64,000 nt of DNA from an uncultured Pseudomonadota bacterium (GTDB taxonomy: Bacteria; Pseudomonadota; Gammaproteobacteria; Burkholderiales; SG8-39). The position numbers and the translations under genes are program-made. Where the stretch lies: NCBI GenBank assembly GCA_903829815.1, contig CAIKRR010000014.1, positions 62,001-126,000 on the forward strand. Reading direction: 5' to 3'. The notes beneath the pieces are model-generated. The model was not told the origin of the DNA. It was given only the letters and a program-made list of their open reading frames with translations, and searched no databases. Of this stretch, positions 1 through 64,000 are shown one piece after another (the first letter of the stretch is position 1; the number at the start of each line of letters is the position of its first letter).

Positions 1-290
1 GCCAGCGCAGGCGGCGCCGCGTCGATCAGTACATTGATCGCGATATGCGAGGCACCCCGCGAGAGTTCGGGCATTGCGAGGAAGATGAGGACCACCAGGC
101 TGTAGGACACCAGCGGGCTGGCCCACAACGTCGGCGCATCGAATGCGTAGCGTGAGACGATCTCGTAGCAGTAAGACACCACGATCACGAGCAGCATCGC
201 CATGGCCAGCGCAAAGCCTGCGCGGGTGACCCGGTCGTGTGCTGCCGTGCAGGCACGCCACCAGGCAGGTTTATCGGTCTTCGATGGCAT
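1..290 (-). CDS. TRAP transporter small permease (DctQ-like), 3' end outside window
   Basis: Reading leftwards from an ATG at 288-290, preceded by an AGGAG ribosome site, the frame stays open to the window edge (96 codons). It has a short basic N-terminus, a membrane segment around residues 24-40 (AMAMLLVIVVSYCYEIVSRY) and then the WASPL...LIFLAMPELSRGASHIAINVLID pattern, written here in shortened form, typical of the second helix pair of DctQ/TRAP small permeases. In that family the subunit pairs with the large DctM permease and a periplasmic receptor to import organic acids with sodium; those partners would lie to the left. It is divergent from a Bug receptor gene. The family call rests on about half the protein. 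Confidence 0.7.
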   Translation of the reverse strand, partial: MPSKTDKPAWWRACTAAHDRVTRAGFALAMAMLLVIVVSYCYEIVSRYAFDAPTLWASPLVSYSLVVLIFLAMPELSRGASHIAINVLIDAAPPAL

Positions 291-548
291 GCGTTCTGTC
301 TCCTGCGCGAATAGTGTCGATGCCCAAGCGACATGACTGTATAGGCAAAAGCACGGCCATGCCATCGGGCACAGCGCAATCGCAGGCGCCAGACAGCACC
401 GCGAGCGCAGGGCGAGGCACAGCGGCCCACCCAGGGGGCCCGACGCACAACTGCCCGACGCACCGGCATTGCCCTTGCGCAGGGCTTTGGTTAGCATGCG
501 ATCAGGCGCCCATCCGAGGCGTTCTCGATGCCTGCCGAGGAGATTCTC

Positions 549-1514
549 ATGAACCGTGCGCTGCTTGCACTGACCGCCTGCCTGATCACGGCGACGGCCC
601 AGGCCCAGACCCAGACATGGCCCGAGCGTCCGATCCGTTTCGTGGTGTCGCAGGCCGGCGGATCGGGACCGGACATCATTGCCCGCTTTCTCGCCGAACG
701 CCTGCAGCGCAACCTCGGCCAGTCGATCGTGATCGACAACAAGCCCGGCGGTGTGAATGTCATCGGCACCCAGGCTGCTGCGCGTTCGGCCCCCGATGGC
801 TACAACTTCTTCTTTGCCACCTCGGCCCCACTCACCCTCAACCTGTTCCTGTTCAAGTCCCTGCCCTACGACCCGCTGAAGGATTTCACGCCGGTTGCGA
901 TGATTGCCAAGAGCGGGTTCATCCTCGTCACCAACAGCAAACTGCCAGCGAGAAACCTGCAGGAACTGATCGCGCTCTCGAAGAGCCAGGCCGGCGGCCT
1001 GTCGATGGCCATCGACGGTCCGCGGTTTCTCACCGGGATCATGACAGCCTACATGGGCAAGGTGATGGGCACATCCTTTGTGCCTGTGGCCTACAACAAC
1101 GTCATGCAGGGGGTTCAGGACACGGTCGGCGGTACCACTCAGGTGACGATACAGCCACCGGCGGTCATCGATGGCCTCATCAAGCGAGGCGATCTGCGTC
1201 CGATCGCAGTGAGCACTGCCAATCGCTACCCTTCATACCCCGAGGTGCCGACCCTGGCCGAATCCTTTCCAGGCTTCGAAGTCGTGGGCTGGTTCATGCT
1301 GATGGCCCCCACCGGCGTACCGCCCGAGATCGTGCAACGCATGAACCGGGAACTGGACCGCATTCTGAAGGACCCCGAGGTACAGAAGAAGCTCAGCGAG
1401 TTCTCCTTCCTGACAGACGGTGCGCGCACCCAGCCCGAACTCAACCAGTTCCTGCGTTCCGAAATCGACCTGTGGGGCAAGATCGTGAAAACTGTCGGAC
1501 TGGAGGCAGAATAG
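549..1514 (+). CDS. Bug/TctC-family periplasmic tripartite tricarboxylate receptor
   Basis: Predicted 321-residue secreted solute-binding protein. A Sec signal peptide (MNRALLALTACLITATAQA) precedes the family opening WPERPIRFVVSQAGG, followed by the usual DNKPGG ligand-loop motif, a PYDPLKDF element and a degenerate late loop. Bug proteins bind carboxylates, amides or aromatic acids in the periplasm and normally serve a TctAB permease; no tctA or tctB is present in the window. The ATG at 549 is preferred to the in-frame ATG at 528 because GAGGAG lies six bases before it. It is followed after 67 bases by a flavin-dependent oxidoreductase gene on the same strand, so the two may be co-transcribed. 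The ligand cannot be read from sequence. Confidence 0.9.
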   Translation: MNRALLALTACLITATAQAQTQTWPERPIRFVVSQAGGSGPDIIARFLAERLQRNLGQSIVIDNKPGGVNVIGTQAAARSAPDGYNFFFATSAPLTLNLFLFKSLPYDPLKDFTPVAMIAKSGFILVTNSKLPARNLQELIALSKSQAGGLSMAIDGPRFLTGIMTAYMGKVMGTSFVPVAYNNVMQGVQDTVGGTTQVTIQPPAVIDGLIKRGDLRPIAVSTANRYPSYPEVPTLAESFPGFEVVGWFMLMAPTGVPPEIVQRMNRELDRILKDPEVQKKLSEFSFLTDGARTQPELNQFLRSEIDLWGKIVKTVGLEAE

Positions 1515-1581
1515 CGGGACGGCGACCTGCTCGACCGCTCCCGATACCCGTCGGGCCTTCACCGAAACTCACGCGAACGAC

Positions 1582-2727
1582 ATGATCCAGACCTGGCTCT
1601 TCACCTTCATGCAGCCGTTTCAGCGCCGGCATCCTGATCCGTTCGATACGGCCAATACGCAGCGAGCCATCCGCTGGCATGTCGATGAACTCTTCCCGCG
1701 CATCGAAGCGGCCGGGTTCGATGGCATCTTCTTCAGCGAGCACCACTTCCACGGCAACCTGAGCGCTTCGCCCAACCTGTACATCGCGGCCACGGCCATG
1801 CGAACGAAACGGGTGCGCCTGGGCGTGATGGGAAGCGTGCTGCCCATGCACGCACCGTGGCGCGTTGCCGAGGAGATCGGCATCCTCGATCACCTGAGTG
1901 GTGGCCGGCTCGAAATCGGTTATTCAAACGGCGCCGGCCCGCAAGAACCGCTGATGGTCGGCATTCCTGCCGACGAGCTGCGCCCCCGCTTCGAAGAATC
2001 ACTGGACGTGATCGACGGGGCACTCGGTGCCCTCGAATACACCCACGAAGGGCGCTTCTGGCAGTTCGAGCGCCTCTGCATCACCCCACGCACCCTGCAG
2101 GCTGATCCGCCCAAGTGGGTCACGGTGGTGACCGCAGGGTCTGCCGCAAGCGCCGCCCGCCGCGGCTACAAGGCCTGTACCGCCTTCATGTCGGCGCGCG
2201 AAGCAGGCATCGTCTTCGATGCCTACCGCGAAGCCGGGGAAATCGCAGGCAAGCCCGTGGGGCCCGACCGCCTCGCCCTTCGCCGACGTTGCCTGGTCTG
2301 GGACGATGACCACAGCGCCGAAGAGCTCGGCGCCGAGATACTTCGCGTGGGCCTCGAGCGCACCAGCCGCCTGATGAAACGCATGATCGACAACGGCGTG
2401 AACCCGCTGATCGGCATTGAGCATCTGGACAAGCAGTTGATGGCCTCGCGCCGCGCGGAAGCGGTTGACGCGCCGGCTGCGAAGTTCATATCGGAGCCCG
2501 ACGAATGGGTCGTGGGCTCACCAGAGACAGTGGCGGACAAGATCATCGCGCAATGCCGGGCCGCTGGCGCCGGCCATTTCATGGCCTACGCGATGGGCAG
2601 CATGGAAATGCACGAGATGGAACACAGTGCCGACCTGTGGCAACGCGTGTTGCCGATCCTGAAGAAAGCACAGGTCAATACCGGTTCGACCATCCCCTCT
2701 GCCCCGACTCCCGCCATGAGCGCCTGA
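1582..2727 (+). CDS. LLM-class (bacterial luciferase-like) flavin-dependent oxidoreductase
   Basis: A 381-residue protein with the luciferase-like TIM-barrel signature: a GFDGIFFSEHHF segment near residues 45-56, then TKRVRLGVMGSVLPMHAPWRVAEE and DHLSGGRLEIG in shortened form, and a C-terminal VVGSPETVADKI element. Members use reduced flavin, usually supplied by a separate reductase, to oxidise small organics. Length is normal for the class. There is no strong ribosome site before the ATG. It sits between a Bug receptor and an amidohydrolase on the same strand, which suggests a catabolic unit in which a bound substrate is imported, oxidised and hydrolysed; the substrate is unknown. Confidence 0.85.
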   Translation: MIQTWLFTFMQPFQRRHPDPFDTANTQRAIRWHVDELFPRIEAAGFDGIFFSEHHFHGNLSASPNLYIAATAMRTKRVRLGVMGSVLPMHAPWRVAEEIGILDHLSGGRLEIGYSNGAGPQEPLMVGIPADELRPRFEESLDVIDGALGALEYTHEGRFWQFERLCITPRTLQADPPKWVTVVTAGSAASAARRGYKACTAFMSAREAGIVFDAYREAGEIAGKPVGPDRLALRRRCLVWDDDHSAEELGAEILRVGLERTSRLMKRMIDNGVNPLIGIEHLDKQLMASRRAEAVDAPAAKFISEPDEWVVGSPETVADKIIAQCRAAGAGHFMAYAMGSMEMHEMEHSADLWQRVLPILKKAQVNTGSTIPSAPTPAMSA

Positions 2728-2876
2728 AACCCATGCGCCTCTGACACGAAAGGGACTGCGAGGCGAGGGATCACGAAGGAAGGCGTCGCGGGGAAGGGAC
2801 GCCGGCGCAAGGGTCGGAAGGAAGTCACCCAATGCACGCCTCGATGCGATGCATGGACAACAAGGAGAGACAAGCG

Positions 2877-4310
2877 ATGTGCATGCTCTGTACGAGACGG
2901 GGTTTCCTGGGTGCCCTCGGTGGTGGCGTGGTGGCAGGCGTCGTACCAGCCCTCGCACGCGCCCAGCCATCGATGGCCCGATCGGCGACGAAACCGCTGC
3001 CGGAACGCGGCGAATTCGTCATCACGAACGCGACGGTGCTCACGATGGACCCCGCGCTGGGCGACCTGTCGGGCGGCTCGGTTCATGTGAAGGACGGCGT
3101 CATCGTGGCCGTCGGGCGCGACATCAGGGTACCCGGGGCGAGCGTGATCGATGCCACCGACATGATCGTTCTGCCAGGGTTCATCGATACGCACTGGCAC
3201 CTGTGGCATACCCTTTTTCGCAACTTTGCAGGTGATGCCGGCCCGAGCGGTTTCTTCCCGACCATCACCCGGTTCTCGGCCGTGATGAATCCCGAGGACA
3301 TGTACGCAAGCAGCCTGCTGGCCGCCAGTGAGGCCATCAACGCGGGCATCACGACCGTGCACGACTGGTGCCACAACATCCGAAGTCGAGCCCACGCCGA
3401 CGAAGATCTGCACGCAGTCATCGATACCGGCCTGCGGGCCCAGTGGTCGTTCGGTCAGGCGCTGGCGCAATCGGACAAGGAGCTGATCCGACTGGCCGAT
3501 CTGGAAGCCATGCACCGCGACTGGAACCGCCTGTCGGGCGGGGGTCTGGTTCGCCTCGGGATGGCCTGGCGCGGGATGTTCCGCAACGAATGGGCCCCGG
3601 TCGAGGTCTACCGTACCGAATTCGATACCGCGCGGCGCCTGGGCATTCCGATCACCGTCCACATCGGTACGCTCACCTCGCGCACCGGCCACATCGAGGC
3701 GCATGCCAAGGCGGGACTGCTCGGCCCCGATGTGAACATCGTTCACGCGTGCTCGGCCTCGGCAGCCGAGGTAGCCATGGTGAAGGCGAGCGGTGCTTCG
3801 GTCAGCAGCCTGCCGATCACCGAAATGCGTGGTGGCTGGGGATACCCCAAGCTGCGCGAATTCCTCGACGCCGGTGTGCCGGTGGCCGTGGGCGTCGACT
3901 CGGTCGTCTTCGGCGGACCGGCCAACGTGCTGCGCAACGCAAGCCTCGCGGCCATGCAGGACAACGCGGCTGGCCAGAGCGAATTCCGCATGACGATGCG
4001 TCGTGCGCTGCAACTGGCGACCCTCGATGCTGCGCGCGTGATGGGCATCGACGATCGTACCGGATCGCTCACGGTGGGCAAGCGGGCCGATATCGTGATG
4101 GTCTCGACCAACGCGCTCAATATGGCACCAACCACCGATCCGGTTCACATGGTGCTCGAATCGGCAGAGCCTGCGAACATCGACACGGTCATCGTCGATG
4201 GGCGGATTCTGAAGCGCCAGGGACGACTCACCGCGATCGAGCCCGGCGCGGTCATCGCCGAGGCAAGACGTTCGCTCGCAGCCGTTCGGCAACGGGCCAA
4301 CTGGAAATAG
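2877..4310 (+). CDS. Tat-exported amidohydrolase, AtzA/SsnA/chlorohydrolase type
   Basis: A 477-residue metal-dependent hydrolase of the amidohydrolase superfamily. The N-terminus carries a twin-arginine signal (TRRGFLGALGGG) and an ALARAQ cleavage region, so export by Tat is expected; tatABC lies at the right end of the window. Metal-site motifs are in the expected order: THWH near residues 105-108, VHIGT near 261, VHACSA near 289 and GVDS near 340. Family members deaminate or dechlorinate aromatic and heterocyclic compounds, usually in the cytoplasm, so the Tat signal is unusual. The ATG at 2877 is chosen over upstream in-frame ATGs at 2832, 2844 and 2853 because AAGGAG ends nine bases before it. 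Confidence 0.85.
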   Translation: MCMLCTRRGFLGALGGGVVAGVVPALARAQPSMARSATKPLPERGEFVITNATVLTMDPALGDLSGGSVHVKDGVIVAVGRDIRVPGASVIDATDMIVLPGFIDTHWHLWHTLFRNFAGDAGPSGFFPTITRFSAVMNPEDMYASSLLAASEAINAGITTVHDWCHNIRSRAHADEDLHAVIDTGLRAQWSFGQALAQSDKELIRLADLEAMHRDWNRLSGGGLVRLGMAWRGMFRNEWAPVEVYRTEFDTARRLGIPITVHIGTLTSRTGHIEAHAKAGLLGPDVNIVHACSASAAEVAMVKASGASVSSLPITEMRGGWGYPKLREFLDAGVPVAVGVDSVVFGGPANVLRNASLAAMQDNAAGQSEFRMTMRRALQLATLDAARVMGIDDRTGSLTVGKRADIVMVSTNALNMAPTTDPVHMVLESAEPANIDTVIVDGRILKRQGRLTAIEPGAVIAEARRSLAAVRQRANWK

Positions 4311-4419
4311 GGTGGCGTCGACCGGATGGCCCGCGCCCGTCCTGGGGCGCGCGGCACGACACCCTGCAGGCTGTGCGGGTCTCCGAAAACGCTGGCCTTG
4401 AATGAACGAGGAGGATCGA

Positions 4420-5481
4420 ATGACGAGCGCTGACACCATCAGCAGGGTTGCGATGCCACCGAAGCATCAGCAGGCACGGCACCACCGGGACAATCGCCTC
4501 AATACCGGCGCGGTTCGCTTTGGCCTGGCACTGACGCTGATGGCGGTTGTGACACTCACGCAGGGCCTGGGCACTGTCCTGGGTCAGGAATATCCGGTGC
4601 GTCCGATCCGGCTCGTCGTGCCACAGGCACCGGGTGGCTCGGCTGACATCATCGCGCGCTCGGTCGCGGAACCCCTCGGACGCCGTCTCGGTCAGACCGT
4701 GGTGGTCGAGAACCGCGTCGGTGCCGGTGGCAACATCGGGACAGCAGAAGTCGCGCGGGCCACCCCGGACGGCTACACGCTGATGCTGGGCTACGTCGGC
4801 ACCCTTGCCATCAACCCGTCGCTCTACGGCTCGGTGCCCTTTGATCCGATCGAGAGTTTTGTCTCGATCGTCGGACTGGCCGATGTCCCCCTGCTGCTCG
4901 TCACGCGCTCGGAATTTCCCGCGCGCAACCTCGATGAACTGATCGAGATTGCCAAGGCACGCACGCTGAGCTACGGCTCGGCCGGCAACGGCACCATGAA
5001 TCACATGAACGGTGAACTCATCAACGCGGCAGCCAGGGTCAAGTTGCAGCACGTCCCCTACAAGGGGGTGGCGTTCGCCGTGACCGATGTGCTGGGTGGC
5101 CAGATCGACCTGTCATTTGCCTCGATCCCGTCGGTGATATCCAACATCCGTGCCGGGCGACTGAAGGCGCTCGCCGTCTCGAGCGCCGTGCGCACACGGG
5201 CCTTCCCCGATGTGCCCACCATGCTCGAATCAAAAGCCGCACCCGTATCGATGAGCACCTGGTATTCGATCATGGCACCACGGGGCGTCGCGCCAGCCAT
5301 CGTCACCCGCATCCACGACGAAACCCTGCGCGTCATGGAAACACCGGCCATGAAGGAGCGGCTCGAAGCCTTGGGTGCCATCGCCTGGCCCCTGGGTCAG
5401 GACGAACTCCTCGGCGTCATCCGGCAGGATCTCGCGCGCTGGGCTCCCATCGTGAAAGCATCAGGGGCGCGCATCGACTGA
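4420..5481 (+). CDS. Bug/TctC-family periplasmic receptor
   Basis: A 353-residue solute-binding protein. It has a long leader (about 45 residues before VLGQEYPVRPIRLVVPQAPGG, shortened here), then ENRVGAGGNIGTAEVARA, which is the family's first ligand loop, and HVPYKGVAFAVTDVLGGQID, the second loop. The ATG at 4420 has GAGGAGG five bases upstream; an in-frame ATG at 4402 would place that site inside the gene. It follows the Tat-exported amidohydrolase by 109 bases on the same strand and probably serves the same catabolic unit. No TctA or TctB partner is nearby, as for the other Bug proteins here. Confidence 0.9.
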   Translation: MTSADTISRVAMPPKHQQARHHRDNRLNTGAVRFGLALTLMAVVTLTQGLGTVLGQEYPVRPIRLVVPQAPGGSADIIARSVAEPLGRRLGQTVVVENRVGAGGNIGTAEVARATPDGYTLMLGYVGTLAINPSLYGSVPFDPIESFVSIVGLADVPLLLVTRSEFPARNLDELIEIAKARTLSYGSAGNGTMNHMNGELINAAARVKLQHVPYKGVAFAVTDVLGGQIDLSFASIPSVISNIRAGRLKALAVSSAVRTRAFPDVPTMLESKAAPVSMSTWYSIMAPRGVAPAIVTRIHDETLRVMETPAMKERLEALGAIAWPLGQDELLGVIRQDLARWAPIVKASGARID

Positions 5482-5529
5482 GACAACCGTCCGAGCACAG
5501 GCGCGAGCCTGGACAATCCGCCGATCCAC

Positions 5530-6150
5530 TCAGTCATCCAGCAGCCAGCGCGAGTGGATACGCCGGAAGGTGCGTCTCTGCTCCGGGGTGAGAACCCCCT
5601 CGATCTGTGCTCGCGACTCAAGGTGCGCGCGCTGGAGCTGCCCTTTCAGTGCATCGACCTTGCGCTGTTGCTCGGCAACCGCCGATACGTCCATAGGCTC
5701 GGCATGATGCAGTTGCAACAACCGGAACCGCTCGGCGTGCCACTGCCCCTGCAGCGTCCATGTCTTCTGGCGTACTTCCTCGTGGATGGCCGCAATGCGC
5801 TGTGCCTGCTCCTCGGTGAGCGCCAATGGCGTCAACGCACCACCGTGCCCCATCCAGCCATCGGGGCTGGCGCCTCTCATCATGTCCCAGTGCCCGCCCG
5901 GCCTGCCCCAGGATCCGAACTCACCGCCCATCCCATCGATCGGACGCCCCATCATGCCCCAGCCCGGCATCAAGAAAGACCGCGGCGTCGAGTAGGTATC
6001 AGCGGCGATCGAGTCTGCCGCAACGCTACCCGGACGCGGAATTTGCGCCTGCGCGGATGGCGCTGCGATCCAAAGGCACGTCACCATCAGAGACGAGGCA
6101 AAAGCGCTTGAAGTCGTGCTGAATAAGACCTTGCGGGTGCAGGCACTCAT
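5530..6150 (-). CDS. Spy/CpxP-like periplasmic LTXXQ protein
   Basis: A 206-residue predicted periplasmic protein. A signal peptide ends at SAQAQ near residue 35. A Gly/Met/Trp-rich low-complexity segment (about residues 55-105: PGWGMMGRP, GGHWDMMRG) is followed by an alpha-helical region with two LTXXQ motifs: LALTEEQAQRI near 110 and VLTPEQRRTF near 190. These repeats mark the Spy/CpxP family of ATP-independent periplasmic chaperones and metal sensors; the Met/His-rich insert might bind copper or another soft metal, which is inference. It is convergent with the preceding Bug gene. No CpxRA-like two-component genes are present. Confidence 0.75.
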   Translation of the reverse strand: MSACTRKVLFSTTSSAFASSLMVTCLWIAAPSAQAQIPRPGSVAADSIAADTYSTPRSFLMPGWGMMGRPIDGMGGEFGSWGRPGGHWDMMRGASPDGWMGHGGALTPLALTEEQAQRIAAIHEEVRQKTWTLQGQWHAERFRLLQLHHAEPMDVSAVAEQQRKVDALKGQLQRAHLESRAQIEGVLTPEQRRTFRRIHSRWLLDD

Positions 6151-6224
6151 CGCTCACTCCAGATCTTGCGACCATGATGGAGTTGGAATGCTAGAGGTCG
6201 CTGCTGCCGCCACACTGACGACGG

Positions 6225-7016
6225 TCAATCCGACCTGAAGTCCTGCGGGTGGTGGCGAGGGGAAGCTGCAATCTGCGATACCAATGACAGCCTGAGCGCC
6301 TGGAACTCGTGCAGATGCCGCGGATCCTGCTCGGCTCGCCATGCCTGCTTGAGTGTGTCGAGCTGACGAAATACTTCGGAAAATCGTGCGGGTGCGCTAC
6401 CTGACAAGGGCAGTAGCGCCGGATCGTATGCACGCACCTTCCAGCGCGATTCAGTGGCAAGGATGAAGGAGGCAACACGTTCGATCAGGAACACCTTGGC
6501 CGGGTGGGTGCCGCCGTCGTGCGGAATCGGCTCGCACAACTCGATCCAGCGCTGCCAGAAAGCGGCGCGTGCGACAAAGTAATTGCAGAAGACCACTTGC
6601 CTGGAATCCATCACGAGACGAAGAGGATCGACACCCGGAGCGAGCATGCCCAGCACCCGGGCGAACAGGCGCGGGGCATCCGGGTGCTGGAGCCTCGCCT
6701 GCACAAAAATATTGAGAGGCACAGCCGATTGATCGAAAAAGGGCGAAAACAGAAACACATCGGCCTCTTCTTCGGCCATGAATTGGTAGACAGCCGACGA
6801 ATCAAGACCGGTCTTGACACCAAACTTGGGCGAAAAGAACCCATACAAGGTGTCTCGACGAAGCCTTCGCGAAAGCAGGAACTCTCGAATCGGCCAGTAC
6901 TCGCTCCAGTCGGGGCGCAGGTTGGCCATGTTGTCCAGCCGCATGAAGCCGGGGTCGAGTTCAACCCGGGTTCGATCGTTGTAGAAGATCTGGTAGATCA
7001 ATGCCTGCTGAGTCAT
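6225..7016 (-). CDS. Conserved protein of unknown function, glycan-locus type
   Basis: A 263-residue protein starting MTQQALIYQIFYND. It belongs to a conserved set of uncharacterised proteins that I recall, not verified here, as companions of TPR and glycosyltransferase genes; recognisable blocks are DPGFMRLDNMANLRPDW, EYWPIREFL, YGFFSPKFGVKTGL and ADVFLFSPFFDQ. No signal peptide or membrane helix is visible. In-frame codons extend upstream to 7280, but conservation begins at the chosen ATG; no clear ribosome site was found. It is divergent from a Bug receptor, and a TPR gene of the GT41 lineage lies 1.8 kb away. I cannot assign a reaction. Confidence 0.6.
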   Translation of the reverse strand: MTQQALIYQIFYNDRTRVELDPGFMRLDNMANLRPDWSEYWPIREFLLSRRLRRDTLYGFFSPKFGVKTGLDSSAVYQFMAEEEADVFLFSPFFDQSAVPLNIFVQARLQHPDAPRLFARVLGMLAPGVDPLRLVMDSRQVVFCNYFVARAAFWQRWIELCEPIPHDGGTHPAKVFLIERVASFILATESRWKVRAYDPALLPLSGSAPARFSEVFRQLDTLKQAWRAEQDPRHLHEFQALRLSLVSQIAASPRHHPQDFRSD

Positions 7017-7215
7017 TGCCGCGGGACAGGAGATGGGGCAGGACTGGCATGCTTGCACGATTTGCGCAGGCCCGCGTGTCGATGTCGCCAGGAACGCGTT
7101 AGGCTTGCGTCGATGCAAGCAGATCAAGGGCCGCAACGACTGCGGATCTGGCACCAGCCATCGAGGCGGTCGGCCCACTGCACAAAACCCACTTCGGTCT
7201 TCAGGGAGAACAGGC

Positions 7216-8214
7216 ATGACACCTCGACACGCCCCGCGGTTGCCCATGACAGGGGCTGTTCTTGCAACACTGACACTCACGATGGCGTTCTCGCTCGTGC
7301 CCGCGGCACGCGCGCAAACAGCGGGCTCGCCGAGACAGATTCAACTGGTCGTGCCCTTTTCCCCCGGTGGCAGCACCGATCTTTTTGCACGGGTCATCGC
7401 CCCACGGCTCTCGGCCCGGCTCGGCCTGCCCGTCGTCGTCGACAACAAACCCGGAGCCGGCGGTATGCTCGGCGCCGATTTTCTCAGCCGCGCGCCTGCC
7501 GACGGCTCGACACTGATGCTCACCGCATCCGATCTGTCGACGGGCGCCGCGGTTCAGAAGTCGCTCGCATTCGACCCCGAAAAGGGACTGGCAACGGTTT
7601 CGATGCTCGCCACTGGCCCGATGGTCGTGGTGGTCAACAGCGCTTCACCCTACCGAAGCATCGAACAACTGATGACTGCGGCACGCCAGAGCCCTGGGCA
7701 ACTCAACTACGGATCGGCGGGCATCGGCTCGCTCCATCACTTGTCAGGTGAACTCTTTGCCTCGATGGCAAAAGTCGACATGACGCATGTGCCCTACAAG
7801 GGATCGGCCCCTGCGGTACAGGATCTGGTTGCGGCCCGCATCCAGACCATGATCGCGAGCTTCCCGGCGACGCTGGCGCAAGTAAAAGGCGAACGCCTCA
7901 GAATCCTTGCCGTCACATCACCGACCCGTGCGCGCTTTGCACCCGAACTGCCAACAGTGGCGTCTGTCGTTCCGGGCTATCAGGTCGAGATCTGGTGGGG
8001 GATCTTCGCGCCTGGGGCAACCCCCTCAGCAACGCTGGACAGGCTCAATGCCGAGTTTCGCGGCATCGTGACAGCTCCCGAATTGCGCGAGACGCTCGAG
8101 CGTGAAGGTGCAGAACCGACGACGATGAACGCCGCCGAATCGCACGCCTTCTATCTGGGTGACATCGAGAAGTGGCGTGGCATCGCCCGCACCCGGCGTA
8201 TCACCTTGGACTGA
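7216..8214 (+). CDS. Bug/TctC-family periplasmic receptor
   Basis: A 332-residue secreted receptor with a signal peptide ending in AARAQT near residue 34. Family landmarks are IQLVVPFSPGGSTDLFAR, DNKPGAGGMLGADFLSRA and MTHVPYKGSAPAVQDLVA. AGGGAG lies seven bases before the ATG at 7216; upstream in-frame codons back to 7033 lack family similarity. The gene stands alone on the plus strand, divergent from the conserved glycan-type gene and overlapping the 3' end of the convergent cysteine-cluster gene by 14 bases. Ligand unknown. Confidence 0.9.
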   Translation: MTPRHAPRLPMTGAVLATLTLTMAFSLVPAARAQTAGSPRQIQLVVPFSPGGSTDLFARVIAPRLSARLGLPVVVDNKPGAGGMLGADFLSRAPADGSTLMLTASDLSTGAAVQKSLAFDPEKGLATVSMLATGPMVVVVNSASPYRSIEQLMTAARQSPGQLNYGSAGIGSLHHLSGELFASMAKVDMTHVPYKGSAPAVQDLVAARIQTMIASFPATLAQVKGERLRILAVTSPTRARFAPELPTVASVVPGYQVEIWWGIFAPGATPSATLDRLNAEFRGIVTAPELRETLEREGAEPTTMNAAESHAFYLGDIEKWRGIARTRRITLD

Positions 8215-8701
8215 CCAGCATGCGGGGTGATGCCGTGCGCTCCCCGGACGCTGCCGGCTCGAAAGCACAATAGCCCGGGCGCGGACCGGCTTGCGGATGA
8301 CGGCGACAGGTATCCGGCCGCTGCTCGTACACCGTGCAGCGGCGGCTTTCCGCGTCAAGAAAGCGACAATCGCCGCTTGACCGGCGCGCCAGCGTGAAAA
8401 CGCTGTACCTGAAACTGAAGTGGTCGATGAAACCGGCGCGCTCCAGGCGTCGGGCGATCTGCTTGGGCGCCTCGTGTTCGGCCTCGAAGGCATCGACCAG
8501 ACCCAGACGGACCAGATCGGTGAGCCTCACCTCTACCGGCATGGTGCAACAGTTGGCTGCACAGCCTTCGCACAGGCCGCGCCGATAACGCGTCCAGGTA
8601 TCGGTCTGATCGATGTCCACCTGGACGATACGGGGTTTCTGATGCACTGACGGTCTCGGTTGGCTGGAGATGAGGGCACAGCGAAGGTCGCGATCGAGCA
8701 T
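8201..8701 (-). CDS. YkgJ-family cysteine-cluster protein
   Basis: A 166-residue cytoplasmic protein with the cysteine arrangement of the YkgJ (UPF0153) family: LCEGCAANCCTMPVEV near residues 43-58, then SGDCRFLD, RCTVYEQRPDTCR and GYCAFEP. These cysteines are thought to bind zinc or an iron-sulfur cluster; the function is not established. AAGGA lies eight bases before the ATG at 8701. Its last 14 bases overlap the end of the convergent Bug gene. Confidence 0.75.
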   Translation of the reverse strand: MLDRDLRCALISSQPRPSVHQKPRIVQVDIDQTDTWTRYRRGLCEGCAANCCTMPVEVRLTDLVRLGLVDAFEAEHEAPKQIARRLERAGFIDHFSFRYSVFTLARRSSGDCRFLDAESRRCTVYEQRPDTCRRHPQAGPRPGYCAFEPAASGERTASPRMLVSPR

Positions 8702-8844
8702 TGGGCCATTCCTTGACCATCATGCGGCGACATCGAACACAGGGCAAGCGAGACGTTTCGGCGCAGGCCCGGCCCTGTTAAGCTTCCCGCCACCCTGTGG
8801 CATCGTGCCCGGCCCAGAGACACCCAGCCAGATTTCACCCAGTC

Positions 8845-9981
8845 ATGTTCAAGACAGCGCTCGCGCACCATCAGCAAGGTGATCTTGAAAGCGCCGAGAG
8901 GCTTTACCGCCAGGTGCTGAAAAGCGACCCGAAGCATGCCGATGCGCTGCATCTCCTCGGGGTCGTCTGCCTGCAAAGGGGCAACGCTACGGCGGCAGCC
9001 GATCTGATTGCACAGGCAATCTCGATCAATCCGAGGCAGGCCCTCTACCATTCGAACCTGGGGGCGGCACTCGAGCACCTGCAAAGACTGGAAGAGGCGC
9101 TCGAGAGCCATGATGCGGCGATCAGACTCGAGCCCGGTTATGCCGATGCCATCTACAACCGCGCCCATGTCCTCAAGTTGCTCGATCGGCTCGATGCAGC
9201 ACTGGCAAGCTACGATGAAGTCATCAGGCTCGACCCCCATCGTCCTGATACGTTCAACAACCGGGGCAACGTTCTGCAAGGCTTGAAGCGTCTTGAAGAG
9301 GCCCTCGCGAGCTTCGACGAAGCGATCAGGCGTGCTCCAGACTACGCCGACGCATTCAAGAATCGGGCAAGCACCCTGCTCGACATGGATCGACTCGAGG
9401 CTGCGCTGGCAAGCTGCGATGCGGCCATCAGGATCGAACCTGCCTATGCTGAAGCGCACGCGATTCGAGGCTGGATCCTGCAAAGACTCAATCGCACGAA
9501 TGAAGCGCTGGCCAGTCATGCCCGAGCTCTCGAGATCAACCCCGAATCGCCCGATGCACTCTACTTTCAAGGACGCCTCTTCCAGGAGCTGAAACGCTGG
9601 GATGCAGCACTCGCGAGCTATCAACGCGCTTTCGATCTGGATGCCAAGTCCGACTACCTGCAAGGGTACCTGCAGCATACAAAAATGTTTCTGTGTGACT
9701 GGTCTGGGTTCGATGCCAGCTTGCTCATGGCCATCGAACTGCCTGAACTGATCACGCAGAGCACCGCAGCGTATGAAGCACTGGCCATCGACCTGGCGAC
9801 GAACCCGGCCAGACTGCAAGCTCTCAAGGACAGACTCGCCAGCAATCGACTCACGACGGCACTGTTCGACACGCCGTTGTTCACCCGGCATCTGGAGGCT
9901 GCCTTCGAACAGACGATCGAACGGTATCGCGCGAACCTGCCGCCTGAGCATCTCGTCATCGACTCGTTGCGCGACTGCTAG
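8845..9981 (+). CDS. TPR protein, apparent GT41 (O-GlcNAc transferase-like) remnant lacking the catalytic core
   Basis: A 378-residue protein. Residues 1 to about 275 are eight tandem tetratricopeptide repeats (EEALASFDEAIRRAPDYADA and similar). The sequence then runs HTKMFLCDWSGFDA, which in bacterial GT41 proteins marks the entry to the glycosyltransferase domain. It continues at once into SLLMAIELPELIT, YEALAIDLATNPARL and ALFDTPLFTRHLEAAFE, which match the extreme C-terminus of those enzymes. The roughly 300 residues that normally lie between, including the UDP-GlcNAc site, are absent while the frame is kept. The product may act only as a TPR scaffold. The start is the first ATG before the repeats, without a strong ribosome site. 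It is convergent with the M24 gene. Confidence 0.75.
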   Translation: MFKTALAHHQQGDLESAERLYRQVLKSDPKHADALHLLGVVCLQRGNATAAADLIAQAISINPRQALYHSNLGAALEHLQRLEEALESHDAAIRLEPGYADAIYNRAHVLKLLDRLDAALASYDEVIRLDPHRPDTFNNRGNVLQGLKRLEEALASFDEAIRRAPDYADAFKNRASTLLDMDRLEAALASCDAAIRIEPAYAEAHAIRGWILQRLNRTNEALASHARALEINPESPDALYFQGRLFQELKRWDAALASYQRAFDLDAKSDYLQGYLQHTKMFLCDWSGFDASLLMAIELPELITQSTAAYEALAIDLATNPARLQALKDRLASNRLTTALFDTPLFTRHLEAAFEQTIERYRANLPPEHLVIDSLRDC

Positions 9982-9996
9982 GCGGCGCTCGCCGCC
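9981..9996. terminator. Short GC hairpin between convergent genes
   Basis: GGCGGC, a four-base loop and GCCGCC lie directly after the TPR stop codon and before the end of the convergent M24 gene. There is no following T tract, so termination activity is inferred from position only. Confidence 0.35.
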
Positions 9997-10004
9997 TGGT
10001 ACGA

Positions 10005-11225
10005 TCAGCCGATTCGGCACAGTTCCTGCGGAAAGCGATGCAGACTGCGAGCGCCGCTCTCGGTGATCACCACCGTATCGGCAAACACGGCACCGGTCTG
10101 TCCATCGCGCCACTTCGGGTCGAACAGGTCGATGTTGAAGGCAAACACCATGCCAGGCCTGAACGCGTCGCCAATCGTTGCCAGTGCGGCCTGGTCGGCG
10201 CGCAAGGCGTGGAAGCGGTAACGCGGATACTCGAGCGATGCAAGCCCGTGACCGTGGATACCTGTCTCGCAGATACCCAGGCCACGATCGTCGATCACGC
10301 GCTTTACCTCGTCCATCGATTCACGAATGGAGCGCCCCGGACCGAACACCTCCATGCCGCGCTGGAACGCCGCCACGCACCCGTCATGGATGCGCTGGGT
10401 CTCGGGGTCAGGCTCGCCCAGACAGAAGGTGCGCTCGACATGGGTGAAATAGCCACCGATCTTGGGATGGATCTCGCAGGTGATGAGATCGCGCGCTTCC
10501 ATCGGGCGGACGGTCGGGAGCCGGAACGGATGCGGCAGCGGATAACGGTCGCAGGCCCACAGAAAGAGCGTTGGCTCCTCGCCTCCATCGGCGAGCATCG
10601 CCTCCATCATGCCGGCGTACACCTCCGACTCGCGCACGCCCGGGCGGGCACGCCTTGCACAAGCCTCGAGCATGCGATCACCCAAACCCGCTGCACGCTC
10701 GAGCATGGCAATCTCCTCCTCGCTCTTGACCGCTCGTGCGGTCTCGAGCAGATCACCCAGATCGACGAATCGGACACCCGGCAGTTGCGTCTTCATCGAT
10801 TCGAACACGCTGTGGGGCAACCAGCCATCGGGATCCAGCGGTCCAGCCAGACCATCCATCCCGATCGTGGCACCGGTCATGCCCAGTTCACGCAGGCGGG
10901 CGACGACGGTGGCCGCCCAACTGCCGCTGCGTGATCGAACATCGGTCACCCAGTCCTGCGCACGGCGCCAGTATTCGATGAAGGTCGGCATGAACACGAA
11001 GGATGTGGGCTCGCCTTCCAGGGGAAAGATGAGTGTGTTGTTCTCGGCATTGCCACCGATGGGACTCAGGTAGCGCGCGTTGGCCGTGGCAAAGTCCCAC
11101 ATGGCAGGCCATCCCCACAGCACCAGACAGTCGATGCCGCGCTTGCGCATTTCGGCGCGCATCGATTCCCAGCGCCGGTCGCGCTCGGCCATCGACATCC
11201 GGGGCAGTTCGAGTCGTTCACGCAT
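10005..11225 (-). CDS. M24-family (creatinase/Xaa-Pro peptidase fold) hydrolase with altered metal site
   Basis: A 406-residue two-domain protein: a creatinase-type N-terminal domain (residues about 10-170) and a pita-bread domain. The usual five metal ligands (Asp, Asp, His, Glu, Glu) are mostly replaced. The first Asp is Glu in ITCEIHPKIGGYF, the second is His in FTHVERTF, the region of the first Glu reads FAFNIDLF, and the final Glu is Ala in VFADTVVITE; only the GHG histidine is kept. Creatinase itself works without metal, so the protein may be a C-N hydrolase of that kind or not catalytic. AAAAGGAG precedes the ATG. It lies 26 bases after the NTF2-FMO gene, probably in one operon. Confidence 0.8.
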   Translation of the reverse strand: MRERLELPRMSMAERDRRWESMRAEMRKRGIDCLVLWGWPAMWDFATANARYLSPIGGNAENNTLIFPLEGEPTSFVFMPTFIEYWRRAQDWVTDVRSRSGSWAATVVARLRELGMTGATIGMDGLAGPLDPDGWLPHSVFESMKTQLPGVRFVDLGDLLETARAVKSEEEIAMLERAAGLGDRMLEACARRARPGVRESEVYAGMMEAMLADGGEEPTLFLWACDRYPLPHPFRLPTVRPMEARDLITCEIHPKIGGYFTHVERTFCLGEPDPETQRIHDGCVAAFQRGMEVFGPGRSIRESMDEVKRVIDDRGLGICETGIHGHGLASLEYPRYRFHALRADQAALATIGDAFRPGMVFAFNIDLFDPKWRDGQTGAVFADTVVITESGARSLHRFPQELCRIG

Positions 11226-11251
11226 ATCCTGTTCTCCTTTTGGGGTTTGCT

Positions 11252-13012
11252 TCAGGCGGCTGACAGCCGCTGGCGTTCGAGAAGGCCCGCAATCTCGGCC
11301 TTGATGAGCATGGCGGTATAGGTCGAATAGGCTCTGGCACCGGCGAAACCGCCACCAATCACGTGAAAGCCTGGCTGTGCGGTACGGGCGTACATGGCCT
11401 GGAGTTCATGATCGGCACCAATGCCCCAGATCGGCCCCACACGATCGGCGACCGCATCGCCGAGCAGCGCGCGCACGGCCTCCTGCAGCGGCTGATAGCC
11501 AGTGGCCAGCGCGATCACGTCGGTGCGCAGCGTACTGCCATCGTCGAAGACGACAGAGTCCTCGGTGGCACGGGCGATTCCGGTACTCACCTTGAGCTTC
11601 ACCTTGCCCTCGATGATGAGTTCGGAGCCACCCACATTGAGGTAGTAGCCCGACTGGGTCTGCAGCAGCTTGATGAAGTAGCCACCGAGATCATCGTCGT
11701 TGTCGAGCAGAAACCCGGCCTGACGCAAGCCATCGAGCAAGGGCTTGTCGGCCTCGGTCATCTGCCGGCTGAGCGGCCCGTGCAGGCGGCGAAGATAGCT
11801 GTAGGGTACCGAGGCGGCCATGAGGTCGGTGTCGGCAATCGGCCTCACACCCTCGTTGCGCCGGTAGAGTTCATAGGGGCGCGTCGAACTGGGCTCGAGA
11901 CTCACGACCGTGATGGCCGAGCGCTGCAGCATCGTCACCTCGGCACCGCGCTCGTGCATGCTCTGCGCGATGTCATGGGCACTCGTACCCACACCCACCA
12001 CCAGCACCGAGCGTCCCTCGACCTCGAGCGCATCGCTCTCGCCGCTCGAATGGAAGACCGCGCCGCGAAACTGATCGAGCCCCTCGATCCGGGGGATGTT
12101 GGGCAGTCCACTCACACCGAGCGCCATGACCAGGTGGCTGGGCTTCAATTCGCGCAGCGTGCCATCCGGCTGGCGCAGCCGAACGGTCCATCGGCCAGCC
12201 TCGTCATCGTAATTGCCACCGATGAATTCAGTACCCAGTGCCACGTGAAGGCCCATGCAGGTGGCATAGACCTCGAGCCAGTCGGCCACCTGATCCTTGG
12301 GGATGTAGGCCGGCCAGTTCTCCGGAAACGGCATGTACGGAAAATGATTCATGCACAGTTCGTTGTGCAGCTTCAAACCGCGATAGCGCCGACGCCACAC
12401 ATCACCCAGGCGCGCCGAGCGATCGACGACCAGCGTGCGCACACCCAGTTGCTGCAGACGCGCTGCGGCCATCAGACCTGACTGTCCGCCCCCGATGACG
12501 ACCACGTCGGGATTGTCCCGTGCCGGATCGAAATCGCTCGTCGTGGCCGCGAGGGCCTCGGTAGCGTAGCGGCTGCGATGCCTGCCGATCGACTCGGGAT
12601 AGGCCTTGAGTTCGCGCATCGCCGTGAGCACGGTGCAGGCCTTGGGCGCCCCTGCATCGGCCCCATCGGGTACGAGCCGTGCGAATCCGCGCCCGTGTGC
12701 AAGGGGCGTATCGAAGGTGAAGAAGAACTCGATGGTATTCGCATGCTCGCCCAGCGCCCCCGCAAAGGGCTCCCCTTGGAGCCTGAATGCGCTGGCCGGG
12801 TTGCCCTCGAAGCCTTGCGCCAGACGCCGCGCGATGGCTTCGGGGCGATGGGCGTTCCAGAACGACCAGCCAAAGGTGAGCAGATCGCGCCAGTATCCGT
12901 CGGGATGCACCAGACGGCTGACGCCGTTGAAATCACGCTCGTCGAGTGTCTGCGCGAGCGTATCGAGCCACGCAGTCGCGGCCTCGCGCCGCAACCCGAT
13001 ATCGTCTGACAT
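11252..13012 (-). CDS. FAD/NADPH-dependent monooxygenase (FMO/BVMO-like) with N-terminal NTF2-like domain
   Basis: A 586-residue fusion. Residues 1 to about 150 form an NTF2/SnoaL-like domain (LDERDFNGVSRLVHPDGYW). The rest is a class B flavin monooxygenase: FAD motif VVIGGGQSGLMAA near residue 175, FRGAVFHSSGE (the FxGxxxH element), NADPH motif VLVVGVGTSAHD near 339 and the ATGYQP motif near 500. Such enzymes insert oxygen into carbonyls or heteroatoms using NADPH. The ATG at 13012 is preferred to the one at 13021 because GGGGAG abuts the latter and is correctly spaced for the former. The M24 gene follows in the same direction. Confidence 0.8.
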   Translation of the reverse strand: MSDDIGLRREAATAWLDTLAQTLDERDFNGVSRLVHPDGYWRDLLTFGWSFWNAHRPEAIARRLAQGFEGNPASAFRLQGEPFAGALGEHANTIEFFFTFDTPLAHGRGFARLVPDGADAGAPKACTVLTAMRELKAYPESIGRHRSRYATEALAATTSDFDPARDNPDVVVIGGGQSGLMAAARLQQLGVRTLVVDRSARLGDVWRRRYRGLKLHNELCMNHFPYMPFPENWPAYIPKDQVADWLEVYATCMGLHVALGTEFIGGNYDDEAGRWTVRLRQPDGTLRELKPSHLVMALGVSGLPNIPRIEGLDQFRGAVFHSSGESDALEVEGRSVLVVGVGTSAHDIAQSMHERGAEVTMLQRSAITVVSLEPSSTRPYELYRRNEGVRPIADTDLMAASVPYSYLRRLHGPLSRQMTEADKPLLDGLRQAGFLLDNDDDLGGYFIKLLQTQSGYYLNVGGSELIIEGKVKLKVSTGIARATEDSVVFDDGSTLRTDVIALATGYQPLQEAVRALLGDAVADRVGPIWGIGADHELQAMYARTAQPGFHVIGGGFAGARAYSTYTAMLIKAEIAGLLERQRLSAA

Positions 13013-13288
13013 GCGGTCCATCTCCCCACCCTGCTTCTTGTTCTGCTGCACGATTGCATTGCAGCGGGGGGCACGTCGCCCGACCCCGGCGGAAGTATGC
13101 ACCAAAGGCGATTGCGAGCACGTCAGTGGCGGGCCTTCTCGATGGCCGCTTGATGACCGCTCTGACCACTTCGGGAAACGGCGGGGGCAGCGCTCCCGAG
13201 AAGATGCGAGGCAAATTTCACCAGCCCGCGCACGCGCAGTCTCTGCGAGACCGCGGCCGCGATCGCAAGGACGCCGCGGCAAGGAAAC

Positions 13289-14065
13289 TCAGGGCAGCGC
13301 GTATCCAGATCCGACAATGACGGCACGCGCTGCATCGCTTCTCAGATAGTCGACAAGCGCACGGGCTGCGGCTTTGTCCTTGCCAGGCTTGAGGAGCACT
13401 GCGTCCTGACGTATCGGCTCATGCAGGGTCTCAGGCACGACCCAGGCGGAACCTTCGACGAGGCGTCCATTGCGCTGTATCTGCGACAGGGCAACGAATC
13501 CGAGTTGTGCATTGCCACTGGCCACGAACTGCCAGGTTTGCGCGATGTTCTCGCCATGAACGATCTTCGAATGAACGGCCTCGAGGACACGCATACGGGC
13601 AAGGACCTCGATGCCGGCCGTGCCGTAGGGCGCCAGTTTCGGATTGGCGATGGCAATACGCTCGAAGCGGCCAGAGCGCAGAATCTCGCCATGATCATCA
13701 ACGAGGGTCGGGTTGCGGCTCCACAGCACCAGTCGGCCAATGGCATAGGTGAACCGCGTGCCGGGCACTGCATACCCGTCAGCCTCGAGTTGGGCTGGCA
13801 CGATCCGGTCAGCGGCCAGCAATAGCTCAAAGGGCCCGCCGTTGCGGATCTGGGCCTGGAAGGCGCCGGTCGACCCAAAGGCCAGAAGCGCGCGGTGACC
13901 TGTGGCCTGCTCGAAACCGGCGGCGATCTTCTGCATCGGCGCCGTGAAATTGGCAGCGACGGCCACGCTGACTTCCGCCGCCTCTGCGGGCACAGGCAGA
14001 CCACAGGCGAAGGCCGTCGCTGCAATGCCCATCGAACGACACAGACCCCTCGACATGGGTGCCAT
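13289..14065 (-). CDS. ModA-like molybdate/oxyanion-binding periplasmic protein
   Basis: A 258-residue solute-binding protein with a signal peptide ending PAEAAEV near residue 28. It then shows the ModA layout: VAVAANFTAPMQKIA, FGSTGAFQAQI, PFELLLAADRIVP, KLAPYGTAGIEVL and a C-terminal ALVDYLRSDAARAVI. ModA delivers molybdate or tungstate to ModBC; no permease or ATPase is adjacent, so the gene is an orphan or works with a system elsewhere. The ATG at 14065 is preceded by a G-rich stretch that could serve as ribosome site; the longer frame to 14245 has no leader character. The 276 bases to the monooxygenase gene hold no feature I can name. Confidence 0.8.
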   Translation of the reverse strand: MAPMSRGLCRSMGIAATAFACGLPVPAEAAEVSVAVAANFTAPMQKIAAGFEQATGHRALLAFGSTGAFQAQIRNGGPFELLLAADRIVPAQLEADGYAVPGTRFTYAIGRLVLWSRNPTLVDDHGEILRSGRFERIAIANPKLAPYGTAGIEVLARMRVLEAVHSKIVHGENIAQTWQFVASGNAQLGFVALSQIQRNGRLVEGSAWVVPETLHEPIRQDAVLLKPGKDKAAARALVDYLRSDAARAVIVGSGYALP

Positions 14066-14117
14066 CGCGATCCCCCCAGGAGGCCCGGATCGTAGCACCC
14101 GCGAAGGGTTCCTTCGG

Positions 14118-15104
14118 CTACTCGAGCCCGAACACCCGCGCTGCCGTGTGTCCTCGCACCGCATCGCGGCATGCGCTGGGCAGGGCATCGACGCGCGCCA
14201 GACATCCTGCCATGTCGCCAATGTTGTGCGGGTAGTCAGATCCATACATCACGTGGTCTGATCCACACACCGCGATGCACAGATCAAGCGCCTCCTGGCT
14301 GTAGGTGACGGTGTCGTAGTACATCCGCCGCAACCAATCGCTCGGACGGGTCGAGGTACGCGTTCGAGTGGCCGGCATCTTTTCAAAGCACGCATCCAGA
14401 CGACCCACCACATAGGGGAGCGTGGCACCCGCGTGGCCCACGATCAGATTCAGGTTCGGATAACGATCCAGGAATCCATCGAACATCATCCGGGTGATGG
14501 CCAGGGTGGTATCGAACATGAAGCCGACAGCTGCCACCAGCGCATACTCGTTCAGGCTCATTTCCCGGGTGCCAGGTGGAGCGCCGGGATGCACGAGAAC
14601 GGCAAGCCCAAGGCTGTCAATGGCCTTCCAGACGGGCGCGAAGCGTTGGTCAGTCAGCGACAATCCATCGATATTGGCCAGCACCATCACACCGACCGCA
14701 CCCGCATCGCGTGCACGATACAACTCGTCGAGCGCTTCGCGCACATGCATCCAGGGCAACGAGGTCATCCAGCGCAGTCGGTCCGGATACCGAAGCTGCG
14801 CAGCAGCCATCTCCTCGTTGGTGCTGCGCGCGGCTCGAAGGCTCGCCTGGGCGCTACCCCAGTAGACATTGGGGCAGGTCAGCGACAGGATGCCGATGTC
14901 CACGCCGGCAGCGTCCATATCGCGAATGCGCAGTTCGTAATCGAAATGGGCGGGTGAGGGCGTGAGAAAAGGGGCACCATCGCAACTGATCGAGGGCAAT
15001 TTGCCTGGCGTATCCGTAACCCCATAGCGGGGGGCACCGTGCGCCCGGAGAAGTTCGAGCCATTCATGGCCCAGCACATGCGTGTGGATGTCGATCACCG
15101 GCAT
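14118..15104 (-). CDS. ACMSD-like amidohydrolase (amidohydrolase 2 family)
   Basis: A 328-residue metal-dependent hydrolase or decarboxylase of the ACMSD/OH-ortho-benzoate decarboxylase group. Metal motifs are in order: DIHTHVLG at residues 4-11, LVHPGAPPG near the middle, LIVGHAGATLPYVVGR, and MYGSDYPH near the C-terminus. Family members decarboxylate or hydrolyse aromatic ring-cleavage products. GAGGAG precedes the ATG. The Bug receptor gene ends two bases before this ATG, so the pair is translationally linked, and the receptor probably captures the precursor of this enzyme's substrate. Confidence 0.85.
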   Translation of the reverse strand: MPVIDIHTHVLGHEWLELLRAHGAPRYGVTDTPGKLPSISCDGAPFLTPSPAHFDYELRIRDMDAAGVDIGILSLTCPNVYWGSAQASLRAARSTNEEMAAAQLRYPDRLRWMTSLPWMHVREALDELYRARDAGAVGVMVLANIDGLSLTDQRFAPVWKAIDSLGLAVLVHPGAPPGTREMSLNEYALVAAVGFMFDTTLAITRMMFDGFLDRYPNLNLIVGHAGATLPYVVGRLDACFEKMPATRTRTSTRPSDWLRRMYYDTVTYSQEALDLCIAVCGSDHVMYGSDYPHNIGDMAGCLARVDALPSACRDAVRGHTAARVFGLE

Positions 15105-15106
15105 GG

Positions 15107-16078
15107 TCAATCTCCTCGAATGGCACCCGTTCTTGCCAGCTCGGCCCACCGGGCGCTCTCGCGCCGAGCGAGGTCATCAAGGCTCTGCGCGCTTGATGCA
15201 AAGGGCAGGTAGCTGACATTGGAGAAAACGCCTGCCGCTTCGCTCGATCGCAAGAAAGCCTGCACGGCCGCATTGATCTCATCGACCACCTTGGGCGGCA
15301 CCCCCTTGGGTGCGAAGATGCCGAACCACAGTTGCAGATCAAAACCGTCGAGACCTTGCTCGGCGAGCGTGGCCAACTCGGGCAGAAGCGGCGAACGTTC
15401 GGGCGTCGAGACACCCAGCGCTCTCAGCGCACCCGTGCGCAGGTAAGGCTGCACGACGGTGAGGTCAGACATCATCGTCGAAACGCGACCGGCCAAAAGG
15501 TCGGGCAAGGCACTCGCGGTCGACTTGTAGGGCACGTGCACGATATCGAGCCCTGCCGCATGCTTGAGCATCTCGAAGCCCAGGTTCGATCCCGTGCCGT
15601 TGCCGGCCGAGGCATAACTGAGCTGCGCCGGATTGGCGCGCGCGTACGTGATGAACTCGCGCAAGTTCTTCAAAGGCAGGCTCGGGTGGACCACCAGAAA
15701 GATCGGCGTCTTTGCAACGCCTGCCACAGGAATCAGATCTCGTTGAGGATCGATCGGCAGGTTGCGTGCAATGTGGGGCAGTACCGAGACGGTCGCACCC
15801 GAGGTGAAGAGCAGGGTATATCCGTCGGCGGGGGCAGTAGCCACCGCCACCGCTCCGATCAGCGAATTGCCCCCGGGCCGATTGTCGACGATGACCTGCT
15901 GGCGCAATCGTTGTGAAAGTCCTGAAGCGAGCGCACGGGCCGAGAAGTCCGGGCCTCCGCCCGTGGCAAAGGGCACGACCAGACGCACCGGGCGCTCTGG
16001 CCAGACCTGCGCAAGCGACTGCCCACCGGCAACCAGACAGCCCACCAGGGCAACCATGAAACGGAACCCACTCGTCAT
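15107..16078 (-). CDS. Bug/TctC-family periplasmic receptor
   Basis: A 323-residue receptor with a signal peptide (about residues 1-23, ending GQSLAQ). It carries VRLVVPFATGGGPDFSARAL, DNRPGGNSLIGAVAVATA and IVHVPYKSTASALPDLLAG. AAGGGGA stands before the ATG. Its stop codon is two bases from the start of the ACMSD-like amidohydrolase. It is divergent from leuC across a 160-base region that may hold promoters for both units. Confidence 0.9.
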   Translation of the reverse strand: MTSGFRFMVALVGCLVAGGQSLAQVWPERPVRLVVPFATGGGPDFSARALASGLSQRLRQQVIVDNRPGGNSLIGAVAVATAPADGYTLLFTSGATVSVLPHIARNLPIDPQRDLIPVAGVAKTPIFLVVHPSLPLKNLREFITYARANPAQLSYASAGNGTGSNLGFEMLKHAAGLDIVHVPYKSTASALPDLLAGRVSTMMSDLTVVQPYLRTGALRALGVSTPERSPLLPELATLAEQGLDGFDLQLWFGIFAPKGVPPKVVDEINAAVQAFLRSSEAAGVFSNVSYLPFASSAQSLDDLARRESARWAELARTGAIRGD

Positions 16079-16238
16079 CGGATGTCCCCTTGGTCAGATG
16101 CGGGTCTCTGCGGACCGCACGGAACTCGAGTGTACCGACACCCGCAGCGATTGCTTGAGTGGTGCCGAAATCGTGCTGCAGTGCAGGGCCGAGACGCTGT
16201 TGACGCCCCCCTGCACCGGGTACACAATCCCGGCCGCC

Positions 16239-17675
16239 ATGGGACTACACACACCCGCAACATTCTTCGACAAGGTCTGGGCAGCTCACGTCATCCGGCA
16301 GTTCGACGATGGCGTCTGCCTGCTCCATGTCGACCGCCATCTGATCCACGATCTCGAGGCCGGACCGCGCCTCAACGACCTGCAGCGCGCCGGTCGCAAC
16401 GTGGCCCGCAACGATCTCACCTTTGCCACACCTGATCATGCGCTCTCGAGCGCTATTGGCCGCAGCACCGATACCTGGCCCACCGGCGGGCGACTGCTAC
16501 GGGCCATGCGTCGAGGCACGGCGCGCGAAGGCATACGCCTCTTTGATCTGGGCACCCCCGACCAGGGCATCCTCCACCTGGTGGGACCCGAGCAGGGCAT
16601 CACCCTGCCTGGCACGCTGCTCGTCTGCGGTGACAGCCACACCTGCACCCACGGTGGGCTGGGCGCACTGGCTTTTGGCATCGGCTCGAGCGAAGTGGGC
16701 CATGTGCTGGCAACCCAGACCCTGCGCCAGCGCCGCCCCGGAACCTTGCGCCTGCGCTTCGAAGGCCAGCTCGGCGCAGGTGTGACCGCCAAGGACATGA
16801 TCCTCCATGCCATCGGTCGGCTGGGTACGGCCGCTGGCCGTGGCCATGCTGTCGAGTACGCCGGATCTGCCGTGCGCGCCCTGGCCGTCGATGCCCGCCT
16901 CACCCTGTGCAATCTTTCGATAGAGATGGGTGCCAAGATCGGCATGATCGCGCCCGATGACTCGGTCTACGAATACCTTGCCGGGCGCCCCTTCGCGCCA
17001 AAGGGCGCCCTCTTCGATCAGGCGCTCGAGCACTGGCGAGGGCTCCCGAGCGACGAGGGTGCCCTCTTCGATCGCGAGGAAGTGCTTGATGCAAGCCAGA
17101 TCACACCGCAGATGACCTGGGGCACGAGTCCGCAGGATGTCGTGCCGATCGATGGGTATGTGCCAGACCCGGCCTTGGAAAAAGACGCAGAGCGTCGGCA
17201 GTCCATCGAACGCGCGCTCGAGTACATGGGTCTCAAGCCCGGCCAGGCCATCGCTGGCACGCCGGTCGACTGGGTCTTCATTGGTTCCTGCGCCAACAGT
17301 CGGCTGTCCGATCTGCGCGAGGCCGCCAACGTGGTCCGTGGCCGTCAGGTCGCCCGGGGCGTGAAAGCATGGGTCGTGCCCGGCTCGGAACAGACCCGTC
17401 GCCAGGCCGAAGCCGAAGGCCTGCATCGCGATTTTCTGGCAGCAGGGTTCGAGTGGCGCTCGCCGGGCTGTTCGCTGTGCGTGGCAGCCAATGGCGAACT
17501 GATCCCGCCCGGTGAACGCTGCGTGTCGACCGCCAATCGCAACTTCGTCGGGCGCCAGGGACCGGGCGCGCGCACCCATCTGGCGAGCCCCGCCATGGCC
17601 GCCGCAGCCGCCATTACCGGACAACTGACCGATGTACGTCGACTGCCCGGTGCGCCGGCCAGCGTGAACGCATGA
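16239..17675 (+). CDS. leuC: Isopropylmalate isomerase large subunit-like aconitase-family dehydratase
   Basis: A 478-residue aconitase-superfamily protein of LeuC size. The three [4Fe-4S] cysteines are present in FIGSCANSRLSDLREAANVV near residue 350 and PGCSLCVA near 409-412. Active-site blocks are HLIHDL, VCGDSHTCTHGGLGALAFG and GVTAKDMILHAIG. With the LeuD part of the next gene it should form the isomerase that interconverts 2- and 3-isopropylmalate or a related hydroxyacid. It overlaps leuDB by ATGA. The accessory setting between Bug receptors leaves open a catabolic hydroxyacid role instead of leucine synthesis. The ATG is chosen from the LeuC N-terminus (THTPATFFDKVW-like); the ribosome site is weak. 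Confidence 0.85.
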   Translation: MGLHTPATFFDKVWAAHVIRQFDDGVCLLHVDRHLIHDLEAGPRLNDLQRAGRNVARNDLTFATPDHALSSAIGRSTDTWPTGGRLLRAMRRGTAREGIRLFDLGTPDQGILHLVGPEQGITLPGTLLVCGDSHTCTHGGLGALAFGIGSSEVGHVLATQTLRQRRPGTLRLRFEGQLGAGVTAKDMILHAIGRLGTAAGRGHAVEYAGSAVRALAVDARLTLCNLSIEMGAKIGMIAPDDSVYEYLAGRPFAPKGALFDQALEHWRGLPSDEGALFDREEVLDASQITPQMTWGTSPQDVVPIDGYVPDPALEKDAERRQSIERALEYMGLKPGQAIAGTPVDWVFIGSCANSRLSDLREAANVVRGRQVARGVKAWVVPGSEQTRRQAEAEGLHRDFLAAGFEWRSPGCSLCVAANGELIPPGERCVSTANRNFVGRQGPGARTHLASPAMAAAAAITGQLTDVRRLPGAPASVNA

Positions 17676-19399
17676 AATCCTTCGTGCGCGAAGAGGCCCT
17701 GGCGGCGCCCCTGATGCAGGCCAACATCGACACTGACCAGATCATCCGCATGCAGCGGCTGATCGAGTTTCCGCGCGGGGAACTGGGGCCTTATTGTCTT
17801 GAAGCCCTGCGCTTCGATGAGGACGGCAAGGAGCGCCCGGCGTTCGCGCCCCATACCCCGCGCTATCGCGGCGCAGGCATCCTGGTGGCGGCCGAGAACT
17901 TCGGTTGCGGCAGTTCGCGCGAACACGCGGTCTGGGCCCTGATCGACTGGGGTGTGCGTGCGGTCATCGCGCCGAGCTTTGGCGACATCTTCTACAACAA
18001 CAGCTTTCAGAACGGCCTGCTGCCAGTGCGCCTGCCGGCTGAAGAAGTCACGCGGATCGCGGCCGAACTCGAACGCGCCGACAAGCCACGCATCGCCATC
18101 GACCTGGAAGCCTGCACGGTCACGACCCCCGAGGGTCGGGTACTGCGCTTCGAGATCGAACCCGATCGCCGTGCCGGCCTGCTTCAGGGGCTGGACGACA
18201 TCGACATGACCCTGCTCGATCGTGCACTCATCGAGCAATTCCGGCGCGACGATGAGCGTACGCGCCCCTGGATCTACCGACAGACGGAACAAGCCATCAT
18301 GAAGAAAGTCCTCATCCTCGCCGGCGACGGTATCGGCCCGGAAATCATGGCGCAGACACGCCGGGTCGTCGAATGGTTCATGGCCCATCGCGACGTGCGG
18401 ATGGATCTGAACGAAGAACTGTTCGGCATCTCGGCCTGGAAGACCCACGGCAGCCTGATGCGCGAGGCGACCTGGAAGGCCATCAACGACAGCGACGCGA
18501 TCCTGTTCGGTGCCACCGGCTCACCCGAGTACGCGAAGATTCCGCCTGAACACAACAAGTTCGACCAGTTGTTGCGCATCCGCAAGGAACTCGACCTCTT
18601 CCTCAACCTGCGTCCCGTGCGTGCACTACCGGCCCTGGCGAGCGCCTCGACCCTGCGCCCCGAAGTGCTGGCCGGCACAGACCTCATGCTGGTGCGGGAA
18701 CTGGCAGGCGGCGTGTACTTCGGCACCCCCCGAGGCATCGAGACGATGCCCGACGGGCAGCGACGTGTCGTCAACACCATGGTCTACACCGAGTCGGAAA
18801 TCGCCCGCATCGCCCGCGCTGCCCTGTTGCTGGCGCGTGCCCGTGAGGGCAGGCTGTGCTCGATCGACAAGGCCAATGTGCTCGAGAACGGCGTGCTCTG
18901 GCGCGATGTGGTCGAGCGCGTGCATCGCGAGGAATTTGCCGATGTCGAACTCTCGCACCTGTATGTGGACAACGCAGCCATGCAACTGGTGCGCAATCCG
19001 CGTCAGTTCGACGTCATGGTCACGGAAAACCTCTTTGGCGACATCCTCTCGGACTGCGCCGCCATGGTGGCAGGATCCATTGGCATGCTGCCCTCGGCCT
19101 CGATGAATGCGCCCGATTCGACCCGACGCCAGGGCCTCTACGAGCCTATCCATGGCAGCGCCCCCGACATCGCCGGCCAGGGCGTGGCCAATCCGCTGGG
19201 CTCGATCCTGAGCTTTGCGATGTGCCTGCGTCACAGCTTCAATCTGCCCCAGGAGGCCCAGTTCCTCGAGGACGTCGTCGAACGCGTGGTCAGCGCCGGC
19301 ATTCGCACCCGCGACATCGCCGATGCCGGTCAGGCGAGCGTCAGCACGGTGCAGATGGGCGACGCCGTGATGCTCGAACTCGAGCGCTCGGCGACCTGA
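17672..19399 (+). CDS. leuDB: LeuD-LeuB fusion: isomerase small subunit joined to beta-decarboxylating dehydrogenase
   Basis: A single 575-codon frame holds two enzymes. Residues 1 to about 209 are LeuD-like (NIDTDQIIRMQRL, FGCGSSREHAVWAL, IAPSFGDIFYNNSFQNGLLP). Residues 210-575 are LeuB-like: MKKVLILAGDGIGPEI, the RIRKELDLFLNLRP substrate helix, VRELAGGVYFGTPRG, the catalytic Lys in SIDKANVLE, three metal Asp residues in HLYVDN and FGDILSD, and EPIHGSAPDIAG. LeuD ends at RPWIYRQTEQAI and LeuB begins with Met at 18299 with no stop between. No good ribosome site precedes that internal ATG, so a fused product is likely. In LeuD, the usual IIPK of the flexible loop reads IIRM and the NNC of the NNCF motif is NNS, which may shift specificity. 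Confidence 0.85.
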   Translation: MKSFVREEALAAPLMQANIDTDQIIRMQRLIEFPRGELGPYCLEALRFDEDGKERPAFAPHTPRYRGAGILVAAENFGCGSSREHAVWALIDWGVRAVIAPSFGDIFYNNSFQNGLLPVRLPAEEVTRIAAELERADKPRIAIDLEACTVTTPEGRVLRFEIEPDRRAGLLQGLDDIDMTLLDRALIEQFRRDDERTRPWIYRQTEQAIMKKVLILAGDGIGPEIMAQTRRVVEWFMAHRDVRMDLNEELFGISAWKTHGSLMREATWKAINDSDAILFGATGSPEYAKIPPEHNKFDQLLRIRKELDLFLNLRPVRALPALASASTLRPEVLAGTDLMLVRELAGGVYFGTPRGIETMPDGQRRVVNTMVYTESEIARIARAALLLARAREGRLCSIDKANVLENGVLWRDVVERVHREEFADVELSHLYVDNAAMQLVRNPRQFDVMVTENLFGDILSDCAAMVAGSIGMLPSASMNAPDSTRRQGLYEPIHGSAPDIAGQGVANPLGSILSFAMCLRHSFNLPQEAQFLEDVVERVVSAGIRTRDIADAGQASVSTVQMGDAVMLELERSAT

Positions 19400-19463
19400 T
19401 CGACCGACATCAGCGACCCACCCGCGCAAGAATCCACCGAACCATCACGCAAGGCTGCCCCTG

Positions 19464-20486
19464 ATGAACGATCGACGCCTGAGGGCCTCCGGACGGCTGC
19501 GCTGCGCGCTCGGTGGCCTCCTCCTTGCACCCCTCACGGTCCCGCTCGTCGCCCTGGTTCTGGGATCGATGGCACCCGATACGCAGGCCGCAGATGGCTT
19601 CCCCAACCGGCCGCTCCGCATGGTCGTGCCCTTCCCGCCCGGGGGTGGTTTCGATGCAGTCGCGCGGCCCTATGCCGAGAAACTGTCGTCGCTGCTCAAA
19701 CAGAACGTGCTCGTCGACAACCGGGCTGGTGCAGGAGGCAACATCGGTACCGCCGAGGTGGCGCGTGCGCCGCACGATGGGTACACGATCCTCTTTGCCA
19801 ACGAAATCCTCGCGACCAACCCCAATATGTACGCGAACGTGCCCTTCGATCCGATCAAGGACTTCGAGCCGATTTCGATGATTGCCACCACGCCGCTGGT
19901 TCTGGCGATCTACCCAGGCCTGGCCGCGAGGAACCTGAGCGAACTGATCACGCTCTCGGCCAGGGAGCCGATCACCTTCGGCACCCCAGGGGTGGGAACC
20001 TCACCGCATCTGTTCGGTGAACTGCTCAACCTGAAGACGCCCCTCAAGATGCGCCACGTACCGTACCGGGGCAGCGGTCCGGCCATCAGCGATGCCCTGG
20101 GCGGCCAGACCAATGCGGTGCTGACCAGTGCCTCGTCGCTCACGCAGCAGATTGCTGGCGGGCGGCTGCGCGGGATTGCCATCCTGAGCGAAAAGCGAAG
20201 CCCGCTATTGCCCGATGTGCCCGCGCTCGCCGAAGGCGGCATCGCCGGACTCACGCATGACATCTGGTACGTGACCATGGCACCGGCAGGCACGCCGCCT
20301 GCGGTGGTGGCCGAACTGCGCGAAGCCTCGATGGCCGCCATGCGTGACCCTGAGCTGACCGCGCGCCTGCGCCGGTTGGGCTTCGAACCCGTGGTGGGCG
20401 ATGACAAGGCGGTCAGCGCCCTCATCCGCAAGGACCTGCAACGCTGGAAGGATGTGGTCGCGCAGTCGAATATCCCGCGCGAATGA
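19464..20486 (+). CDS. Bug/TctC-family periplasmic receptor
   Basis: A 340-residue receptor with a signal peptide of about 42 residues ending DTQAADG. Landmarks are RMVVPFPPGGGFDAVARPYA, DNRAGAGGNIGTAEVARA and RHVPYRGSGPAISDALGGQ. It follows leuDB by 64 bases on the same strand and is probably the third gene of that unit, supplying a hydroxy- or dicarboxylate to the LeuCDB-like enzymes. It is convergent with the next Bug gene; the 97 bases between hold no clear terminator. Confidence 0.9.
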   Translation: MNDRRLRASGRLRCALGGLLLAPLTVPLVALVLGSMAPDTQAADGFPNRPLRMVVPFPPGGGFDAVARPYAEKLSSLLKQNVLVDNRAGAGGNIGTAEVARAPHDGYTILFANEILATNPNMYANVPFDPIKDFEPISMIATTPLVLAIYPGLAARNLSELITLSAREPITFGTPGVGTSPHLFGELLNLKTPLKMRHVPYRGSGPAISDALGGQTNAVLTSASSLTQQIAGGRLRGIAILSEKRSPLLPDVPALAEGGIAGLTHDIWYVTMAPAGTPPAVVAELREASMAAMRDPELTARLRRLGFEPVVGDDKAVSALIRKDLQRWKDVVAQSNIPRE

Positions 20487-20583
20487 TGAAATGCGGGGGG
20501 CACTCGCAGTCCGATGCCAAGGAATCCTGATTCAGTCGCCACGATGGGCGGCCGGCGTCACATCCGCCCATGACGATGGCCCG

Positions 20584-21561
20584 TCATTGCCCTTCCATCT
20601 GCGCAACACGTGCCACGCGGGCATAGCGCTCGCTGTCAGCCTTCATCATGGCTTTCATCTCGGCACTCGAGATGCCGCCCGGCACGATGCCCAGCGTGGC
20701 CAGCTTGCGCCGCAACTCGCTATCCTGGGCAGCCTGTGCCACCGCAGTGGCAAGCCGCTCGATGACCGCAGGCGGCGTCCCGGCCGGGGCCAGCAGACCC
20801 ATGGAGCCGGGGAACAGGATGTTTTCCATCCCCAGTTCGGCGAACGTCGGCACATCGGGCAAGGCAGCCGATCGTCGCTCGGTGGCCACCGCAACCACCT
20901 TCACCGAACCCTTCTGAATGAAGGCAGGCAAAGTGGTCAAGGCCTGAAACCCGATGGCCACTTCGCCGGTCGCCAGACCCTGCACCAGCGCCGGGCCACC
21001 TTTGTAGGGCACATGGGTAACCTTGACGCCGGCCTCTGCGAGCAAAGCCGCGGTGGCAAAGTGATGAATGGTGCCCATGCCCGGGGTACCGTAGTTGTAT
21101 TTGCCCGGTGATGACTTGAACAGCGCGATCAACTCGCGCAGATTGGCTTCAACCGGAAGATTCGCGCTCATGGCAAGAAACAGTGGCGTCGTGCCAAGGA
21201 TGCTGATCGGGCTGAAGTCACGCATGGCATCAAACGGCAACGACTTCATCAGTGCTGGCCCCACGGCCCACAACTGCACATCATTGACCAGCAAGGTATA
21301 GCCATCGGCGGCCGATCTGGCCACGAGGTCGGAGCCGACCACACCAAAGCCGCCTTGTCGGTTATCGATCACGAAGGGCTGCTGCAACAGCCGCCCCATT
21401 TCATTGCCAAACAGTCGCGCCATGGTGTCCGGAAAAGCGCCGGTCGTGTAGGGCACGACCAACCGGATCGGGCGATTCGGAAACTCATCACTGCGGGCCG
21501 GGGCGAGCAGCAGGGATGACAGCGCGACAACGCACGCGAAACTCGCGACGAGGCGTTTCAT
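20584..21561 (-). CDS. Bug/TctC-family periplasmic receptor
   Basis: A 325-residue receptor with signal peptide MKRLVASFACVVALSSLLLA and processing near ARSDE. It shows IRLVVPYTTGAFPDTMARLF (in place of the usual PPGG), DNRQGGFGVVGSDLVARSA and THVPYKGGPALVQGLATG. The start overlaps the stop of the hydratase-aldolase gene as ATGA, so translation is coupled to that catabolic enzyme. The receptor is therefore likely to bind an aromatic acid or its side-chain derivative, which is inference from context. Confidence 0.9.
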   Translation of the reverse strand: MKRLVASFACVVALSSLLLAPARSDEFPNRPIRLVVPYTTGAFPDTMARLFGNEMGRLLQQPFVIDNRQGGFGVVGSDLVARSAADGYTLLVNDVQLWAVGPALMKSLPFDAMRDFSPISILGTTPLFLAMSANLPVEANLRELIALFKSSPGKYNYGTPGMGTIHHFATAALLAEAGVKVTHVPYKGGPALVQGLATGEVAIGFQALTTLPAFIQKGSVKVVAVATERRSAALPDVPTFAELGMENILFPGSMGLLAPAGTPPAVIERLATAVAQAAQDSELRRKLATLGIVPGGISSAEMKAMMKADSERYARVARVAQMEGQ

Positions 21562-22535
21562 GCGGGCCTCGTCGCTGCACCATCGGGTCGCAAGCTGGCC
21601 CAGCGCTGGCCGCAGGCGCGAGCCGCCACGGCGTAATCGGTCGGCATGTGGTTGTAGGGAGGACGAACAGGTCCGGCACGACAATAAGCCGCCTCGTCCA
21701 TGCGGATTTTTTCAAGTTGAATGTTGTACGACCCGAAGATGTCCGGATCACTCATGATCGGCTTGACCGGTTCATGCGCCCAGGCAATCTGCGCGGCAAT
21801 GGCAGCTACAGCCGCCTCGTCGCCGCGTCTGACCGCATCGAGGATGGCCAGACAAGGCTCCGGGCCCATGCCCGCAGCAGTCGACCAGCAGGCGGTGGTG
21901 GTCGATGGCGAGAGGGCAAAGAAGTTCTGGATGGTCGACTCATTGGGCATGAAATGAATGCGCCCTGCGGTGGCTTCATGCAGCGCGGCCAGATTGGCCG
22001 GACGCGAGAACTTGGCCGAAGTCACCGTGGGTGCCTCGTGCGCGAGAGCCGTCCAGAACTCGGGGCCGAACTTGAACCGAAACGCACGCGCATTGGCGTA
22101 CACCATGATGGCCAGTGCCGGAAACAGGCTGGACAACTCACGGTAGTAGTCCACTGCCATCGGCAAGGTGACCGGCTGCCACATCGGCATGCCAAGCAAG
22201 GTGCCCTCGGCCCCCAGGTCCTGCACGAAGCGCAGGCGTCGCACAACCTCATGACCGCCCGCGGCAGTCGCCCCCACCAGAACCGGCACGCGCCGCGCCG
22301 TGGTCTCGATCACGCAGGCGACGAACGTCTCGTAGTCAGTCTGCGACAGGGTTGCGCACTCGCCCGTCGTACCGAGCACGATGAGGCCCGAGACGCCATC
22401 GGCAATCAGTTGATCGATGACCCGCGCGGTCTCGTCGGTATCGACAGTGTCGGTCGCGTCGAATCGGTCTGCGCCCGGCCGGGCTGGCGTTGGCAGGATG
22501 GCATACAGCCCCTGGAAGTCGCGTGCAACGAGCAT
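21558..22535 (-). CDS. DapA-superfamily hydratase-aldolase, NahE/PhdJ type
   Basis: A 325-residue TIM-barrel class I aldolase. The Schiff-base lysine is Lys175 (TVTSAKFSR), with the GTTGECATLS phosphate-loop equivalent at 55-64 and Tyr146 in VYANARAF. The sequence resembles trans-o-hydroxybenzylidenepyruvate hydratase-aldolases more than DapA: LLGMPMWQPVTLPMAVDYY, YNIQLEKIRMDEAAY and AGPVRPPYNHMP correspond to their conserved blocks. Such enzymes release pyruvate and an aromatic aldehyde during polycyclic-aromatic breakdown. A GGGAG site precedes the ATG at 22535. It lies between an NTF2-like gene (28 bases upstream) and a coupled Bug gene. Confidence 0.8.
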   Translation of the reverse strand: MLVARDFQGLYAILPTPARPGADRFDATDTVDTDETARVIDQLIADGVSGLIVLGTTGECATLSQTDYETFVACVIETTARRVPVLVGATAAGGHEVVRRLRFVQDLGAEGTLLGMPMWQPVTLPMAVDYYRELSSLFPALAIMVYANARAFRFKFGPEFWTALAHEAPTVTSAKFSRPANLAALHEATAGRIHFMPNESTIQNFFALSPSTTTACWSTAAGMGPEPCLAILDAVRRGDEAAVAAIAAQIAWAHEPVKPIMSDPDIFGSYNIQLEKIRMDEAAYCRAGPVRPPYNHMPTDYAVAARACGQRWASLRPDGAATRPA

Positions 22536-22563
22536 GATGTCTCCCTGATGCTGAGGGCCGCCT

Positions 22564-23025
22564 TCAGCGACCCTGCGCTCGGTCATAGTGGGTCACACGA
22601 TCGCGATCGACCATGATCGCGCGACTGGTCTTGCGCTGGAAACGCCAGTGCTCGCCAACGCGCACCAGCGTGTCCTGGTGGCGCAGCAGACCCAGCGGTG
22701 GCACGACCGCAACCGGTCCGCTCGCCGCGGTCGACCCCTCGTGTCGGTAGAGCGTGATGTACTGCGTGCTGTGCGCGCTGGTCTCGTCCACGACGCGCAC
22801 GCGCACATTGGACACCACATGAGCGGTCACCCAGTGGTCACGCTCACTCATGGCCTCGGCGATCTGGGTGCGCCCCTTCAACTCGGTGCCCAGGCGCACC
22901 CAGGCCCCATCGGCAGCGAACAGATCCAGCAGATCGGCGTAACGTTTTTCATCCAGACAGAGATAGAAGTCATGAATGAGCTGGGTGCAATCCCATTCGA
23001 TGGCGCGTTCGGTGGCCCGATCCAT
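22564..23025 (-). CDS. NTF2/SnoaL-like protein
   Basis: A 153-residue single-domain protein with the cone-shaped NTF2 layout: an N-terminal helix pair (TQLIHDFYLCLDEKRYADLL), FAADGAWVRLG, and C-terminal strands ending RFQRKTSRAIMVDRD. The fold occurs in ketosteroid isomerases, dehydratases and ring-hydroxylating dioxygenase small subunits; no dioxygenase large subunit is adjacent, so a small hydratase or isomerase role is more likely. It is the first gene of the minus-strand unit with the hydratase-aldolase and Bug receptor, divergent from the MhpA-like hydroxylase. Confidence 0.7.
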   Translation of the reverse strand: MDRATERAIEWDCTQLIHDFYLCLDEKRYADLLDLFAADGAWVRLGTELKGRTQIAEAMSERDHWVTAHVVSNVRVRVVDETSAHSTQYITLYRHEGSTAASGPVAVVPPLGLLRHQDTLVRVGEHWRFQRKTSRAIMVDRDRVTHYDRAQGR

Positions 23026-23059
23026 GGCGCATGTCTCCCGTGCCGGTTGGTCTTTTTCA

Positions 23060-23089
23060 AGGGCTCATCATAGTGTGCGCTCAAGCCCT
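23060..23089. promoter_or_regulatory. Inverted repeat in divergent promoter region
   Basis: The arms AGGGCT (23060-23065) and AGCCCT (23084-23089) are separated by 18 bases in the 140-base gap between the divergent NTF2-like and MhpA-like genes. The centre-to-centre spacing would suit a dimeric regulator, but the arms are short and no regulator gene is nearby. Confidence 0.25.
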
Positions 23090-23165
23090 GGTGCAACAGG
23101 AAAGCGCGCCTGCAGACGGCCGGGCGATCGGCCCTGTAGACACCTGCAAGGTCGACCCGTAACCT

Positions 23166-24845
23166 GTGCCACTGAACCGACCCATCACTCTCGCTACCGT
23201 GTCCGACGCCCAGCCTTCTGTTGCTCCGCGCGCCCGCGCACCTGCCGATTCAACCGTCCATGACATCGCACTGATTGGCCTGGGGCCTACCGGTGCGGTC
23301 GCTGCTGCCTTGCTCGGCAATCTGCGTGTCGCCGGGCGCCCCTTGCGTATTCTTGCGCTGGATCGCGCCAGCACGATCCATGACAAGCCAAGGGCAGTCG
23401 CACTCGACCACGAGATCATGCGCATCCTTCAAGAGTGCGGCATCGCCAAGGCACTGGGGCCACAACTCAGCCCATTCACGCTGTCGGAGAACTATGGCGC
23501 TGACGGACAACTGCTGCGCCGCGTCGGCATGCTGCCCAAGCCCTGGCCGCTGGGTTGGCCACCCACGGCCACGTTTCGCCAGCCCGATGCCGAGCAATTG
23601 CTGCGCGACCGGCTCGCGGCGCTCCCCGATGTCACCGTCATGCTGGGACAGTCACTGACGGCATTGAGTCAGGACTCGGACGGCGTCGACCTGAACCTGG
23701 AGGATGCCAGCGGCAGCACGCTCAGGGCGCGCGCACGCTATGTCATTGGCGCTGATGGGGCCTCGAGCACGGTACGACGCTTGCTGGGTGTCGAGGTCGA
23801 GGACTTTGGGTTCAATGCACCGTGGCTGGTGATCGATCTGCTCGCCAATGAGCGGGGCATTGAACGCCTGCCCAAGGTCAGTACCCACTTCTACGATCCG
23901 AAACGGCCTGGCATGTATGTCGTGTGTGGTGGCAACCACCGCCGCTTCGAATTCATGGTCTTGCCCGGCGAGGACCCCGAACAACTCGAGCAGGAAGCCA
24001 GTGTCTGGGCGCTGCTGGCACGCTGGATCAGTCCGCAAGATGCACAACTCTGGCGCCGTGCCAGCTATCGCTTCCGCTCGCTGGTAGCCCGAGAGTGGCG
24101 CCGCGGCCGGGTATTTCTGGCTGGAGACGCGGCACACCAGCAACCCCCCTTTCTTGGCCAGGGCATGTGCCAGGGCATTCGAGATGCGAGCAATCTGGCG
24201 TGGAAGCTTCATCAGGTGATGGCCGCCCAGGCGAGCGATGAGCTACTTGATACCTACTTCGAAGAGCGCAATGCCCATGTGCGATCGCTGCTTGACACCA
24301 TCCTGGGCATTGGCCGCTACATGTGCGTGCTCGACCCGGTGGCTGCACGAGCGCGCGATGCAGCACTGCTCGCGCGTAACGGCGGCGAGGTCAAGACCCT
24401 CATCCGCCAGGACCTCATGCCGGGTCTTGTGGCCGGCTGGCTCGCCCCCGAGCCACATCCGGCCTGCGGCACACTCTTCCCACAGCCGCGCGTACAGAGG
24501 GCGCGGGGAGCAACTGGCACGCCCGATGAAGACCTGCTTGATGACGCCGCGGGCACCGGCTGGCGTGTCGTGCTTGCGGTCACGGCAAGCGACTGGCAGG
24601 TTGTGTTGCCCACACCCTTGGGTGAGTTCATGCAGGTCGTTCCGATGGCATCTGCTCCAACCCAACCAGGCTGGATCGAGACCGACGGCATTGTCGCCGC
24701 CTGGTTTGAACGCCACCAGTGCAAGGCCACGCTCATCCGGCCTGATCACTATGTGCATGCGGCATGCGCTTCATCGACTGAATTGCACTCAGTGCTGCAC
24801 GGGCTCGCGAAACGACTCGCCGGTGAGATCCCGCAAGCGGGCTGA
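23166..24845 (+). CDS. FAD-dependent aromatic hydroxylase, MhpA-like
   Basis: A 559-residue class A flavoprotein monooxygenase. FAD motifs are GLGPTGAVAAAL (residues 38-49), the DG motif VIGADGASSTVRR near 195 and the GD motif VFLAGDAAHQQPPFLGQGMC near 315-330. The length and the long C-terminal thioredoxin-like region match 3-(3-hydroxyphenyl)propionate hydroxylases (MhpA). These hydroxylate a phenolic ring with NAD(P)H and oxygen before ring cleavage. The start codon is GTG and lacks a clear ribosome site; GTG at 23199 is an alternative. Divergent genes encode a hydratase-aldolase and a receptor, consistent with an aromatic pathway. No ring-cleavage dioxygenase is in the window. Confidence 0.8.
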   Translation: MPLNRPITLATVSDAQPSVAPRARAPADSTVHDIALIGLGPTGAVAAALLGNLRVAGRPLRILALDRASTIHDKPRAVALDHEIMRILQECGIAKALGPQLSPFTLSENYGADGQLLRRVGMLPKPWPLGWPPTATFRQPDAEQLLRDRLAALPDVTVMLGQSLTALSQDSDGVDLNLEDASGSTLRARARYVIGADGASSTVRRLLGVEVEDFGFNAPWLVIDLLANERGIERLPKVSTHFYDPKRPGMYVVCGGNHRRFEFMVLPGEDPEQLEQEASVWALLARWISPQDAQLWRRASYRFRSLVAREWRRGRVFLAGDAAHQQPPFLGQGMCQGIRDASNLAWKLHQVMAAQASDELLDTYFEERNAHVRSLLDTILGIGRYMCVLDPVAARARDAALLARNGGEVKTLIRQDLMPGLVAGWLAPEPHPACGTLFPQPRVQRARGATGTPDEDLLDDAAGTGWRVVLAVTASDWQVVLPTPLGEFMQVVPMASAPTQPGWIETDGIVAAWFERHQCKATLIRPDHYVHAACASSTELHSVLHGLAKRLAGEIPQAG

Positions 24846-24851
24846 ATCCGG

Positions 24852-26873
24852 TCAAGGGGATGGCCTCTGCAGGCGGCCAGCCAGTGCCGTCAGGTCTTCG
24901 GCTACGCGCTTGAGAACCGGCCTCCATGAACGGTCGGCCTGCTGCCGATAGAGCTTGACCGTTCGATACCAGGGGCAGTCATCACGATCGAGCAACCAGC
25001 GCCAATCGGGCACATGAGGCAACAAGACCCAGGTGATCTTGCCCAGCGCGCCGGCCAGATGAGCGATGCTCGTATCGGTGGTGACGACGAGGTCGAGGTG
25101 CGCCATCAGGGCAGCAGTCTGTGCGAAGTCGGCGGCGAAGTCCCTCACATCGTGACGCGCCGCCAGCACATCTCGGTCACGTTCAGGGACGGGATGTTGA
25201 ACGACGAAATACTCGAGAGGGCCCGAAGGCAGGGCGGTCTCGAATTCTGCAAGCGACATGCTGCGCAAACGATCGCCCGGGTAGGCCGCGTTGCCACTCC
25301 AGGTGATGCCCACACGCAGTGAACGCGCAGGACCCAGCCTCTGCCCCCACGCAGACACCGCCTCACGCGAAGCGAGCACATAAGGCGTCGGATCGGGAAT
25401 GCTCTCGAGCGTCGTTCCGAAGACAAGTGGCAGGGACATCAGCGGACAGTGGAAATCGAAGTCCGGCAAGGGCGTGCCCGCGGCAACGATCTGATCGGGC
25501 CCGGCCAGACAGTTCAACACCGGCAGCAAGGGCGGTTGCACCTCGAGGATGACCCGTGCCCCCCGAGCCGCCACCTGCGCGGCGTAGCGGCAGAACTGAA
25601 GCGTGTCACCCAGACCCTGCTCCGCATGAAGGAGCACGGTCTTGCCACGAACGTCCTGAATGCCCGACCATTGAGGCTGGGAAAAGTCACGCCGCGGCGC
25701 GCTGAAGTACTTGCTCTTCCAGCGCGCTTCGTACAGTGGCCAGCCGCGCTCGAAATCTCCGGTGAGCAGCAGGGTGAGCGACTTGTTCCAGCGTGCCTCC
25801 GCCAGTGCGGGATTCGTACGCAGCGCCTGGTCATAGCTCGAGAGCGCTTCGGTAGGGCGATTCAGCGCCATCCATGCAACGCCTCGATTCGAGTGGGCTT
25901 CTGCATAGGCAGGCTTGATGAGGAGCGCACGCTCGTAACTGGCAAGTGCCTCCGGGAGCCGATCCAGTTCCATCAAGGCAAGGCCGCGGCTGAAACACGC
26001 ATCGGCAAAGTCCGGTTGGATCTGCAACGCTCGCTCGTAGCTGGCGAGCGCATCATCGGGGCGGTTCGATTCACGGAGGGCATCCCCGCGATTCGCATGC
26101 GCCTGTGCGTTTTCAGGACTGATCGCGATCGCCCGATCGAGGCTCGCCACCGCTTCATTCCATCGCTTCAATGCCCTCAACGCGTTACCCCGGCTCAGGT
26201 GCGCCTGTGCATGACCGGGCCTGAGCCGGATCACCCGATCGAAACTGAGTACAGCCTCATCGGACCGCTCCAGATCCATCAGCGCAACACCCTGGTTGAA
26301 GCCGGCATCGACACAGTCAGGGTCGATCTCGATGGCGCGTGCAAAGCTGAGCACGGCCTCTTCGCTGCGCCCCAAGGCCCGCAGCGCCACGCCGCGACTC
26401 GACCAGGCCTCTGCGTAGCGCGGGCGAAGTGCGACGGCGCGATCGTGACTTTCGAGCGCTTCACCGGGTCGAGCCAACTTCTTCAGGGCCAGACCCAGGT
26501 TCTGGTGCGCCTCGGCGCGATCCGGATTCGCTGCAAGCGCGCGGCTGATCCATGAGACAGCCTCTTCCGGATCATCGCTTTGCCCGGCGATGACACCCGA
26601 CAGATGCAGCGCGTCGAAGTGGGTGGGCACCTGGGCCAGAACCTGCTCGTAGAGCGCCTTTGCCTGCGTCAATCGTCCTCGCTGATGGTGCTCGAGGCCC
26701 TGCATGAAGAGCGCCGCCACAGGGTCAGACCCAACGGCAGAAACCCTCGGGCTGTCGGCTGCAGGTCGCGGCGCAGGTTCTGCCCGGTCCTCGCCTCGAA
26801 TCACAACCACCTTGCCCCCGGAACGGGTCAGCGTGAATCGTCGGGCGATGGGGGCAGTCAAGATCGGAGCCAC
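24852..26873 (-). CDS. TPR-glycosyltransferase family 9-like protein
   Basis: A 673-residue protein. Residues about 50-390 are nine or ten tetratricopeptide repeats with very regular consensus (EAHSNRGVAWMALNRPTEAL and similar). The C-terminal 280 residues form a GT9/heptosyltransferase-like GT-B domain with LLHAEQGLGDTLQFCRY, RVGITWSGNAAYPGDRLRSM and VVTTDTSIAHLAGALG. Such fusions are common in proteobacteria and are thought to glycosylate proteins or surface polymers. The start is GTG with weak signals; Met57, just ahead of the first repeat, is an alternative. It is convergent with the MhpA-like gene (six bases between stops) and downstream of the broken pyruvyl transferase gene. Confidence 0.75.
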   Translation of the reverse strand: MAPILTAPIARRFTLTRSGGKVVVIRGEDRAEPAPRPAADSPRVSAVGSDPVAALFMQGLEHHQRGRLTQAKALYEQVLAQVPTHFDALHLSGVIAGQSDDPEEAVSWISRALAANPDRAEAHQNLGLALKKLARPGEALESHDRAVALRPRYAEAWSSRGVALRALGRSEEAVLSFARAIEIDPDCVDAGFNQGVALMDLERSDEAVLSFDRVIRLRPGHAQAHLSRGNALRALKRWNEAVASLDRAIAISPENAQAHANRGDALRESNRPDDALASYERALQIQPDFADACFSRGLALMELDRLPEALASYERALLIKPAYAEAHSNRGVAWMALNRPTEALSSYDQALRTNPALAEARWNKSLTLLLTGDFERGWPLYEARWKSKYFSAPRRDFSQPQWSGIQDVRGKTVLLHAEQGLGDTLQFCRYAAQVAARGARVILEVQPPLLPVLNCLAGPDQIVAAGTPLPDFDFHCPLMSLPLVFGTTLESIPDPTPYVLASREAVSAWGQRLGPARSLRVGITWSGNAAYPGDRLRSMSLAEFETALPSGPLEYFVVQHPVPERDRDVLAARHDVRDFAADFAQTAALMAHLDLVVTTDTSIAHLAGALGKITWVLLPHVPDWRWLLDRDDCPWYRTVKLYRQQADRSWRPVLKRVAEDLTALAGRLQRPSP

Positions 26874-26940
26874 TCTGGCGAGGCGTCGTGGTCAGCGAAA
26901 AAGGGCCCCGAAGCAGCGCTTGACACGGGTTGTTCCACCC

Positions 26941-27804
26941 TCACGATGCCACCGCACCCGATCCCGCGATCTGCCCAGTCACCGGGGATGCCACCCTGAA
27001 AGACGCAGGAAATGACGCTTTGATCGACTGGATGACCGCCGGAATCCGGGCGAAATACGCAGGCTGCGATCCAGTGAGGGCGTTGATGGCAGCGCCGACG
27101 CCTGTAGGTTCAACAGGCGGTTCGAGCACGCGCCCGATGGCGCAGGCATAGTCATGAAACTTGAAGCGGGCGGCCTCGTGGATGCCGTCGGGCATCATCC
27201 AGGTGTTCGGTATGCCAAGGGCATCGGCAAACACAAGACCATGCAAGCTGCTCGACAAGATGACCTCGCATTCGGCCATCTGCTGGGCAACAGAGCGATA
27301 GTCGTCCGTTGCGCCATCGATGCAGGTTACACCGCGGGCAACAAGCCTGTCGGGCAACCCAGGCTGTAATTTCTGACTGTGATGCACGACCAGACCAGCA
27401 CGATATCGCGGCAAAGTCGACTTCACCACCCCCGTCAATTCACCCACGAGAAGGCCAGGATCGCCCATAACGGGCACCTGCCAGTTGAGCATCAAAGCCG
27501 TCAGCGGACCTCGCACAAGGGCGAGCCTCACCTGGGGGGGCATCGCGTTGTCAGCAGATGGCGCAAAGGGGATCAGCGTTCCACTCCCCCACACCACGGG
27601 CCTTGGCGTTGACGCACTCATCGGTTGCCTGTTGTGCAGGTCGAGCGCCGCATCGATGATGCTACCCGTGGAGAAAAGTTCGGCTTCGTGACGAGGCGAC
27701 CAGGTTACCCTTCTGCCCGAAACGTGACTGACGATCGCAGGCGCGATCGCATCACCAAAATTCGGTCAACCACGCCACCAGAACAATTTGATCGCGTCCT
27801 GCAT
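26941..27804 (-). pseudogene. Polysaccharide pyruvyl transferase-family gene interrupted by an in-frame TGA
   Basis: From an ATG at 27804 the frame reads MQDAIKLFWWRG, then TGA at 27766-27768, then continues PNFGDAIAPAIVSHVSG... without shift into a 226-codon open frame. Both sides of the stop match the family: FWWR-x-PNFGD is its N-terminal signature, and WGSGTLIPF, RGPLTALML, VPVMGDPGLL and ILSSSLHGLVFADALGIPNTW follow. The family transfers pyruvate ketals or related groups to surface polysaccharides. Translation could restart at the ATG at 27621, but that product would lack the NFGD loop. It is therefore called a pseudogene by one nonsense change; sequencing error or readthrough is not excluded. 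Confidence 0.7.
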
Positions 27805-28111
27805 GAATAAGCCCGTTGAAGATTGAAAAGTGCCCTGCCTTGCCTGCAGCAGGCGGCACCGTCACAAGGACCAAGGCGCAGCGACCCTCAAGAGGCAGGG
27901 GTAGCAGCGAATCTGCCCCCCCGACCGACGTTCTTCAAGTTAAGTTCGATTCCGGAAATCGCATCCGATACCGCACCCGTGGCGCGCTCTTTCGCACAGA
28001 GCACAGAGCACAGCCGCTCCAGCCCAATTCGGTGGAACGACCAAAACCCCGACCATTGATGAGCCCTTCAAGCCTGGAGTCCGAGCGCCCTGTCCTGTCC
28101 GGGAGCCGGGG
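27805..28111. other. 307-base intergenic stretch
   Basis: It lies between the end of the adenylating-enzyme gene and the start of the broken pyruvyl transferase gene, both on the minus strand. I see no coding remnant with family character, no tRNA and no strong promoter. It contains a 7-bp tandem repeat (GCACAGA, nearly three copies, 27994-28013) and a short palindrome ATTCCGGAAT near 27950. Confidence 0.4.
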
Positions 28112-29599
28112 TCAGCCGGGCGTTTCGAACGCACGACGAATGGCCCTGCGGTCCGGCTTTCCGGCCGTGGTCACCGGAAACTCATCAAACAGGCGGTGAC
28201 GCACAGCGCCTGAGGAATAGGCGTATCTGACACCCGAGAGGCGCGTCAGTAGAGCTTCCCGGTCGGCGTCGGCTGCAACACGTACGGCGATGCACAGAGC
28301 AGTCTCGCCCGATTCCGGGTCAGGTTGATCGACACAGATCACATCGGCCACCCCCGATATCCCGCGCAGCGTCTCCTCGATCGGGTAGGGCGAGACCTTC
28401 CGGCCCGACAGATTCAGCAGATCATCTCGTCGGCCAACGAGTTTCAGATGTCCGTCTGAATCCAGCATCCCGAGATCGCTGCTGATGAACCAGCCCTTGC
28501 GAAAGGCTCTCGCGGACTCGAGGGGTTGGTCGAGATAGCCGGAAACAATCGTTGGGCTACGCACCGCGACTGCACCGACCTCGCCCGCAGCCATCGCGTG
28601 CCCCTTCGGGTCGATGATGGCCACCTCGACATCGGGGTAAGGCCGAAAGGGGCCATCCGACGAGCGCCATGCAATCTCAGCCGTCTCATTGGAGGAGTAC
28701 AGGTCCACAACATCAGTGGCCAGGCGCGTGAGGTCGTTCCTCAAACGGGGTGCAATCGAAGAGCCCCCGGTGACCAGACGCAGCGGCGCTGGCTTGACAC
28801 CCTCGACAGGCAAGTCTGCAAGCACGCGCAGCAGATCCGCGGGCAAGATCCAGGTGATATTTGCCCGGCTCTGGTGGAATGATTGGACTGAGGGCGAACC
28901 GAAAGTCACCGTCCCGCCCACCATCATGCAGGCGAGCGCCGAGCGGTAGAGAGACTCGGCACCGAACAGATAGCACATGAGAAAGTGGGGCGTGTCGACG
29001 ATGCCCATCCAGGAACGTATCAGGCGCGCATACACGCATCGGGTGTTCTGAACGGAGGTCAGCGCGAAGAGCTTCGGCTCCCCTGTCGTTCCCGAGGTCG
29101 AGAAACAACGCGTGATCTGTCCGTCCGCCGGGGTGTGAATGAATCCATTCAACGGATCGAGAGAAACAGACCGCTGCATGACGTCATCAACGAACGGCAA
29201 CGATACATGGATGATCGCCTTTCCCTCGATCGGCTCCATGGGCTCATCAACCAGAAAGCATCGACAGAGACGATCCAGGCTACCGCCAGCCTCTATCTTC
29301 TGCCTGCTGAGGGATGCACTGGCGCCGCCGGCCGCCTCGACGGCCAGCAGCAGCGCAAGGTGCAAGACCTGATCGCCAACAGCGACACCCACCAATGCAC
29401 CCGGTTCATTGATCGCAGGCCTGATCATCCGCGCCATCGACACGACGAGATGGCCCAACTGCCGATACGTCAATCGAACTCGCCGCGACACGACCGCATC
29501 AGCATCGGGGTGCGAACGCAACGACCGCAGAAAGCCCTCCAGAACAGAGGCTGGCATGGCCGACCACGCCGCGGGCAGGTGATGACGCGATTCACTCAT
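28112..29599 (-). CDS. AMP-dependent synthetase/ligase (acyl-adenylating enzyme)
   Basis: A 495-residue member of the ANL superfamily. The P-loop is FSTSGTTGEPK, the A5-type motif is DLYSSNETAEIAW, the hinge region is GRRDDLLNLSGRKVSPYPIEE and the final catalytic lysine is in TTAGKPDRRAI. It should adenylate a carboxylic acid and pass it to CoA or a carrier protein. Closer substrate prediction is not possible, and no carrier protein or condensing enzyme is adjacent. The frame extends upstream to 29725 across the tRNA gene, so the ATG at 29599 is used; its ribosome site is weak. Neighbours suggest a role in modifying a surface glycan, but this is inference. Confidence 0.8.
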   Translation of the reverse strand: MSESRHHLPAAWSAMPASVLEGFLRSLRSHPDADAVVSRRVRLTYRQLGHLVVSMARMIRPAINEPGALVGVAVGDQVLHLALLLAVEAAGGASASLSRQKIEAGGSLDRLCRCFLVDEPMEPIEGKAIIHVSLPFVDDVMQRSVSLDPLNGFIHTPADGQITRCFSTSGTTGEPKLFALTSVQNTRCVYARLIRSWMGIVDTPHFLMCYLFGAESLYRSALACMMVGGTVTFGSPSVQSFHQSRANITWILPADLLRVLADLPVEGVKPAPLRLVTGGSSIAPRLRNDLTRLATDVVDLYSSNETAEIAWRSSDGPFRPYPDVEVAIIDPKGHAMAAGEVGAVAVRSPTIVSGYLDQPLESARAFRKGWFISSDLGMLDSDGHLKLVGRRDDLLNLSGRKVSPYPIEETLRGISGVADVICVDQPDPESGETALCIAVRVAADADREALLTRLSGVRYAYSSGAVRHRLFDEFPVTTAGKPDRRAIRRAFETPG

Positions 29600-29649
29600 G
29601 ACGCATGAAGGCGAAGCCTGCAGTCCATCCGATTTCCGTGAGAGCGAGC

Positions 29650-29684
29650 AAAAACCCCCCACCTGCTGCCAGGCGGGGGTTCGG
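29650..29684 (-). terminator. Rho-independent terminator after tRNA-Ile2
   Basis: On the minus strand AACCCCCGCCTG, a GCAG loop and CAGGTGGGGGGTT form a long GC stem followed by TTTTT. It lies about 10 bases past the tRNA 3' end and should end the rpsU-yqeY-dnaG-rpoD-tRNA transcript. Confidence 0.8.
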
Positions 29685-29691
29685 GTATGTC

Positions 29692-29768
<77 letters not shown>

Positions 29769-29783
29769 GTGCCTGCCAACCGC

Positions 29784-32726
<2,943 letters not shown>

Positions 32727-32801
32727 GGTCATTCCTCGCCGTTGGATGCATGCACCACCTGCCTCCCGAATCTGGAGTATCGTCCCAGGGGGTGCAGCGA
32801 A

Positions 32802-32814
32802 CCCTCCATTGTAC
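32802..32814 (-). promoter_or_regulatory. Candidate extended -10 promoter for rpoD
   Basis: On the minus strand the sequence TGGTACAAT (TACAAT at 32814-32809) lies just past the dnaG stop codon and fits an extended -10 element TGnTAtAAT. No good -35 was found, as is usual for this class. Transcription would start near 32802, giving a leader of about 75 bases before rpoD. Confidence 0.45.
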
Positions 32815-32819
32815 CAGCT

Positions 32820-34721
32820 TCACATCTGGGCGGGATCCCGATCATCCACCCCGCTGCTTGCACGAAGCACATCGCGCAGTTCCTGCCCAAGCGTGCGCAG
32901 CACGCGCTCACGCTCCCGTTCGGCCATGTCCAGGGTTCCCAGGCGGTAGAGCGCGGCGAGTTCGGCATCAACCGCCTTCAAACGCATCTGGCACACCGCA
33001 CCCTGCAACTCAGCCGTGGCACCTGCCTTGCCCAGATCAAGTCCGAGCAGTTCTGCCTGCATGCGAGCCAGCAGCGGGGCATGCGCCGAGTCTCGAAAAT
33101 GCTCGAACACCAGTGCCGTCGTCGCCGCTGGAGCCTCGGCCAGAAAGCCAACCACCGCGCGCAATGCCTCGCACTCGGCGCCTTGCTCAGGCAGCAGTTC
33201 GACCGGCACCTGGGCCGCAAGTTCCGGCACCGCAAACAAGGCGCGCAACATCTGACGCTCGAGCCGACGATCATTGGCCGGGCGCCAGCGGCCTGAGCTC
33301 TGCGGGGTCGATGCAACCCGCCAGCGCGCAGGTCCGCCCGGATAACGCGAGCCCTCACCTTGCGATCGACCCACACGACCCACCGACGTATCCGCCGCGC
33401 CTGAATCGGCAAACACGCTTCTCGATGCGCCCGGGGTAGCCAGCGCAAATACCCGGACGAGTTCAGGCACCGGCATCTGGCCCACCTCTGCCAGATCTCG
33501 CAGCAGTTGTGCCTGCAGCAAAGGCGCCTTCATCGACTGTACCAGTGGCTTGGCTTCAGCAAGCAGCGCCGAGCGCCCCTCTGCCGAATCCGGGCCATGC
33601 CGTTCCGTGAGCCCCGAGATCAGGTAGCGGGACAAGGGAAGGCTGCCCGCCGCCGCCCTGTCAAATCCCTCGGCACCATGCGCGCGTACGTAGGTGTCGG
33701 GGTCATCCTCAGGCGGCAGAAACAGGAAGCGGATCATCTTGCCATCGGGCACCACGCTCATGGCCACCTGGAGCGCATGCCAGGCGGCCTTGCGACCGGC
33801 CCGATCGCCATCGAAACAGAACACGATTTCACCCACCTGGCGCAGCAGTTTGGTGACATGAGCAGGGGTGGTGGCAGTACCCAACGTTGCGACGGCATTT
33901 TCGACACCATGCTGGGCGAGGGCCACCACATCCATATAGCCCTCGACCACGAAGACTCGATCGAGCTTGCGCATCGCCTCACGCGCCTCACGCAAACCAT
34001 AGAGCTCGCGTCCCTTCTCGAACAGCGGCGTCTCAGGCGAATTGAGGTACTTGGGCTCCCCGACATCGAGCACACGGCCACCAAAGCCGATCACCTGGCC
34101 ACGCGGATTGATGATGGGAAACATCACACGATCACGAAAGCGGTCGTAGCGACGTCCTTCATCATTCACGATCACCAGCCCGCATTCGGCCAGTTGCGGA
34201 TCGTCATACCGGGTGAATGCACCCTGCAGATTCTGCCACCCGTCAGGGGCGTAGCCGATACCGAAGCGGGCCGCCACCTGACCCGACAGACCGCGCCGCT
34301 TCAGGTACTCGATGGCCCGAGGCGAGCGCTTCAACTGTTCTCGATACCAGGCCATCGCCCGGGCCATCAGATCGGCAAGATCGACCACGCTGGGCCCTGC
34401 CGGGACCCCAGTCGCACCTTGCGTACGCTCCATCTCGGGCAGCTTCATGCCGCACTGATCGGCCAGATCGCGCAAGGCATCGATGTAGCCCAGGCCCGCA
34501 TATTCCATGAGAAAGCTGATCGCGTTGCCATGGGCGCCGCAACCAAAGCAGTGATAGAACTGCTTGCTCGGGCTCACCGTGAAGGAAGGCGACTTTTCGC
34601 TGTGGAAGGGGCAGCAGGCCGACAAGTTCGCGCCAGCCTTCTTCAGCGGCACCCGAGAGTCGATGACATCGACGATGTCGATCCTGGAGAGCAGCTCCTG
34701 CTTGAACGATTCGGGTATCAC
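32820..34721 (-). CDS. dnaG: DNA primase DnaG
   Basis: A 633-residue primase that makes RNA primers at the replication fork. The N-terminal zinc ribbon is C37-x2-H40 and C58-x2-C61 (CCPFH, CFGCG). The catalytic core has the FGGRVLD and YLNSPETPLF blocks, and the Toprim motif is VFVVEGYMDVVAL. The C-terminal part (after about residue 430) is the DnaB-interacting domain. The start codon is GTG with a weak ribosome site, consistent with low primase expression within the operon. It follows yqeY by 14 bases and precedes rpoD by 93. Confidence 0.97.
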   Translation of the reverse strand: MIPESFKQELLSRIDIVDVIDSRVPLKKAGANLSACCPFHSEKSPSFTVSPSKQFYHCFGCGAHGNAISFLMEYAGLGYIDALRDLADQCGMKLPEMERTQGATGVPAGPSVVDLADLMARAMAWYREQLKRSPRAIEYLKRRGLSGQVAARFGIGYAPDGWQNLQGAFTRYDDPQLAECGLVIVNDEGRRYDRFRDRVMFPIINPRGQVIGFGGRVLDVGEPKYLNSPETPLFEKGRELYGLREAREAMRKLDRVFVVEGYMDVVALAQHGVENAVATLGTATTPAHVTKLLRQVGEIVFCFDGDRAGRKAAWHALQVAMSVVPDGKMIRFLFLPPEDDPDTYVRAHGAEGFDRAAAGSLPLSRYLISGLTERHGPDSAEGRSALLAEAKPLVQSMKAPLLQAQLLRDLAEVGQMPVPELVRVFALATPGASRSVFADSGAADTSVGRVGRSQGEGSRYPGGPARWRVASTPQSSGRWRPANDRRLERQMLRALFAVPELAAQVPVELLPEQGAECEALRAVVGFLAEAPAATTALVFEHFRDSAHAPLLARMQAELLGLDLGKAGATAELQGAVCQMRLKAVDAELAALYRLGTLDMAERERERVLRTLGQELRDVLRASSGVDDRDPAQM

Positions 34722-34735
34722 CCGAGGTCCGCCGC

Positions 34736-35182
34736 TCAGCCCGCGAGGCGGGCCTTCACCATGGCCGAGGCCTTGCCCATGTCGGCACGACCCGCAATGC
34801 GCGGCCGCAGAATCGCCATGAGGCGGCCCATGTCGCCAGGTCCTGCTGCGCCACTGGCAACAATGGCAGCGTCGATCTCGGCGCCAATCTCGGCCTCGGT
34901 CAATTGCTGCGGAAGGTACGCGATCAGCACGTCCACTTCGGCGCGCTCGATACTGGCGAGGTCTTCACGACCCGCCTTTTCGAATTGGGAGATCGAATCG
35001 CGGCGCTTCTTGATTTCCTTGTCGACGATGGCGAGCACGTCGGCATCGCTCAGCTCGATGCGCTCGTCGACCTCGCGCTGCTTGAGCGCGGCAAGAAGCA
35101 TCCGGATGGTACCCAGACGAGTCGCCTCGCGGGCACGCATCGCAGACTTCATGTCTTCGGTGATCTGAGTCCTGAGGGACAT
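34736..35182 (-). CDS. yqeY: GatB/YqeY domain protein
   Basis: A 148-residue protein with the YqeY/GatB C-terminal-domain pattern: MSLRTQITEDMKSAMRARE, LGTIRMLLAALKQREVDER, VLIAYLPQQLTEAEI and GKASAMVKARL. The domain resembles the tRNA-binding tail of the GatB amidotransferase subunit; its exact role is unknown. AGGTG precedes the ATG at 35182. It lies between rpsU and dnaG, as in many proteobacteria. Confidence 0.93.
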   Translation of the reverse strand: MSLRTQITEDMKSAMRAREATRLGTIRMLLAALKQREVDERIELSDADVLAIVDKEIKKRRDSISQFEKAGREDLASIERAEVDVLIAYLPQQLTEAEIGAEIDAAIVASGAAGPGDMGRLMAILRPRIAGRADMGKASAMVKARLAG

Positions 35183-35311
35183 GGTGCACCTGCTGGCAAG
35201 ATGGATGGGAATGCGTTCGACAACCCCGACTGCCGGACAGGCGTTCACCTCGGAAACGGCCGAATCGACCCTGTTGATCGACAGGCGTCGACAAGGGTCT
35301 GGCAATTGCCG

Positions 35312-35330
35312 GGCCGGCTGAAAGCCGGCC
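35312..35330 (-). terminator. Intercistronic hairpin after rpsU (attenuator candidate)
   Basis: A perfect eight-base stem GGCCGGCT/AGCCGGCC with a three-base loop lies 17 bases after the rpsU stop and before yqeY. There is no T tract. E. coli has a terminator between rpsU and dnaG that reduces downstream expression; this hairpin could have the same role or block 3' decay of rpsU mRNA. Confidence 0.5.
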
Positions 35331-35346
35331 AGGTGTCAGTACGAGC

Positions 35347-35559
35347 TCAGTACATTTTCGCTGGCAACTGCTGACCGCGAAGACGTTTGTAGTGACGCTT
35401 CACCGCAGCGGCGTGCTTTCTCTTGCGCTCGGTGGTGGGCTTTTCGTAGAACTCGCGCGCGCGCAGTTCGGTGAGCAGCCCGGTCTTTTCGATGCTGCGC
35501 TTGAAACGGCGAAGCGCCACTTCAAAGGGTTCGTTTTCCTTGACGCGAACAGTCGGCAT
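35347..35559 (-). CDS. rpsU: 30S ribosomal protein bS21
   Basis: A 70-residue, strongly basic protein: [39 protein letters not shown], then [16 protein letters not shown] near the C-terminus. It binds the small subunit near the anti-Shine-Dalgarno region and helps initiation. GAGGACT precedes the ATG. First gene of the rpsU-yqeY-dnaG-rpoD operon, divergent from tsaD. Confidence 0.97.
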
Positions 35560-35591
35560 GAGTCCTCGGCAGACAATGGGTAGGCAAAATG

Positions 35592-35627
35592 GCCGGCGAT
35601 GATAACAAGAGGCTCTGCAATCGGCAA
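35592..35627 (-). promoter_or_regulatory. Sigma-70 promoter for the rpsU-yqeY-dnaG-rpoD operon
   Basis: On the minus strand, a -35 TTGCCG (35627-35622), a 17-base spacer and a -10 TATCAT (35604-35599) lie about 33 bases before the rpsU start codon's expected transcript start region. The -10 matches consensus at five of six positions and the spacing is ideal. Confidence 0.6.
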
Positions 35628-35684
35628 GTGCACGTTGTGTCCCACGTTGACGCAGGTCGGACAGGAACGCATTGCAGGGCCGGC

Positions 35685-35690
35685 TACAAT
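35685..35690 (+). promoter_or_regulatory. Candidate tsaD -10 element giving a leaderless mRNA
   Basis: TACAAT lies seven bases before the tsaD ATG, so initiation six to eight bases downstream would fall on or next to the start codon. No ribosome site precedes the ATG. No convincing -35 is visible at 16-18 bases, which limits confidence. Confidence 0.35.
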
Positions 35691-35697
35691 CGCGCTG

Positions 35698-36762
35698 ATG
35701 AACACAGCCATCCGGGTCCTCGGCATCGAGACCTCCTGCGACGAAACCGGCATTGCCGTCTACGACACCGAAGCCGGTCTGCTGTCGCACGCACTGCACT
35801 CCCAAATCGCTCTGCATGGTGAATATGGTGGCGTGGTGCCCGAACTGGCCTCCCGCGACCATGTCAGACGCATCGTTCCCCTGCTCAGACAGGCGCTGCG
35901 CGAGGGCAAAACCGAATGGGCTTCACTGGATGCGATCGCCTACACCGCCGGCCCGGGGCTGGCTGGCGCCTTGCTCGTGGGGGCCAGTGTCGCCAATGCG
36001 ATGGCGGCGGGTCTTGGCATCCCAGCCATCGGCGTACACCACCTCGAAGGCCACCTGCTCTCGCCACTGCTCTCACCCGACACCCCATCCTTCCCGTTCG
36101 TGGCACTGCTGGTGTCAGGCGGGCATACCCAACTGCTCAAGGTCGAACGGATCGGCGCCTTCACGCTGCTGGGGGACACCCTGGACGATGCGGCCGGCGA
36201 GGCCTTTGACAAAACCGCACAGGTGCTCGGCCTGGGCTACCCCGGGGGGCCTGCCGTAGCGGCCCTGGCGCGCGAAGGGCGGCCTGGCCTCGTCCGGCTG
36301 CCACGGCCGATGTTGCACAGCGGCGATCTGGACTTCAGCTTTGCGGGACTCAAGACGGCCGTGCTGACCGCGATGCGGCGAGGGCCCGACTCCCATCAGT
36401 ACCGCGCTGATCTGGCTGCCGAATTCCAGCAGGCGGTTGTCGATGTGCTCGTCAGCAAATGTCTGCGCGCCCTGGCAGCAAGCGGCTTGCGCCAGTTGGT
36501 CGTGGCCGGGGGCGTAGGTGCCAACTCGCTCCTGCGCCGTAGCCTGGATGCAGCCGCAGCGCGGTCAGGAGCGGTGGTGCACTACCCGCCGCTCGAACTG
36601 TGCACCGACAACGGCGCGATGATTGCACTCGTGGGCGCCCTGCGCATGGCAGCAGGCATTGCATGTGCCCAGCCCGAGTCAACCGGGCAAGGCAGCGACC
36701 CGGCCACACAGACCTACGCGTTTGGCGTGAAACCCCGCTGGCCGCTGACCGAACTGGCCTGA
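35698..36762 (+). CDS. tsaD: tRNA N6-threonylcarbamoyladenosine transferase subunit TsaD
   Basis: A 354-residue ASKHA-fold protein that, with TsaB and TsaE, adds threonylcarbamoyl to A37 of ANN-decoding tRNAs. Motifs are [17 protein letters not shown] at the N-terminus, HHLEGHL near residue 114 (metal ligands), [23 protein letters not shown] and [13 protein letters not shown], with CTDNGAMIA near the end. The ATG at 35698 is the first with family similarity. TACAAT ends only seven bases before it, so the mRNA may be leaderless. Divergent from rpsU, a widely conserved arrangement. Confidence 0.97.
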
Positions 36763-36799
36763 AGATCTGCCCTCGAGGGCAGCCGGGCCAGGCCGACAC

Positions 36800-37429
36800 C
36801 TACGGGACTGGCACATCCTTTTGCCCCGATCCGATGCGCGTTTCACGCCCCTGCACCAGCCTGACGATGTTGGATCGATGTCGCCACAGGAGCAGGATCG
36901 ACATCATCAGGATGGCAACGACGCCGGCACCTGACAGTCCTACCCAGATCGCCACGAACGGGGCAAGCAGCGAAGCGACCAGCGCCGCCAGCGATGAGTA
37001 GCGGGAGACAAAAGCCACCCCCAGCCACACCGCCAGAATCGCCAGCCCGAGGCGCCAGTCCAGTGCCAGCAGGATACCGGCGGCAGTTGCCACGCCCTTG
37101 CCACCGCGAAACCCGAAGAACACCGGAAAGACATGCCCCAAAAAGGCCGCAAGACCTGCCACCGCGGCGAGCAACTCGGCGCCAGGCCACTCGCCCGCCC
37201 TTGCCATCTGGGTCGCCAGCAGCACAGCGACCACGCCCTTGCCAAAATCACCCGCAAGTGTGAGCAGGGCCGCCAGCTTGCGTCCGGTTCGAAGCACATT
37301 GGTGGCGCCCGGATTTCCTGAACCATAGGAATACGGGTCGGGCAGACCGCTCAGACGACTCACGATGACCGCAAAGGACAGTGAACCCAGGAGATAGGCC
37401 ACGAGGGCCGCCAGCAGAACGATGGTCAT
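36800..37429 (-). CDS. plsY: Acyl-phosphate:glycerol-3-phosphate acyltransferase PlsY
   Basis: A 209-residue inner-membrane protein with five or more membrane helices. It catalyses the first acylation in phospholipid synthesis using acyl phosphate. The three PlsY loop motifs are visible: SGNPGATNVLRTGRK near residue 38, GHVFPVFFGFRGGKGVATAAG near 105 and RYSSLAAL near 145. It is convergent with tsaD and overlaps no gene; folB is divergent. Confidence 0.95.
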   Translation of the reverse strand: MTIVLLAALVAYLLGSLSFAVIVSRLSGLPDPYSYGSGNPGATNVLRTGRKLAALLTLAGDFGKGVVAVLLATQMARAGEWPGAELLAAVAGLAAFLGHVFPVFFGFRGGKGVATAAGILLALDWRLGLAILAVWLGVAFVSRYSSLAALVASLLAPFVAIWVGLSGAGVVAILMMSILLLWRHRSNIVRLVQGRETRIGSGQKDVPVP

Positions 37430-37536
37430 TTCAATCGAAAACCGCGAGAATCGACCACGGTCGTCAGGGCAGATGCCCCGCCCGGGTCGAGCCGGATTGT
37501 AACCCTCCCTTCAACCATCGAACCAAGGCGAGCCGA

Positions 37537-37917
37537 TTGGACATCATATTCATTCGTGCCCTCCGTCTGGAGGCAATGATCGGCATCTACCGACGCGAGC
37601 GCACGACGCAGCAGACCGTAGAGATCGATATCGATATGGGCCTGCCCGGGCCTGACGTATTCGCCAGTGGCCGAGTGGCCGACACCATTGACTACGCGAT
37701 GGTCGCCGACGGGATCGGCGAGATGCTCGCGACCCGGCGGTTCGGGCTGGTGGAGGAACTCGCCGAACAGATCGCCGCGATGATTCTCGGGCAGTTTTCT
37801 GCCCCCTGGACCCGTGTCTCGGTGGCCAAGCTGGGCATACTCAAACATGCCGAGCGTGTCGGCGTCGTGATCGAACGATCAGCGCCAGCGCCCGGTTCAA
37901 CAAGGAGCTCGCAATGA
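37537..37917 (+). CDS. folB: Dihydroneopterin aldolase FolB
   Basis: A 126-residue protein of folate synthesis that cleaves 7,8-dihydroneopterin to hydroxymethyldihydropterin and glycolaldehyde. The family pattern IFIRALRLEAMIGIYRRER begins near residue 4, VADTIDYAMVADGI carries the substrate Tyr, and FGLVEELAEQIA carries the Glu. The conserved start coincides with TTG at 37537, with AAGGCGAG upstream; the next ATG would delete conserved residues. Its stop overlaps the start of a Bug receptor gene as ATGA. Confidence 0.88.
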   Translation: MDIIFIRALRLEAMIGIYRRERTTQQTVEIDIDMGLPGPDVFASGRVADTIDYAMVADGIGEMLATRRFGLVEELAEQIAAMILGQFSAPWTRVSVAKLGILKHAERVGVVIERSAPAPGSTRSSQ

Positions 37918-38918
37918 TTCCGGTCTGTCTTCGCGCTCGGCGGTCGCTCGACCAGGTGGTGGTGATGGCGCTCTCGGGCCTGCTCTGCGCGCCGCTTCTC
38001 GCAGGCCAGGCGCAGGCCGACGGCTGGCCCGTTCGCCCAGTACGCTTCGTGGTCCCTGCCGTTGCTGGCGGCACCGCCGACCTGCTTGCCCGTGCGGTCT
38101 CCGTGCGCCTGGCCGAACAACTCGGCCAGCCGGTACTCATCGACAACAAGCCTGGCGCCAACACCAATATCGGCGCCGATTTCGTCGCCAAGGCGACACC
38201 GGACGGCTACACGCTTTGCCTGAGTGGCATGACGCTCTCGACCAACCCGTCACTCTATGCAAAGCTGCCCTACGATCCACAAAAGGATCTGGCGCCCGTG
38301 ATCCTGCTGGCAACCTCAGGCAATGTGCTGGTGGTCAATCCATCACTGGGCGCCTCGAGTGTGCCCGACCTCGTCGCCCTGGCGCGTGCCCGGCCGGGCA
38401 TGTTGCACTTCGGAACGCCCGCGATCGGCTCTACCGGCCACCTGGCCGGCGAGATGTTCAACACCATGGCCGGGGTCAAGATAGCGGCAGTCCACTACAA
38501 GGGCGCAGCGCCAGCGCTCACCGACCTCATCGGTGGCAGTATCGAGATGACGTTCGACAACATCCCGGCGGCGCTCCAGTACATCCGCAGTGGGCGACTG
38601 CGCGCCCTGGGGGTGACCTCAGCACGCCGATCGAGCGTGCTGCCCGATGTCCCCACGATCGCCGAAGCGGGCCTGCCCGGCTACGACATATCGGCCTGGT
38701 TTGGCATCACCACGACAGCCGGCACGTCTCCCGAGGTCATCGAACGGCTCAACGCCGAGACCCGCCGCGCACTGGCCAACCCCGGCGTCATCGAGCGGAT
38801 TGCAGCGCTCGGATTCGAGGTCGCAGGTGGGTCGAGCGAACAGTTTGCGAACCTCATCCGCAATGACCTGACACGTCTGGGACGGATCATCCGCGAATCC
38901 GGGGCCAGAGCCGAGTAA
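37914..38918 (+). CDS. Bug/TctC-family periplasmic receptor coupled to folB
   Basis: A 334-residue receptor with a signal peptide ending QAQADG near residue 39. Landmarks are VRFVVPAVAGGTADLLARAV, DNKPGANTNIGADFVAKA and AVHYKGAAPALTDLIGGSIE (HY in place of HVPY). AAGGAG lies shortly before the ATG, which overlaps the folB stop. It is the only Bug gene inside the housekeeping block, convergent with xerD. The pairing with folB does not suggest a shared pathway and may reflect insertion into a well-expressed transcript. Confidence 0.9.
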   Translation: MIPVCLRARRSLDQVVVMALSGLLCAPLLAGQAQADGWPVRPVRFVVPAVAGGTADLLARAVSVRLAEQLGQPVLIDNKPGANTNIGADFVAKATPDGYTLCLSGMTLSTNPSLYAKLPYDPQKDLAPVILLATSGNVLVVNPSLGASSVPDLVALARARPGMLHFGTPAIGSTGHLAGEMFNTMAGVKIAAVHYKGAAPALTDLIGGSIEMTFDNIPAALQYIRSGRLRALGVTSARRSSVLPDVPTIAEAGLPGYDISAWFGITTTAGTSPEVIERLNAETRRALANPGVIERIAALGFEVAGGSSEQFANLIRNDLTRLGRIIRESGARAE

Positions 38919-38949
38919 GCGGTCATGGCCCACGCCGCCCTGCGCCAGA

Positions 38950-39855
38950 TCACCCGCGGGGGTGGTGCTTTTCGTGCAACTGCCGCATGCGTTCGCGAGC
39001 AACATGCGTGTAGATCTGCGTTGTCGATATGTCGGAATGACCCAGCAGCATCTGCACCACGCGCAGGTCGGCACCATGGTTGAGCAGGTGGGTGGCAAAC
39101 GCATGCCGCAGCGAGTGCGGCGACAAGGCCCAATCGGCGCGCACCTGCGCCGCATGGCGCTTGATCAGGTACCAGAAGGCCTGACGGGTCATGCCTGCAC
39201 CGCGCGCCGTCACGAACACTGCGTCAGCGGTACCCCCTGCGAGCAAGGCAGGGCGAGCCGTGGCCAGATAACGTCCGATCCAGAGCACCGACTCCTCGCC
39301 CAGCGGGACCATCCGTTCCTTGGACCCCTTGCCGAACACCCGCACCACGCCCGCATCGAGGCTCATCTGCCCCATACGCAACCCCACCAGTTCGGACACG
39401 CGCAATCCGGTCGCGTAGAGCGTTTCGAGCATCGCCCGATCGCGCAAGCCAGGCACCGTGTCCACGTCTGGAACAGCCAGCAGACGCTCGACATCGGGCT
39501 CGGATACCGACTTGGGCAACCGTGAGGGCAGGCGGGGCTGAGCCACGTCGCGGGTCGGGTCGTGCTCGATCTGGCGGCGACGCAGCAGCCAGGCGTAAAA
39601 ACGTCGCAGGCTGGCAAGAAATCGCGCCTGCGTCGAGGCGCGGATACGACCCTTCTGGTGACGCCAGGCCGAGTAGCCATTGACGGCCGCTGTGCTGGCC
39701 GCAGCCAGGCTCATCTGGCCGCTGTGCTCGAGCCAGTCGGCAAACTGGCGCAGATCACGTCGGTAGGCCTCCAGCGTGTTGTGCGCCAAACCCTCCTCGA
39801 GCCATGCCTGGTCGATGAACTGGTCTATCAGCAGGGCATCATCCTCGCGGCTCAT
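38950..39855 (-). CDS. xerD: Tyrosine recombinase XerD
   Basis: A 301-residue site-specific recombinase that resolves chromosome dimers at dif with XerC and FtsK. The N-terminal SAM-like DNA-binding domain is followed by the catalytic set: Arg in YATGLRVSELVGL, Lys in GKGSKERMVPLG, HxxR in LSPHSLRHAFATHLL, His in LLGHSDISTTQ and the nucleophile Tyr in IYTHV. Length and the C-terminal RMRQLHEKHHPRG tail fit XerD. No prophage genes are adjacent, so this is the housekeeping enzyme. Divergent from typA. Confidence 0.93.
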   Translation of the reverse strand: MSREDDALLIDQFIDQAWLEEGLAHNTLEAYRRDLRQFADWLEHSGQMSLAAASTAAVNGYSAWRHQKGRIRASTQARFLASLRRFYAWLLRRRQIEHDPTRDVAQPRLPSRLPKSVSEPDVERLLAVPDVDTVPGLRDRAMLETLYATGLRVSELVGLRMGQMSLDAGVVRVFGKGSKERMVPLGEESVLWIGRYLATARPALLAGGTADAVFVTARGAGMTRQAFWYLIKRHAAQVRADWALSPHSLRHAFATHLLNHGADLRVVQMLLGHSDISTTQIYTHVARERMRQLHEKHHPRG

Positions 39856-39959
39856 GGGCCGATCCTATCCGATAGATCTGTACTGCGGCGCAACAAAATG
39901 CTATCCTCGACGGGTTTTGCAGTTTCCCTCCCCGTCGCTCTCAGGACACTCCTGCACCC

Positions 39960-41792
39960 ATGTCGCGCGCCATCCGCAACGTTGCCATCATTGCCCACGT
40001 CGATCACGGCAAGACCACCCTGGTCGACAAATTGCTCCAGCAGGCCGGTACCTTCGCCGCCCATGAACGAATGACCGAACGGGTGATGGATTCCAACGAC
40101 CTCGAGAAGGAACGCGGAATCACCATTCTCGCCAAGAACTGCGCGGTCCAGTACGCGGGGGTCCACGTCAACATCGTAGACACGCCCGGACACGCCGACT
40201 TTGGCGGTGAAGTGGAACGCGTGCTGGGCATGGTGGACGGCGTTGTTCTTCTGGTCGATGCGGTTGAGGGGCCGATGCCGCAGACCCGCTTCGTGACGCG
40301 CAAGGCACTGCAACTGGGGTTGCGCCCGATCGTGGTGGTCAACAAGATCGACCGGCCAGGCGCGCGACCTTCGTGGGTTGTCGACAGCACGTTCGACCTG
40401 TTCGACAAGCTTGGCGCAACCGAAGAGCAGCTCGACTTCCCGGTGGTGTATGCCTCGGCCCTCCAGGGCTGGGCCTCGATGAGCCCGAGCGAGATCGGCA
40501 CTTCGCTCACGCCGCTCTTTGACACCATCCTTACCCATGTACCGGCACCCGTCGACGTCGACACCGAGAGCCCGCTGCAGTTGCAGATCAGTGCCCTGGA
40601 CTACTCGAGCTACGTCGGTCGCATCGGCATCGGACGCATCAAGCGAGGGCGGCTGCGTCCGGCCAGTGAAGTGGCCGTGGTGTATGGCGATGGCACCCCG
40701 CGCAAGGAAAAGATCAACCAGGTGCTTGGCTTCCAGGGCCTTGAGCGCACGCCGATGACCGAAGCACTGGCTGGCGACATCGTGCTCATCACAGGCATCA
40801 GCGAACTGTCGATCGGCGACACCATCACGGCGCCGGACCGACCCGAGGGACTGCCCCCCCTGCATGTCGATGAACCGACGCTCACCATGAACTTTCAGGT
40901 GAACACCTCCCCGTTTGCCGGTCGCGAGGGCAAGTACGTCACCAGTCGCCAGATTCGCGCGCGCCTGGAGCGGGAACTGCTCACCAACATGGCATTGAAG
41001 GTCGAGGACACATCCGACACCGATGTATTCCAGGTGTCCGGGCGCGGCGAACTGCACCTCACGATTCTGGTCGAGACCATGCGCCGTGAGGGCTACGAGG
41101 TGGCGGTCGGTCGGCCGCGCGTCATCACGCGTGTGATCGATGGCGAGGTCTGCGAGCCCTATGAAAACCTGACCGTCGATGTTGAAACCGGCCACCAGGG
41201 CCCGGTGATGGAAGCGCTGGGCAGCCGTCGGGGCGATCTGGTCGACATGGTCTCCGATGCGCAGGGCCGGGTGCGCCTGGACTACCGGATTCCGGCCCGC
41301 GGCCTGATCGGGTTCCAGAATGAATTCATGAACCTGACACGCGGCACCGGACTGATGAGCCACATCTTCGACGCCTACGCCCCGGTCAAGGGTGACATCG
41401 GTGGTCGTCGCAACGGCGTGCTGATTTCCCAGGAGGAAGGGCCGGCCGTCGCCTACTCGCTCTTCACGCTGCAGGAGCGTGGGCGATTGTTCGTGGGCCC
41501 CGGCGAACTCCTCTACGAGGGTATGGTCGTCGGCATCCACAGCCGCGACAATGATCTGGTCGTGAACCCGATCAAGACCAAGAAGCTCACCAATGTGCGC
41601 GCCGCCGGCAAGGATGAAAACATCCTCCTGACCCCGCCGATCAAGCTCACGCTGGAATACGCCGTCGAATTCATCGACGACGACGAACTGGTCGAAGTTA
41701 CGCCGCAGACGATCCGTATTCGCAAGCGTTTCCTGAAGGAACACGAGCGGCGCCGCGCCGAGCGCAGCCCGGAGCGCGCCGAAGCAGGCTGA
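39960..41792 (+). CDS. typA: Ribosome-associated GTPase TypA/BipA
   Basis: A 610-residue translational GTPase involved in 50S assembly and stress adaptation. G motifs are [15 protein letters not shown] (G1), ITILAKN (G2 region), [12 protein letters not shown] (G3) and [10 protein letters not shown] (G4). These are followed by EF-G-like domains II, III and V and the TypA-specific C-terminal domain ([33 protein letters not shown]). Full length. Divergent from xerD; the 3' end is followed by a strong palindrome. Confidence 0.97.
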
Positions 41793-41810
41793 ACCGGAGC
41801 CGGGCACACG

Positions 41811-41840
41811 ACGGGTACGGCGCACGCGTGCGCCGCCCGT
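41811..41840. terminator. Hairpin terminator candidate after typA
   Basis: A perfect 16-base palindrome GGCGCACGCGTGCGCC (41819-41834) is flanked by partly complementary GGGTAC and GCCCGTAC. It lies between the convergent ends of typA and the lipoprotein gene. There is no T tract on either strand. Confidence 0.5.
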
Positions 41841-41848
41841 ACAGGCCC

Positions 41849-42403
41849 CTAGCGCCCCATCGCGGGCGGGGGTAACGTCGTATCAGTGAAGACCCCTTTG
41901 CGTTCACCGATCGTCACATCGATCGACTCGGGGTAGTCGGCGGGTGGGTAGCGCCATGGGTCCATCATCTCGTGCAAGCCACCGATGGTGGCCACCCGCG
42001 ACACGCGCCAGGTGGCTTGGGCAGGCAGCGCCCGCACGAAACCGCTCTGTTGGCCTGCCTGGCAGGTGACATCGAGCGGGGTCAACGAGCGGGTCAACAG
42101 AACCTGTCCGGGTGCCTCGAACAGCCACGAGCCACGACCATTCGATGCCTTGCACTGTGCCCGCTCGACTTCGATGCCATCGGGTCGCAGCAGACGCACC
42201 GCAATGCGCTGGCTGGGCGGTGGTTCGACCCAGGCGCAGGCGCCCAGTGCCAGCGAAAGTCCCAACGCCGCCAGCAAGCCCGCGCCATGACAAGCCGGAA
42301 AACGGTCGCGGCAAGGCCACGACACCAGCCGGCTGACCGTACTGCCGCCGGCATCGATCGTGCCGCGCCCGGATGGCGAGGAACGGGCTGTCGAATGACG
42401 CAT
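41849..42403 (-). CDS. Predicted lipoprotein of unknown function
   Basis: A 184-residue protein. A hydrophobic stretch GLLAALGLSLALGACAW near residues 42-58 ends in a lipobox (LALGAC), so the mature protein should be lipid-anchored at the periplasmic face. The mature part (about 130 residues) has a CKASNGRGSW segment and a second Cys in VTCQAG, but no domain I recognise. The N-terminus is unusually long for a lipoprotein; a GTG start at about residue 23 (VSRLVSW) would give a normal signal length. Convergent with typA. Confidence 0.6.
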   Translation of the reverse strand: MRHSTARSSPSGRGTIDAGGSTVSRLVSWPCRDRFPACHGAGLLAALGLSLALGACAWVEPPPSQRIAVRLLRPDGIEVERAQCKASNGRGSWLFEAPGQVLLTRSLTPLDVTCQAGQQSGFVRALPAQATWRVSRVATIGGLHEMMDPWRYPPADYPESIDVTIGERKGVFTDTTLPPPAMGR

Positions 42404-42532
42404 GAGAAAGCTCCACTGAGGTCATGAGACCGCGATGCGCTCGTCACCGCAGTCTCGACCGGGGACGATAGCGCGCAGCCGGTGCCACCAAAACCCCGAA
42501 ACGACGACCAAACCCGGCGCAGTTTGTCGTCT

Positions 42533-42538
42533 TATAAT
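42533..42538 (+). promoter_or_regulatory. Candidate -10 element upstream of the NAPRTase-like gene
   Basis: A consensus TATAAT lies in a locally AT-rich stretch 125 bases before the start codon. No clear -35 is present at 16-18 bases. Use of this site would give a leader of about 118 bases. Confidence 0.4.
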
Positions 42539-42662
42539 CGTCAGCCCAAGCGGTCAGGCTCGAAGCGTTCACCCTGCAAGCCCCCGCAGCCACCAGTTGC
42601 CACGCCCTGTGCCCCTGCCTCGGGGTTGCGCGTGCGCACCACCCGGATCAGCGAAGCAAGCC

Positions 42663-43886
42663 ATGGCGGAGCCCTCATCCCAGTCGCAGGAAGCGCTGTC
42701 GGCCTATATCCGCGAGCGCACCGACAAGTACTTCACAAAATCGCGCGAAGTCGTCGAGCGCTTCGGTGATGCAACAGTCACCTATGGCGTGTTCATGCGC
42801 AGACGGGTCATTTGCGCCATCGATCCAGCACTTGAACTGCTGCGCAGTCGCTATCCGGCCAATGCCGTACCGCTGGTCATCAGGCGCCTCTATGAAGAAG
42901 GATCGGTGATCCCGGACCAGAAGCCGATCTTTCTCTACACCGGATCACTGGCCGCGCTGCTCGAACTGGAGACACTGCTGCTGCAACGGGTGGGGATGGC
43001 CTGCGTATCGGCCTACAACGCCTACAAGATGGCACTGAATCTGCCCAAGGTAGCCTTCATCGACATGCATGCCCGGCACGCATCGGGCGATGACATGACC
43101 CAACTGGCAGCTTATGGGGCAGCGGTGGGCAGTCGCATGGCCAAGTTCAACGGAGCCACCGGTTTTGTCGGCACATCGCTCGACATCACGGCGCCCTGCT
43201 ACGGCCAGACCCAGGGCATCGGCACCATGCCGCATGCGCTCATCGGCTATGCCGGTTCGACGCTGCGCGCCGCGCAGATGTACATGGCGACTCATCCGAA
43301 CGACGCACTGACGGTTCTGGTGGACTACTACGGCCGCGAGTACACCGATGCCCTCGAAGTATGCCGCTGGTGGTACGACGAGCATGTACCTGCTGCCCCC
43401 GCTCTCGCTCGACGCCCCCTGTCGATCCGCGTCGATACCCACGGCGACCGCTTCGCCGAGGACCTCAACTACGAATCGTCGGTCCAGATCGTGGCCCAGT
43501 GGCTGCATGTCGAGAACGAATACGAGACAGTACGCCAGGTCATGGGCGAGGAAGCCTTCGATGCCGACACGATGAACGTGTTGAAGGATCGGGTGCGACG
43601 GGTGCTTTTCGGAACCGGGGTCTCGGTGGCATCGATCATCCGGCTGCGCCAGACCCTGGATGGCGCTGGCTACACGGGCGCACGCATCGTGGGCTCCTCA
43701 GGCTTCAATCTGTTCAAATGCAAGATGTTCGGCAATGCGCGTGCCCCGATCGATGTGGTGGGAACCGGGTCATTCATCCCGGAGGCCTACAGCGAGACCT
43801 ACGCCACCGCTGATATCTTCATGTACGACGGCCGCTTCGAGATCAAACTCGGACGCGAACGCATTTTCCAGGGCCTGCAGCCCTGA
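42663..43886 (+). CDS. Nicotinate phosphoribosyltransferase-family protein
   Basis: A 407-residue protein with the NAPRTase barrel pattern: YFTKSREVVERFGDATVTYG near the start, GMACVSAYNAYKMAL, IDMHARHASG, FVGTSLDITAPCYGQ, GTMPHALIGYAGS and a late phosphate site IVGSSGFNLFKCK with VDVVGTGSFIPE-like continuation (IDVVGTGSFIP). NAPRTases make nicotinate mononucleotide from nicotinate and PRPP. This one is a divergent member, so nicotinamide or another pyridine cannot be excluded. The ATG at 42663 is chosen from family length; the ribosome site is weak. It is first of a three-gene plus-strand run with the MetE-like and esterase genes. Confidence 0.7.
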   Translation: MAEPSSQSQEALSAYIRERTDKYFTKSREVVERFGDATVTYGVFMRRRVICAIDPALELLRSRYPANAVPLVIRRLYEEGSVIPDQKPIFLYTGSLAALLELETLLLQRVGMACVSAYNAYKMALNLPKVAFIDMHARHASGDDMTQLAAYGAAVGSRMAKFNGATGFVGTSLDITAPCYGQTQGIGTMPHALIGYAGSTLRAAQMYMATHPNDALTVLVDYYGREYTDALEVCRWWYDEHVPAAPALARRPLSIRVDTHGDRFAEDLNYESSVQIVAQWLHVENEYETVRQVMGEEAFDADTMNVLKDRVRRVLFGTGVSVASIIRLRQTLDGAGYTGARIVGSSGFNLFKCKMFGNARAPIDVVGTGSFIPEAYSETYATADIFMYDGRFEIKLGRERIFQGLQP

Positions 43887-43901
43887 TCGAGGATTCAATC
43901 C

Positions 43902-44939
43902 ATGCTGTTGCCCACCACCCTCGTCGGCAGTTACCCGCAGCCCGAATGGCTGATCGACCGTGCCCGTCTGGCGGCCCGGTTTCCGCCCAGAGTGAGAGCA
44001 CGCGAGTTGTGGCGGATTGGCGAAGCCCACCTGGCCGAAGCCCTCGATGACGCCACGCTGCTCGCCATTCGCGCCCAGGAAGAAGCCGGCATCGACATCG
44101 TCACCGATGGCGAAATCCGGCGCGAGAGCTACTCGAACCGATTTGCCACTGCGCTCGATGGCGTTGACATCGATCATCCGGGGACCGCGCTCGACCGTTC
44201 CGGACACCCGAACCCGGTACCACGGGTCATCGGACCGATCAGGCGTCGGCATGCGGTCGAGATCGACGACCTGCGCTTTCTCAAGCGCCACACCAACCGA
44301 CTCACCAAGATCACCGTACCGGGCCCATTTACCATGGCCCAACAGGCCCAGATCGACTTCTACGGTGGCAGCCGCCAGGCCGCTGCCATGGACTACGCCA
44401 TCGCGGTGAACGCGGAGATACGCGACCTCTTTGACGCTGGCGCCTACATCGTTCAGATCGACGAACCCTATCTGCAGGCACGCCCCGAAGAGGCGCGCGC
44501 CTGGGGGGTCGAAGCCCTCAATCGGGCACTCGAGGGCGTCACTGGCACGACTGCGGTACACATCTGCTTTGGATATGCGGCAGTGATCCATGTTCGCCCC
44601 AGCGGTTACTCATTTCTCGGCGAGATGAAGGATTGCCGCTGCTCGCAGATATCGATCGAAACCGCGCAATCGAATCTGGACACCAGCGTGCTCGAGCAAC
44701 TGCACGGCAAGCAGGTGATCCTGGGCGTCATCGATCTGAGCGACATGCAGATCGAAACCGCCGAGGTCGTTGCAGCGCGCATACGCCGCGGCCTGACTCA
44801 TGTGGCAGCCCGCGACGTGATCATTGCGCCAGACTGCGGCATGAAATATCTGCCACGAGAGGTGGCCTTTGCCAAGTTGCAGGCGATGGTGGCCGGCGCA
44901 CGGATCGTGCGCGCGGAGATCGAGGCCCGCGGCAACTGA
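43902..44939 (+). CDS. MetE C-terminal-like (cobalamin-independent methionine synthase family) methyltransferase
   Basis: A 345-residue protein corresponding to the catalytic half of MetE. It starts TTLVGSYPQPEWL, has VTDGEIRRESY, VPGPFTMAQQ, VQIDEPYLQARPEE, and the zinc ligands His and Cys in VHICFGYA and Cys in IAPDCGMKYLP. Stand-alone proteins of this kind use varied methyl donors, and some act on small thiols other than homocysteine. It follows the NAPRTase-like gene by 15 bases and overlaps the esterase gene by one base (TGATG). Confidence 0.8.
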   Translation: MLLPTTLVGSYPQPEWLIDRARLAARFPPRVRARELWRIGEAHLAEALDDATLLAIRAQEEAGIDIVTDGEIRRESYSNRFATALDGVDIDHPGTALDRSGHPNPVPRVIGPIRRRHAVEIDDLRFLKRHTNRLTKITVPGPFTMAQQAQIDFYGGSRQAAAMDYAIAVNAEIRDLFDAGAYIVQIDEPYLQARPEEARAWGVEALNRALEGVTGTTAVHICFGYAAVIHVRPSGYSFLGEMKDCRCSQISIETAQSNLDTSVLEQLHGKQVILGVIDLSDMQIETAEVVAARIRRGLTHVAARDVIIAPDCGMKYLPREVAFAKLQAMVAGARIVRAEIEARGN

Positions 44940-46057
44940 TGCGGGTTTGTTCGACTGGAACGAGGCAGCACAGGTCGGTGCGCGTCGGGCTGGCATCCGC
45001 CACGGTTGTGGCGCTTGCAACCCTGGCGATGGCAGGCTGCGAACTGCCGCCCCTCCCGGCACCAGGCACGCCTGAGGCCCAGGCCGTACCAGTGCCGCCA
45101 CCCCGGCCAAGACCCGAACCCCTGGTCGCCGCCCCGCAACCGGATACGCGTCCGGCGGTAGTGCCACCCCCGCCACCGGTACGAGTCGGCACCAGTCTGC
45201 CGACGATCAAGCCCGGGGACTCGGTGCGCCGACTGACGGTCAGTGCGGCCAAGCGCACCTACCTGCTGCACGTACCCACCGGATACGAGGCAGGCACGCC
45301 ACGACCGTTGCTGATCGTGCTGCATGGTCGCGGCGGCTCGGCAGCCGGTGCCCGTGGCTGGGGCTTCAGTACCCGAGCCGACCAGAAAGGCTGGCTGGTG
45401 GTCTATCCGGAAGCCCTGCCCCCGACCCGTTCATGGTCGACACAATTGGGCACCGGAAAGGCCAATGCCGACGACGTCGCCTACCTCGAGGCCATGCTCG
45501 GCGATCTTGCGCTCACCGTGAGTCTCGATCCTCAGCGGGTGTACGCCGTCGGCTACTCCACCGGAGGCAGTTTCGCGGCCCACCTTGCAGGCACCCTCAA
45601 GGCACCCTCGATCGCGGCAGTTGCCATCGTCGGCAGCAATATCGCGACCCAGACACGAGGCAGTACACCGGTGAGCGTGAAACTGCCCGATCGTGCGATA
45701 CCGGCCCTCTTCATCCACGGACGCGCAGACCGCGCAGCCCCCTTCCGTGGCGGGCCCAGCATATTGCTGGACGGGGCCAACACCCTCGGTGCAAGCGAGG
45801 GTATGGCGCTGTGGGCGCGTGCGGCCGGCTGCAGCGAAAACCCGGTGCCGACTCGTCTGGGCGCCATCGAGCAATTGCACCATGAAGGCTGTGCAGGCGG
45901 CACGCGCGTCGAGCTCGAGACGCATGCAGGCGGCCATGAGTGGCCACGCAACCTCGCCCTCGACCCACGCCGTGGTACGCCCACGGTTGACCACGTGATG
46001 GACTTTCTCGAGCACGGACAGACGGGCAGCAGCGCAAGGGCAGGCTCCGCGCCCTGA
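44939..46057 (+). CDS. Lipoprotein esterase of the PHB depolymerase/feruloyl esterase family
   Basis: A 372-residue alpha/beta hydrolase. A signal with lipobox LAMAGC (Cys near residue 33) and a Pro-rich linker (residues about 36-80) anchor it outside the inner membrane. The hydrolase domain has LLIVLHGRGGSAAG (oxyanion region), nucleophile GYSTGGSFAA, acid residue in HGRADRAAPF and base in THAGGHEWP. Related enzymes cleave polyhydroxybutyrate oligomers, feruloyl or acetyl esters. The start overlaps the preceding stop by one base, so translation is coupled. Confidence 0.8.
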   Translation: MRVCSTGTRQHRSVRVGLASATVVALATLAMAGCELPPLPAPGTPEAQAVPVPPPRPRPEPLVAAPQPDTRPAVVPPPPPVRVGTSLPTIKPGDSVRRLTVSAAKRTYLLHVPTGYEAGTPRPLLIVLHGRGGSAAGARGWGFSTRADQKGWLVVYPEALPPTRSWSTQLGTGKANADDVAYLEAMLGDLALTVSLDPQRVYAVGYSTGGSFAAHLAGTLKAPSIAAVAIVGSNIATQTRGSTPVSVKLPDRAIPALFIHGRADRAAPFRGGPSILLDGANTLGASEGMALWARAAGCSENPVPTRLGAIEQLHHEGCAGGTRVELETHAGGHEWPRNLALDPRRGTPTVDHVMDFLEHGQTGSSARAGSAP

Positions 46058-46065
46058 AACCGGCG

Positions 46066-46079
46066 CTTCACCGGTGAAG
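46066..46079. terminator. Palindrome between convergent esterase and metC genes
   Basis: CTTCACCGGTGAAG is a perfect 14-base palindrome in the 68-base gap between the two convergent genes. It may act as a bidirectional terminator, although no T tract follows. Confidence 0.35.
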
Positions 46080-46125
46080 GGATCAGCAGGTGCGCCTTGC
46101 GGGTGATGACACTGGCAGCGCGTCG

Positions 46126-47361
46126 TCAGCTGGCCGAAGGCAGTGCTCTTGCGGTTGCGCGCAAGGCGGCGAATCCTCGCTCCAGATCGGCAATCAGGTC
46201 TTCAACCGCTTCCAGGCCTGCGTGCACCCGGAACACCGGCCCGGGTGGCGCCCATCGGGTGGCGGTGCGACTGCGGGCGAGTTCGGTCGGCAGTACAAGG
46301 CTCTCAAAGCCCCCCCAGGACGTGCCCAGGCCAAACAACCGCAGTGCGTCGATCATCGACTCCATCGCAGCAACCGGCACGCCAGCAGCAAGCTTGACCC
46401 CGAAGAGCCCCGATGCACCGAGAAAATCACGTGCCCACAGCGCATGCCCCGGATCGTCGGGCAGCGCTGGATGCATCACCCCGGCCACTTCGGGTTGAGC
46501 GAGAAACCAGCGGGCAAGCACAAGTCCGGATTGCCAATGCTGACGCAGACGCACCGCCATCGTGCGCAGACCGCGATGCGCGAAGTAGACATCATCGGGG
46601 CCTGCGCTGAAGCCGATCTGGCGGTGGGTATCGCGCAGCGCTCGCCAGGCATCCTTGTTCACCGTGACCAGACCGAGCATGGCGTCGGAATGGCCCACGA
46701 TGTACTTGGTGGCCGCATGCACCGAGACGTCGGCGCCATGGGCAATGGCCTTGAAGTAGAGCGGCGTGGCCCAGGTGTTGTCGATGATCACGATGACGTC
46801 GTGGCGATGTGCCGCCGCCGCAATGGCCGGCACATCCTGCAACTCGAACGTATGCGAACCGGGTGACTCGAGAAACACGACCCGGGTACGCGGCCTGATC
46901 ATCGCCTCGATGCCGCCTCCGATGGCAGGATCAAAGTACTCGACCTCCACGCCGAAACGGGCCAGAAAGCTGTCGGCAAAGTGTCGCGTGGGCGAGTAGA
47001 CGCAATCGGCCAGCAGCACGTGGTCGCCAGCACGCAGGAAGGCCATGAGCGCCCCGGTACAGGCGGCGAGGCCAGAGGGGTAGACCAGCGTGCGATAGCC
47101 GCCTTCGAGTTCGGCAATAGCCTCCTCCAGGGCGTGGGTGGTGGGCGTACCCTGCCGACCGTAGAAGGTGCCGATGACATCCTGCGCCCGCAGACGTGCC
47201 TTCTCGTGCCAATCGGCCATATTGGGCGAGAGAATGGTCGAGGCATGGTAGACCGGCGGATTGACTGCACCCTGTTGGTCTTCGGGGTGCCGCCCCGCAT
47301 GCACGATGCGCGTGTCGTCACTCAACGCCGGCAAGGATGTACCCGGTACACGTTCGCTCAT
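46126..47361 (-). CDS. metC: Cystathionine beta-lyase
   Basis: A 411-residue PLP enzyme of the Cys/Met metabolism family. Features are YGRQGTPTTHALEEAIAELE near residue 70, PSGLAACTGALMAFL, IIDNTWATP and the PLP-lysine in SVHAATKYIVGHSD; the C-terminal FGLGTSWGGFESL block is typical of MetC. It converts cystathionine to homocysteine, pyruvate and ammonia. The ATG at 47361 has GAGGA seven bases before it. It follows the MFS gene by 16 bases in the same operon. Confidence 0.88.
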   Translation of the reverse strand: MSERVPGTSLPALSDDTRIVHAGRHPEDQQGAVNPPVYHASTILSPNMADWHEKARLRAQDVIGTFYGRQGTPTTHALEEAIAELEGGYRTLVYPSGLAACTGALMAFLRAGDHVLLADCVYSPTRHFADSFLARFGVEVEYFDPAIGGGIEAMIRPRTRVVFLESPGSHTFELQDVPAIAAAAHRHDVIVIIDNTWATPLYFKAIAHGADVSVHAATKYIVGHSDAMLGLVTVNKDAWRALRDTHRQIGFSAGPDDVYFAHRGLRTMAVRLRQHWQSGLVLARWFLAQPEVAGVMHPALPDDPGHALWARDFLGASGLFGVKLAAGVPVAAMESMIDALRLFGLGTSWGGFESLVLPTELARSRTATRWAPPGPVFRVHAGLEAVEDLIADLERGFAALRATARALPSAS

Positions 47362-47377
47362 TGCATCATCCTCGAAT

Positions 47378-48613
47378 TCAAGCGGCCGCGGTGCCGGTGC
47401 GCAAGGGGCGATCGCGTATCGGCAGCGACATCGCAGTGGCCACGACGGCCAGCACGACCATGATCCACCAGGCCATGTCGTATGAGCCGGTGCGATCAAA
47501 GATATATCCGCCCAGCCAGGAACCGAAGAAGCCACCCACCTGATGCGCGCCGAACACGATGCCATAGAGCATCGAGAAATGCCGCGCGCCAAACACCTGG
47601 GCCACGATGCCGCTGGTAGGCGCGGCGGTTGACAGATACAGGATGCCCATCACCGCAGCGAAAATGGCGGCAAGCAAGGGTGTCACCGGCAGAAAGATCA
47701 TCGGGAGAAACAGGAACGCTCGCGAACCATAGATGATGGCCAGCAGATAGCGATGACGAAGCCGTGTTCCGAGCCACCCAGAGGCAAACGAGCCCAGTAT
47801 GTTGAACAAGCCAACCAGCGCCAGAGCAAGCGCGGCCACATTGCCCGAGAGCCCGCGATCGGTGAGAAAGGGGCTCAGATGGAAGCTCACGAAATTGACA
47901 TGTACGCCGCAGACGAAGAAGCCCGCCGTGAGCAGCCAGAAGCCCGAGTGACGCGTTGCCTCGGAGAGGGCTGCGCCGATTGAACTGGGTGCGCCCCCTG
48001 CGGCTGATACGGCGGGTCTGCGCTCTGCGCGCATACCCAAGGCAAGAACGAAGACCAGCGCCAGAATGCCCGCGAGAACGAGCGAGGCAAACCGCCAGTC
48101 ATACCCGGCAAGCAGTGCCTGGGCAATCGGCACCATCAGAAACTGTCCGAATGACCCGCCGGCCATCACGAGTCCGAAGGCCAGACTGCGTCGCTCCGGT
48201 GGCACGCTGCGCGCAACCGCCCCCATCACGACGCCGACACTCACGGCGGTAGTACCAATACCCACCAGCAGGCCGAAGGTGAGATGCAGGCCAAGCGGCC
48301 CCTGGGCCATCGCACCCAGCGCAAGCCCGAGCACGATGAAGAGATTTCCGACCATGACGATGCGGAACACCCCCAACCGATCAGCCAGCGCACCGAAGAT
48401 CGGCGCACCCAGCCCGTTCAGAAGCGTCTGCAGGGCGAGCGCCAGACTGAAAACCTCGCGCCCCAGTCCAAGCTCCTGACTCAGCGGCTTCATGAAAAGC
48501 CCGAACGCCGGCCGCATGCCCAGCGAGAGCGTGACGATGCTCGCCGCACACGCGATGAGCGCGAGCATCGCAGGGGTGAATGCTGCAGCCGGGTGAGCCG
48601 CCGGTCTGGTCAT
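47378..48613 (-). CDS. MFS transporter
   Basis: A 411-residue membrane protein with about twelve helices. The loop 2-3 motif is FGALADRLGVFRIVM, followed by a central loop with AERRPAVSAAGG and a second-half FASGWLGTRLRHRYLL. It resembles monocarboxylate-type (OFA/MCT) MFS carriers. The ATG at 48613 is used; an in-frame GTG lies three codons upstream. It sits between an NTF2-like gene and metC on the minus strand. The substrate is unknown. Confidence 0.85.
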   Translation of the reverse strand: MTRPAAHPAAAFTPAMLALIACAASIVTLSLGMRPAFGLFMKPLSQELGLGREVFSLALALQTLLNGLGAPIFGALADRLGVFRIVMVGNLFIVLGLALGAMAQGPLGLHLTFGLLVGIGTTAVSVGVVMGAVARSVPPERRSLAFGLVMAGGSFGQFLMVPIAQALLAGYDWRFASLVLAGILALVFVLALGMRAERRPAVSAAGGAPSSIGAALSEATRHSGFWLLTAGFFVCGVHVNFVSFHLSPFLTDRGLSGNVAALALALVGLFNILGSFASGWLGTRLRHRYLLAIIYGSRAFLFLPMIFLPVTPLLAAIFAAVMGILYLSTAAPTSGIVAQVFGARHFSMLYGIVFGAHQVGGFFGSWLGGYIFDRTGSYDMAWWIMVVLAVVATAMSLPIRDRPLRTGTAAA

Positions 48614-48650
48614 GGCAGGCACTTCGGAAGACCGTCGCGCAGCCGCACGC

Positions 48651-49253
48651 TCAGTTCACCACGCCCTGGGCAACCCAGGCATCGGCTTCGGCGTAAAGCG
48701 CATCAACCCCAGGGTCGCGAGTCGTGAGCAGACCCGGGTCAACGGTCTGGCCGTTCTTGGCCTGTACATAAGCCAGGTAGCGATACCCCTCCGGAAAACT
48801 CATCAGCAGGGACTCGTCAAAGACGATGGGCGTACCCGGCCGAGCTGGCGACATGCAGCTCTTGTCGTAGATGCAGACACGGCGCGCAATCGCCCAGCGG
48901 CCCGCACGCTTCTCGAAGAAGTCGAAAAAACGTCCGTAGCAATTCGCGTCGACCTCAACCCCTTCGAGGTTTGCCCTCACCACGATCTCCATCTTGGTAT
49001 GCGCAAAGGCGCGATGCCCCTTCTGCTCGATTGAACTGCCACCGAGCACATGCATCGAGCGCGAACCTCGCTTCCACCCGGCCGCCGAGGCAATGATGAA
49101 TTCGGTGAAGGGTCCGTTGAACCAGGTCGCGCGAAATACGGCCTCCGGATGAAAAGTGGTGCGCAGCTTTTCGAACTGTCCGGTGTCGCGCCACATGGCC
49201 CAGTTGTCGACCACTTCGCGAATTGCCAGACGCTCGAGCATTGCCGAATCCAT
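48651..49253 (-). CDS. SnoaL/NTF2-like protein
   Basis: A 200-residue protein with an NTF2-like N-terminal domain: LAIREVVDNWAMWRDTGQFE, TFHPEAVFRATW, an MHVLGGSSIE strand and GRWAIARRVCIYDKS. The 45 residues after it form a tail seen in small hydroxylating or dehydratase-like members. GGAG precedes the ATG at 49253. It is the first gene of the unit NTF2-MFS-metC and is divergent from the quinone-oxidoreductase-like gene. Confidence 0.7.
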   Translation of the reverse strand: MDSAMLERLAIREVVDNWAMWRDTGQFEKLRTTFHPEAVFRATWFNGPFTEFIIASAAGWKRGSRSMHVLGGSSIEQKGHRAFAHTKMEIVVRANLEGVEVDANCYGRFFDFFEKRAGRWAIARRVCIYDKSCMSPARPGTPIVFDESLLMSFPEGYRYLAYVQAKNGQTVDPGLLTTRDPGVDALYAEADAWVAQGVVN

Positions 49254-49447
49254 CGATACACTCCATCCTTTGCAAGGGACCCAATGATCGCACCAGATGC
49301 GGGCCTCATGTGGTCCGCGTACGTTCCCGATCGCGCCCAGGCATCCCCACAAGGGTGCGCGGCCGTAGAATCGTGTGTGTAACCACCACCCGGCACAGCG
49401 CACAGTCCCGCGCAGGTGCCTCGCGCACCGACCATGGAGCAGACATC

Positions 49448-50443
49448 TTGAAAGCAATCCGCATCGATGCACCCGGAGGCCCGGAGGTATTGCAGACCGT
49501 TGATTGCCCGATTCCCCAACCCGCAGCCGGCGAGGTCCTGGTAAAGGCCGCATCGATCGGTGTCGGCAAGCCCGATGTGCTCTTTCGCACCGGCGCCTAC
49601 CGCTGGCTGCCACCGCTGCCGGCCATTCCGGGCGCCGAAATGATGGGGCATGTCGCCGCCTTGGGCCCTGGCCTGGAGGGGCTCTCGGTTGGTCAACCGG
49701 TACTGGTCTATTCGCTCAAGGGCGGTTGCTACGCCGAGTACAACGCAGTGCCCGCCAGTGCTGTCACGGCCTTGCCCGCAGGCATCGACCCTGACCTGGC
49801 CGTGACCATTCCGAACTACCAGGTCGCCCATGCCCTGCTCACCGAGGCTGCACGCGGAGCGCGCACCCGCTGGATCTACATCAATGGGGCAGCCGGTGGC
49901 ATCGGCTCGGCAGTGATCGATCTGTGCCGCCTGCGCGGCCTGGCCGTCATTGCCGGTGCGAGTTCAGCCGCCAAATGCGCGTTTGCCCTGTCACAGGGTG
50001 CAACCCATGCGATCGACTACAGCCAGGAGTCGGTGGTCGACCGTGTGCTGGCACTCACCGGCGGTCAGGGAGTTGACCTTTCGCTCGATCATCTGATCGG
50101 GCCGACGTTCACCGACACCCTGGGCATGCTTGCACCGTTCGGACTGGTCGTGTCCTTCAACATGCTGGCCGGATGGCCCGAGCAGGACCTCTTTCGCGCC
50201 ATGCGCGCGCATCTGCCACGCAGCCCCGCGGTCCGCTGCTTCACCATGCACAGCTATGACGCCGATCCGGCAACACGTCAGCGCCTGATGCAGGAAACCA
50301 TTGATCTCTTCGCTCGCGGATCGGTGCAACCGGCGATCTTCAGGCGCATGGGGCTGGGTGAAGCGCGCGCAGCGCACGAACTGCTCGACGCGCGCGCCGT
50401 GCTGGGCAAACTGGTGCTCAAACCGGACACCGCCCGAGCGTGA
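49448..50443 (+). CDS. Zinc-independent MDR-family NADPH:quinone oxidoreductase-like protein
   Basis: A 331-residue medium-chain dehydrogenase. It starts KAIRIDAPGGPEVLQTVD, has the NADPH-binding block YINGAAGGIGSAVIDLCRLRG in shortened form (GAAGGIGSAVID) and ends AAHELLDARAVLGKLVLKP. Zinc ligands of alcohol dehydrogenases are absent, as in QOR. The start is TTG at 49448, with GGAG eight bases before it, since the family pattern begins at the next codon. It probably reduces quinones or enones. Confidence 0.82.
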   Translation: MKAIRIDAPGGPEVLQTVDCPIPQPAAGEVLVKAASIGVGKPDVLFRTGAYRWLPPLPAIPGAEMMGHVAALGPGLEGLSVGQPVLVYSLKGGCYAEYNAVPASAVTALPAGIDPDLAVTIPNYQVAHALLTEAARGARTRWIYINGAAGGIGSAVIDLCRLRGLAVIAGASSAAKCAFALSQGATHAIDYSQESVVDRVLALTGGQGVDLSLDHLIGPTFTDTLGMLAPFGLVVSFNMLAGWPEQDLFRAMRAHLPRSPAVRCFTMHSYDADPATRQRLMQETIDLFARGSVQPAIFRRMGLGEARAAHELLDARAVLGKLVLKPDTARA

Positions 50444-50456
50444 ACGTCGCGCGCGA

Positions 50457-51152
50457 TCAGACCGCTGCAGCCGATCGCTCGAGGCACTCGATGGCGAGAT
50501 CCGCGGACATGATGTCGCCAAAGGCAAGGTAGAAGGCAATCAATGCCGCGTTGTGCTCCTCGTCGGTATGAGCGGCATTGGCATCGGTGATCATCACGGT
50601 ACGAAAATTCTGCATCATTGCGTCGCGCGCGGTGGAGTCGCAGCACACATTGGTGACGGTGCCGGTGATCAACAAGGTGTCCAGACCCCGCTCACGCAGG
50701 ATCTGGGGAAGCGCCGAAGCCCCTGGCACGAAGGCGCTGTAGCGGTCTTTCTTCACGATGAGATCGGCATCGTCGACGTCGAGCCCAGCCCATAGCGCAT
50801 GGCCGATCGCACCCTCGGCCATGGTCTTGATACGCACCTGGGTGCGCTCGGGGCCTGTCATCGCATGAAAGACCGGCCAGGTCTCGAGCGACGGCTCGCC
50901 GAAGGTGTTCTTTACCCACACGACCGTGCCTCCGCTGGCGCGCGTGGCAGTGGCAAGCCGGTTGATCGCAGGCACGATGTCGCGCGCAGCATCGCACATG
51001 ACATGCGCCACCCCCGGCATCATGAAGGCGTTTTGCATATCGACCACGATGAGTGCGGTCTGCCGCGCATCGAGATCGTCATAGATATGCTCGCGCCCGC
51101 GATGGCGCACCACCCGATCGATGACCGACTGTGGGATATCGATGGCATGCAT
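50457..51152 (-). CDS. Isochorismatase-family cysteine hydrolase
   Basis: A 231-residue hydrolase with the catalytic triad of the family: Asp in LIVVDMQNAFM near residue 38, Lys in DLIVKKDRYSAF near 130 and Cys in GTVTNVCCDSTARD near 168. Relatives hydrolyse amides such as ureidoacrylate, N-carbamoylsarcosine or biuret. AAGGAGA precedes the ATG. It is divergent from a LivK-like binding protein, which may capture its substrate or a precursor; this is inferred from position. Confidence 0.85.
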   Translation of the reverse strand: MHAIDIPQSVIDRVVRHRGREHIYDDLDARQTALIVVDMQNAFMMPGVAHVMCDAARDIVPAINRLATATRASGGTVVWVKNTFGEPSLETWPVFHAMTGPERTQVRIKTMAEGAIGHALWAGLDVDDADLIVKKDRYSAFVPGASALPQILRERGLDTLLITGTVTNVCCDSTARDAMMQNFRTVMITDANAAHTDEEHNAALIAFYLAFGDIMSADLAIECLERSAAAV

Positions 51153-51271
51153 CGTCCGTCTCCTTGTGGAATATGGTCTGCCGATACGGCTATTATGGGC
51201 GTAAAAGAACGACAGGCATCCGGGCCGCGATGGTGCGTCCGAAAACGCCGTCGACAGATCAGGAGACCTTG

Positions 51272-52513
51272 ATGCATTCGATGACACACCATGGACGACC
51301 GCGTCGCGGTGCAACTGCCCTGCGCAAGGCGGTGGCCATACTGACAGCGACTACGGCCCTGCTCTCCCTCACTGCCAGCCCGAGCGCCAGCGCCCAGACG
51401 GTGCGCATCGGCATGCTCTCCACCTACAGCGGTACCAATGCGGCCTTCGGCGCCGAGATGGACCGCGGCATGAAGCTCTACATGAAGCTCAATGCCGACA
51501 AACTGCCAGCCGGTGTCAAGGTGGAGGTGATCGTGCGCGATGACGGCGGCCCCATTCCGGACAAGGCGCGCGCCATTGCACAGGAACTCATTGTTCGCGA
51601 CAAGGTGCAGATTCTGACCGGCATCGTGTGGAGCCCCAATGCACTGGCCATCGCGCCGCTGGTCACCGAAGCGAAGGTGCCGATGGTGATCATGAATGCC
51701 GCCGCCTCGGTGATTCCGCTGCGTTCGCCCTACATCGTCCGACTGTCATTCACCGAATGGCAGCACGCCTTGCCACTCGGGCGCTGGGCCGCCCGCAAGT
51801 ACACCCGTGCCTACCAGTTGGTCAGCGACTTTGCAGCTGGCCACGATTCGGAAGAAGCCTTTGCCAAGGGCTTTACCGAAGGGGGCGGCCAGATCGTCGG
51901 CAAGGTGCGGGTGCCACTCGCCAATCCCGACTTCATCCCGTTTCTGCAGCGGGTGAAAGATGAAAAACCCGACGTCCTCTTTGCCTTCGTGCCCTCGGGG
52001 CCGCCGGCCACGCAACTGATGAAAGCCTACGCCGCACTCGGACTGGAGCGTGCCGGCATCCGCTTCATCGGCTCGGGCAACATCACGGCTGACGAAGAAC
52101 TGGCCAATATGGGCGACGCGGCGCTCGGTGTGGTGACCGCCTACCACTACTCACCCGGGGGCGACCGGCCAGCCAACAAGTCATTCAACGCGGCGTTTAC
52201 GCGCGAATACGGCGAGACAGTCGTTCCGACCCTGATGTCACTGGCCGCCTGGGACGCCATGGATGCGATCTACACCGCCATTCGCGAGCAGCAGGGCCGC
52301 ATCGACCCCGATCGCACAATGGCCATCCTCAGCCGATACAGCAATCCGAACAGCCCGCGTGGGCCGGTGGCCATCGACCCCGAGACGCGCGATGTCGTGC
52401 ACAACGAATACATCCGCGAAGTGCGTCGGGTGGGCGGCAAGCTGACAAACGTCGAGATCGAGACGATTCCCAATGTGCGCGACGGCTGGAAGGAACTCAA
52501 CGCACGCAAGTGA
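51272..52513 (+). CDS. LivK-like branched-chain amino-acid/amide-type periplasmic binding protein
   Basis: A 413-residue type I solute-binding protein. The signal peptide ends SASAQT near residue 42, followed by VRIGMLSTYSGTNAAFG, VEVIVRDDGG, VQILTGIVWSPNALA and VLFAFVPSGPPATQLMKAY. AGGAG lies six bases before the ATG. Such receptors feed LivHMGF-type ABC importers; none is present in the window. It is divergent from the isochorismatase-family gene and followed by a hairpin terminator. Confidence 0.9.
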   Translation: MHSMTHHGRPRRGATALRKAVAILTATTALLSLTASPSASAQTVRIGMLSTYSGTNAAFGAEMDRGMKLYMKLNADKLPAGVKVEVIVRDDGGPIPDKARAIAQELIVRDKVQILTGIVWSPNALAIAPLVTEAKVPMVIMNAAASVIPLRSPYIVRLSFTEWQHALPLGRWAARKYTRAYQLVSDFAAGHDSEEAFAKGFTEGGGQIVGKVRVPLANPDFIPFLQRVKDEKPDVLFAFVPSGPPATQLMKAYAALGLERAGIRFIGSGNITADEELANMGDAALGVVTAYHYSPGGDRPANKSFNAAFTREYGETVVPTLMSLAAWDAMDAIYTAIREQQGRIDPDRTMAILSRYSNPNSPRGPVAIDPETRDVVHNEYIREVRRVGGKLTNVEIETIPNVRDGWKELNARK

Positions 52514-52520
52514 GATGTGG

Positions 52521-52546
52521 GGGCAGGTCTTGCCTTTGGCCTGCCC
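52521..52546. terminator. Hairpin between LivK-like gene and ychJ-like gene
   Basis: GGGCAGG and CCTGCCC form a seven-base stem around a loop of about 12 bases. It is located between two convergent genes; no T tract is visible. Confidence 0.45.
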
Positions 52547-52551
52547 GGAAA

Positions 52552-52956
52552 TCACACCCCTGAGTCGCCATCGACGTACAGCCAGCGCCCCTCCAGTCGC
52601 TCGAAGCGACTCACCTCGTGCAGACGCTGAGCACGGCCGGCAAGCTTGCTGCGCGCGACAAATTCGACCGTTGCGTGCTCGGCATCGTGTTCGACATGAC
52701 GCCGCACCTCGAGCCCGAGCCAGCGCAAACCATCAGGGCGTGGCTCGATGAGCGCCGGTCGGGTCCGCGGGTGCCAGGTAGCCATCAGGTAAGCATCAAG
52801 CCCGAGCACATAAGCGGTGTAACGCGATCGCATCAAGGCTTCGGCGTTCGGCGCCAGCAGGTACTGTTCGCCGGCGTGCCATCGGCCACAGCAGTCGGCA
52901 AGTCGCCTCGACAGCCCGCAGGGGCAAGCTTGAGAACCGAGTGCCGTTCGAGACAT
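52552..52956 (-). CDS. YchJ family (UPF0225) protein
   Basis: A 134-residue protein with an N-terminal SEC-C-like metal motif CPCGLSRRLADCC (residues 11-23), then NAEALMRSRYTAYVLGLDAYLMATWHP and a C-terminal beta region ending FERLEGRWLYVDGD. The family is uncharacterised; the Cys motif probably binds zinc. Its start codon is one base from the stop of the MscS fusion gene's strand neighbour, so both minus-strand genes may be co-transcribed. Confidence 0.82.
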   Translation of the reverse strand: MSRTALGSQACPCGLSRRLADCCGRWHAGEQYLLAPNAEALMRSRYTAYVLGLDAYLMATWHPRTRPALIEPRPDGLRWLGLEVRRHVEHDAEHATVEFVARSKLAGRAQRLHEVSRFERLEGRWLYVDGDSGV

Positions 52957-55900
52957 TCAGGCTGACACACCGAGCGCCTTCATTTTCTCGGGTCGGTCAA
53001 GGCTGATTCTTCTCGTCGGCAAGGCATCTAGCCTGATAAGGACAGAACTGACCGTCTGCAATATTCGCGTCGAGAGACTGTCCACGGACCGCCCGGCACG
53101 GAAGAACACCTGCACTGCCATTTCCGTGCCTTCGCCGTCGATCTCGCGACATACCAGTTGAACCGGTCGCGCCGGATCGACGTCCGGGTCACCGGAAAGC
53201 AAATCGCGCACCGCGCGAGCAAGTGTATCCAGAACCAGCCCCACCTCCGCACCTGAACTGATCTCGAACGGAACCTCGACGCGGGTAAACCCATTGCTGA
53301 GTGAAAGATTGCTCATCACGTGCTGGACGATTGATGCATTCGGGACGAAGTGAACCTCGTCGTCACGCGAACGAATCCTGAACGTCCGCCAGCCCAGTTC
53401 CTCGACAATGCCATTCAGGGTGGCGCCACCATTCATCACCGAAATCCACTGACCCACCTTGACTGACCCTTCGACGTGAAGGGCGACACCACTGATGGCG
53501 TCCAGGATGAGTTCGCGCAACGCAAGGCCGATCACCGTGAGCAGAACGGACGAGGTCGCCAGTATCGGCAAGACATCGCGCCCCAGCACATTGGTGTAAT
53601 AGGCGGCAAACATGCACGCGTACACCGCAGACGACGTCAAGAGATGAATCGTCCCCTGAACCATCAACCCGCCGCGACTGCGACGCAACAAACCCCATAT
53701 CAGCGCGTTGATCATGAACGCGGCCGCCATGTAGTAGCCGATCGTGATCCCGTATCGGATCCAGACCACCCACCGCTGAGGTGAATTCACGAGGAGCGAA
53801 CTGCCAAAGAGCGCCACTTCGCCAAGGAGCAACGCGCCAATGAACGACAGGATGGTCAGCACGCGAGCGACGGGACTGCCCTGCCGGCGGCGACGCAGCG
53901 TGAAGCCCGTTGCAAGAAGCACCAGTGAGGCCGCCACGGCCACAAGCGCAGGCACGCGTCGGGCAAGAGCCGGCCCCAGCGACGACGTTGTCGATTCGAC
54001 CACCACTTTCATGGTCGTTTCGGAGTAGATCAACTGTCCGGCTCGGGCTCGCGGATCACCGAGCGCCCTCACGGGCCGGCTCTCGACGCCGAGTACCGAG
54101 GTTACCGCTCGAAAGCCAGTGGCGGCCGCCATGACACGTTCGCTGGCGATCTGCTCATGGATGGCGGCGCTCCCGGTCACCGATGCAAAGCTGGCCGAAT
54201 CAATCACGAGGCGCAGCCCACCCACTTCGAGTTGCTTGTGGCGCCACGACAGAGGCAATGTGATCCGCTCGAGCAGCAAGTCCTTGGGCGAAGCGTCAAA
54301 GCGGAACTTACCCTGGAATCTGAGTCGCTGATAGAAGCGCTCATCGTCCTTGAGCGACTCCACGACGATACCCTTGATGCTTCCATCGACAGCGTTCGAA
54401 AAAAACACGTCTTCAGGCTCGATGCGAATCGGTGAGCGAAACCACAATTCGAAGTCGGCGGTGTAATTGCCGTCATCGATGTCGATCGAACCGATCGAGT
54501 GAAAACGAATACCCGAGAACGCGATCGGAACGACGTCATAAAAGCGCCCCGCCACTTCCACTTCCCGGACTCTGTCGTCTGCTCTTGCGTCGACGCGCGC
54601 CGGCTGATGGCTGAATTGCCGGTCGTAGGGAACCGCTCGCCCGTCACTGTAGGTGAGTACGGAAGGCTGCGTGTCGCGCTGGCGCGTCTCGTCGAACGCA
54701 ATCAGACCGGTGAAGCCCGAGGTCGGCCGAGCCGCCACAGTGAGCGCCGCCATGTACTCGCGCAGGGATTCCCGCCACTCATCCGGATCCACCTTCTGGG
54801 TCGCCCGGTCGGACTGGCCCGTTGCAACGCCTGTGCTCCCACTGGCAGGATTCGCCTGCGAATCCTTGATTGCCACAAAGTCCGTGAGCATCGTCCCGAC
54901 GTCATAGCCATAGGCATATGCCCACGAAGGATCAGCGCCATATCGGGCGTGGTGGGCATCGACCAGCCCGCGACTCCGTTCATCCACTTCGTCCGGAGAA
55001 AAGGTCGTGATCGTCAGGACGCCCTGGGTGTAGTAACCGGGCGAGAGGCGCTCCTTGGGCAGGCCCCTGAAACGTTCACCAAAGCCGGTCAGCGCCATGT
55101 CGCCGAAGCCTACGATGCGCCCCTTGTAGCCTGAATCGCGCAACCCTTTTACGAGCGCCGCGGCGAGCTCCGAAGGCAGGTCGACAAAGGTCATGTCACT
55201 GGTGGAGAGCGACTCGGCCATCGCCTCCACCATCGCAGGCGAACTGCCGGGGTCAATCTCGCGCAGGGTCGCGCTCCTGCCGACAAAGGCGTTCCGGATT
55301 CCGTTCCAGTAGCCTGCCCCCGAGGCGGCCAGGGTCACCATGCTTACCCGGGCAGCAGGCCTGATCTGGGCGAGCATTCTGGCGGCCAACTCGGCCTGCA
55401 ACTGCTGGCTGGGCTGAAGCGTGTAGACCCATTTGCCGGCACTGGATGGGCCAGGAGGCGCCACGGGCACGAGCACGGGCACCCCGCCCTCTTCAGCCTG
55501 CTGCGCAAACGCTGCATAGCCACGGGTCTGCCCCGGGCCTACGATAGCCAGGGTGCGAAATCCGGATGCAGCCCCCTCTGCCAGCGCCAGCGTGGCTTCG
55601 GGCTTGCCTTCGTCATCGCGCCTCACGATGCGCAAGCGCTGGCTGCTGCCATGCCTGGCAAGCGCATCTGCAAACCCACGTTCGAGATCAAGTCCGACGA
55701 GCTTGTCGTTGCCGGAAAAGTCGGCAACAAAGACCACATCGAGGGGTTCTTCGAGCGTTGCTTCGCCCGCCTCGTTCGCAGGCCCCATACCCGCGATCGG
55801 GATGCCCGCTGACCACACGATCACCGAGGCCACCACTGCCAGGAAGACAGCCGCAACACTCGGGAGGATCCAACGTGGCCGCTTTGCCCGCACCACTGTG

Positions 55901-55995
55901 GCGCCGGGCACTCCACGGCGCGTGGGCAGCAGGCCTTTCAAACGGGCGGCGAGCCCGTCACCGAGCCTTGCGCATAGCTGTCGGATTCTCATCAC
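52957..55995 (-). CDS. Type I binding-protein/ligand-gated-channel-like/MscS-like channel fusion
   Basis: A 1012-residue membrane protein with an unusual order. Residues 42-64 are a signal anchor (ILPSVAAVFLAVVASVIVW). About 85-450 form a type I periplasmic binding domain (VVFVADFSGNDKLVGLDLERG, IVGPGQTRG, WAYAYGYDVGTML). About 475-610 form a beta domain whose layout recalls the extracellular domain of pentameric ligand-gated channels (IDIDDGNYTADFELWF, RLRFQGKFRF, ITLPLSWRHKQLEV). Five helices follow (about 680-840). The MscS-like part has VKVGQWISVMNGGATLNGIVEELGWR in pieces, VHFVPNASI and a C-terminal cytoplasmic domain to 1012. A ligand-gated ion channel or osmosensor is inferred. It ends one base before the YchJ-family gene. 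Confidence 0.8.
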   Translation of the reverse strand: MMRIRQLCARLGDGLAARLKGLLPTRRGVPGATVVRAKRPRWILPSVAAVFLAVVASVIVWSAGIPIAGMGPANEAGEATLEEPLDVVFVADFSGNDKLVGLDLERGFADALARHGSSQRLRIVRRDDEGKPEATLALAEGAASGFRTLAIVGPGQTRGYAAFAQQAEEGGVPVLVPVAPPGPSSAGKWVYTLQPSQQLQAELAARMLAQIRPAARVSMVTLAASGAGYWNGIRNAFVGRSATLREIDPGSSPAMVEAMAESLSTSDMTFVDLPSELAAALVKGLRDSGYKGRIVGFGDMALTGFGERFRGLPKERLSPGYYTQGVLTITTFSPDEVDERSRGLVDAHHARYGADPSWAYAYGYDVGTMLTDFVAIKDSQANPASGSTGVATGQSDRATQKVDPDEWRESLREYMAALTVAARPTSGFTGLIAFDETRQRDTQPSVLTYSDGRAVPYDRQFSHQPARVDARADDRVREVEVAGRFYDVVPIAFSGIRFHSIGSIDIDDGNYTADFELWFRSPIRIEPEDVFFSNAVDGSIKGIVVESLKDDERFYQRLRFQGKFRFDASPKDLLLERITLPLSWRHKQLEVGGLRLVIDSASFASVTGSAAIHEQIASERVMAAATGFRAVTSVLGVESRPVRALGDPRARAGQLIYSETTMKVVVESTTSSLGPALARRVPALVAVAASLVLLATGFTLRRRRQGSPVARVLTILSFIGALLLGEVALFGSSLLVNSPQRWVVWIRYGITIGYYMAAAFMINALIWGLLRRSRGGLMVQGTIHLLTSSAVYACMFAAYYTNVLGRDVLPILATSSVLLTVIGLALRELILDAISGVALHVEGSVKVGQWISVMNGGATLNGIVEELGWRTFRIRSRDDEVHFVPNASIVQHVMSNLSLSNGFTRVEVPFEISSGAEVGLVLDTLARAVRDLLSGDPDVDPARPVQLVCREIDGEGTEMAVQVFFRAGRSVDSLSTRILQTVSSVLIRLDALPTRRISLDRPEKMKALGVSA

Positions 55996-56269
55996 AGGTA
56001 CTCAATACCAACCGGGGCGGAGCCCGATCGCGACGGCGTCCCTGGGATTCATGAACCCTTCGAGCGCACCCGGTGCAAGCGCGGATGGGATGCGCTTGAA
56101 TTCAATTTGCATGCAGCTTCATTCGCGTGATTCAGCGTGGGTGCAGCGCGTTTCAGGAACGTATTCTGCCCACGCAGGATACACCCCCCCATTTTCGGAG
56201 GGTACCCCTCAAAAATGACAGGAGCATGACCACCCCCCGGTCACGACCCCCTCCATCGGACAGGTGTTC
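55996..56269. other. Gene-free region upstream of the channel fusion
   Basis: These 274 bases lie between the fusion gene start and tRNA-Thr, both on the minus strand. They should hold the fusion gene's promoter. The only structure I see is the inverted repeat at 56190-56217. The plus-strand open frame crossing the region shows no family character. Confidence 0.4.
56190..56217. promoter_or_regulatory. Imperfect inverted repeat upstream of the channel fusion
   Basis: The arms CATTTTCGGAGGG and CCCCTCAAAAATG surround a GTAC-like centre, with 11 or more pairings, about 195 bases before the fusion gene. It could be an operator, an mRNA leader structure, or a weak terminator after tRNA-Thr; it lacks a T tract on the minus strand. 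Confidence 0.35.
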
Positions 56270-56344
56270 TGGTGCCGCTTGTCCGGATTGAACGGACGAC
56301 CTACCGCTTACAAGGCGGTTGCTCTACCACTGAGCTAAAGCGGC
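56270..56344 (-). tRNA. tRNA-Thr (UGU anticodon)
   Basis: A 75-base cloverleaf with encoded CCA. The acceptor stem is GCCGCTT/AAGCGGC, the D arm is AGCTCAGTGGTAGAGC, the anticodon arm CCGCC-TTGTAAG-CGG region gives TGT, and the T arm is GTCCG-TTCAATC-CGGAC. It lies downstream of sspB with its own -10 element. Confidence 0.92.
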
Positions 56345-56383
56345 TTTGGGGAAACGGGGCATCGGTGCTTGGCTGGGCGCCCG

Positions 56384-56389
56384 ATTATA
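56384..56389 (-). promoter_or_regulatory. -10 element for tRNA-Thr
   Basis: TATAAT on the minus strand lies 40 bases before the tRNA 5' end and 28 bases after the sspB stop codon. The -35 region is weak. It would let the tRNA be transcribed independently of sspB. Confidence 0.5.
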
Positions 56390-56416
56390 GTCCGACGCTG
56401 CGCCCTTGCTGCAGAC

Positions 56417-56944
56417 CTACTTGATGCGCCGCAGTGCCGGTCGCGGGCCTGATCCGGGCCCCCTGGGTGGCCTTGGCTCGCCGTGCGAATCATCAGGCCG
56501 CCCAGCCGGGGGCGGCACCGCATGCAGCGCGATTGCGGGTGATTCGGTCGAACTGGCGGCACCCGGTTGCGCCGGATCGGGGGACCTTGCACCGCTCGAC
56601 AGATCGGCTGCGGCGGGCGGTTCGGGATCGAAGGTCATGCCCTGACCGTTCTCCCGCGCGTAGATCGCGATTACCGCGCTGATCGGCACGACGATTTCGC
56701 GGCTCACGCCGCCAAAGCGCGCTGCAAACTCGACAAATTCGTTACCGATCCGCAAGCCGTTCGAGGCGAGCGGTCCGATATTGAGCACTATTTCGCCCTT
56801 GCGAACGAACTCTGAAGGCACTCGGGTAGCAGCGTCCACCCGCACCGCAAGATACGGAGTAAAGCCGTTGTCCACGCACCACTCGTAGAGCGCGCGCATC
56901 ACATAGGGCTTCTGGCTACCGGGTTGGAGCGGGGTAGAGTTCAT
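56417..56944 (-). CDS. sspB: ClpXP specificity-enhancing factor SspB
   Basis: A 175-residue adaptor that delivers ssrA-tagged and other proteins to ClpXP. The folded domain spans residues 10-115 (KPYVMRALYEWCVDNGFTPY, VLNIGPLASNGLRIGNEFVEF, SREIVVPISAVIAIYARENG). A flexible Pro/Gly-rich linker follows, ending in RPALRRIK, the ClpX-binding tail. It lies 16 bases after sspA in the same operon. Confidence 0.95.
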   Translation of the reverse strand: MNSTPLQPGSQKPYVMRALYEWCVDNGFTPYLAVRVDAATRVPSEFVRKGEIVLNIGPLASNGLRIGNEFVEFAARFGGVSREIVVPISAVIAIYARENGQGMTFDPEPPAAADLSSGARSPDPAQPGAASSTESPAIALHAVPPPAGRPDDSHGEPRPPRGPGSGPRPALRRIK

Positions 56945-56960
56945 GCGAACACCATCGCCT

Positions 56961-57560
56961 CTAGCGACGCATCACCTTTTCGGACGGCGTGAGCGCATCG
57001 ATGAAGGCCGGACGACTGAAGATGCGCTCGGCGTACTTCATGAGCGGCGCTGCCTGCTTGGGCAACTGGATGCCGTAGTGGTCAAGGCGCCACAGCAGAG
57101 GACTCAGCGCCACATCGAGCATCGAGAACTCTTCACCGAGCAGGAACTTCTGCCGGGCGAAGACCGGCGACAACTGGGTCAGCCGCTCGTGCAGCAACTG
57201 GCGCGCACGCTCCTGCTGCTTGGCGTTGCCAGTCTCGATGGGCTCGATCTGCGAGAACAGTTCGACCTCGAAGTTGAAGAGAAAGAGACGTGCACGAGCC
57301 CGTTGCACCGGATCGGGCGGCATCAGCTGGGGATGCGGAAAGCGCTCGTCGATGTACTCGTTGATGATGTTCGACTCGTACAGGATGAGATCGCGTTCGA
57401 CCAGCACGGGCAGCCGGTTGTACGGGTTCATGGCCGCAATATCTTCGGGCTTGTTGTACATGTCCACATCGATGATCTGGAAGTCCATGCCCTTCTCGTA
57501 GAGCACGATACGGCAGCGCTGGCTGAAAGGACAGGTGGTTCCAGAGTAGAGATTCATCAT
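56961..57560 (-). CDS. sspA: Stringent starvation protein A
   Basis: A 199-residue GST-fold protein that binds RNA polymerase and alters promoter use under stress. The thioredoxin-like N-terminal domain begins MNLYSGTTCPFSQRCRIVLYE. The PYNRLPVLVERDLILYESNIINEYIDERFPHP region (in part) holds the cis-Pro, and a helical C-terminal domain follows. It is upstream of sspB and 122 bases downstream of petC, in the order common to betaproteobacteria. Confidence 0.95.
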   Translation of the reverse strand: MMNLYSGTTCPFSQRCRIVLYEKGMDFQIIDVDMYNKPEDIAAMNPYNRLPVLVERDLILYESNIINEYIDERFPHPQLMPPDPVQRARARLFLFNFEVELFSQIEPIETGNAKQQERARQLLHERLTQLSPVFARQKFLLGEEFSMLDVALSPLLWRLDHYGIQLPKQAAPLMKYAERIFSRPAFIDALTPSEKVMRR

Positions 57561-57682
57561 GGCGTGCTACCTCTTGACATCGACAAGCTGTGAATGCGGC
57601 GATGAGGGTGCTTCGTGGACAGACAGCTTCCCCCGGACTACACCCGGGCAACCGACACCCGGGGCAGTCTGCGGTAGTGCGA

Positions 57683-58435
57683 TCAGTGGATGTCCTTCCA
57701 GTAGGCTGCTTTCAGGAGATAGGTGAGCAGGATCAGTATCGAGAGCGCGATCAGCACCAGAAACCCCAGATTCCGACGCTCGATGGCATGCGGCTCGGCC
57801 ATCCAGCCCATGAAGTTCACCAGGTCGGCAATCGTGCGGTCGTACTGGGCTGTCGTCATCGACCCGCCTGTGGGCGCCTCGATGACGATCGTCTTCCTCT
57901 CGTGCCCCTCGCCCTTCTCCACTTCGACGCGCGCTTCAGACATGCCCTGCAGACTCCACAGCACATGAGGCATGGCGACGTTGGGAAACACCGTGTTGTT
58001 CCAACCAGTGGCCGTCGATGGATCGCGATAGAAGCGACGCATGTAGGTGTAGAGCCAGTCGACACCGCGCACACGCGCCTCGACCGAGAGGTCAGGCGGC
58101 GCATTGCCGAACCATTCGCGCTGATCGCGCGGCGAGGCCGACACCGTCATCATGTCGCCGACCTTCTGGCCGGTGAAGAGCAGGTTTTCCTTGATCTGCG
58201 CCTCGGTCAGGCCGATACCCTTCAACTGGTTATAGCGTACCAGGCCGGCACTGTGACAGTTCAGGCAGTTGTTCACGAAGGTCCGGGCACCCGCCTGAAG
58301 GCTGGCGGCATCGGTGGGGTTGATCGGCGCATGGTCAAGTTGCACGTCCACATTCGCATGGGCCGACATCGAGATCGTGAAACTCGTGGCGAGCGTCGCC
58401 AGAACAGTGATGACTGATTTCATGGCGAGCCTCAT
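57683..58435 (-). CDS. petC: Cytochrome c1 of the cytochrome bc1 complex
   Basis: A 250-residue protein with a signal peptide ending SAHANV near residue 29. The haem c site is CLNCH (C57-x2-C60-H61), and a late LVNFMGWMAEPH region supplies the methionine ligand area. A C-terminal anchor (LGFLVLIALSILILLTYLL) fixes it in the inner membrane facing the periplasm, where it passes electrons from the Rieske protein to cytochrome c. The ATG at 58435 overlaps the petB stop as ATGA; an ATG at 58423 with AGG upstream is an alternative. Confidence 0.96.
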   Translation of the reverse strand: MRLAMKSVITVLATLATSFTISMSAHANVDVQLDHAPINPTDAASLQAGARTFVNNCLNCHSAGLVRYNQLKGIGLTEAQIKENLLFTGQKVGDMMTVSASPRDQREWFGNAPPDLSVEARVRGVDWLYTYMRRFYRDPSTATGWNNTVFPNVAMPHVLWSLQGMSEARVEVEKGEGHERKTIVIEAPTGGSMTTAQYDRTIADLVNFMGWMAEPHAIERRNLGFLVLIALSILILLTYLLKAAYWKDIH

Positions 58436-59730
58436 CCCGTCACCCGGGTCGGTTCAGGTTTGGTCTTGTCCCAGCGCGTATACCAGGGCATGAGAATGAA
58501 GTAGAGGAAGTAGACGACAGAGAAGAGTCGCGCCCCCCAGGTGGCCCGCTCCGCGCCACCGACAAAGGGCACGCCCTCGCCGAATCGACCCCAGACATCG
58601 GTCGGCTGGGTACCCAGATAACCGAGGATGAAGAGGCTCACGATGAACAGTGTCAGCCAGGTCTTGAAGTGCGAACCGCGATAGCGGATCGACTTCACTG
58701 CACCGCGATCAAGCCAGGGCATCAGGAAAAAGACCATGACCGACAAGCCCATGCAGGCCACGCCGGGAAACTGCGACTCGAATACCGGAGGCACTGCGCG
58801 CAGGATCGAGTAGAACGGCGTGAAGTACCACACCGGCGCAATATGGGCTGGCGTCTGCATGGGATTGGCCGGGATGAAGTTGTTGGCCTCCAGGAAGTAA
58901 CCGCCCATCTCCGGTGCAAAGAAGATGACAGTGCAGAACACGAACAGGAACACTGAAACCCCGAACAGATCCTTCACCGTGTAGTACGGATGGAAAGGAA
59001 TGCCATCGAGCGGATGCCCGGTGACCGGGTCCTTGGTCTTCTTGATCTCGACGCCGTCCGGATTGTTCGAGCCCACCTCGTGCAAAGCCATGATGTGCGC
59101 TGCCACCAGACCGCAGATCGCCAGGGGCAAGGCAATCACGTGGAAGGCGAAGAAGCGGTTGAGCGTGGCATCGGACACCACGAAGTCGCCGCGAATCCAG
59201 ACCGACAGGTCAGGCCCGATGAAAGGCACCGCGCCAAAGAGGTTGACGATGACCTGAGCACCCCAGAACGACATCTGACCCCAGGGCAGCAGATAGCCGA
59301 AGAAGGCCTCACCCATCAGCATCAGGAAGATGATGACACCGAAGATCCAGATGAGTTCGCGCGGCTTGCGGTAGCTGCCGTAGATGAGCCCGCGAAACAT
59401 GTGCAGGTACACCACGATGAAGAACGCCGAAGCGCCCGTGGAGTGCATGTAGCGGATCAGCCAGCCGAAGTTGACCTCCCGCATGATGTACTCGACCGAT
59501 GCGAACGCCGAAGCGGCATCAGGCTTGTAGTGCATGGTGAGAAAGATGCCAGTGAGGATCTGATTGACCAGCACCAGCAGGGAGAGTGCACCGAAGAAGT
59601 AGAAGAAGTTGAAGTTCTTCGGCGCGTAGTACTCGGACATGTGCTCACGGAACAGCTTGGTGAGCGGAAAACGTTCATCCACCCAACCCAGCAGGCCGGT
59701 CGTGGTGACAATCTTGTCGGCAGCCGCCAT
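58432..59730 (-). CDS. petB: Cytochrome b of the cytochrome bc1 complex
   Basis: A 432-residue integral membrane protein with about eight helices and two b haems. It shows YFFGALSLLVLVNQILTG, the first histidines in FLTMHYKPD and IRYMHSTGASAFF, then GYLLPWGQMSFWGAQV, and FAFHVIALPLAICGLVAAHIM in part. The Qo-site PDNF-type element is in place of a variable loop near GSNNPDGVE. It oxidises quinol and drives the Q cycle. It starts three bases after the petA stop. Confidence 0.97.
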   Translation of the reverse strand: MAAADKIVTTTGLLGWVDERFPLTKLFREHMSEYYAPKNFNFFYFFGALSLLVLVNQILTGIFLTMHYKPDAASAFASVEYIMREVNFGWLIRYMHSTGASAFFIVVYLHMFRGLIYGSYRKPRELIWIFGVIIFLMLMGEAFFGYLLPWGQMSFWGAQVIVNLFGAVPFIGPDLSVWIRGDFVVSDATLNRFFAFHVIALPLAICGLVAAHIMALHEVGSNNPDGVEIKKTKDPVTGHPLDGIPFHPYYTVKDLFGVSVFLFVFCTVIFFAPEMGGYFLEANNFIPANPMQTPAHIAPVWYFTPFYSILRAVPPVFESQFPGVACMGLSVMVFFLMPWLDRGAVKSIRYRGSHFKTWLTLFIVSLFILGYLGTQPTDVWGRFGEGVPFVGGAERATWGARLFSVVYFLYFILMPWYTRWDKTKPEPTRVTG

Positions 59731-59733
59731 GGT

Positions 59734-60300
59734 CTAGCCCTCCTTCTTGTCGGTGCCGATCAACAGCTTCGTGTCCGACAGATAGGTGTATTTCGGAACG
59801 ACCAGATTGGTCGGTGCCGGCACGCCCTTGTAAACGCGCCCGGCGAGGTCGAACTTCGAGCCGTGGCAGGGGCAGTAGAAACGGTCTTGATCCTGCTGGT
59901 AGACCGGCGAGCAGCCCAGATGCGTGCACACGCCAACAGCGATGAAGAATTCGGGTTTCTCGGAGCGCAGCTTGTTGCCCTTGAGCGACGAAGGCTGTTG
60001 CGCCTGTTCGACGCCCGGATCGACCACCAGTTCATCGGACTTGGCGATGCCCTCGATCTGCGCCCGTGTGCGGTGCAACACCCAGACCGGCTTGCCCTGC
60101 CATTCGAGCGTCTTTTGCTCGCCAGGCGCGATATTGGAGATGTCGACCTCTACCGGTGCCCCCATGGCTTTGGCACGTTCGGACGGTTGCATGCTCTCGA
60201 CGAAAGGAACGGCAACGGCCAGGCCGGCCGCGCCACCCGCCGCCGCGGTGCCGACCAGCAAATTTCGGCGCTGCCGATTCACACTCGGTGGGGTGCTCAT
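59734..60300 (-). CDS. petA: Rieske iron-sulfur protein of the cytochrome bc1 complex
   Basis: A 188-residue protein. A Tat-type N-terminus (RQRRNLLVGTAAAGGAAGLA) serves as signal and membrane anchor. The [2Fe-2S] cluster is bound by CTHLGC and CPCHGS (two Cys and two His), followed by GRVYKGVPAP and TYLSDTKLLIG. It transfers electrons from quinol to cytochrome c1. First gene of petABC with a good promoter upstream. Confidence 0.97.
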   Translation of the reverse strand: MSTPPSVNRQRRNLLVGTAAAGGAAGLAVAVPFVESMQPSERAKAMGAPVEVDISNIAPGEQKTLEWQGKPVWVLHRTRAQIEGIAKSDELVVDPGVEQAQQPSSLKGNKLRSEKPEFFIAVGVCTHLGCSPVYQQDQDRFYCPCHGSKFDLAGRVYKGVPAPTNLVVPKYTYLSDTKLLIGTDKKEG

Positions 60301-60323
60301 GAGACAAGTACTCCGGGATGCAA

Positions 60324-60360
60324 ACCCCGGATTATACCGACTGCACTCGAAGGAAGCCAA
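60324..60360 (-). promoter_or_regulatory. Sigma-70 promoter for petABC
   Basis: On the minus strand TTGGCT (60360-60355), an 18-base spacer and a perfect TATAAT (60336-60331) lie in an AT-rich patch. Transcription would start near 60324, about 24 bases before the petA ATG. Confidence 0.65.
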
Positions 60361-60451
60361 ATACAATGCGATAACAGACTGAAAGGATTGACTAAATTCA
60401 CAGTCACCTGGCGCTTTCAACCGCCTGTTTCAGCCTCCGGCGCCCCCCTTT

Positions 60452-61270
60452 TCAGACCGGGTTGGGCAGGTCGATGAATACGTGCCTGATTCCAAAGTGC
60501 GCCGCAACATGATCACCCACCGCCTGTACGCCGTAACGCTCGGTGGCGTGATGGCCAGCGGCAATGAACCCCACCCCGGATTCGATCGCCAGATGATGAT
60601 TCTGCTCGGACACTTCGCCCGTGAGAAAAGCGTCGACCCCCAGTGCGATGGCCTCTTCGAACAACCCCTGTGCCCCACCGGTACACCAGGCGATGCGGCG
60701 CACTGCCCGCGCAGGGTTACCCAGGATGAGAGGCGTTCGACCGAGCCGAGCCTCGATCCTCGCGGCAAGGTCAGAGAGTGCTGTCGTCGTCGGCGCGCCG
60801 AGAGCAGCGGCCTCGGGCAGTCTGTCGGGCTCGACTTCACCCCACGCAATCAAATCGTTCTCGCCAGCGAAGCCCTGGGTGCGCAAGCCCAGTCGGACGC
60901 CCAGCTGCGCATTGTTGCCCAAGCGGGGATGGGCATCGAGTGGCAGATGATAGGCCAGCAGGCTGAGGCCGCTTTCGAGCAGGCGTGCGATGCGCGCGCG
61001 GCGCATGCCGCGCAGGCGCGCATCCTCGCCGCGCCAGAAGTAGCCATGATGCACCAGCAGCGCATCGGCCCCTCGGTCAATGGCCGCCTCGATGAGCGCA
61101 AGGCTTGCCGTGACGCCACTGACCAGCAGGCGCAGCGGGCGCACGCCTTCCACCTGAAGCCCGTTTGGGCAATAATCACGAAACCGCGCTGACTGAAGCA
61201 GATCGTCGAGGTAGCGTTCCACCGCAACGGGATCGACAGCAGCACCCGGGCAAGGACTCAAGGTATTCAT
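60452..61270 (-). CDS. Nif3-like dinuclear metal-centre protein (YbgI family)
   Basis: A 272-residue protein with the NIF3 pattern: the [10 protein letters not shown] block near residue 33, [13 protein letters not shown] (metal His pair), [15 protein letters not shown], and [17 protein letters not shown] near the C-terminus (metal His and Glu). Family proteins form toroidal hexamers with a di-metal site; GTP cyclohydrolase-related and other roles have been proposed. Divergent from htrA. Confidence 0.92.
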
Positions 61271-61339
61271 GCGCTCAGTCTACCTGCAGGCGCAGCCCGC
61301 CACCATGCCCCAGCCCGCCGCACCCATCGGAGTCCACAC

Positions 61340-62476
61340 GTGCTTCATCGCCTCTGGCTTGTCTTTGCGCAATGGGTGACTGTTGCGGTGGCCGTTGTGT
61401 TTGCGGTGCAGACCCTGCGTCCGGAGTGGCTTGCAGATTCGCTCGGACGCGGCACGGTGGTGTTCAATGCCGCCAGCCCAGGCAGCGGCGGCACCCGCAC
61501 CGACTCCTACGCGGAAGCGGTACGCAGGGCTCAACCTTCGGTCGTCAACATCTACACCCGCAAGGCGGCTCGGCGCAGCCCCTTGAGTGAAGACCCGTTC
61601 TTCGGGCAGTTTTTCGGCACACCCGGTCCGCAGCAGAACCTGGGGTCGGGCGTGATCGTTTCGGCGCAGGGTTACATCCTCACCAACAACCATGTCGTCG
61701 AAGGTGCCGATCAGGTCGAAGTGGCGTTCCCCGACGGACGCCAGACCGTTGCCCGCGTCGTTGGCGCAGACCCGGAAACCGATCTCGCAGTGCTGAAGAT
61801 CGATGCCAGTGATCTGCCCGCCATCACGCTCGGTCAGACCGATGACGTCCATGTGGGTGATGTCGTGCTGGCCATCGGGAACCCGTTCGGAGTCGGCCAG
61901 ACCGTCACGATGGGCATCGTATCGGCGCTCGGACGCCATGACCTCGGCATCAATACCTTCGAGAATTTCATCCAGACCGACGCTGCCATCAACCCAGGCA
62001 ACTCGGGAGGCGCTCTGGTGGACACCCGAGGCAATCTGGTCGGCGTGAATTCGGCCATTTACAGCCGCACCGGCTCCTCGATCGGCATCGGTTTTGCCAT
62101 TCCGGTGTCCACTGCCCGCCAGGTCATGGAGCAGTTGATCAAGGACGGGGTGGTCACGCGTGGATGGCTGGGGGTGGGCATGCACGAAGTGACGCCTGAA
62201 ATCGCAGAATCGTTCGGACTGAAGTCACCGCAGGGTGTGCTGATATCGGCAATCTATCAAGGCGGCCCTGCCGATCATGCCGGACTCAAGCCAGGCGATA
62301 TCGTTCTGCAGATCGGCGACAAACGGATCAACGATGAGAAATCGCTGCTCAACATGGTGGCCGCGCTCAAACCCGATACCGCCATGACAGTGCTGATCCG
62401 TCGCGAGAGCAAGGATGTGCCGATCAAGGTGACGATTGGCAAACGGCCACCGGCGCGCGCCCGCCAGGGCGAATGA
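61340..62476 (+). CDS. HtrA/DegS-like periplasmic serine protease
   Basis: A 378-residue protease with an N-terminal membrane anchor (residues about 7-25) and one PDZ domain. The triad is His in ILTNNHVVEG near residue 117, Asp in PETDLAVLKI near 147 and Ser in NPGNSGGALVD near 221. The PDZ domain follows from about 265 (GWLGVGMHEV, HAGLKPGDIVLQIG). A single PDZ and anchor make it DegS-like in layout. The start is GTG with GGAG eight bases upstream. It may cut an anti-sigma factor or misfolded proteins; context is housekeeping. Confidence 0.92.
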   Translation: MLHRLWLVFAQWVTVAVAVVFAVQTLRPEWLADSLGRGTVVFNAASPGSGGTRTDSYAEAVRRAQPSVVNIYTRKAARRSPLSEDPFFGQFFGTPGPQQNLGSGVIVSAQGYILTNNHVVEGADQVEVAFPDGRQTVARVVGADPETDLAVLKIDASDLPAITLGQTDDVHVGDVVLAIGNPFGVGQTVTMGIVSALGRHDLGINTFENFIQTDAAINPGNSGGALVDTRGNLVGVNSAIYSRTGSSIGIGFAIPVSTARQVMEQLIKDGVVTRGWLGVGMHEVTPEIAESFGLKSPQGVLISAIYQGGPADHAGLKPGDIVLQIGDKRINDEKSLLNMVAALKPDTAMTVLIRRESKDVPIKVTIGKRPPARARQGE

Positions 62477-62487
62477 AGTGCTCGGTG

Positions 62488-62511
62488 CCGTCACTGGGTA
62501 CCCAGTGACGG
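62488..62511. terminator. 24-base perfect palindrome between convergent htrA and tatC
   Basis: CCGTCACTGGGTACCCAGTGACGG is fully self-complementary and sits between the stop codons of the two convergent genes. It can form a 10-bp stem on either transcript; no T tract follows. A bidirectional terminator is the simplest reading. Confidence 0.55.
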
Positions 62512-62513
62512 GC

Positions 62514-63266
62514 TCAGGCGCCGGCCGACTCGGCCTCGGCATCAGCGGGCTTTTTCACCAGTGTCGCCAGCAAGATGCCCACCTCGTAGAGCAGACATAG
62601 CGGAATTGCGAGCAGACACTGCGACAGCACGTCGGGCGGTGTCACCACCGCCGCGATGACGAAGGCACCCACCACGAAGTAGCCCCTGAAACTGCGCAAC
62701 TGCGCAACGGTGACCATGCCGACGCGAACGAGAATGATCAATACGACCGGCACTTCGAAGGTGACGCCAAAGGCCATGAACAAGGTCATGGCGAAGGACA
62801 TGTACTGCTCGATGTCAGGTGCCACCGAGATGCTCTTGGGCGCCCACTTGGCGATGAAGCTGAACACAGCCCCGAACACGAAGAAGTAGCAAAACAGCAC
62901 GCCACCCAGAAACAGCAGGGTGCTGAGCACGACAAGCGGCAATACCAGCTTCTTCTCGTGCTCGTAGAGCCCGGGGGCAATAAACGCCCACGCCTGATAG
63001 AGCACATAGGGCAAGGCGATGAGAAACGCCAGCATCAGCGTCATCTTCATCGGTACCAGAAACGGGGTTACCACGCCGGTAGCAATCATCCGCGACCCTT
63101 CGGGCAGCACGCTGATCATGGGCGAGGCCATCAAGTCGTAGATATCAGCCGACCAGTAGAATATGCCCACGAAGATGATGAGCACCGAGAGGATTGCCCG
63201 TACCAGTCGAGTACGCAACTCGATCAGGTGAGACATGAACGTATCCTGCGTTTCGTCCATGGCCAT
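62514..63266 (-). CDS. tatC: Twin-arginine translocase subunit TatC
   Basis: A 250-residue membrane protein with six helices, the receptor for Tat signal peptides. The family signature is DTFMSHLIELRTRLVRAI near the start, followed by a PYVLYQAWAFIAPGLYEHE loop in pieces (YEHEKK) and FGVTFEVPVVLI. It overlaps the tatB stop by one base. The PetA and amidohydrolase Tat signals in this window are likely clients. Confidence 0.97.
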   Translation of the reverse strand: MAMDETQDTFMSHLIELRTRLVRAILSVLIIFVGIFYWSADIYDLMASPMISVLPEGSRMIATGVVTPFLVPMKMTLMLAFLIALPYVLYQAWAFIAPGLYEHEKKLVLPLVVLSTLLFLGGVLFCYFFVFGAVFSFIAKWAPKSISVAPDIEQYMSFAMTLFMAFGVTFEVPVVLIILVRVGMVTVAQLRSFRGYFVVGAFVIAAVVTPPDVLSQCLLAIPLCLLYEVGILLATLVKKPADAEAESAGA

Positions 63267-63649
63267 CAGTAATGAACGCGATGTGGCGGCGAGACAGGCT
63301 CGGCGGCCTGCGGGGCGGCAAGTCCGCCCGTCGGGTCATGGGGGTCGCCAGTGACCCCGTCAACCATGCTGCGGGCGGCCGAATTGAAGTCGGCCTCGGC
63401 ACTGTTGATCTCCGATCGCACCGAACTCTCGAACGCGCTTGCGGTGGACTCGACTTCCTGGCGGAACTTGTTCAGATCCGCCATTTCCATCTCGCGATTG
63501 ATGTCGGTCTTGACCTCGTTCACATAGCGCTGCATGCGCCCGGTGAGGTGTCCCATTGTCTTGGCAACACGCGGCAGACGCTCAGGGCCGATCACGACGA
63601 GCGCGACGACCCCGATCACCATGATTTCCGAAAAGCCGATATCAAACAT
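63266..63649 (-). CDS. tatB: Twin-arginine translocase subunit TatB
   Basis: A 127-residue protein with an N-terminal membrane helix and hinge (MFDIGFSEIMVIGVVALVVI, then GPERLP), an amphipathic helix (VAKTMGHLTGRMQRYVNEV) and a variable charged tail. TatB forms the receptor complex with TatC. It follows tatA by 47 bases. Confidence 0.95.
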   Translation of the reverse strand: MFDIGFSEIMVIGVVALVVIGPERLPRVAKTMGHLTGRMQRYVNEVKTDINREMEMADLNKFRQEVESTASAFESSVRSEINSAEADFNSAARSMVDGVTGDPHDPTGGLAAPQAAEPVSPPHRVHY

Positions 63650-63696
63650 GGACAGGCAAACGACCGGCGGGCGCGCGATTCGCGCTCCTCGCAGAC

Positions 63697-63921
63697 CTAG
63701 ACCTTGGTCTCCTGCTTCGCCTCGGACTCAACCGTCGTACCGGCTGCACCGACCTGGCGCTTGGCCTCGGCCGCCGCCTCGGCGCTGTCTTTGATGCCGT
63801 CCTTGAACCCACGCACGGCGCCGCCAAGATCAGTACCGACGTTACGCAGTTTCTTGGTGCCAAAGACAAGCAGCACGATGACCAGAACGATCAGCCAGTG
63901 CCAGACACTGAACGAACCCAT
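63697..63921 (-). CDS. tatA: Twin-arginine translocase subunit TatA
   Basis: A 74-residue protein: membrane helix ([15 protein letters not shown]), hinge FGTKKLRN, amphipathic helix [18 protein letters not shown] and a short charged tail. It multimerises to form the passage for folded substrates. AGGAG lies seven bases before the ATG. The last 79 bases of the window upstream contain no gene I can identify, only a short frame ending at 63952 that may be the tail of a neighbour. Confidence 0.96.
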
Positions 63922-64000
63922 GACAAGCTCCTGATTTTGATGCTGTTGCGGTCAGGTCGCCACTGAAATGATCAACGGCACCACGGGGCCTGAGCCCCAC

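Follow-up and report, generated by a model that had tools for sequence, protein, structure and literature searches.

A type I binding domain and a pLGIC-type extracellular domain ahead of an MscS-type pore: a candidate solute-tuned channel of the MscS superfamily

The pores of MscS-type channels are usually opened by membrane stretch, and those of pentameric ligand-gated ion channels (pLGICs) are ligand-gated in the known members. Additions to the 15 subfamilies of MscS proteins include ligand-binding domains (PMC4560390), among which the accessible part of that paper does not name a binding domain joined to a pLGIC extracellular domain (ECD). Many prokaryotic pLGICs are described in the available text of another paper as having N-terminal domains similar to binding proteins (PMC9221113). 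The retrieved text of Tasneem et al. (PMC549065) describes binding-domain fusions of prokaryotic pLGICs, termed ART-LGIC, and the words "MscS" and "mechanosensitive" are absent from it. One half of the architecture considered here, a pLGIC that carries a binding domain, has been published in that paper. For the other half, an MscS pore behind a pLGIC ECD, the literature searched gave no title or abstract, most subscription papers lying outside it.

Here we describe a protein that joins these parts in one chain. Its gene lies in a stretch of 64,000 nucleotides of contig CAIKRR010000014.1, the whole of which is referred to as the window. We consider it fairly probable that the protein is a channel of the MscS superfamily that shares its periplasmic front with binding-domain pLGIC receptors and has a solute-tuned pore. 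This reading is built on what the analysis documents, namely the domains, their order and homology, signs of topology, recurrence in other genomes and the occurrence of two pore types behind one kind of front end.

The open reading frames (ORFs) of the window include one of 1012 aa at exactly 52957-55995 on the minus strand; it opens with GTG followed directly by ATG, and translation may therefore begin at the second codon. Another genome of the genus (G001; the contig, CANGMI010000007.1, is also locus L021) carries a gene with 99.1% protein identity, from which the window gene differs by 26 synonymous and 9 replacement changes (dN/dS about 0.12). The differences from the 99%-identical relative are spread 7/3/25 over the three codon positions, which argues that the frame is coding. 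The ORF is real and under purifying selection. Its parts, with the evidence for each, are these:

52957-55995, minus strand: whole ORF, 1012 aa (ORF; dN/dS about 0.12)
55816-55872, minus strand: N-terminal anchor helix, residues 42-60 (hydropathy)
54631-55743, minus strand: type I periplasmic binding domain, residues about 85-455 (Peripla_BP_6; solved LIV-type proteins)
53980-54573, minus strand: pLGIC-type ECD, very likely, residues about 475-672 (profiles; weak fold support)
54259-54297, minus strand: Pro-loop position, residues about 567-579, without the [YF]PxD signature (ECD alignment)
53491-53976, minus strand: membrane part of five helices, the last the MscS pore helix, residues about 674-835 (hydropathy; low-confidence model; Arg runs; alignment to solved MscS and YnaI)
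53302-53511, minus strand: MscS beta-domain, residues 829-898 (MS_channel_2nd, E 6.6e-13)
52960-53301, minus strand: C-terminal part, probably an MscS alpha/beta domain, residues 899-1012 (YnaI alignment up to residue 949)

Hydropathy detects the anchor at residues 42-60 and membrane helices at 681-699, 712-730, 752-770 and 808-826. The helix ahead of the pore helix (about 778-804) is below the hydropathy threshold in the window protein; it is found by hydropathy in all 25 other long members of the family, and the same residues appear helical in an AF2 model of the full chain. That model, made with the one 99%-identical relative, reached a pLDDT of 31, so that the full-chain prediction proposed in the initial annotation gave no confident structure, but its helix positions were usable and it was used for these only. 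Arg runs follow TM1 (RRRR) and TM3 (RRSR) and place those helix ends inside, and the topology is consistent with a periplasmic front and a cytoplasmic MscS beta-domain. The latter is matched by MS_channel_2nd (PF00924) at residues 829-898 with 49 bits (cut-off 20.2), a match that takes in the motifs VPNASI and VKVGQW. Alignments by phmmer to solved MscS and YnaI span both the pore-lining helix and the beta-domain into which it runs, and that to YnaI extends to residue 949. The family for the C-terminal alpha/beta domain, MS_channel_3rd (PF21082), has no match in the window protein and matches 6 of the 26 long members; Pfam likewise finds no cNMP_binding domain in the window protein. Hydropathy and Pfam thus agree with the anchor, periplasmic region, five helices and MscS-type beta domain that had been read from the sequence, and the protein, judged by its pore, belongs to the MscS superfamily.

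The type I binding domain had also been recognised correctly. Peripla_BP_6 matches residues 87-373 with 51.8 bits against a cut-off of 31.7 (E 1.3e-13), and solved LIV-type proteins match the domain with E 1.8e-7. An Ala-Thr pair in the cleft, which we take to be the amino-acid-binding residues, is absent from the window domain in an alignment read by eye; counted in the same way, 9 of 11 binding domains on pLGIC pores have the pair, as against only 5 of 26 on MscS pores.

A first search for relatives found matches in 45 of 61 genomes of the genus, family and order. The full-length protein was present among these 61 only in G000 and G001, and the other genomes matched its membrane and MscS part or its binding part. 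A translated search of plasmids found the same domain order in Azospirillum; viral contigs contained no relative. Profile A2, built on the middle domains of the window protein and of three proteins from Azospirillum, had matches at E 0.01 or better in 14 of 274 genomes at the level of the class and in 43 of 398 at that of the phylum. Members with an MscS pore occur in at least 6 of the 274 and at least 19 of the 398 genomes, both counts including the window's own genome and being lower bounds because pore types were assigned only for loci L026-L073; two of the genomes counted (G367 and G504) have members cut by contig ends.

Most of the complete proteins fall into three size classes (about 930-1380, 710-790 and 330-370 aa). 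The 26 long members, which are the window protein, the three from Azospirillum and 22 others, all match both Peripla_BP_6 and MS_channel_2nd, so the profile search suggested in the initial annotation did recover the same domain order elsewhere. An assembly artefact joining two genes was considered and rejected, since this order recurs across many genomes. In 8 of the 26 a cNMP_binding domain is found C-terminal of the MscS part (for example L022:4290-7661), which gives one pore a sensor outside and another inside. Among 13 middle-sized proteins, 12 match Peripla_BP_6 and 6 match Neur_chan_memb; two of the 13 are of a different kind, L081 (2431-4752), an ECD-MscS-cNMP protein without a binding domain, and L104, whose gene is interrupted by a stop codon and of which it represents the front piece. 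Each of Pfam's pLGIC families matches one of seven short proteins, and a joint profile of the seven matched 303 PDB sequences, the best 60 of which are GLIC and GLIC chimeras (E 3.5e-32 to 2.2e-27).

Some loci show irregularities of their own. In L104:923-4552 and L083:894-1994, a single stop codon separates the sensor part from the pore part in the same frame, which could reflect decay, sequencing error or something else. At G370:C24:32960-34574 two adjoining frames, of 403 and 782 aa, have ECD matches; by their lengths they could be a short pLGIC and, next to it, a pLGIC with a binding domain, possibly a partner pair. One relative, WP_042444963.1, is annotated as "ABC transporter substrate-binding protein", a label that hides the channel.

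The identity of the middle domain carries most of the argument. Pfam has no family above cut-off between the binding domain and the MscS beta-domain, and direct PDB sequence searches with one, four or 26 sequences of the middle domain found no pLGIC; the link to pLGICs therefore needed intermediate families. In profile-profile comparison, the 26 MscS-type ECDs aligned with six canonical pLGIC ECDs over 166 columns, covering window residues about 485-667, with a probability of 99.2% and an E value of 1.9e-19, and with 11 ECDs of binding-domain pLGICs over 195 columns with an E value of 2.2e-43 (L104, L081 from the middle-sized set and L068 from the short set were left out, and the ECD of L074 was cut long both here and in the tree). 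When the binding domain and the MscS part served as controls, E values were 0.19-0.87 in local mode and 0.0096-0.48 in global mode, the worst (0.0096) being the ECD against the MscS part in global mode; reversed and shuffled profiles gave 0.027 or worse. When the 596 stop-to-stop frames of the whole window were searched, the window ORF came first with a profile of the other MscS-type ECDs, the window excluded (E 1.2e-23, next 2.6), and with two profiles built without the window sequence, one of binding-domain pLGICs (E 1.8e-14, next 7.2) and one of short canonical pLGICs (E 1.5e-5, next 5.2). With the canonical profile, none of the 26 MscS-type ECDs scored worse than E 1.1e-5.

Profile A2, in which the window ECD is one of four rows, had been used to gather all 11 binding-domain pLGICs and all seven short ones, and only four pLGICs, found only via Pfam PF02931, are independent of it. 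Against the MscS-type ECDs these four gave E 8e-4 and a probability of 24%, a weak alignment with the right register for the first strands; their HMM did not match the window ORF, and when they were added to the canonical set the window score dropped to 0.29. Between these four and the canonical set, however, the alignment reaches E 5.5e-15, and between them and the binding-domain pLGICs E 2.7e-11, so that the chain holds at each link. A single-sequence AF2 model of the window ECD alone had a pLDDT of 41. With this low-confidence model, all 50 rows listed by Foldseek were pLGICs (TM-scores 0.20-0.29, one match at E 0.001 or better), as were 48 of the 50 listed by VIA, the other two being MAdCAM entries, with Z values of 5.4-6.5 in a range that the tool calls common. 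We take these searches as weakly supporting; they agree to that extent with the fold search that the initial annotation had proposed, and no match to a common unrelated fold emerged.

A likeness arising by chance, or as that of one generic beta-sandwich to another, would fit the lack of a Pfam match, of a direct PDB sequence match and of [YF]PxD, the weak score against the independent four-pLGIC set, and the common-range VIA scores with two unrelated entries among the 50 rows listed. We regard it as very improbable, however, given collinear profile alignments at 1.9e-19 and 2.2e-43 when controls gave 0.0096 or worse, a canonical pLGIC profile that finds 26 of 26 MscS-type ECDs, and fold-search listings in which all 50 Foldseek rows and 48 of the 50 VIA rows are pLGICs. 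Homology of the middle domain to pLGIC ECDs is established at the level of the family by these profile comparisons, and for the divergent window member it is very likely. The resemblance first noted by inspection therefore stands, through window-free profiles, controlled profile-profile alignment and a weak fold search, but the domain ends at about residue 672, just before TM1, and not at 610.

The same front end is found on two kinds of pore. Pore profiles were applied to 48 loci (L026-L073), 47 of them distinct because L041 and L044 are one ORF, with the result that 26 matched the MscS pore profile, 16 the pLGIC pore profile, none both and five neither. Two of the five (L053 and L060) are cut by contig ends, two (L038 and L039) are weak matches and the last, L033, is a short pLGIC interrupted by a stop codon, its pore being encoded in the piece that follows. 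The window ORF (L026) matched the MscS pore profile, which was built including it, and not the pLGIC pore profile. The binding domain-ECD module sits on both MscS and true pLGIC pores. In a tree of 50 ECDs, those with a binding domain formed one supported group of 40 rows irrespective of pore (99/99), to which the other short pLGICs do not belong. L081, which has no binding domain, falls in this group as well, and so does the short ORF L068, which is near-identical to its neighbours. The MscS label changes twice on this tree, against a mean of 16.8 when shuffled, and together with the 40-row group this points to few pore exchanges behind a common sensor. The window ECD itself has a branch length of 2.49, so its own placement is unsure.

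The Pro-loop signature [YF]PxD is the best marker of pLGICs, and conserved Pro-loop residues lie at the boundary of the extracellular and membrane domains, according to the available part of PMC4795631. We found the signature in 21 of 22 ECDs on pLGIC pores (which include a cluster of seven near-copies, with the split gene L104 counted apart) and in none of 27 on MscS pores, the window ECD among those without. A looser pattern, P.[DE], was present in all 22 of the former and in one (L077) of the latter. The window protein would thus carry a pLGIC ECD by homology but, judged by its pore and Pro-loop, is not a pLGIC. That the signature is missing precisely in combination with the other pore suggests a loop released from its partner or rebuilt for it. 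This is a correlation, and lost coupling could explain it as well: since pLGIC ECDs act through this loop, its absence from 27 of 27 MscS-pore ECDs could mark a valve of the ordinary MscS kind, gated by tension and by no ligand, in which the periplasmic domains have no role beyond assembly, anchoring or protection. The intact MscS core and the missing amino-acid-type Ala-Thr pair of the window protein would also suit such a valve. It is less easily squared with the complete two-lobed binding domain kept in 26 of 26 long members, or with a full ECD that includes the last strands before TM1, as anchoring would not obviously need either, and L081 lost the binding domain and kept the ECD. We therefore judge a plain valve to be rather unlikely, though an alternative of some weight.

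The window gene has unremarkable neighbours. Upstream of it lie a GST-like gene, presumably sspA, an SspB gene and tRNA-Thr. A ychJ-like gene begins directly after the stop codon, and past it there is a separate, convergent binding-protein gene. From about 52890 to 56345, the gene with its upstream sequence as far as tRNA-Thr is 94-100% identical in DNA to the corresponding locus of G001 (L125), whereas the flanks are 70-92% identical in 250-base bins and the stretch at 40-50 kb is 78-82% identical; the block looks like a recent exchange between species, or may be an artefact of binning or assembly. In a congener (L124, G002:C19:110500-117500), inspection by eye placed after tRNA-Thr an ORF resembling a dehydrogenase as well as a binding-protein gene accompanied by transporter-like ORFs, and the window gene is absent. 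Gene content behind tRNA-Thr varies within the genus. A mobile element at tRNA-Thr was rejected as the end of the tRNA is not repeated on the far side and G002, with other genes there, offers no clean empty site.

Nine of 15 wide loci (L126, L127, L128, L129, L134, L135, L023, L024 and L025) have a type I ABC exporter and an HlyD-type protein at the same locus. Such company could mean that the protein is the helper of a neighbouring transport system, for example the type I exporter in alphaproteobacteria, sensing its substrate or relieving pressure, and not an independent receptor. However, the other six wide loci, the window included, are without these neighbours, and three of the nine exporter loci are congeners, which makes a helper role improbable.

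We return to the solute-tuned channel, whose assembly, ligand binding, conduction and gating in the window protein we infer along the following lines. The chain would be anchored in the inner membrane, and binding of a small solute would close the two-lobed binding domain. The pLGIC-type ECDs would form a ring above the membrane that turns or tilts in response. This change would pass to the first of the five membrane helices, which is predicted to follow directly after the last ECD strand, as in pLGICs, and from there to the MscS pore helix, with the outcome that the pore opens or that its tension threshold is shifted downwards. Among the solved MscS-type matches, each of the 22 rows belongs to an entry of seven chains, and in the solved pLGIC matches listed the chains total five or multiples of five; a simple graft would thus bring a mismatch of symmetry that the assembly must resolve. 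We put forward more tentatively, as a possibility rather than an expectation, a natural class of receptor-channels in which a binding domain and a ring of the Cys-loop-receptor type open an MscS pore, the ring being forced from five- to seven-fold symmetry (or the MscS pore to five-fold) and the coupling loop being rebuilt.

If this is true, three signals, a solute outside, a nucleotide inside and membrane tension, would act together on members that have a C-terminal cNMP domain. More generally, our results suggest that a pore usually opened by stretch could be opened or tuned by a chemical in solution. One periplasmic sensor on two unrelated pores, whose symmetry differs in known members, would offer a direct test of how an ECD is coupled to a pore, how subunit number is controlled and whether MscS pores respond to dissolved chemicals.

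The closest described systems each share a part of this architecture. MscS and YnaI have the same pore helix and beta-domain; in the window protein, unlike these, a large periplasmic binding domain and a pLGIC-type ECD precede the membrane part. The bCNG channels, which figure in titles cited by PMC4560390, likewise combine an MscS pore with an added ligand domain, but theirs is a C-terminal cyclic-nucleotide domain, whereas the window protein is without a cNMP domain and its added sensor is periplasmic. DeCLIC, going by the available text of PMC9897478, resembles the window protein in that a prokaryotic ECD is preceded by an additional N-terminal module; this addition consists of beta-rich domains and not of a type I binding domain, and the pore is that of a pLGIC. 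The ART-LGIC fusions of PMC549065 share the front end, a single chain in which a homologous ECD comes after the binding domain. Theirs leads into the four-helix pore of a pLGIC, and that of the window protein, without [YF]PxD, leads into the pore of MscS.
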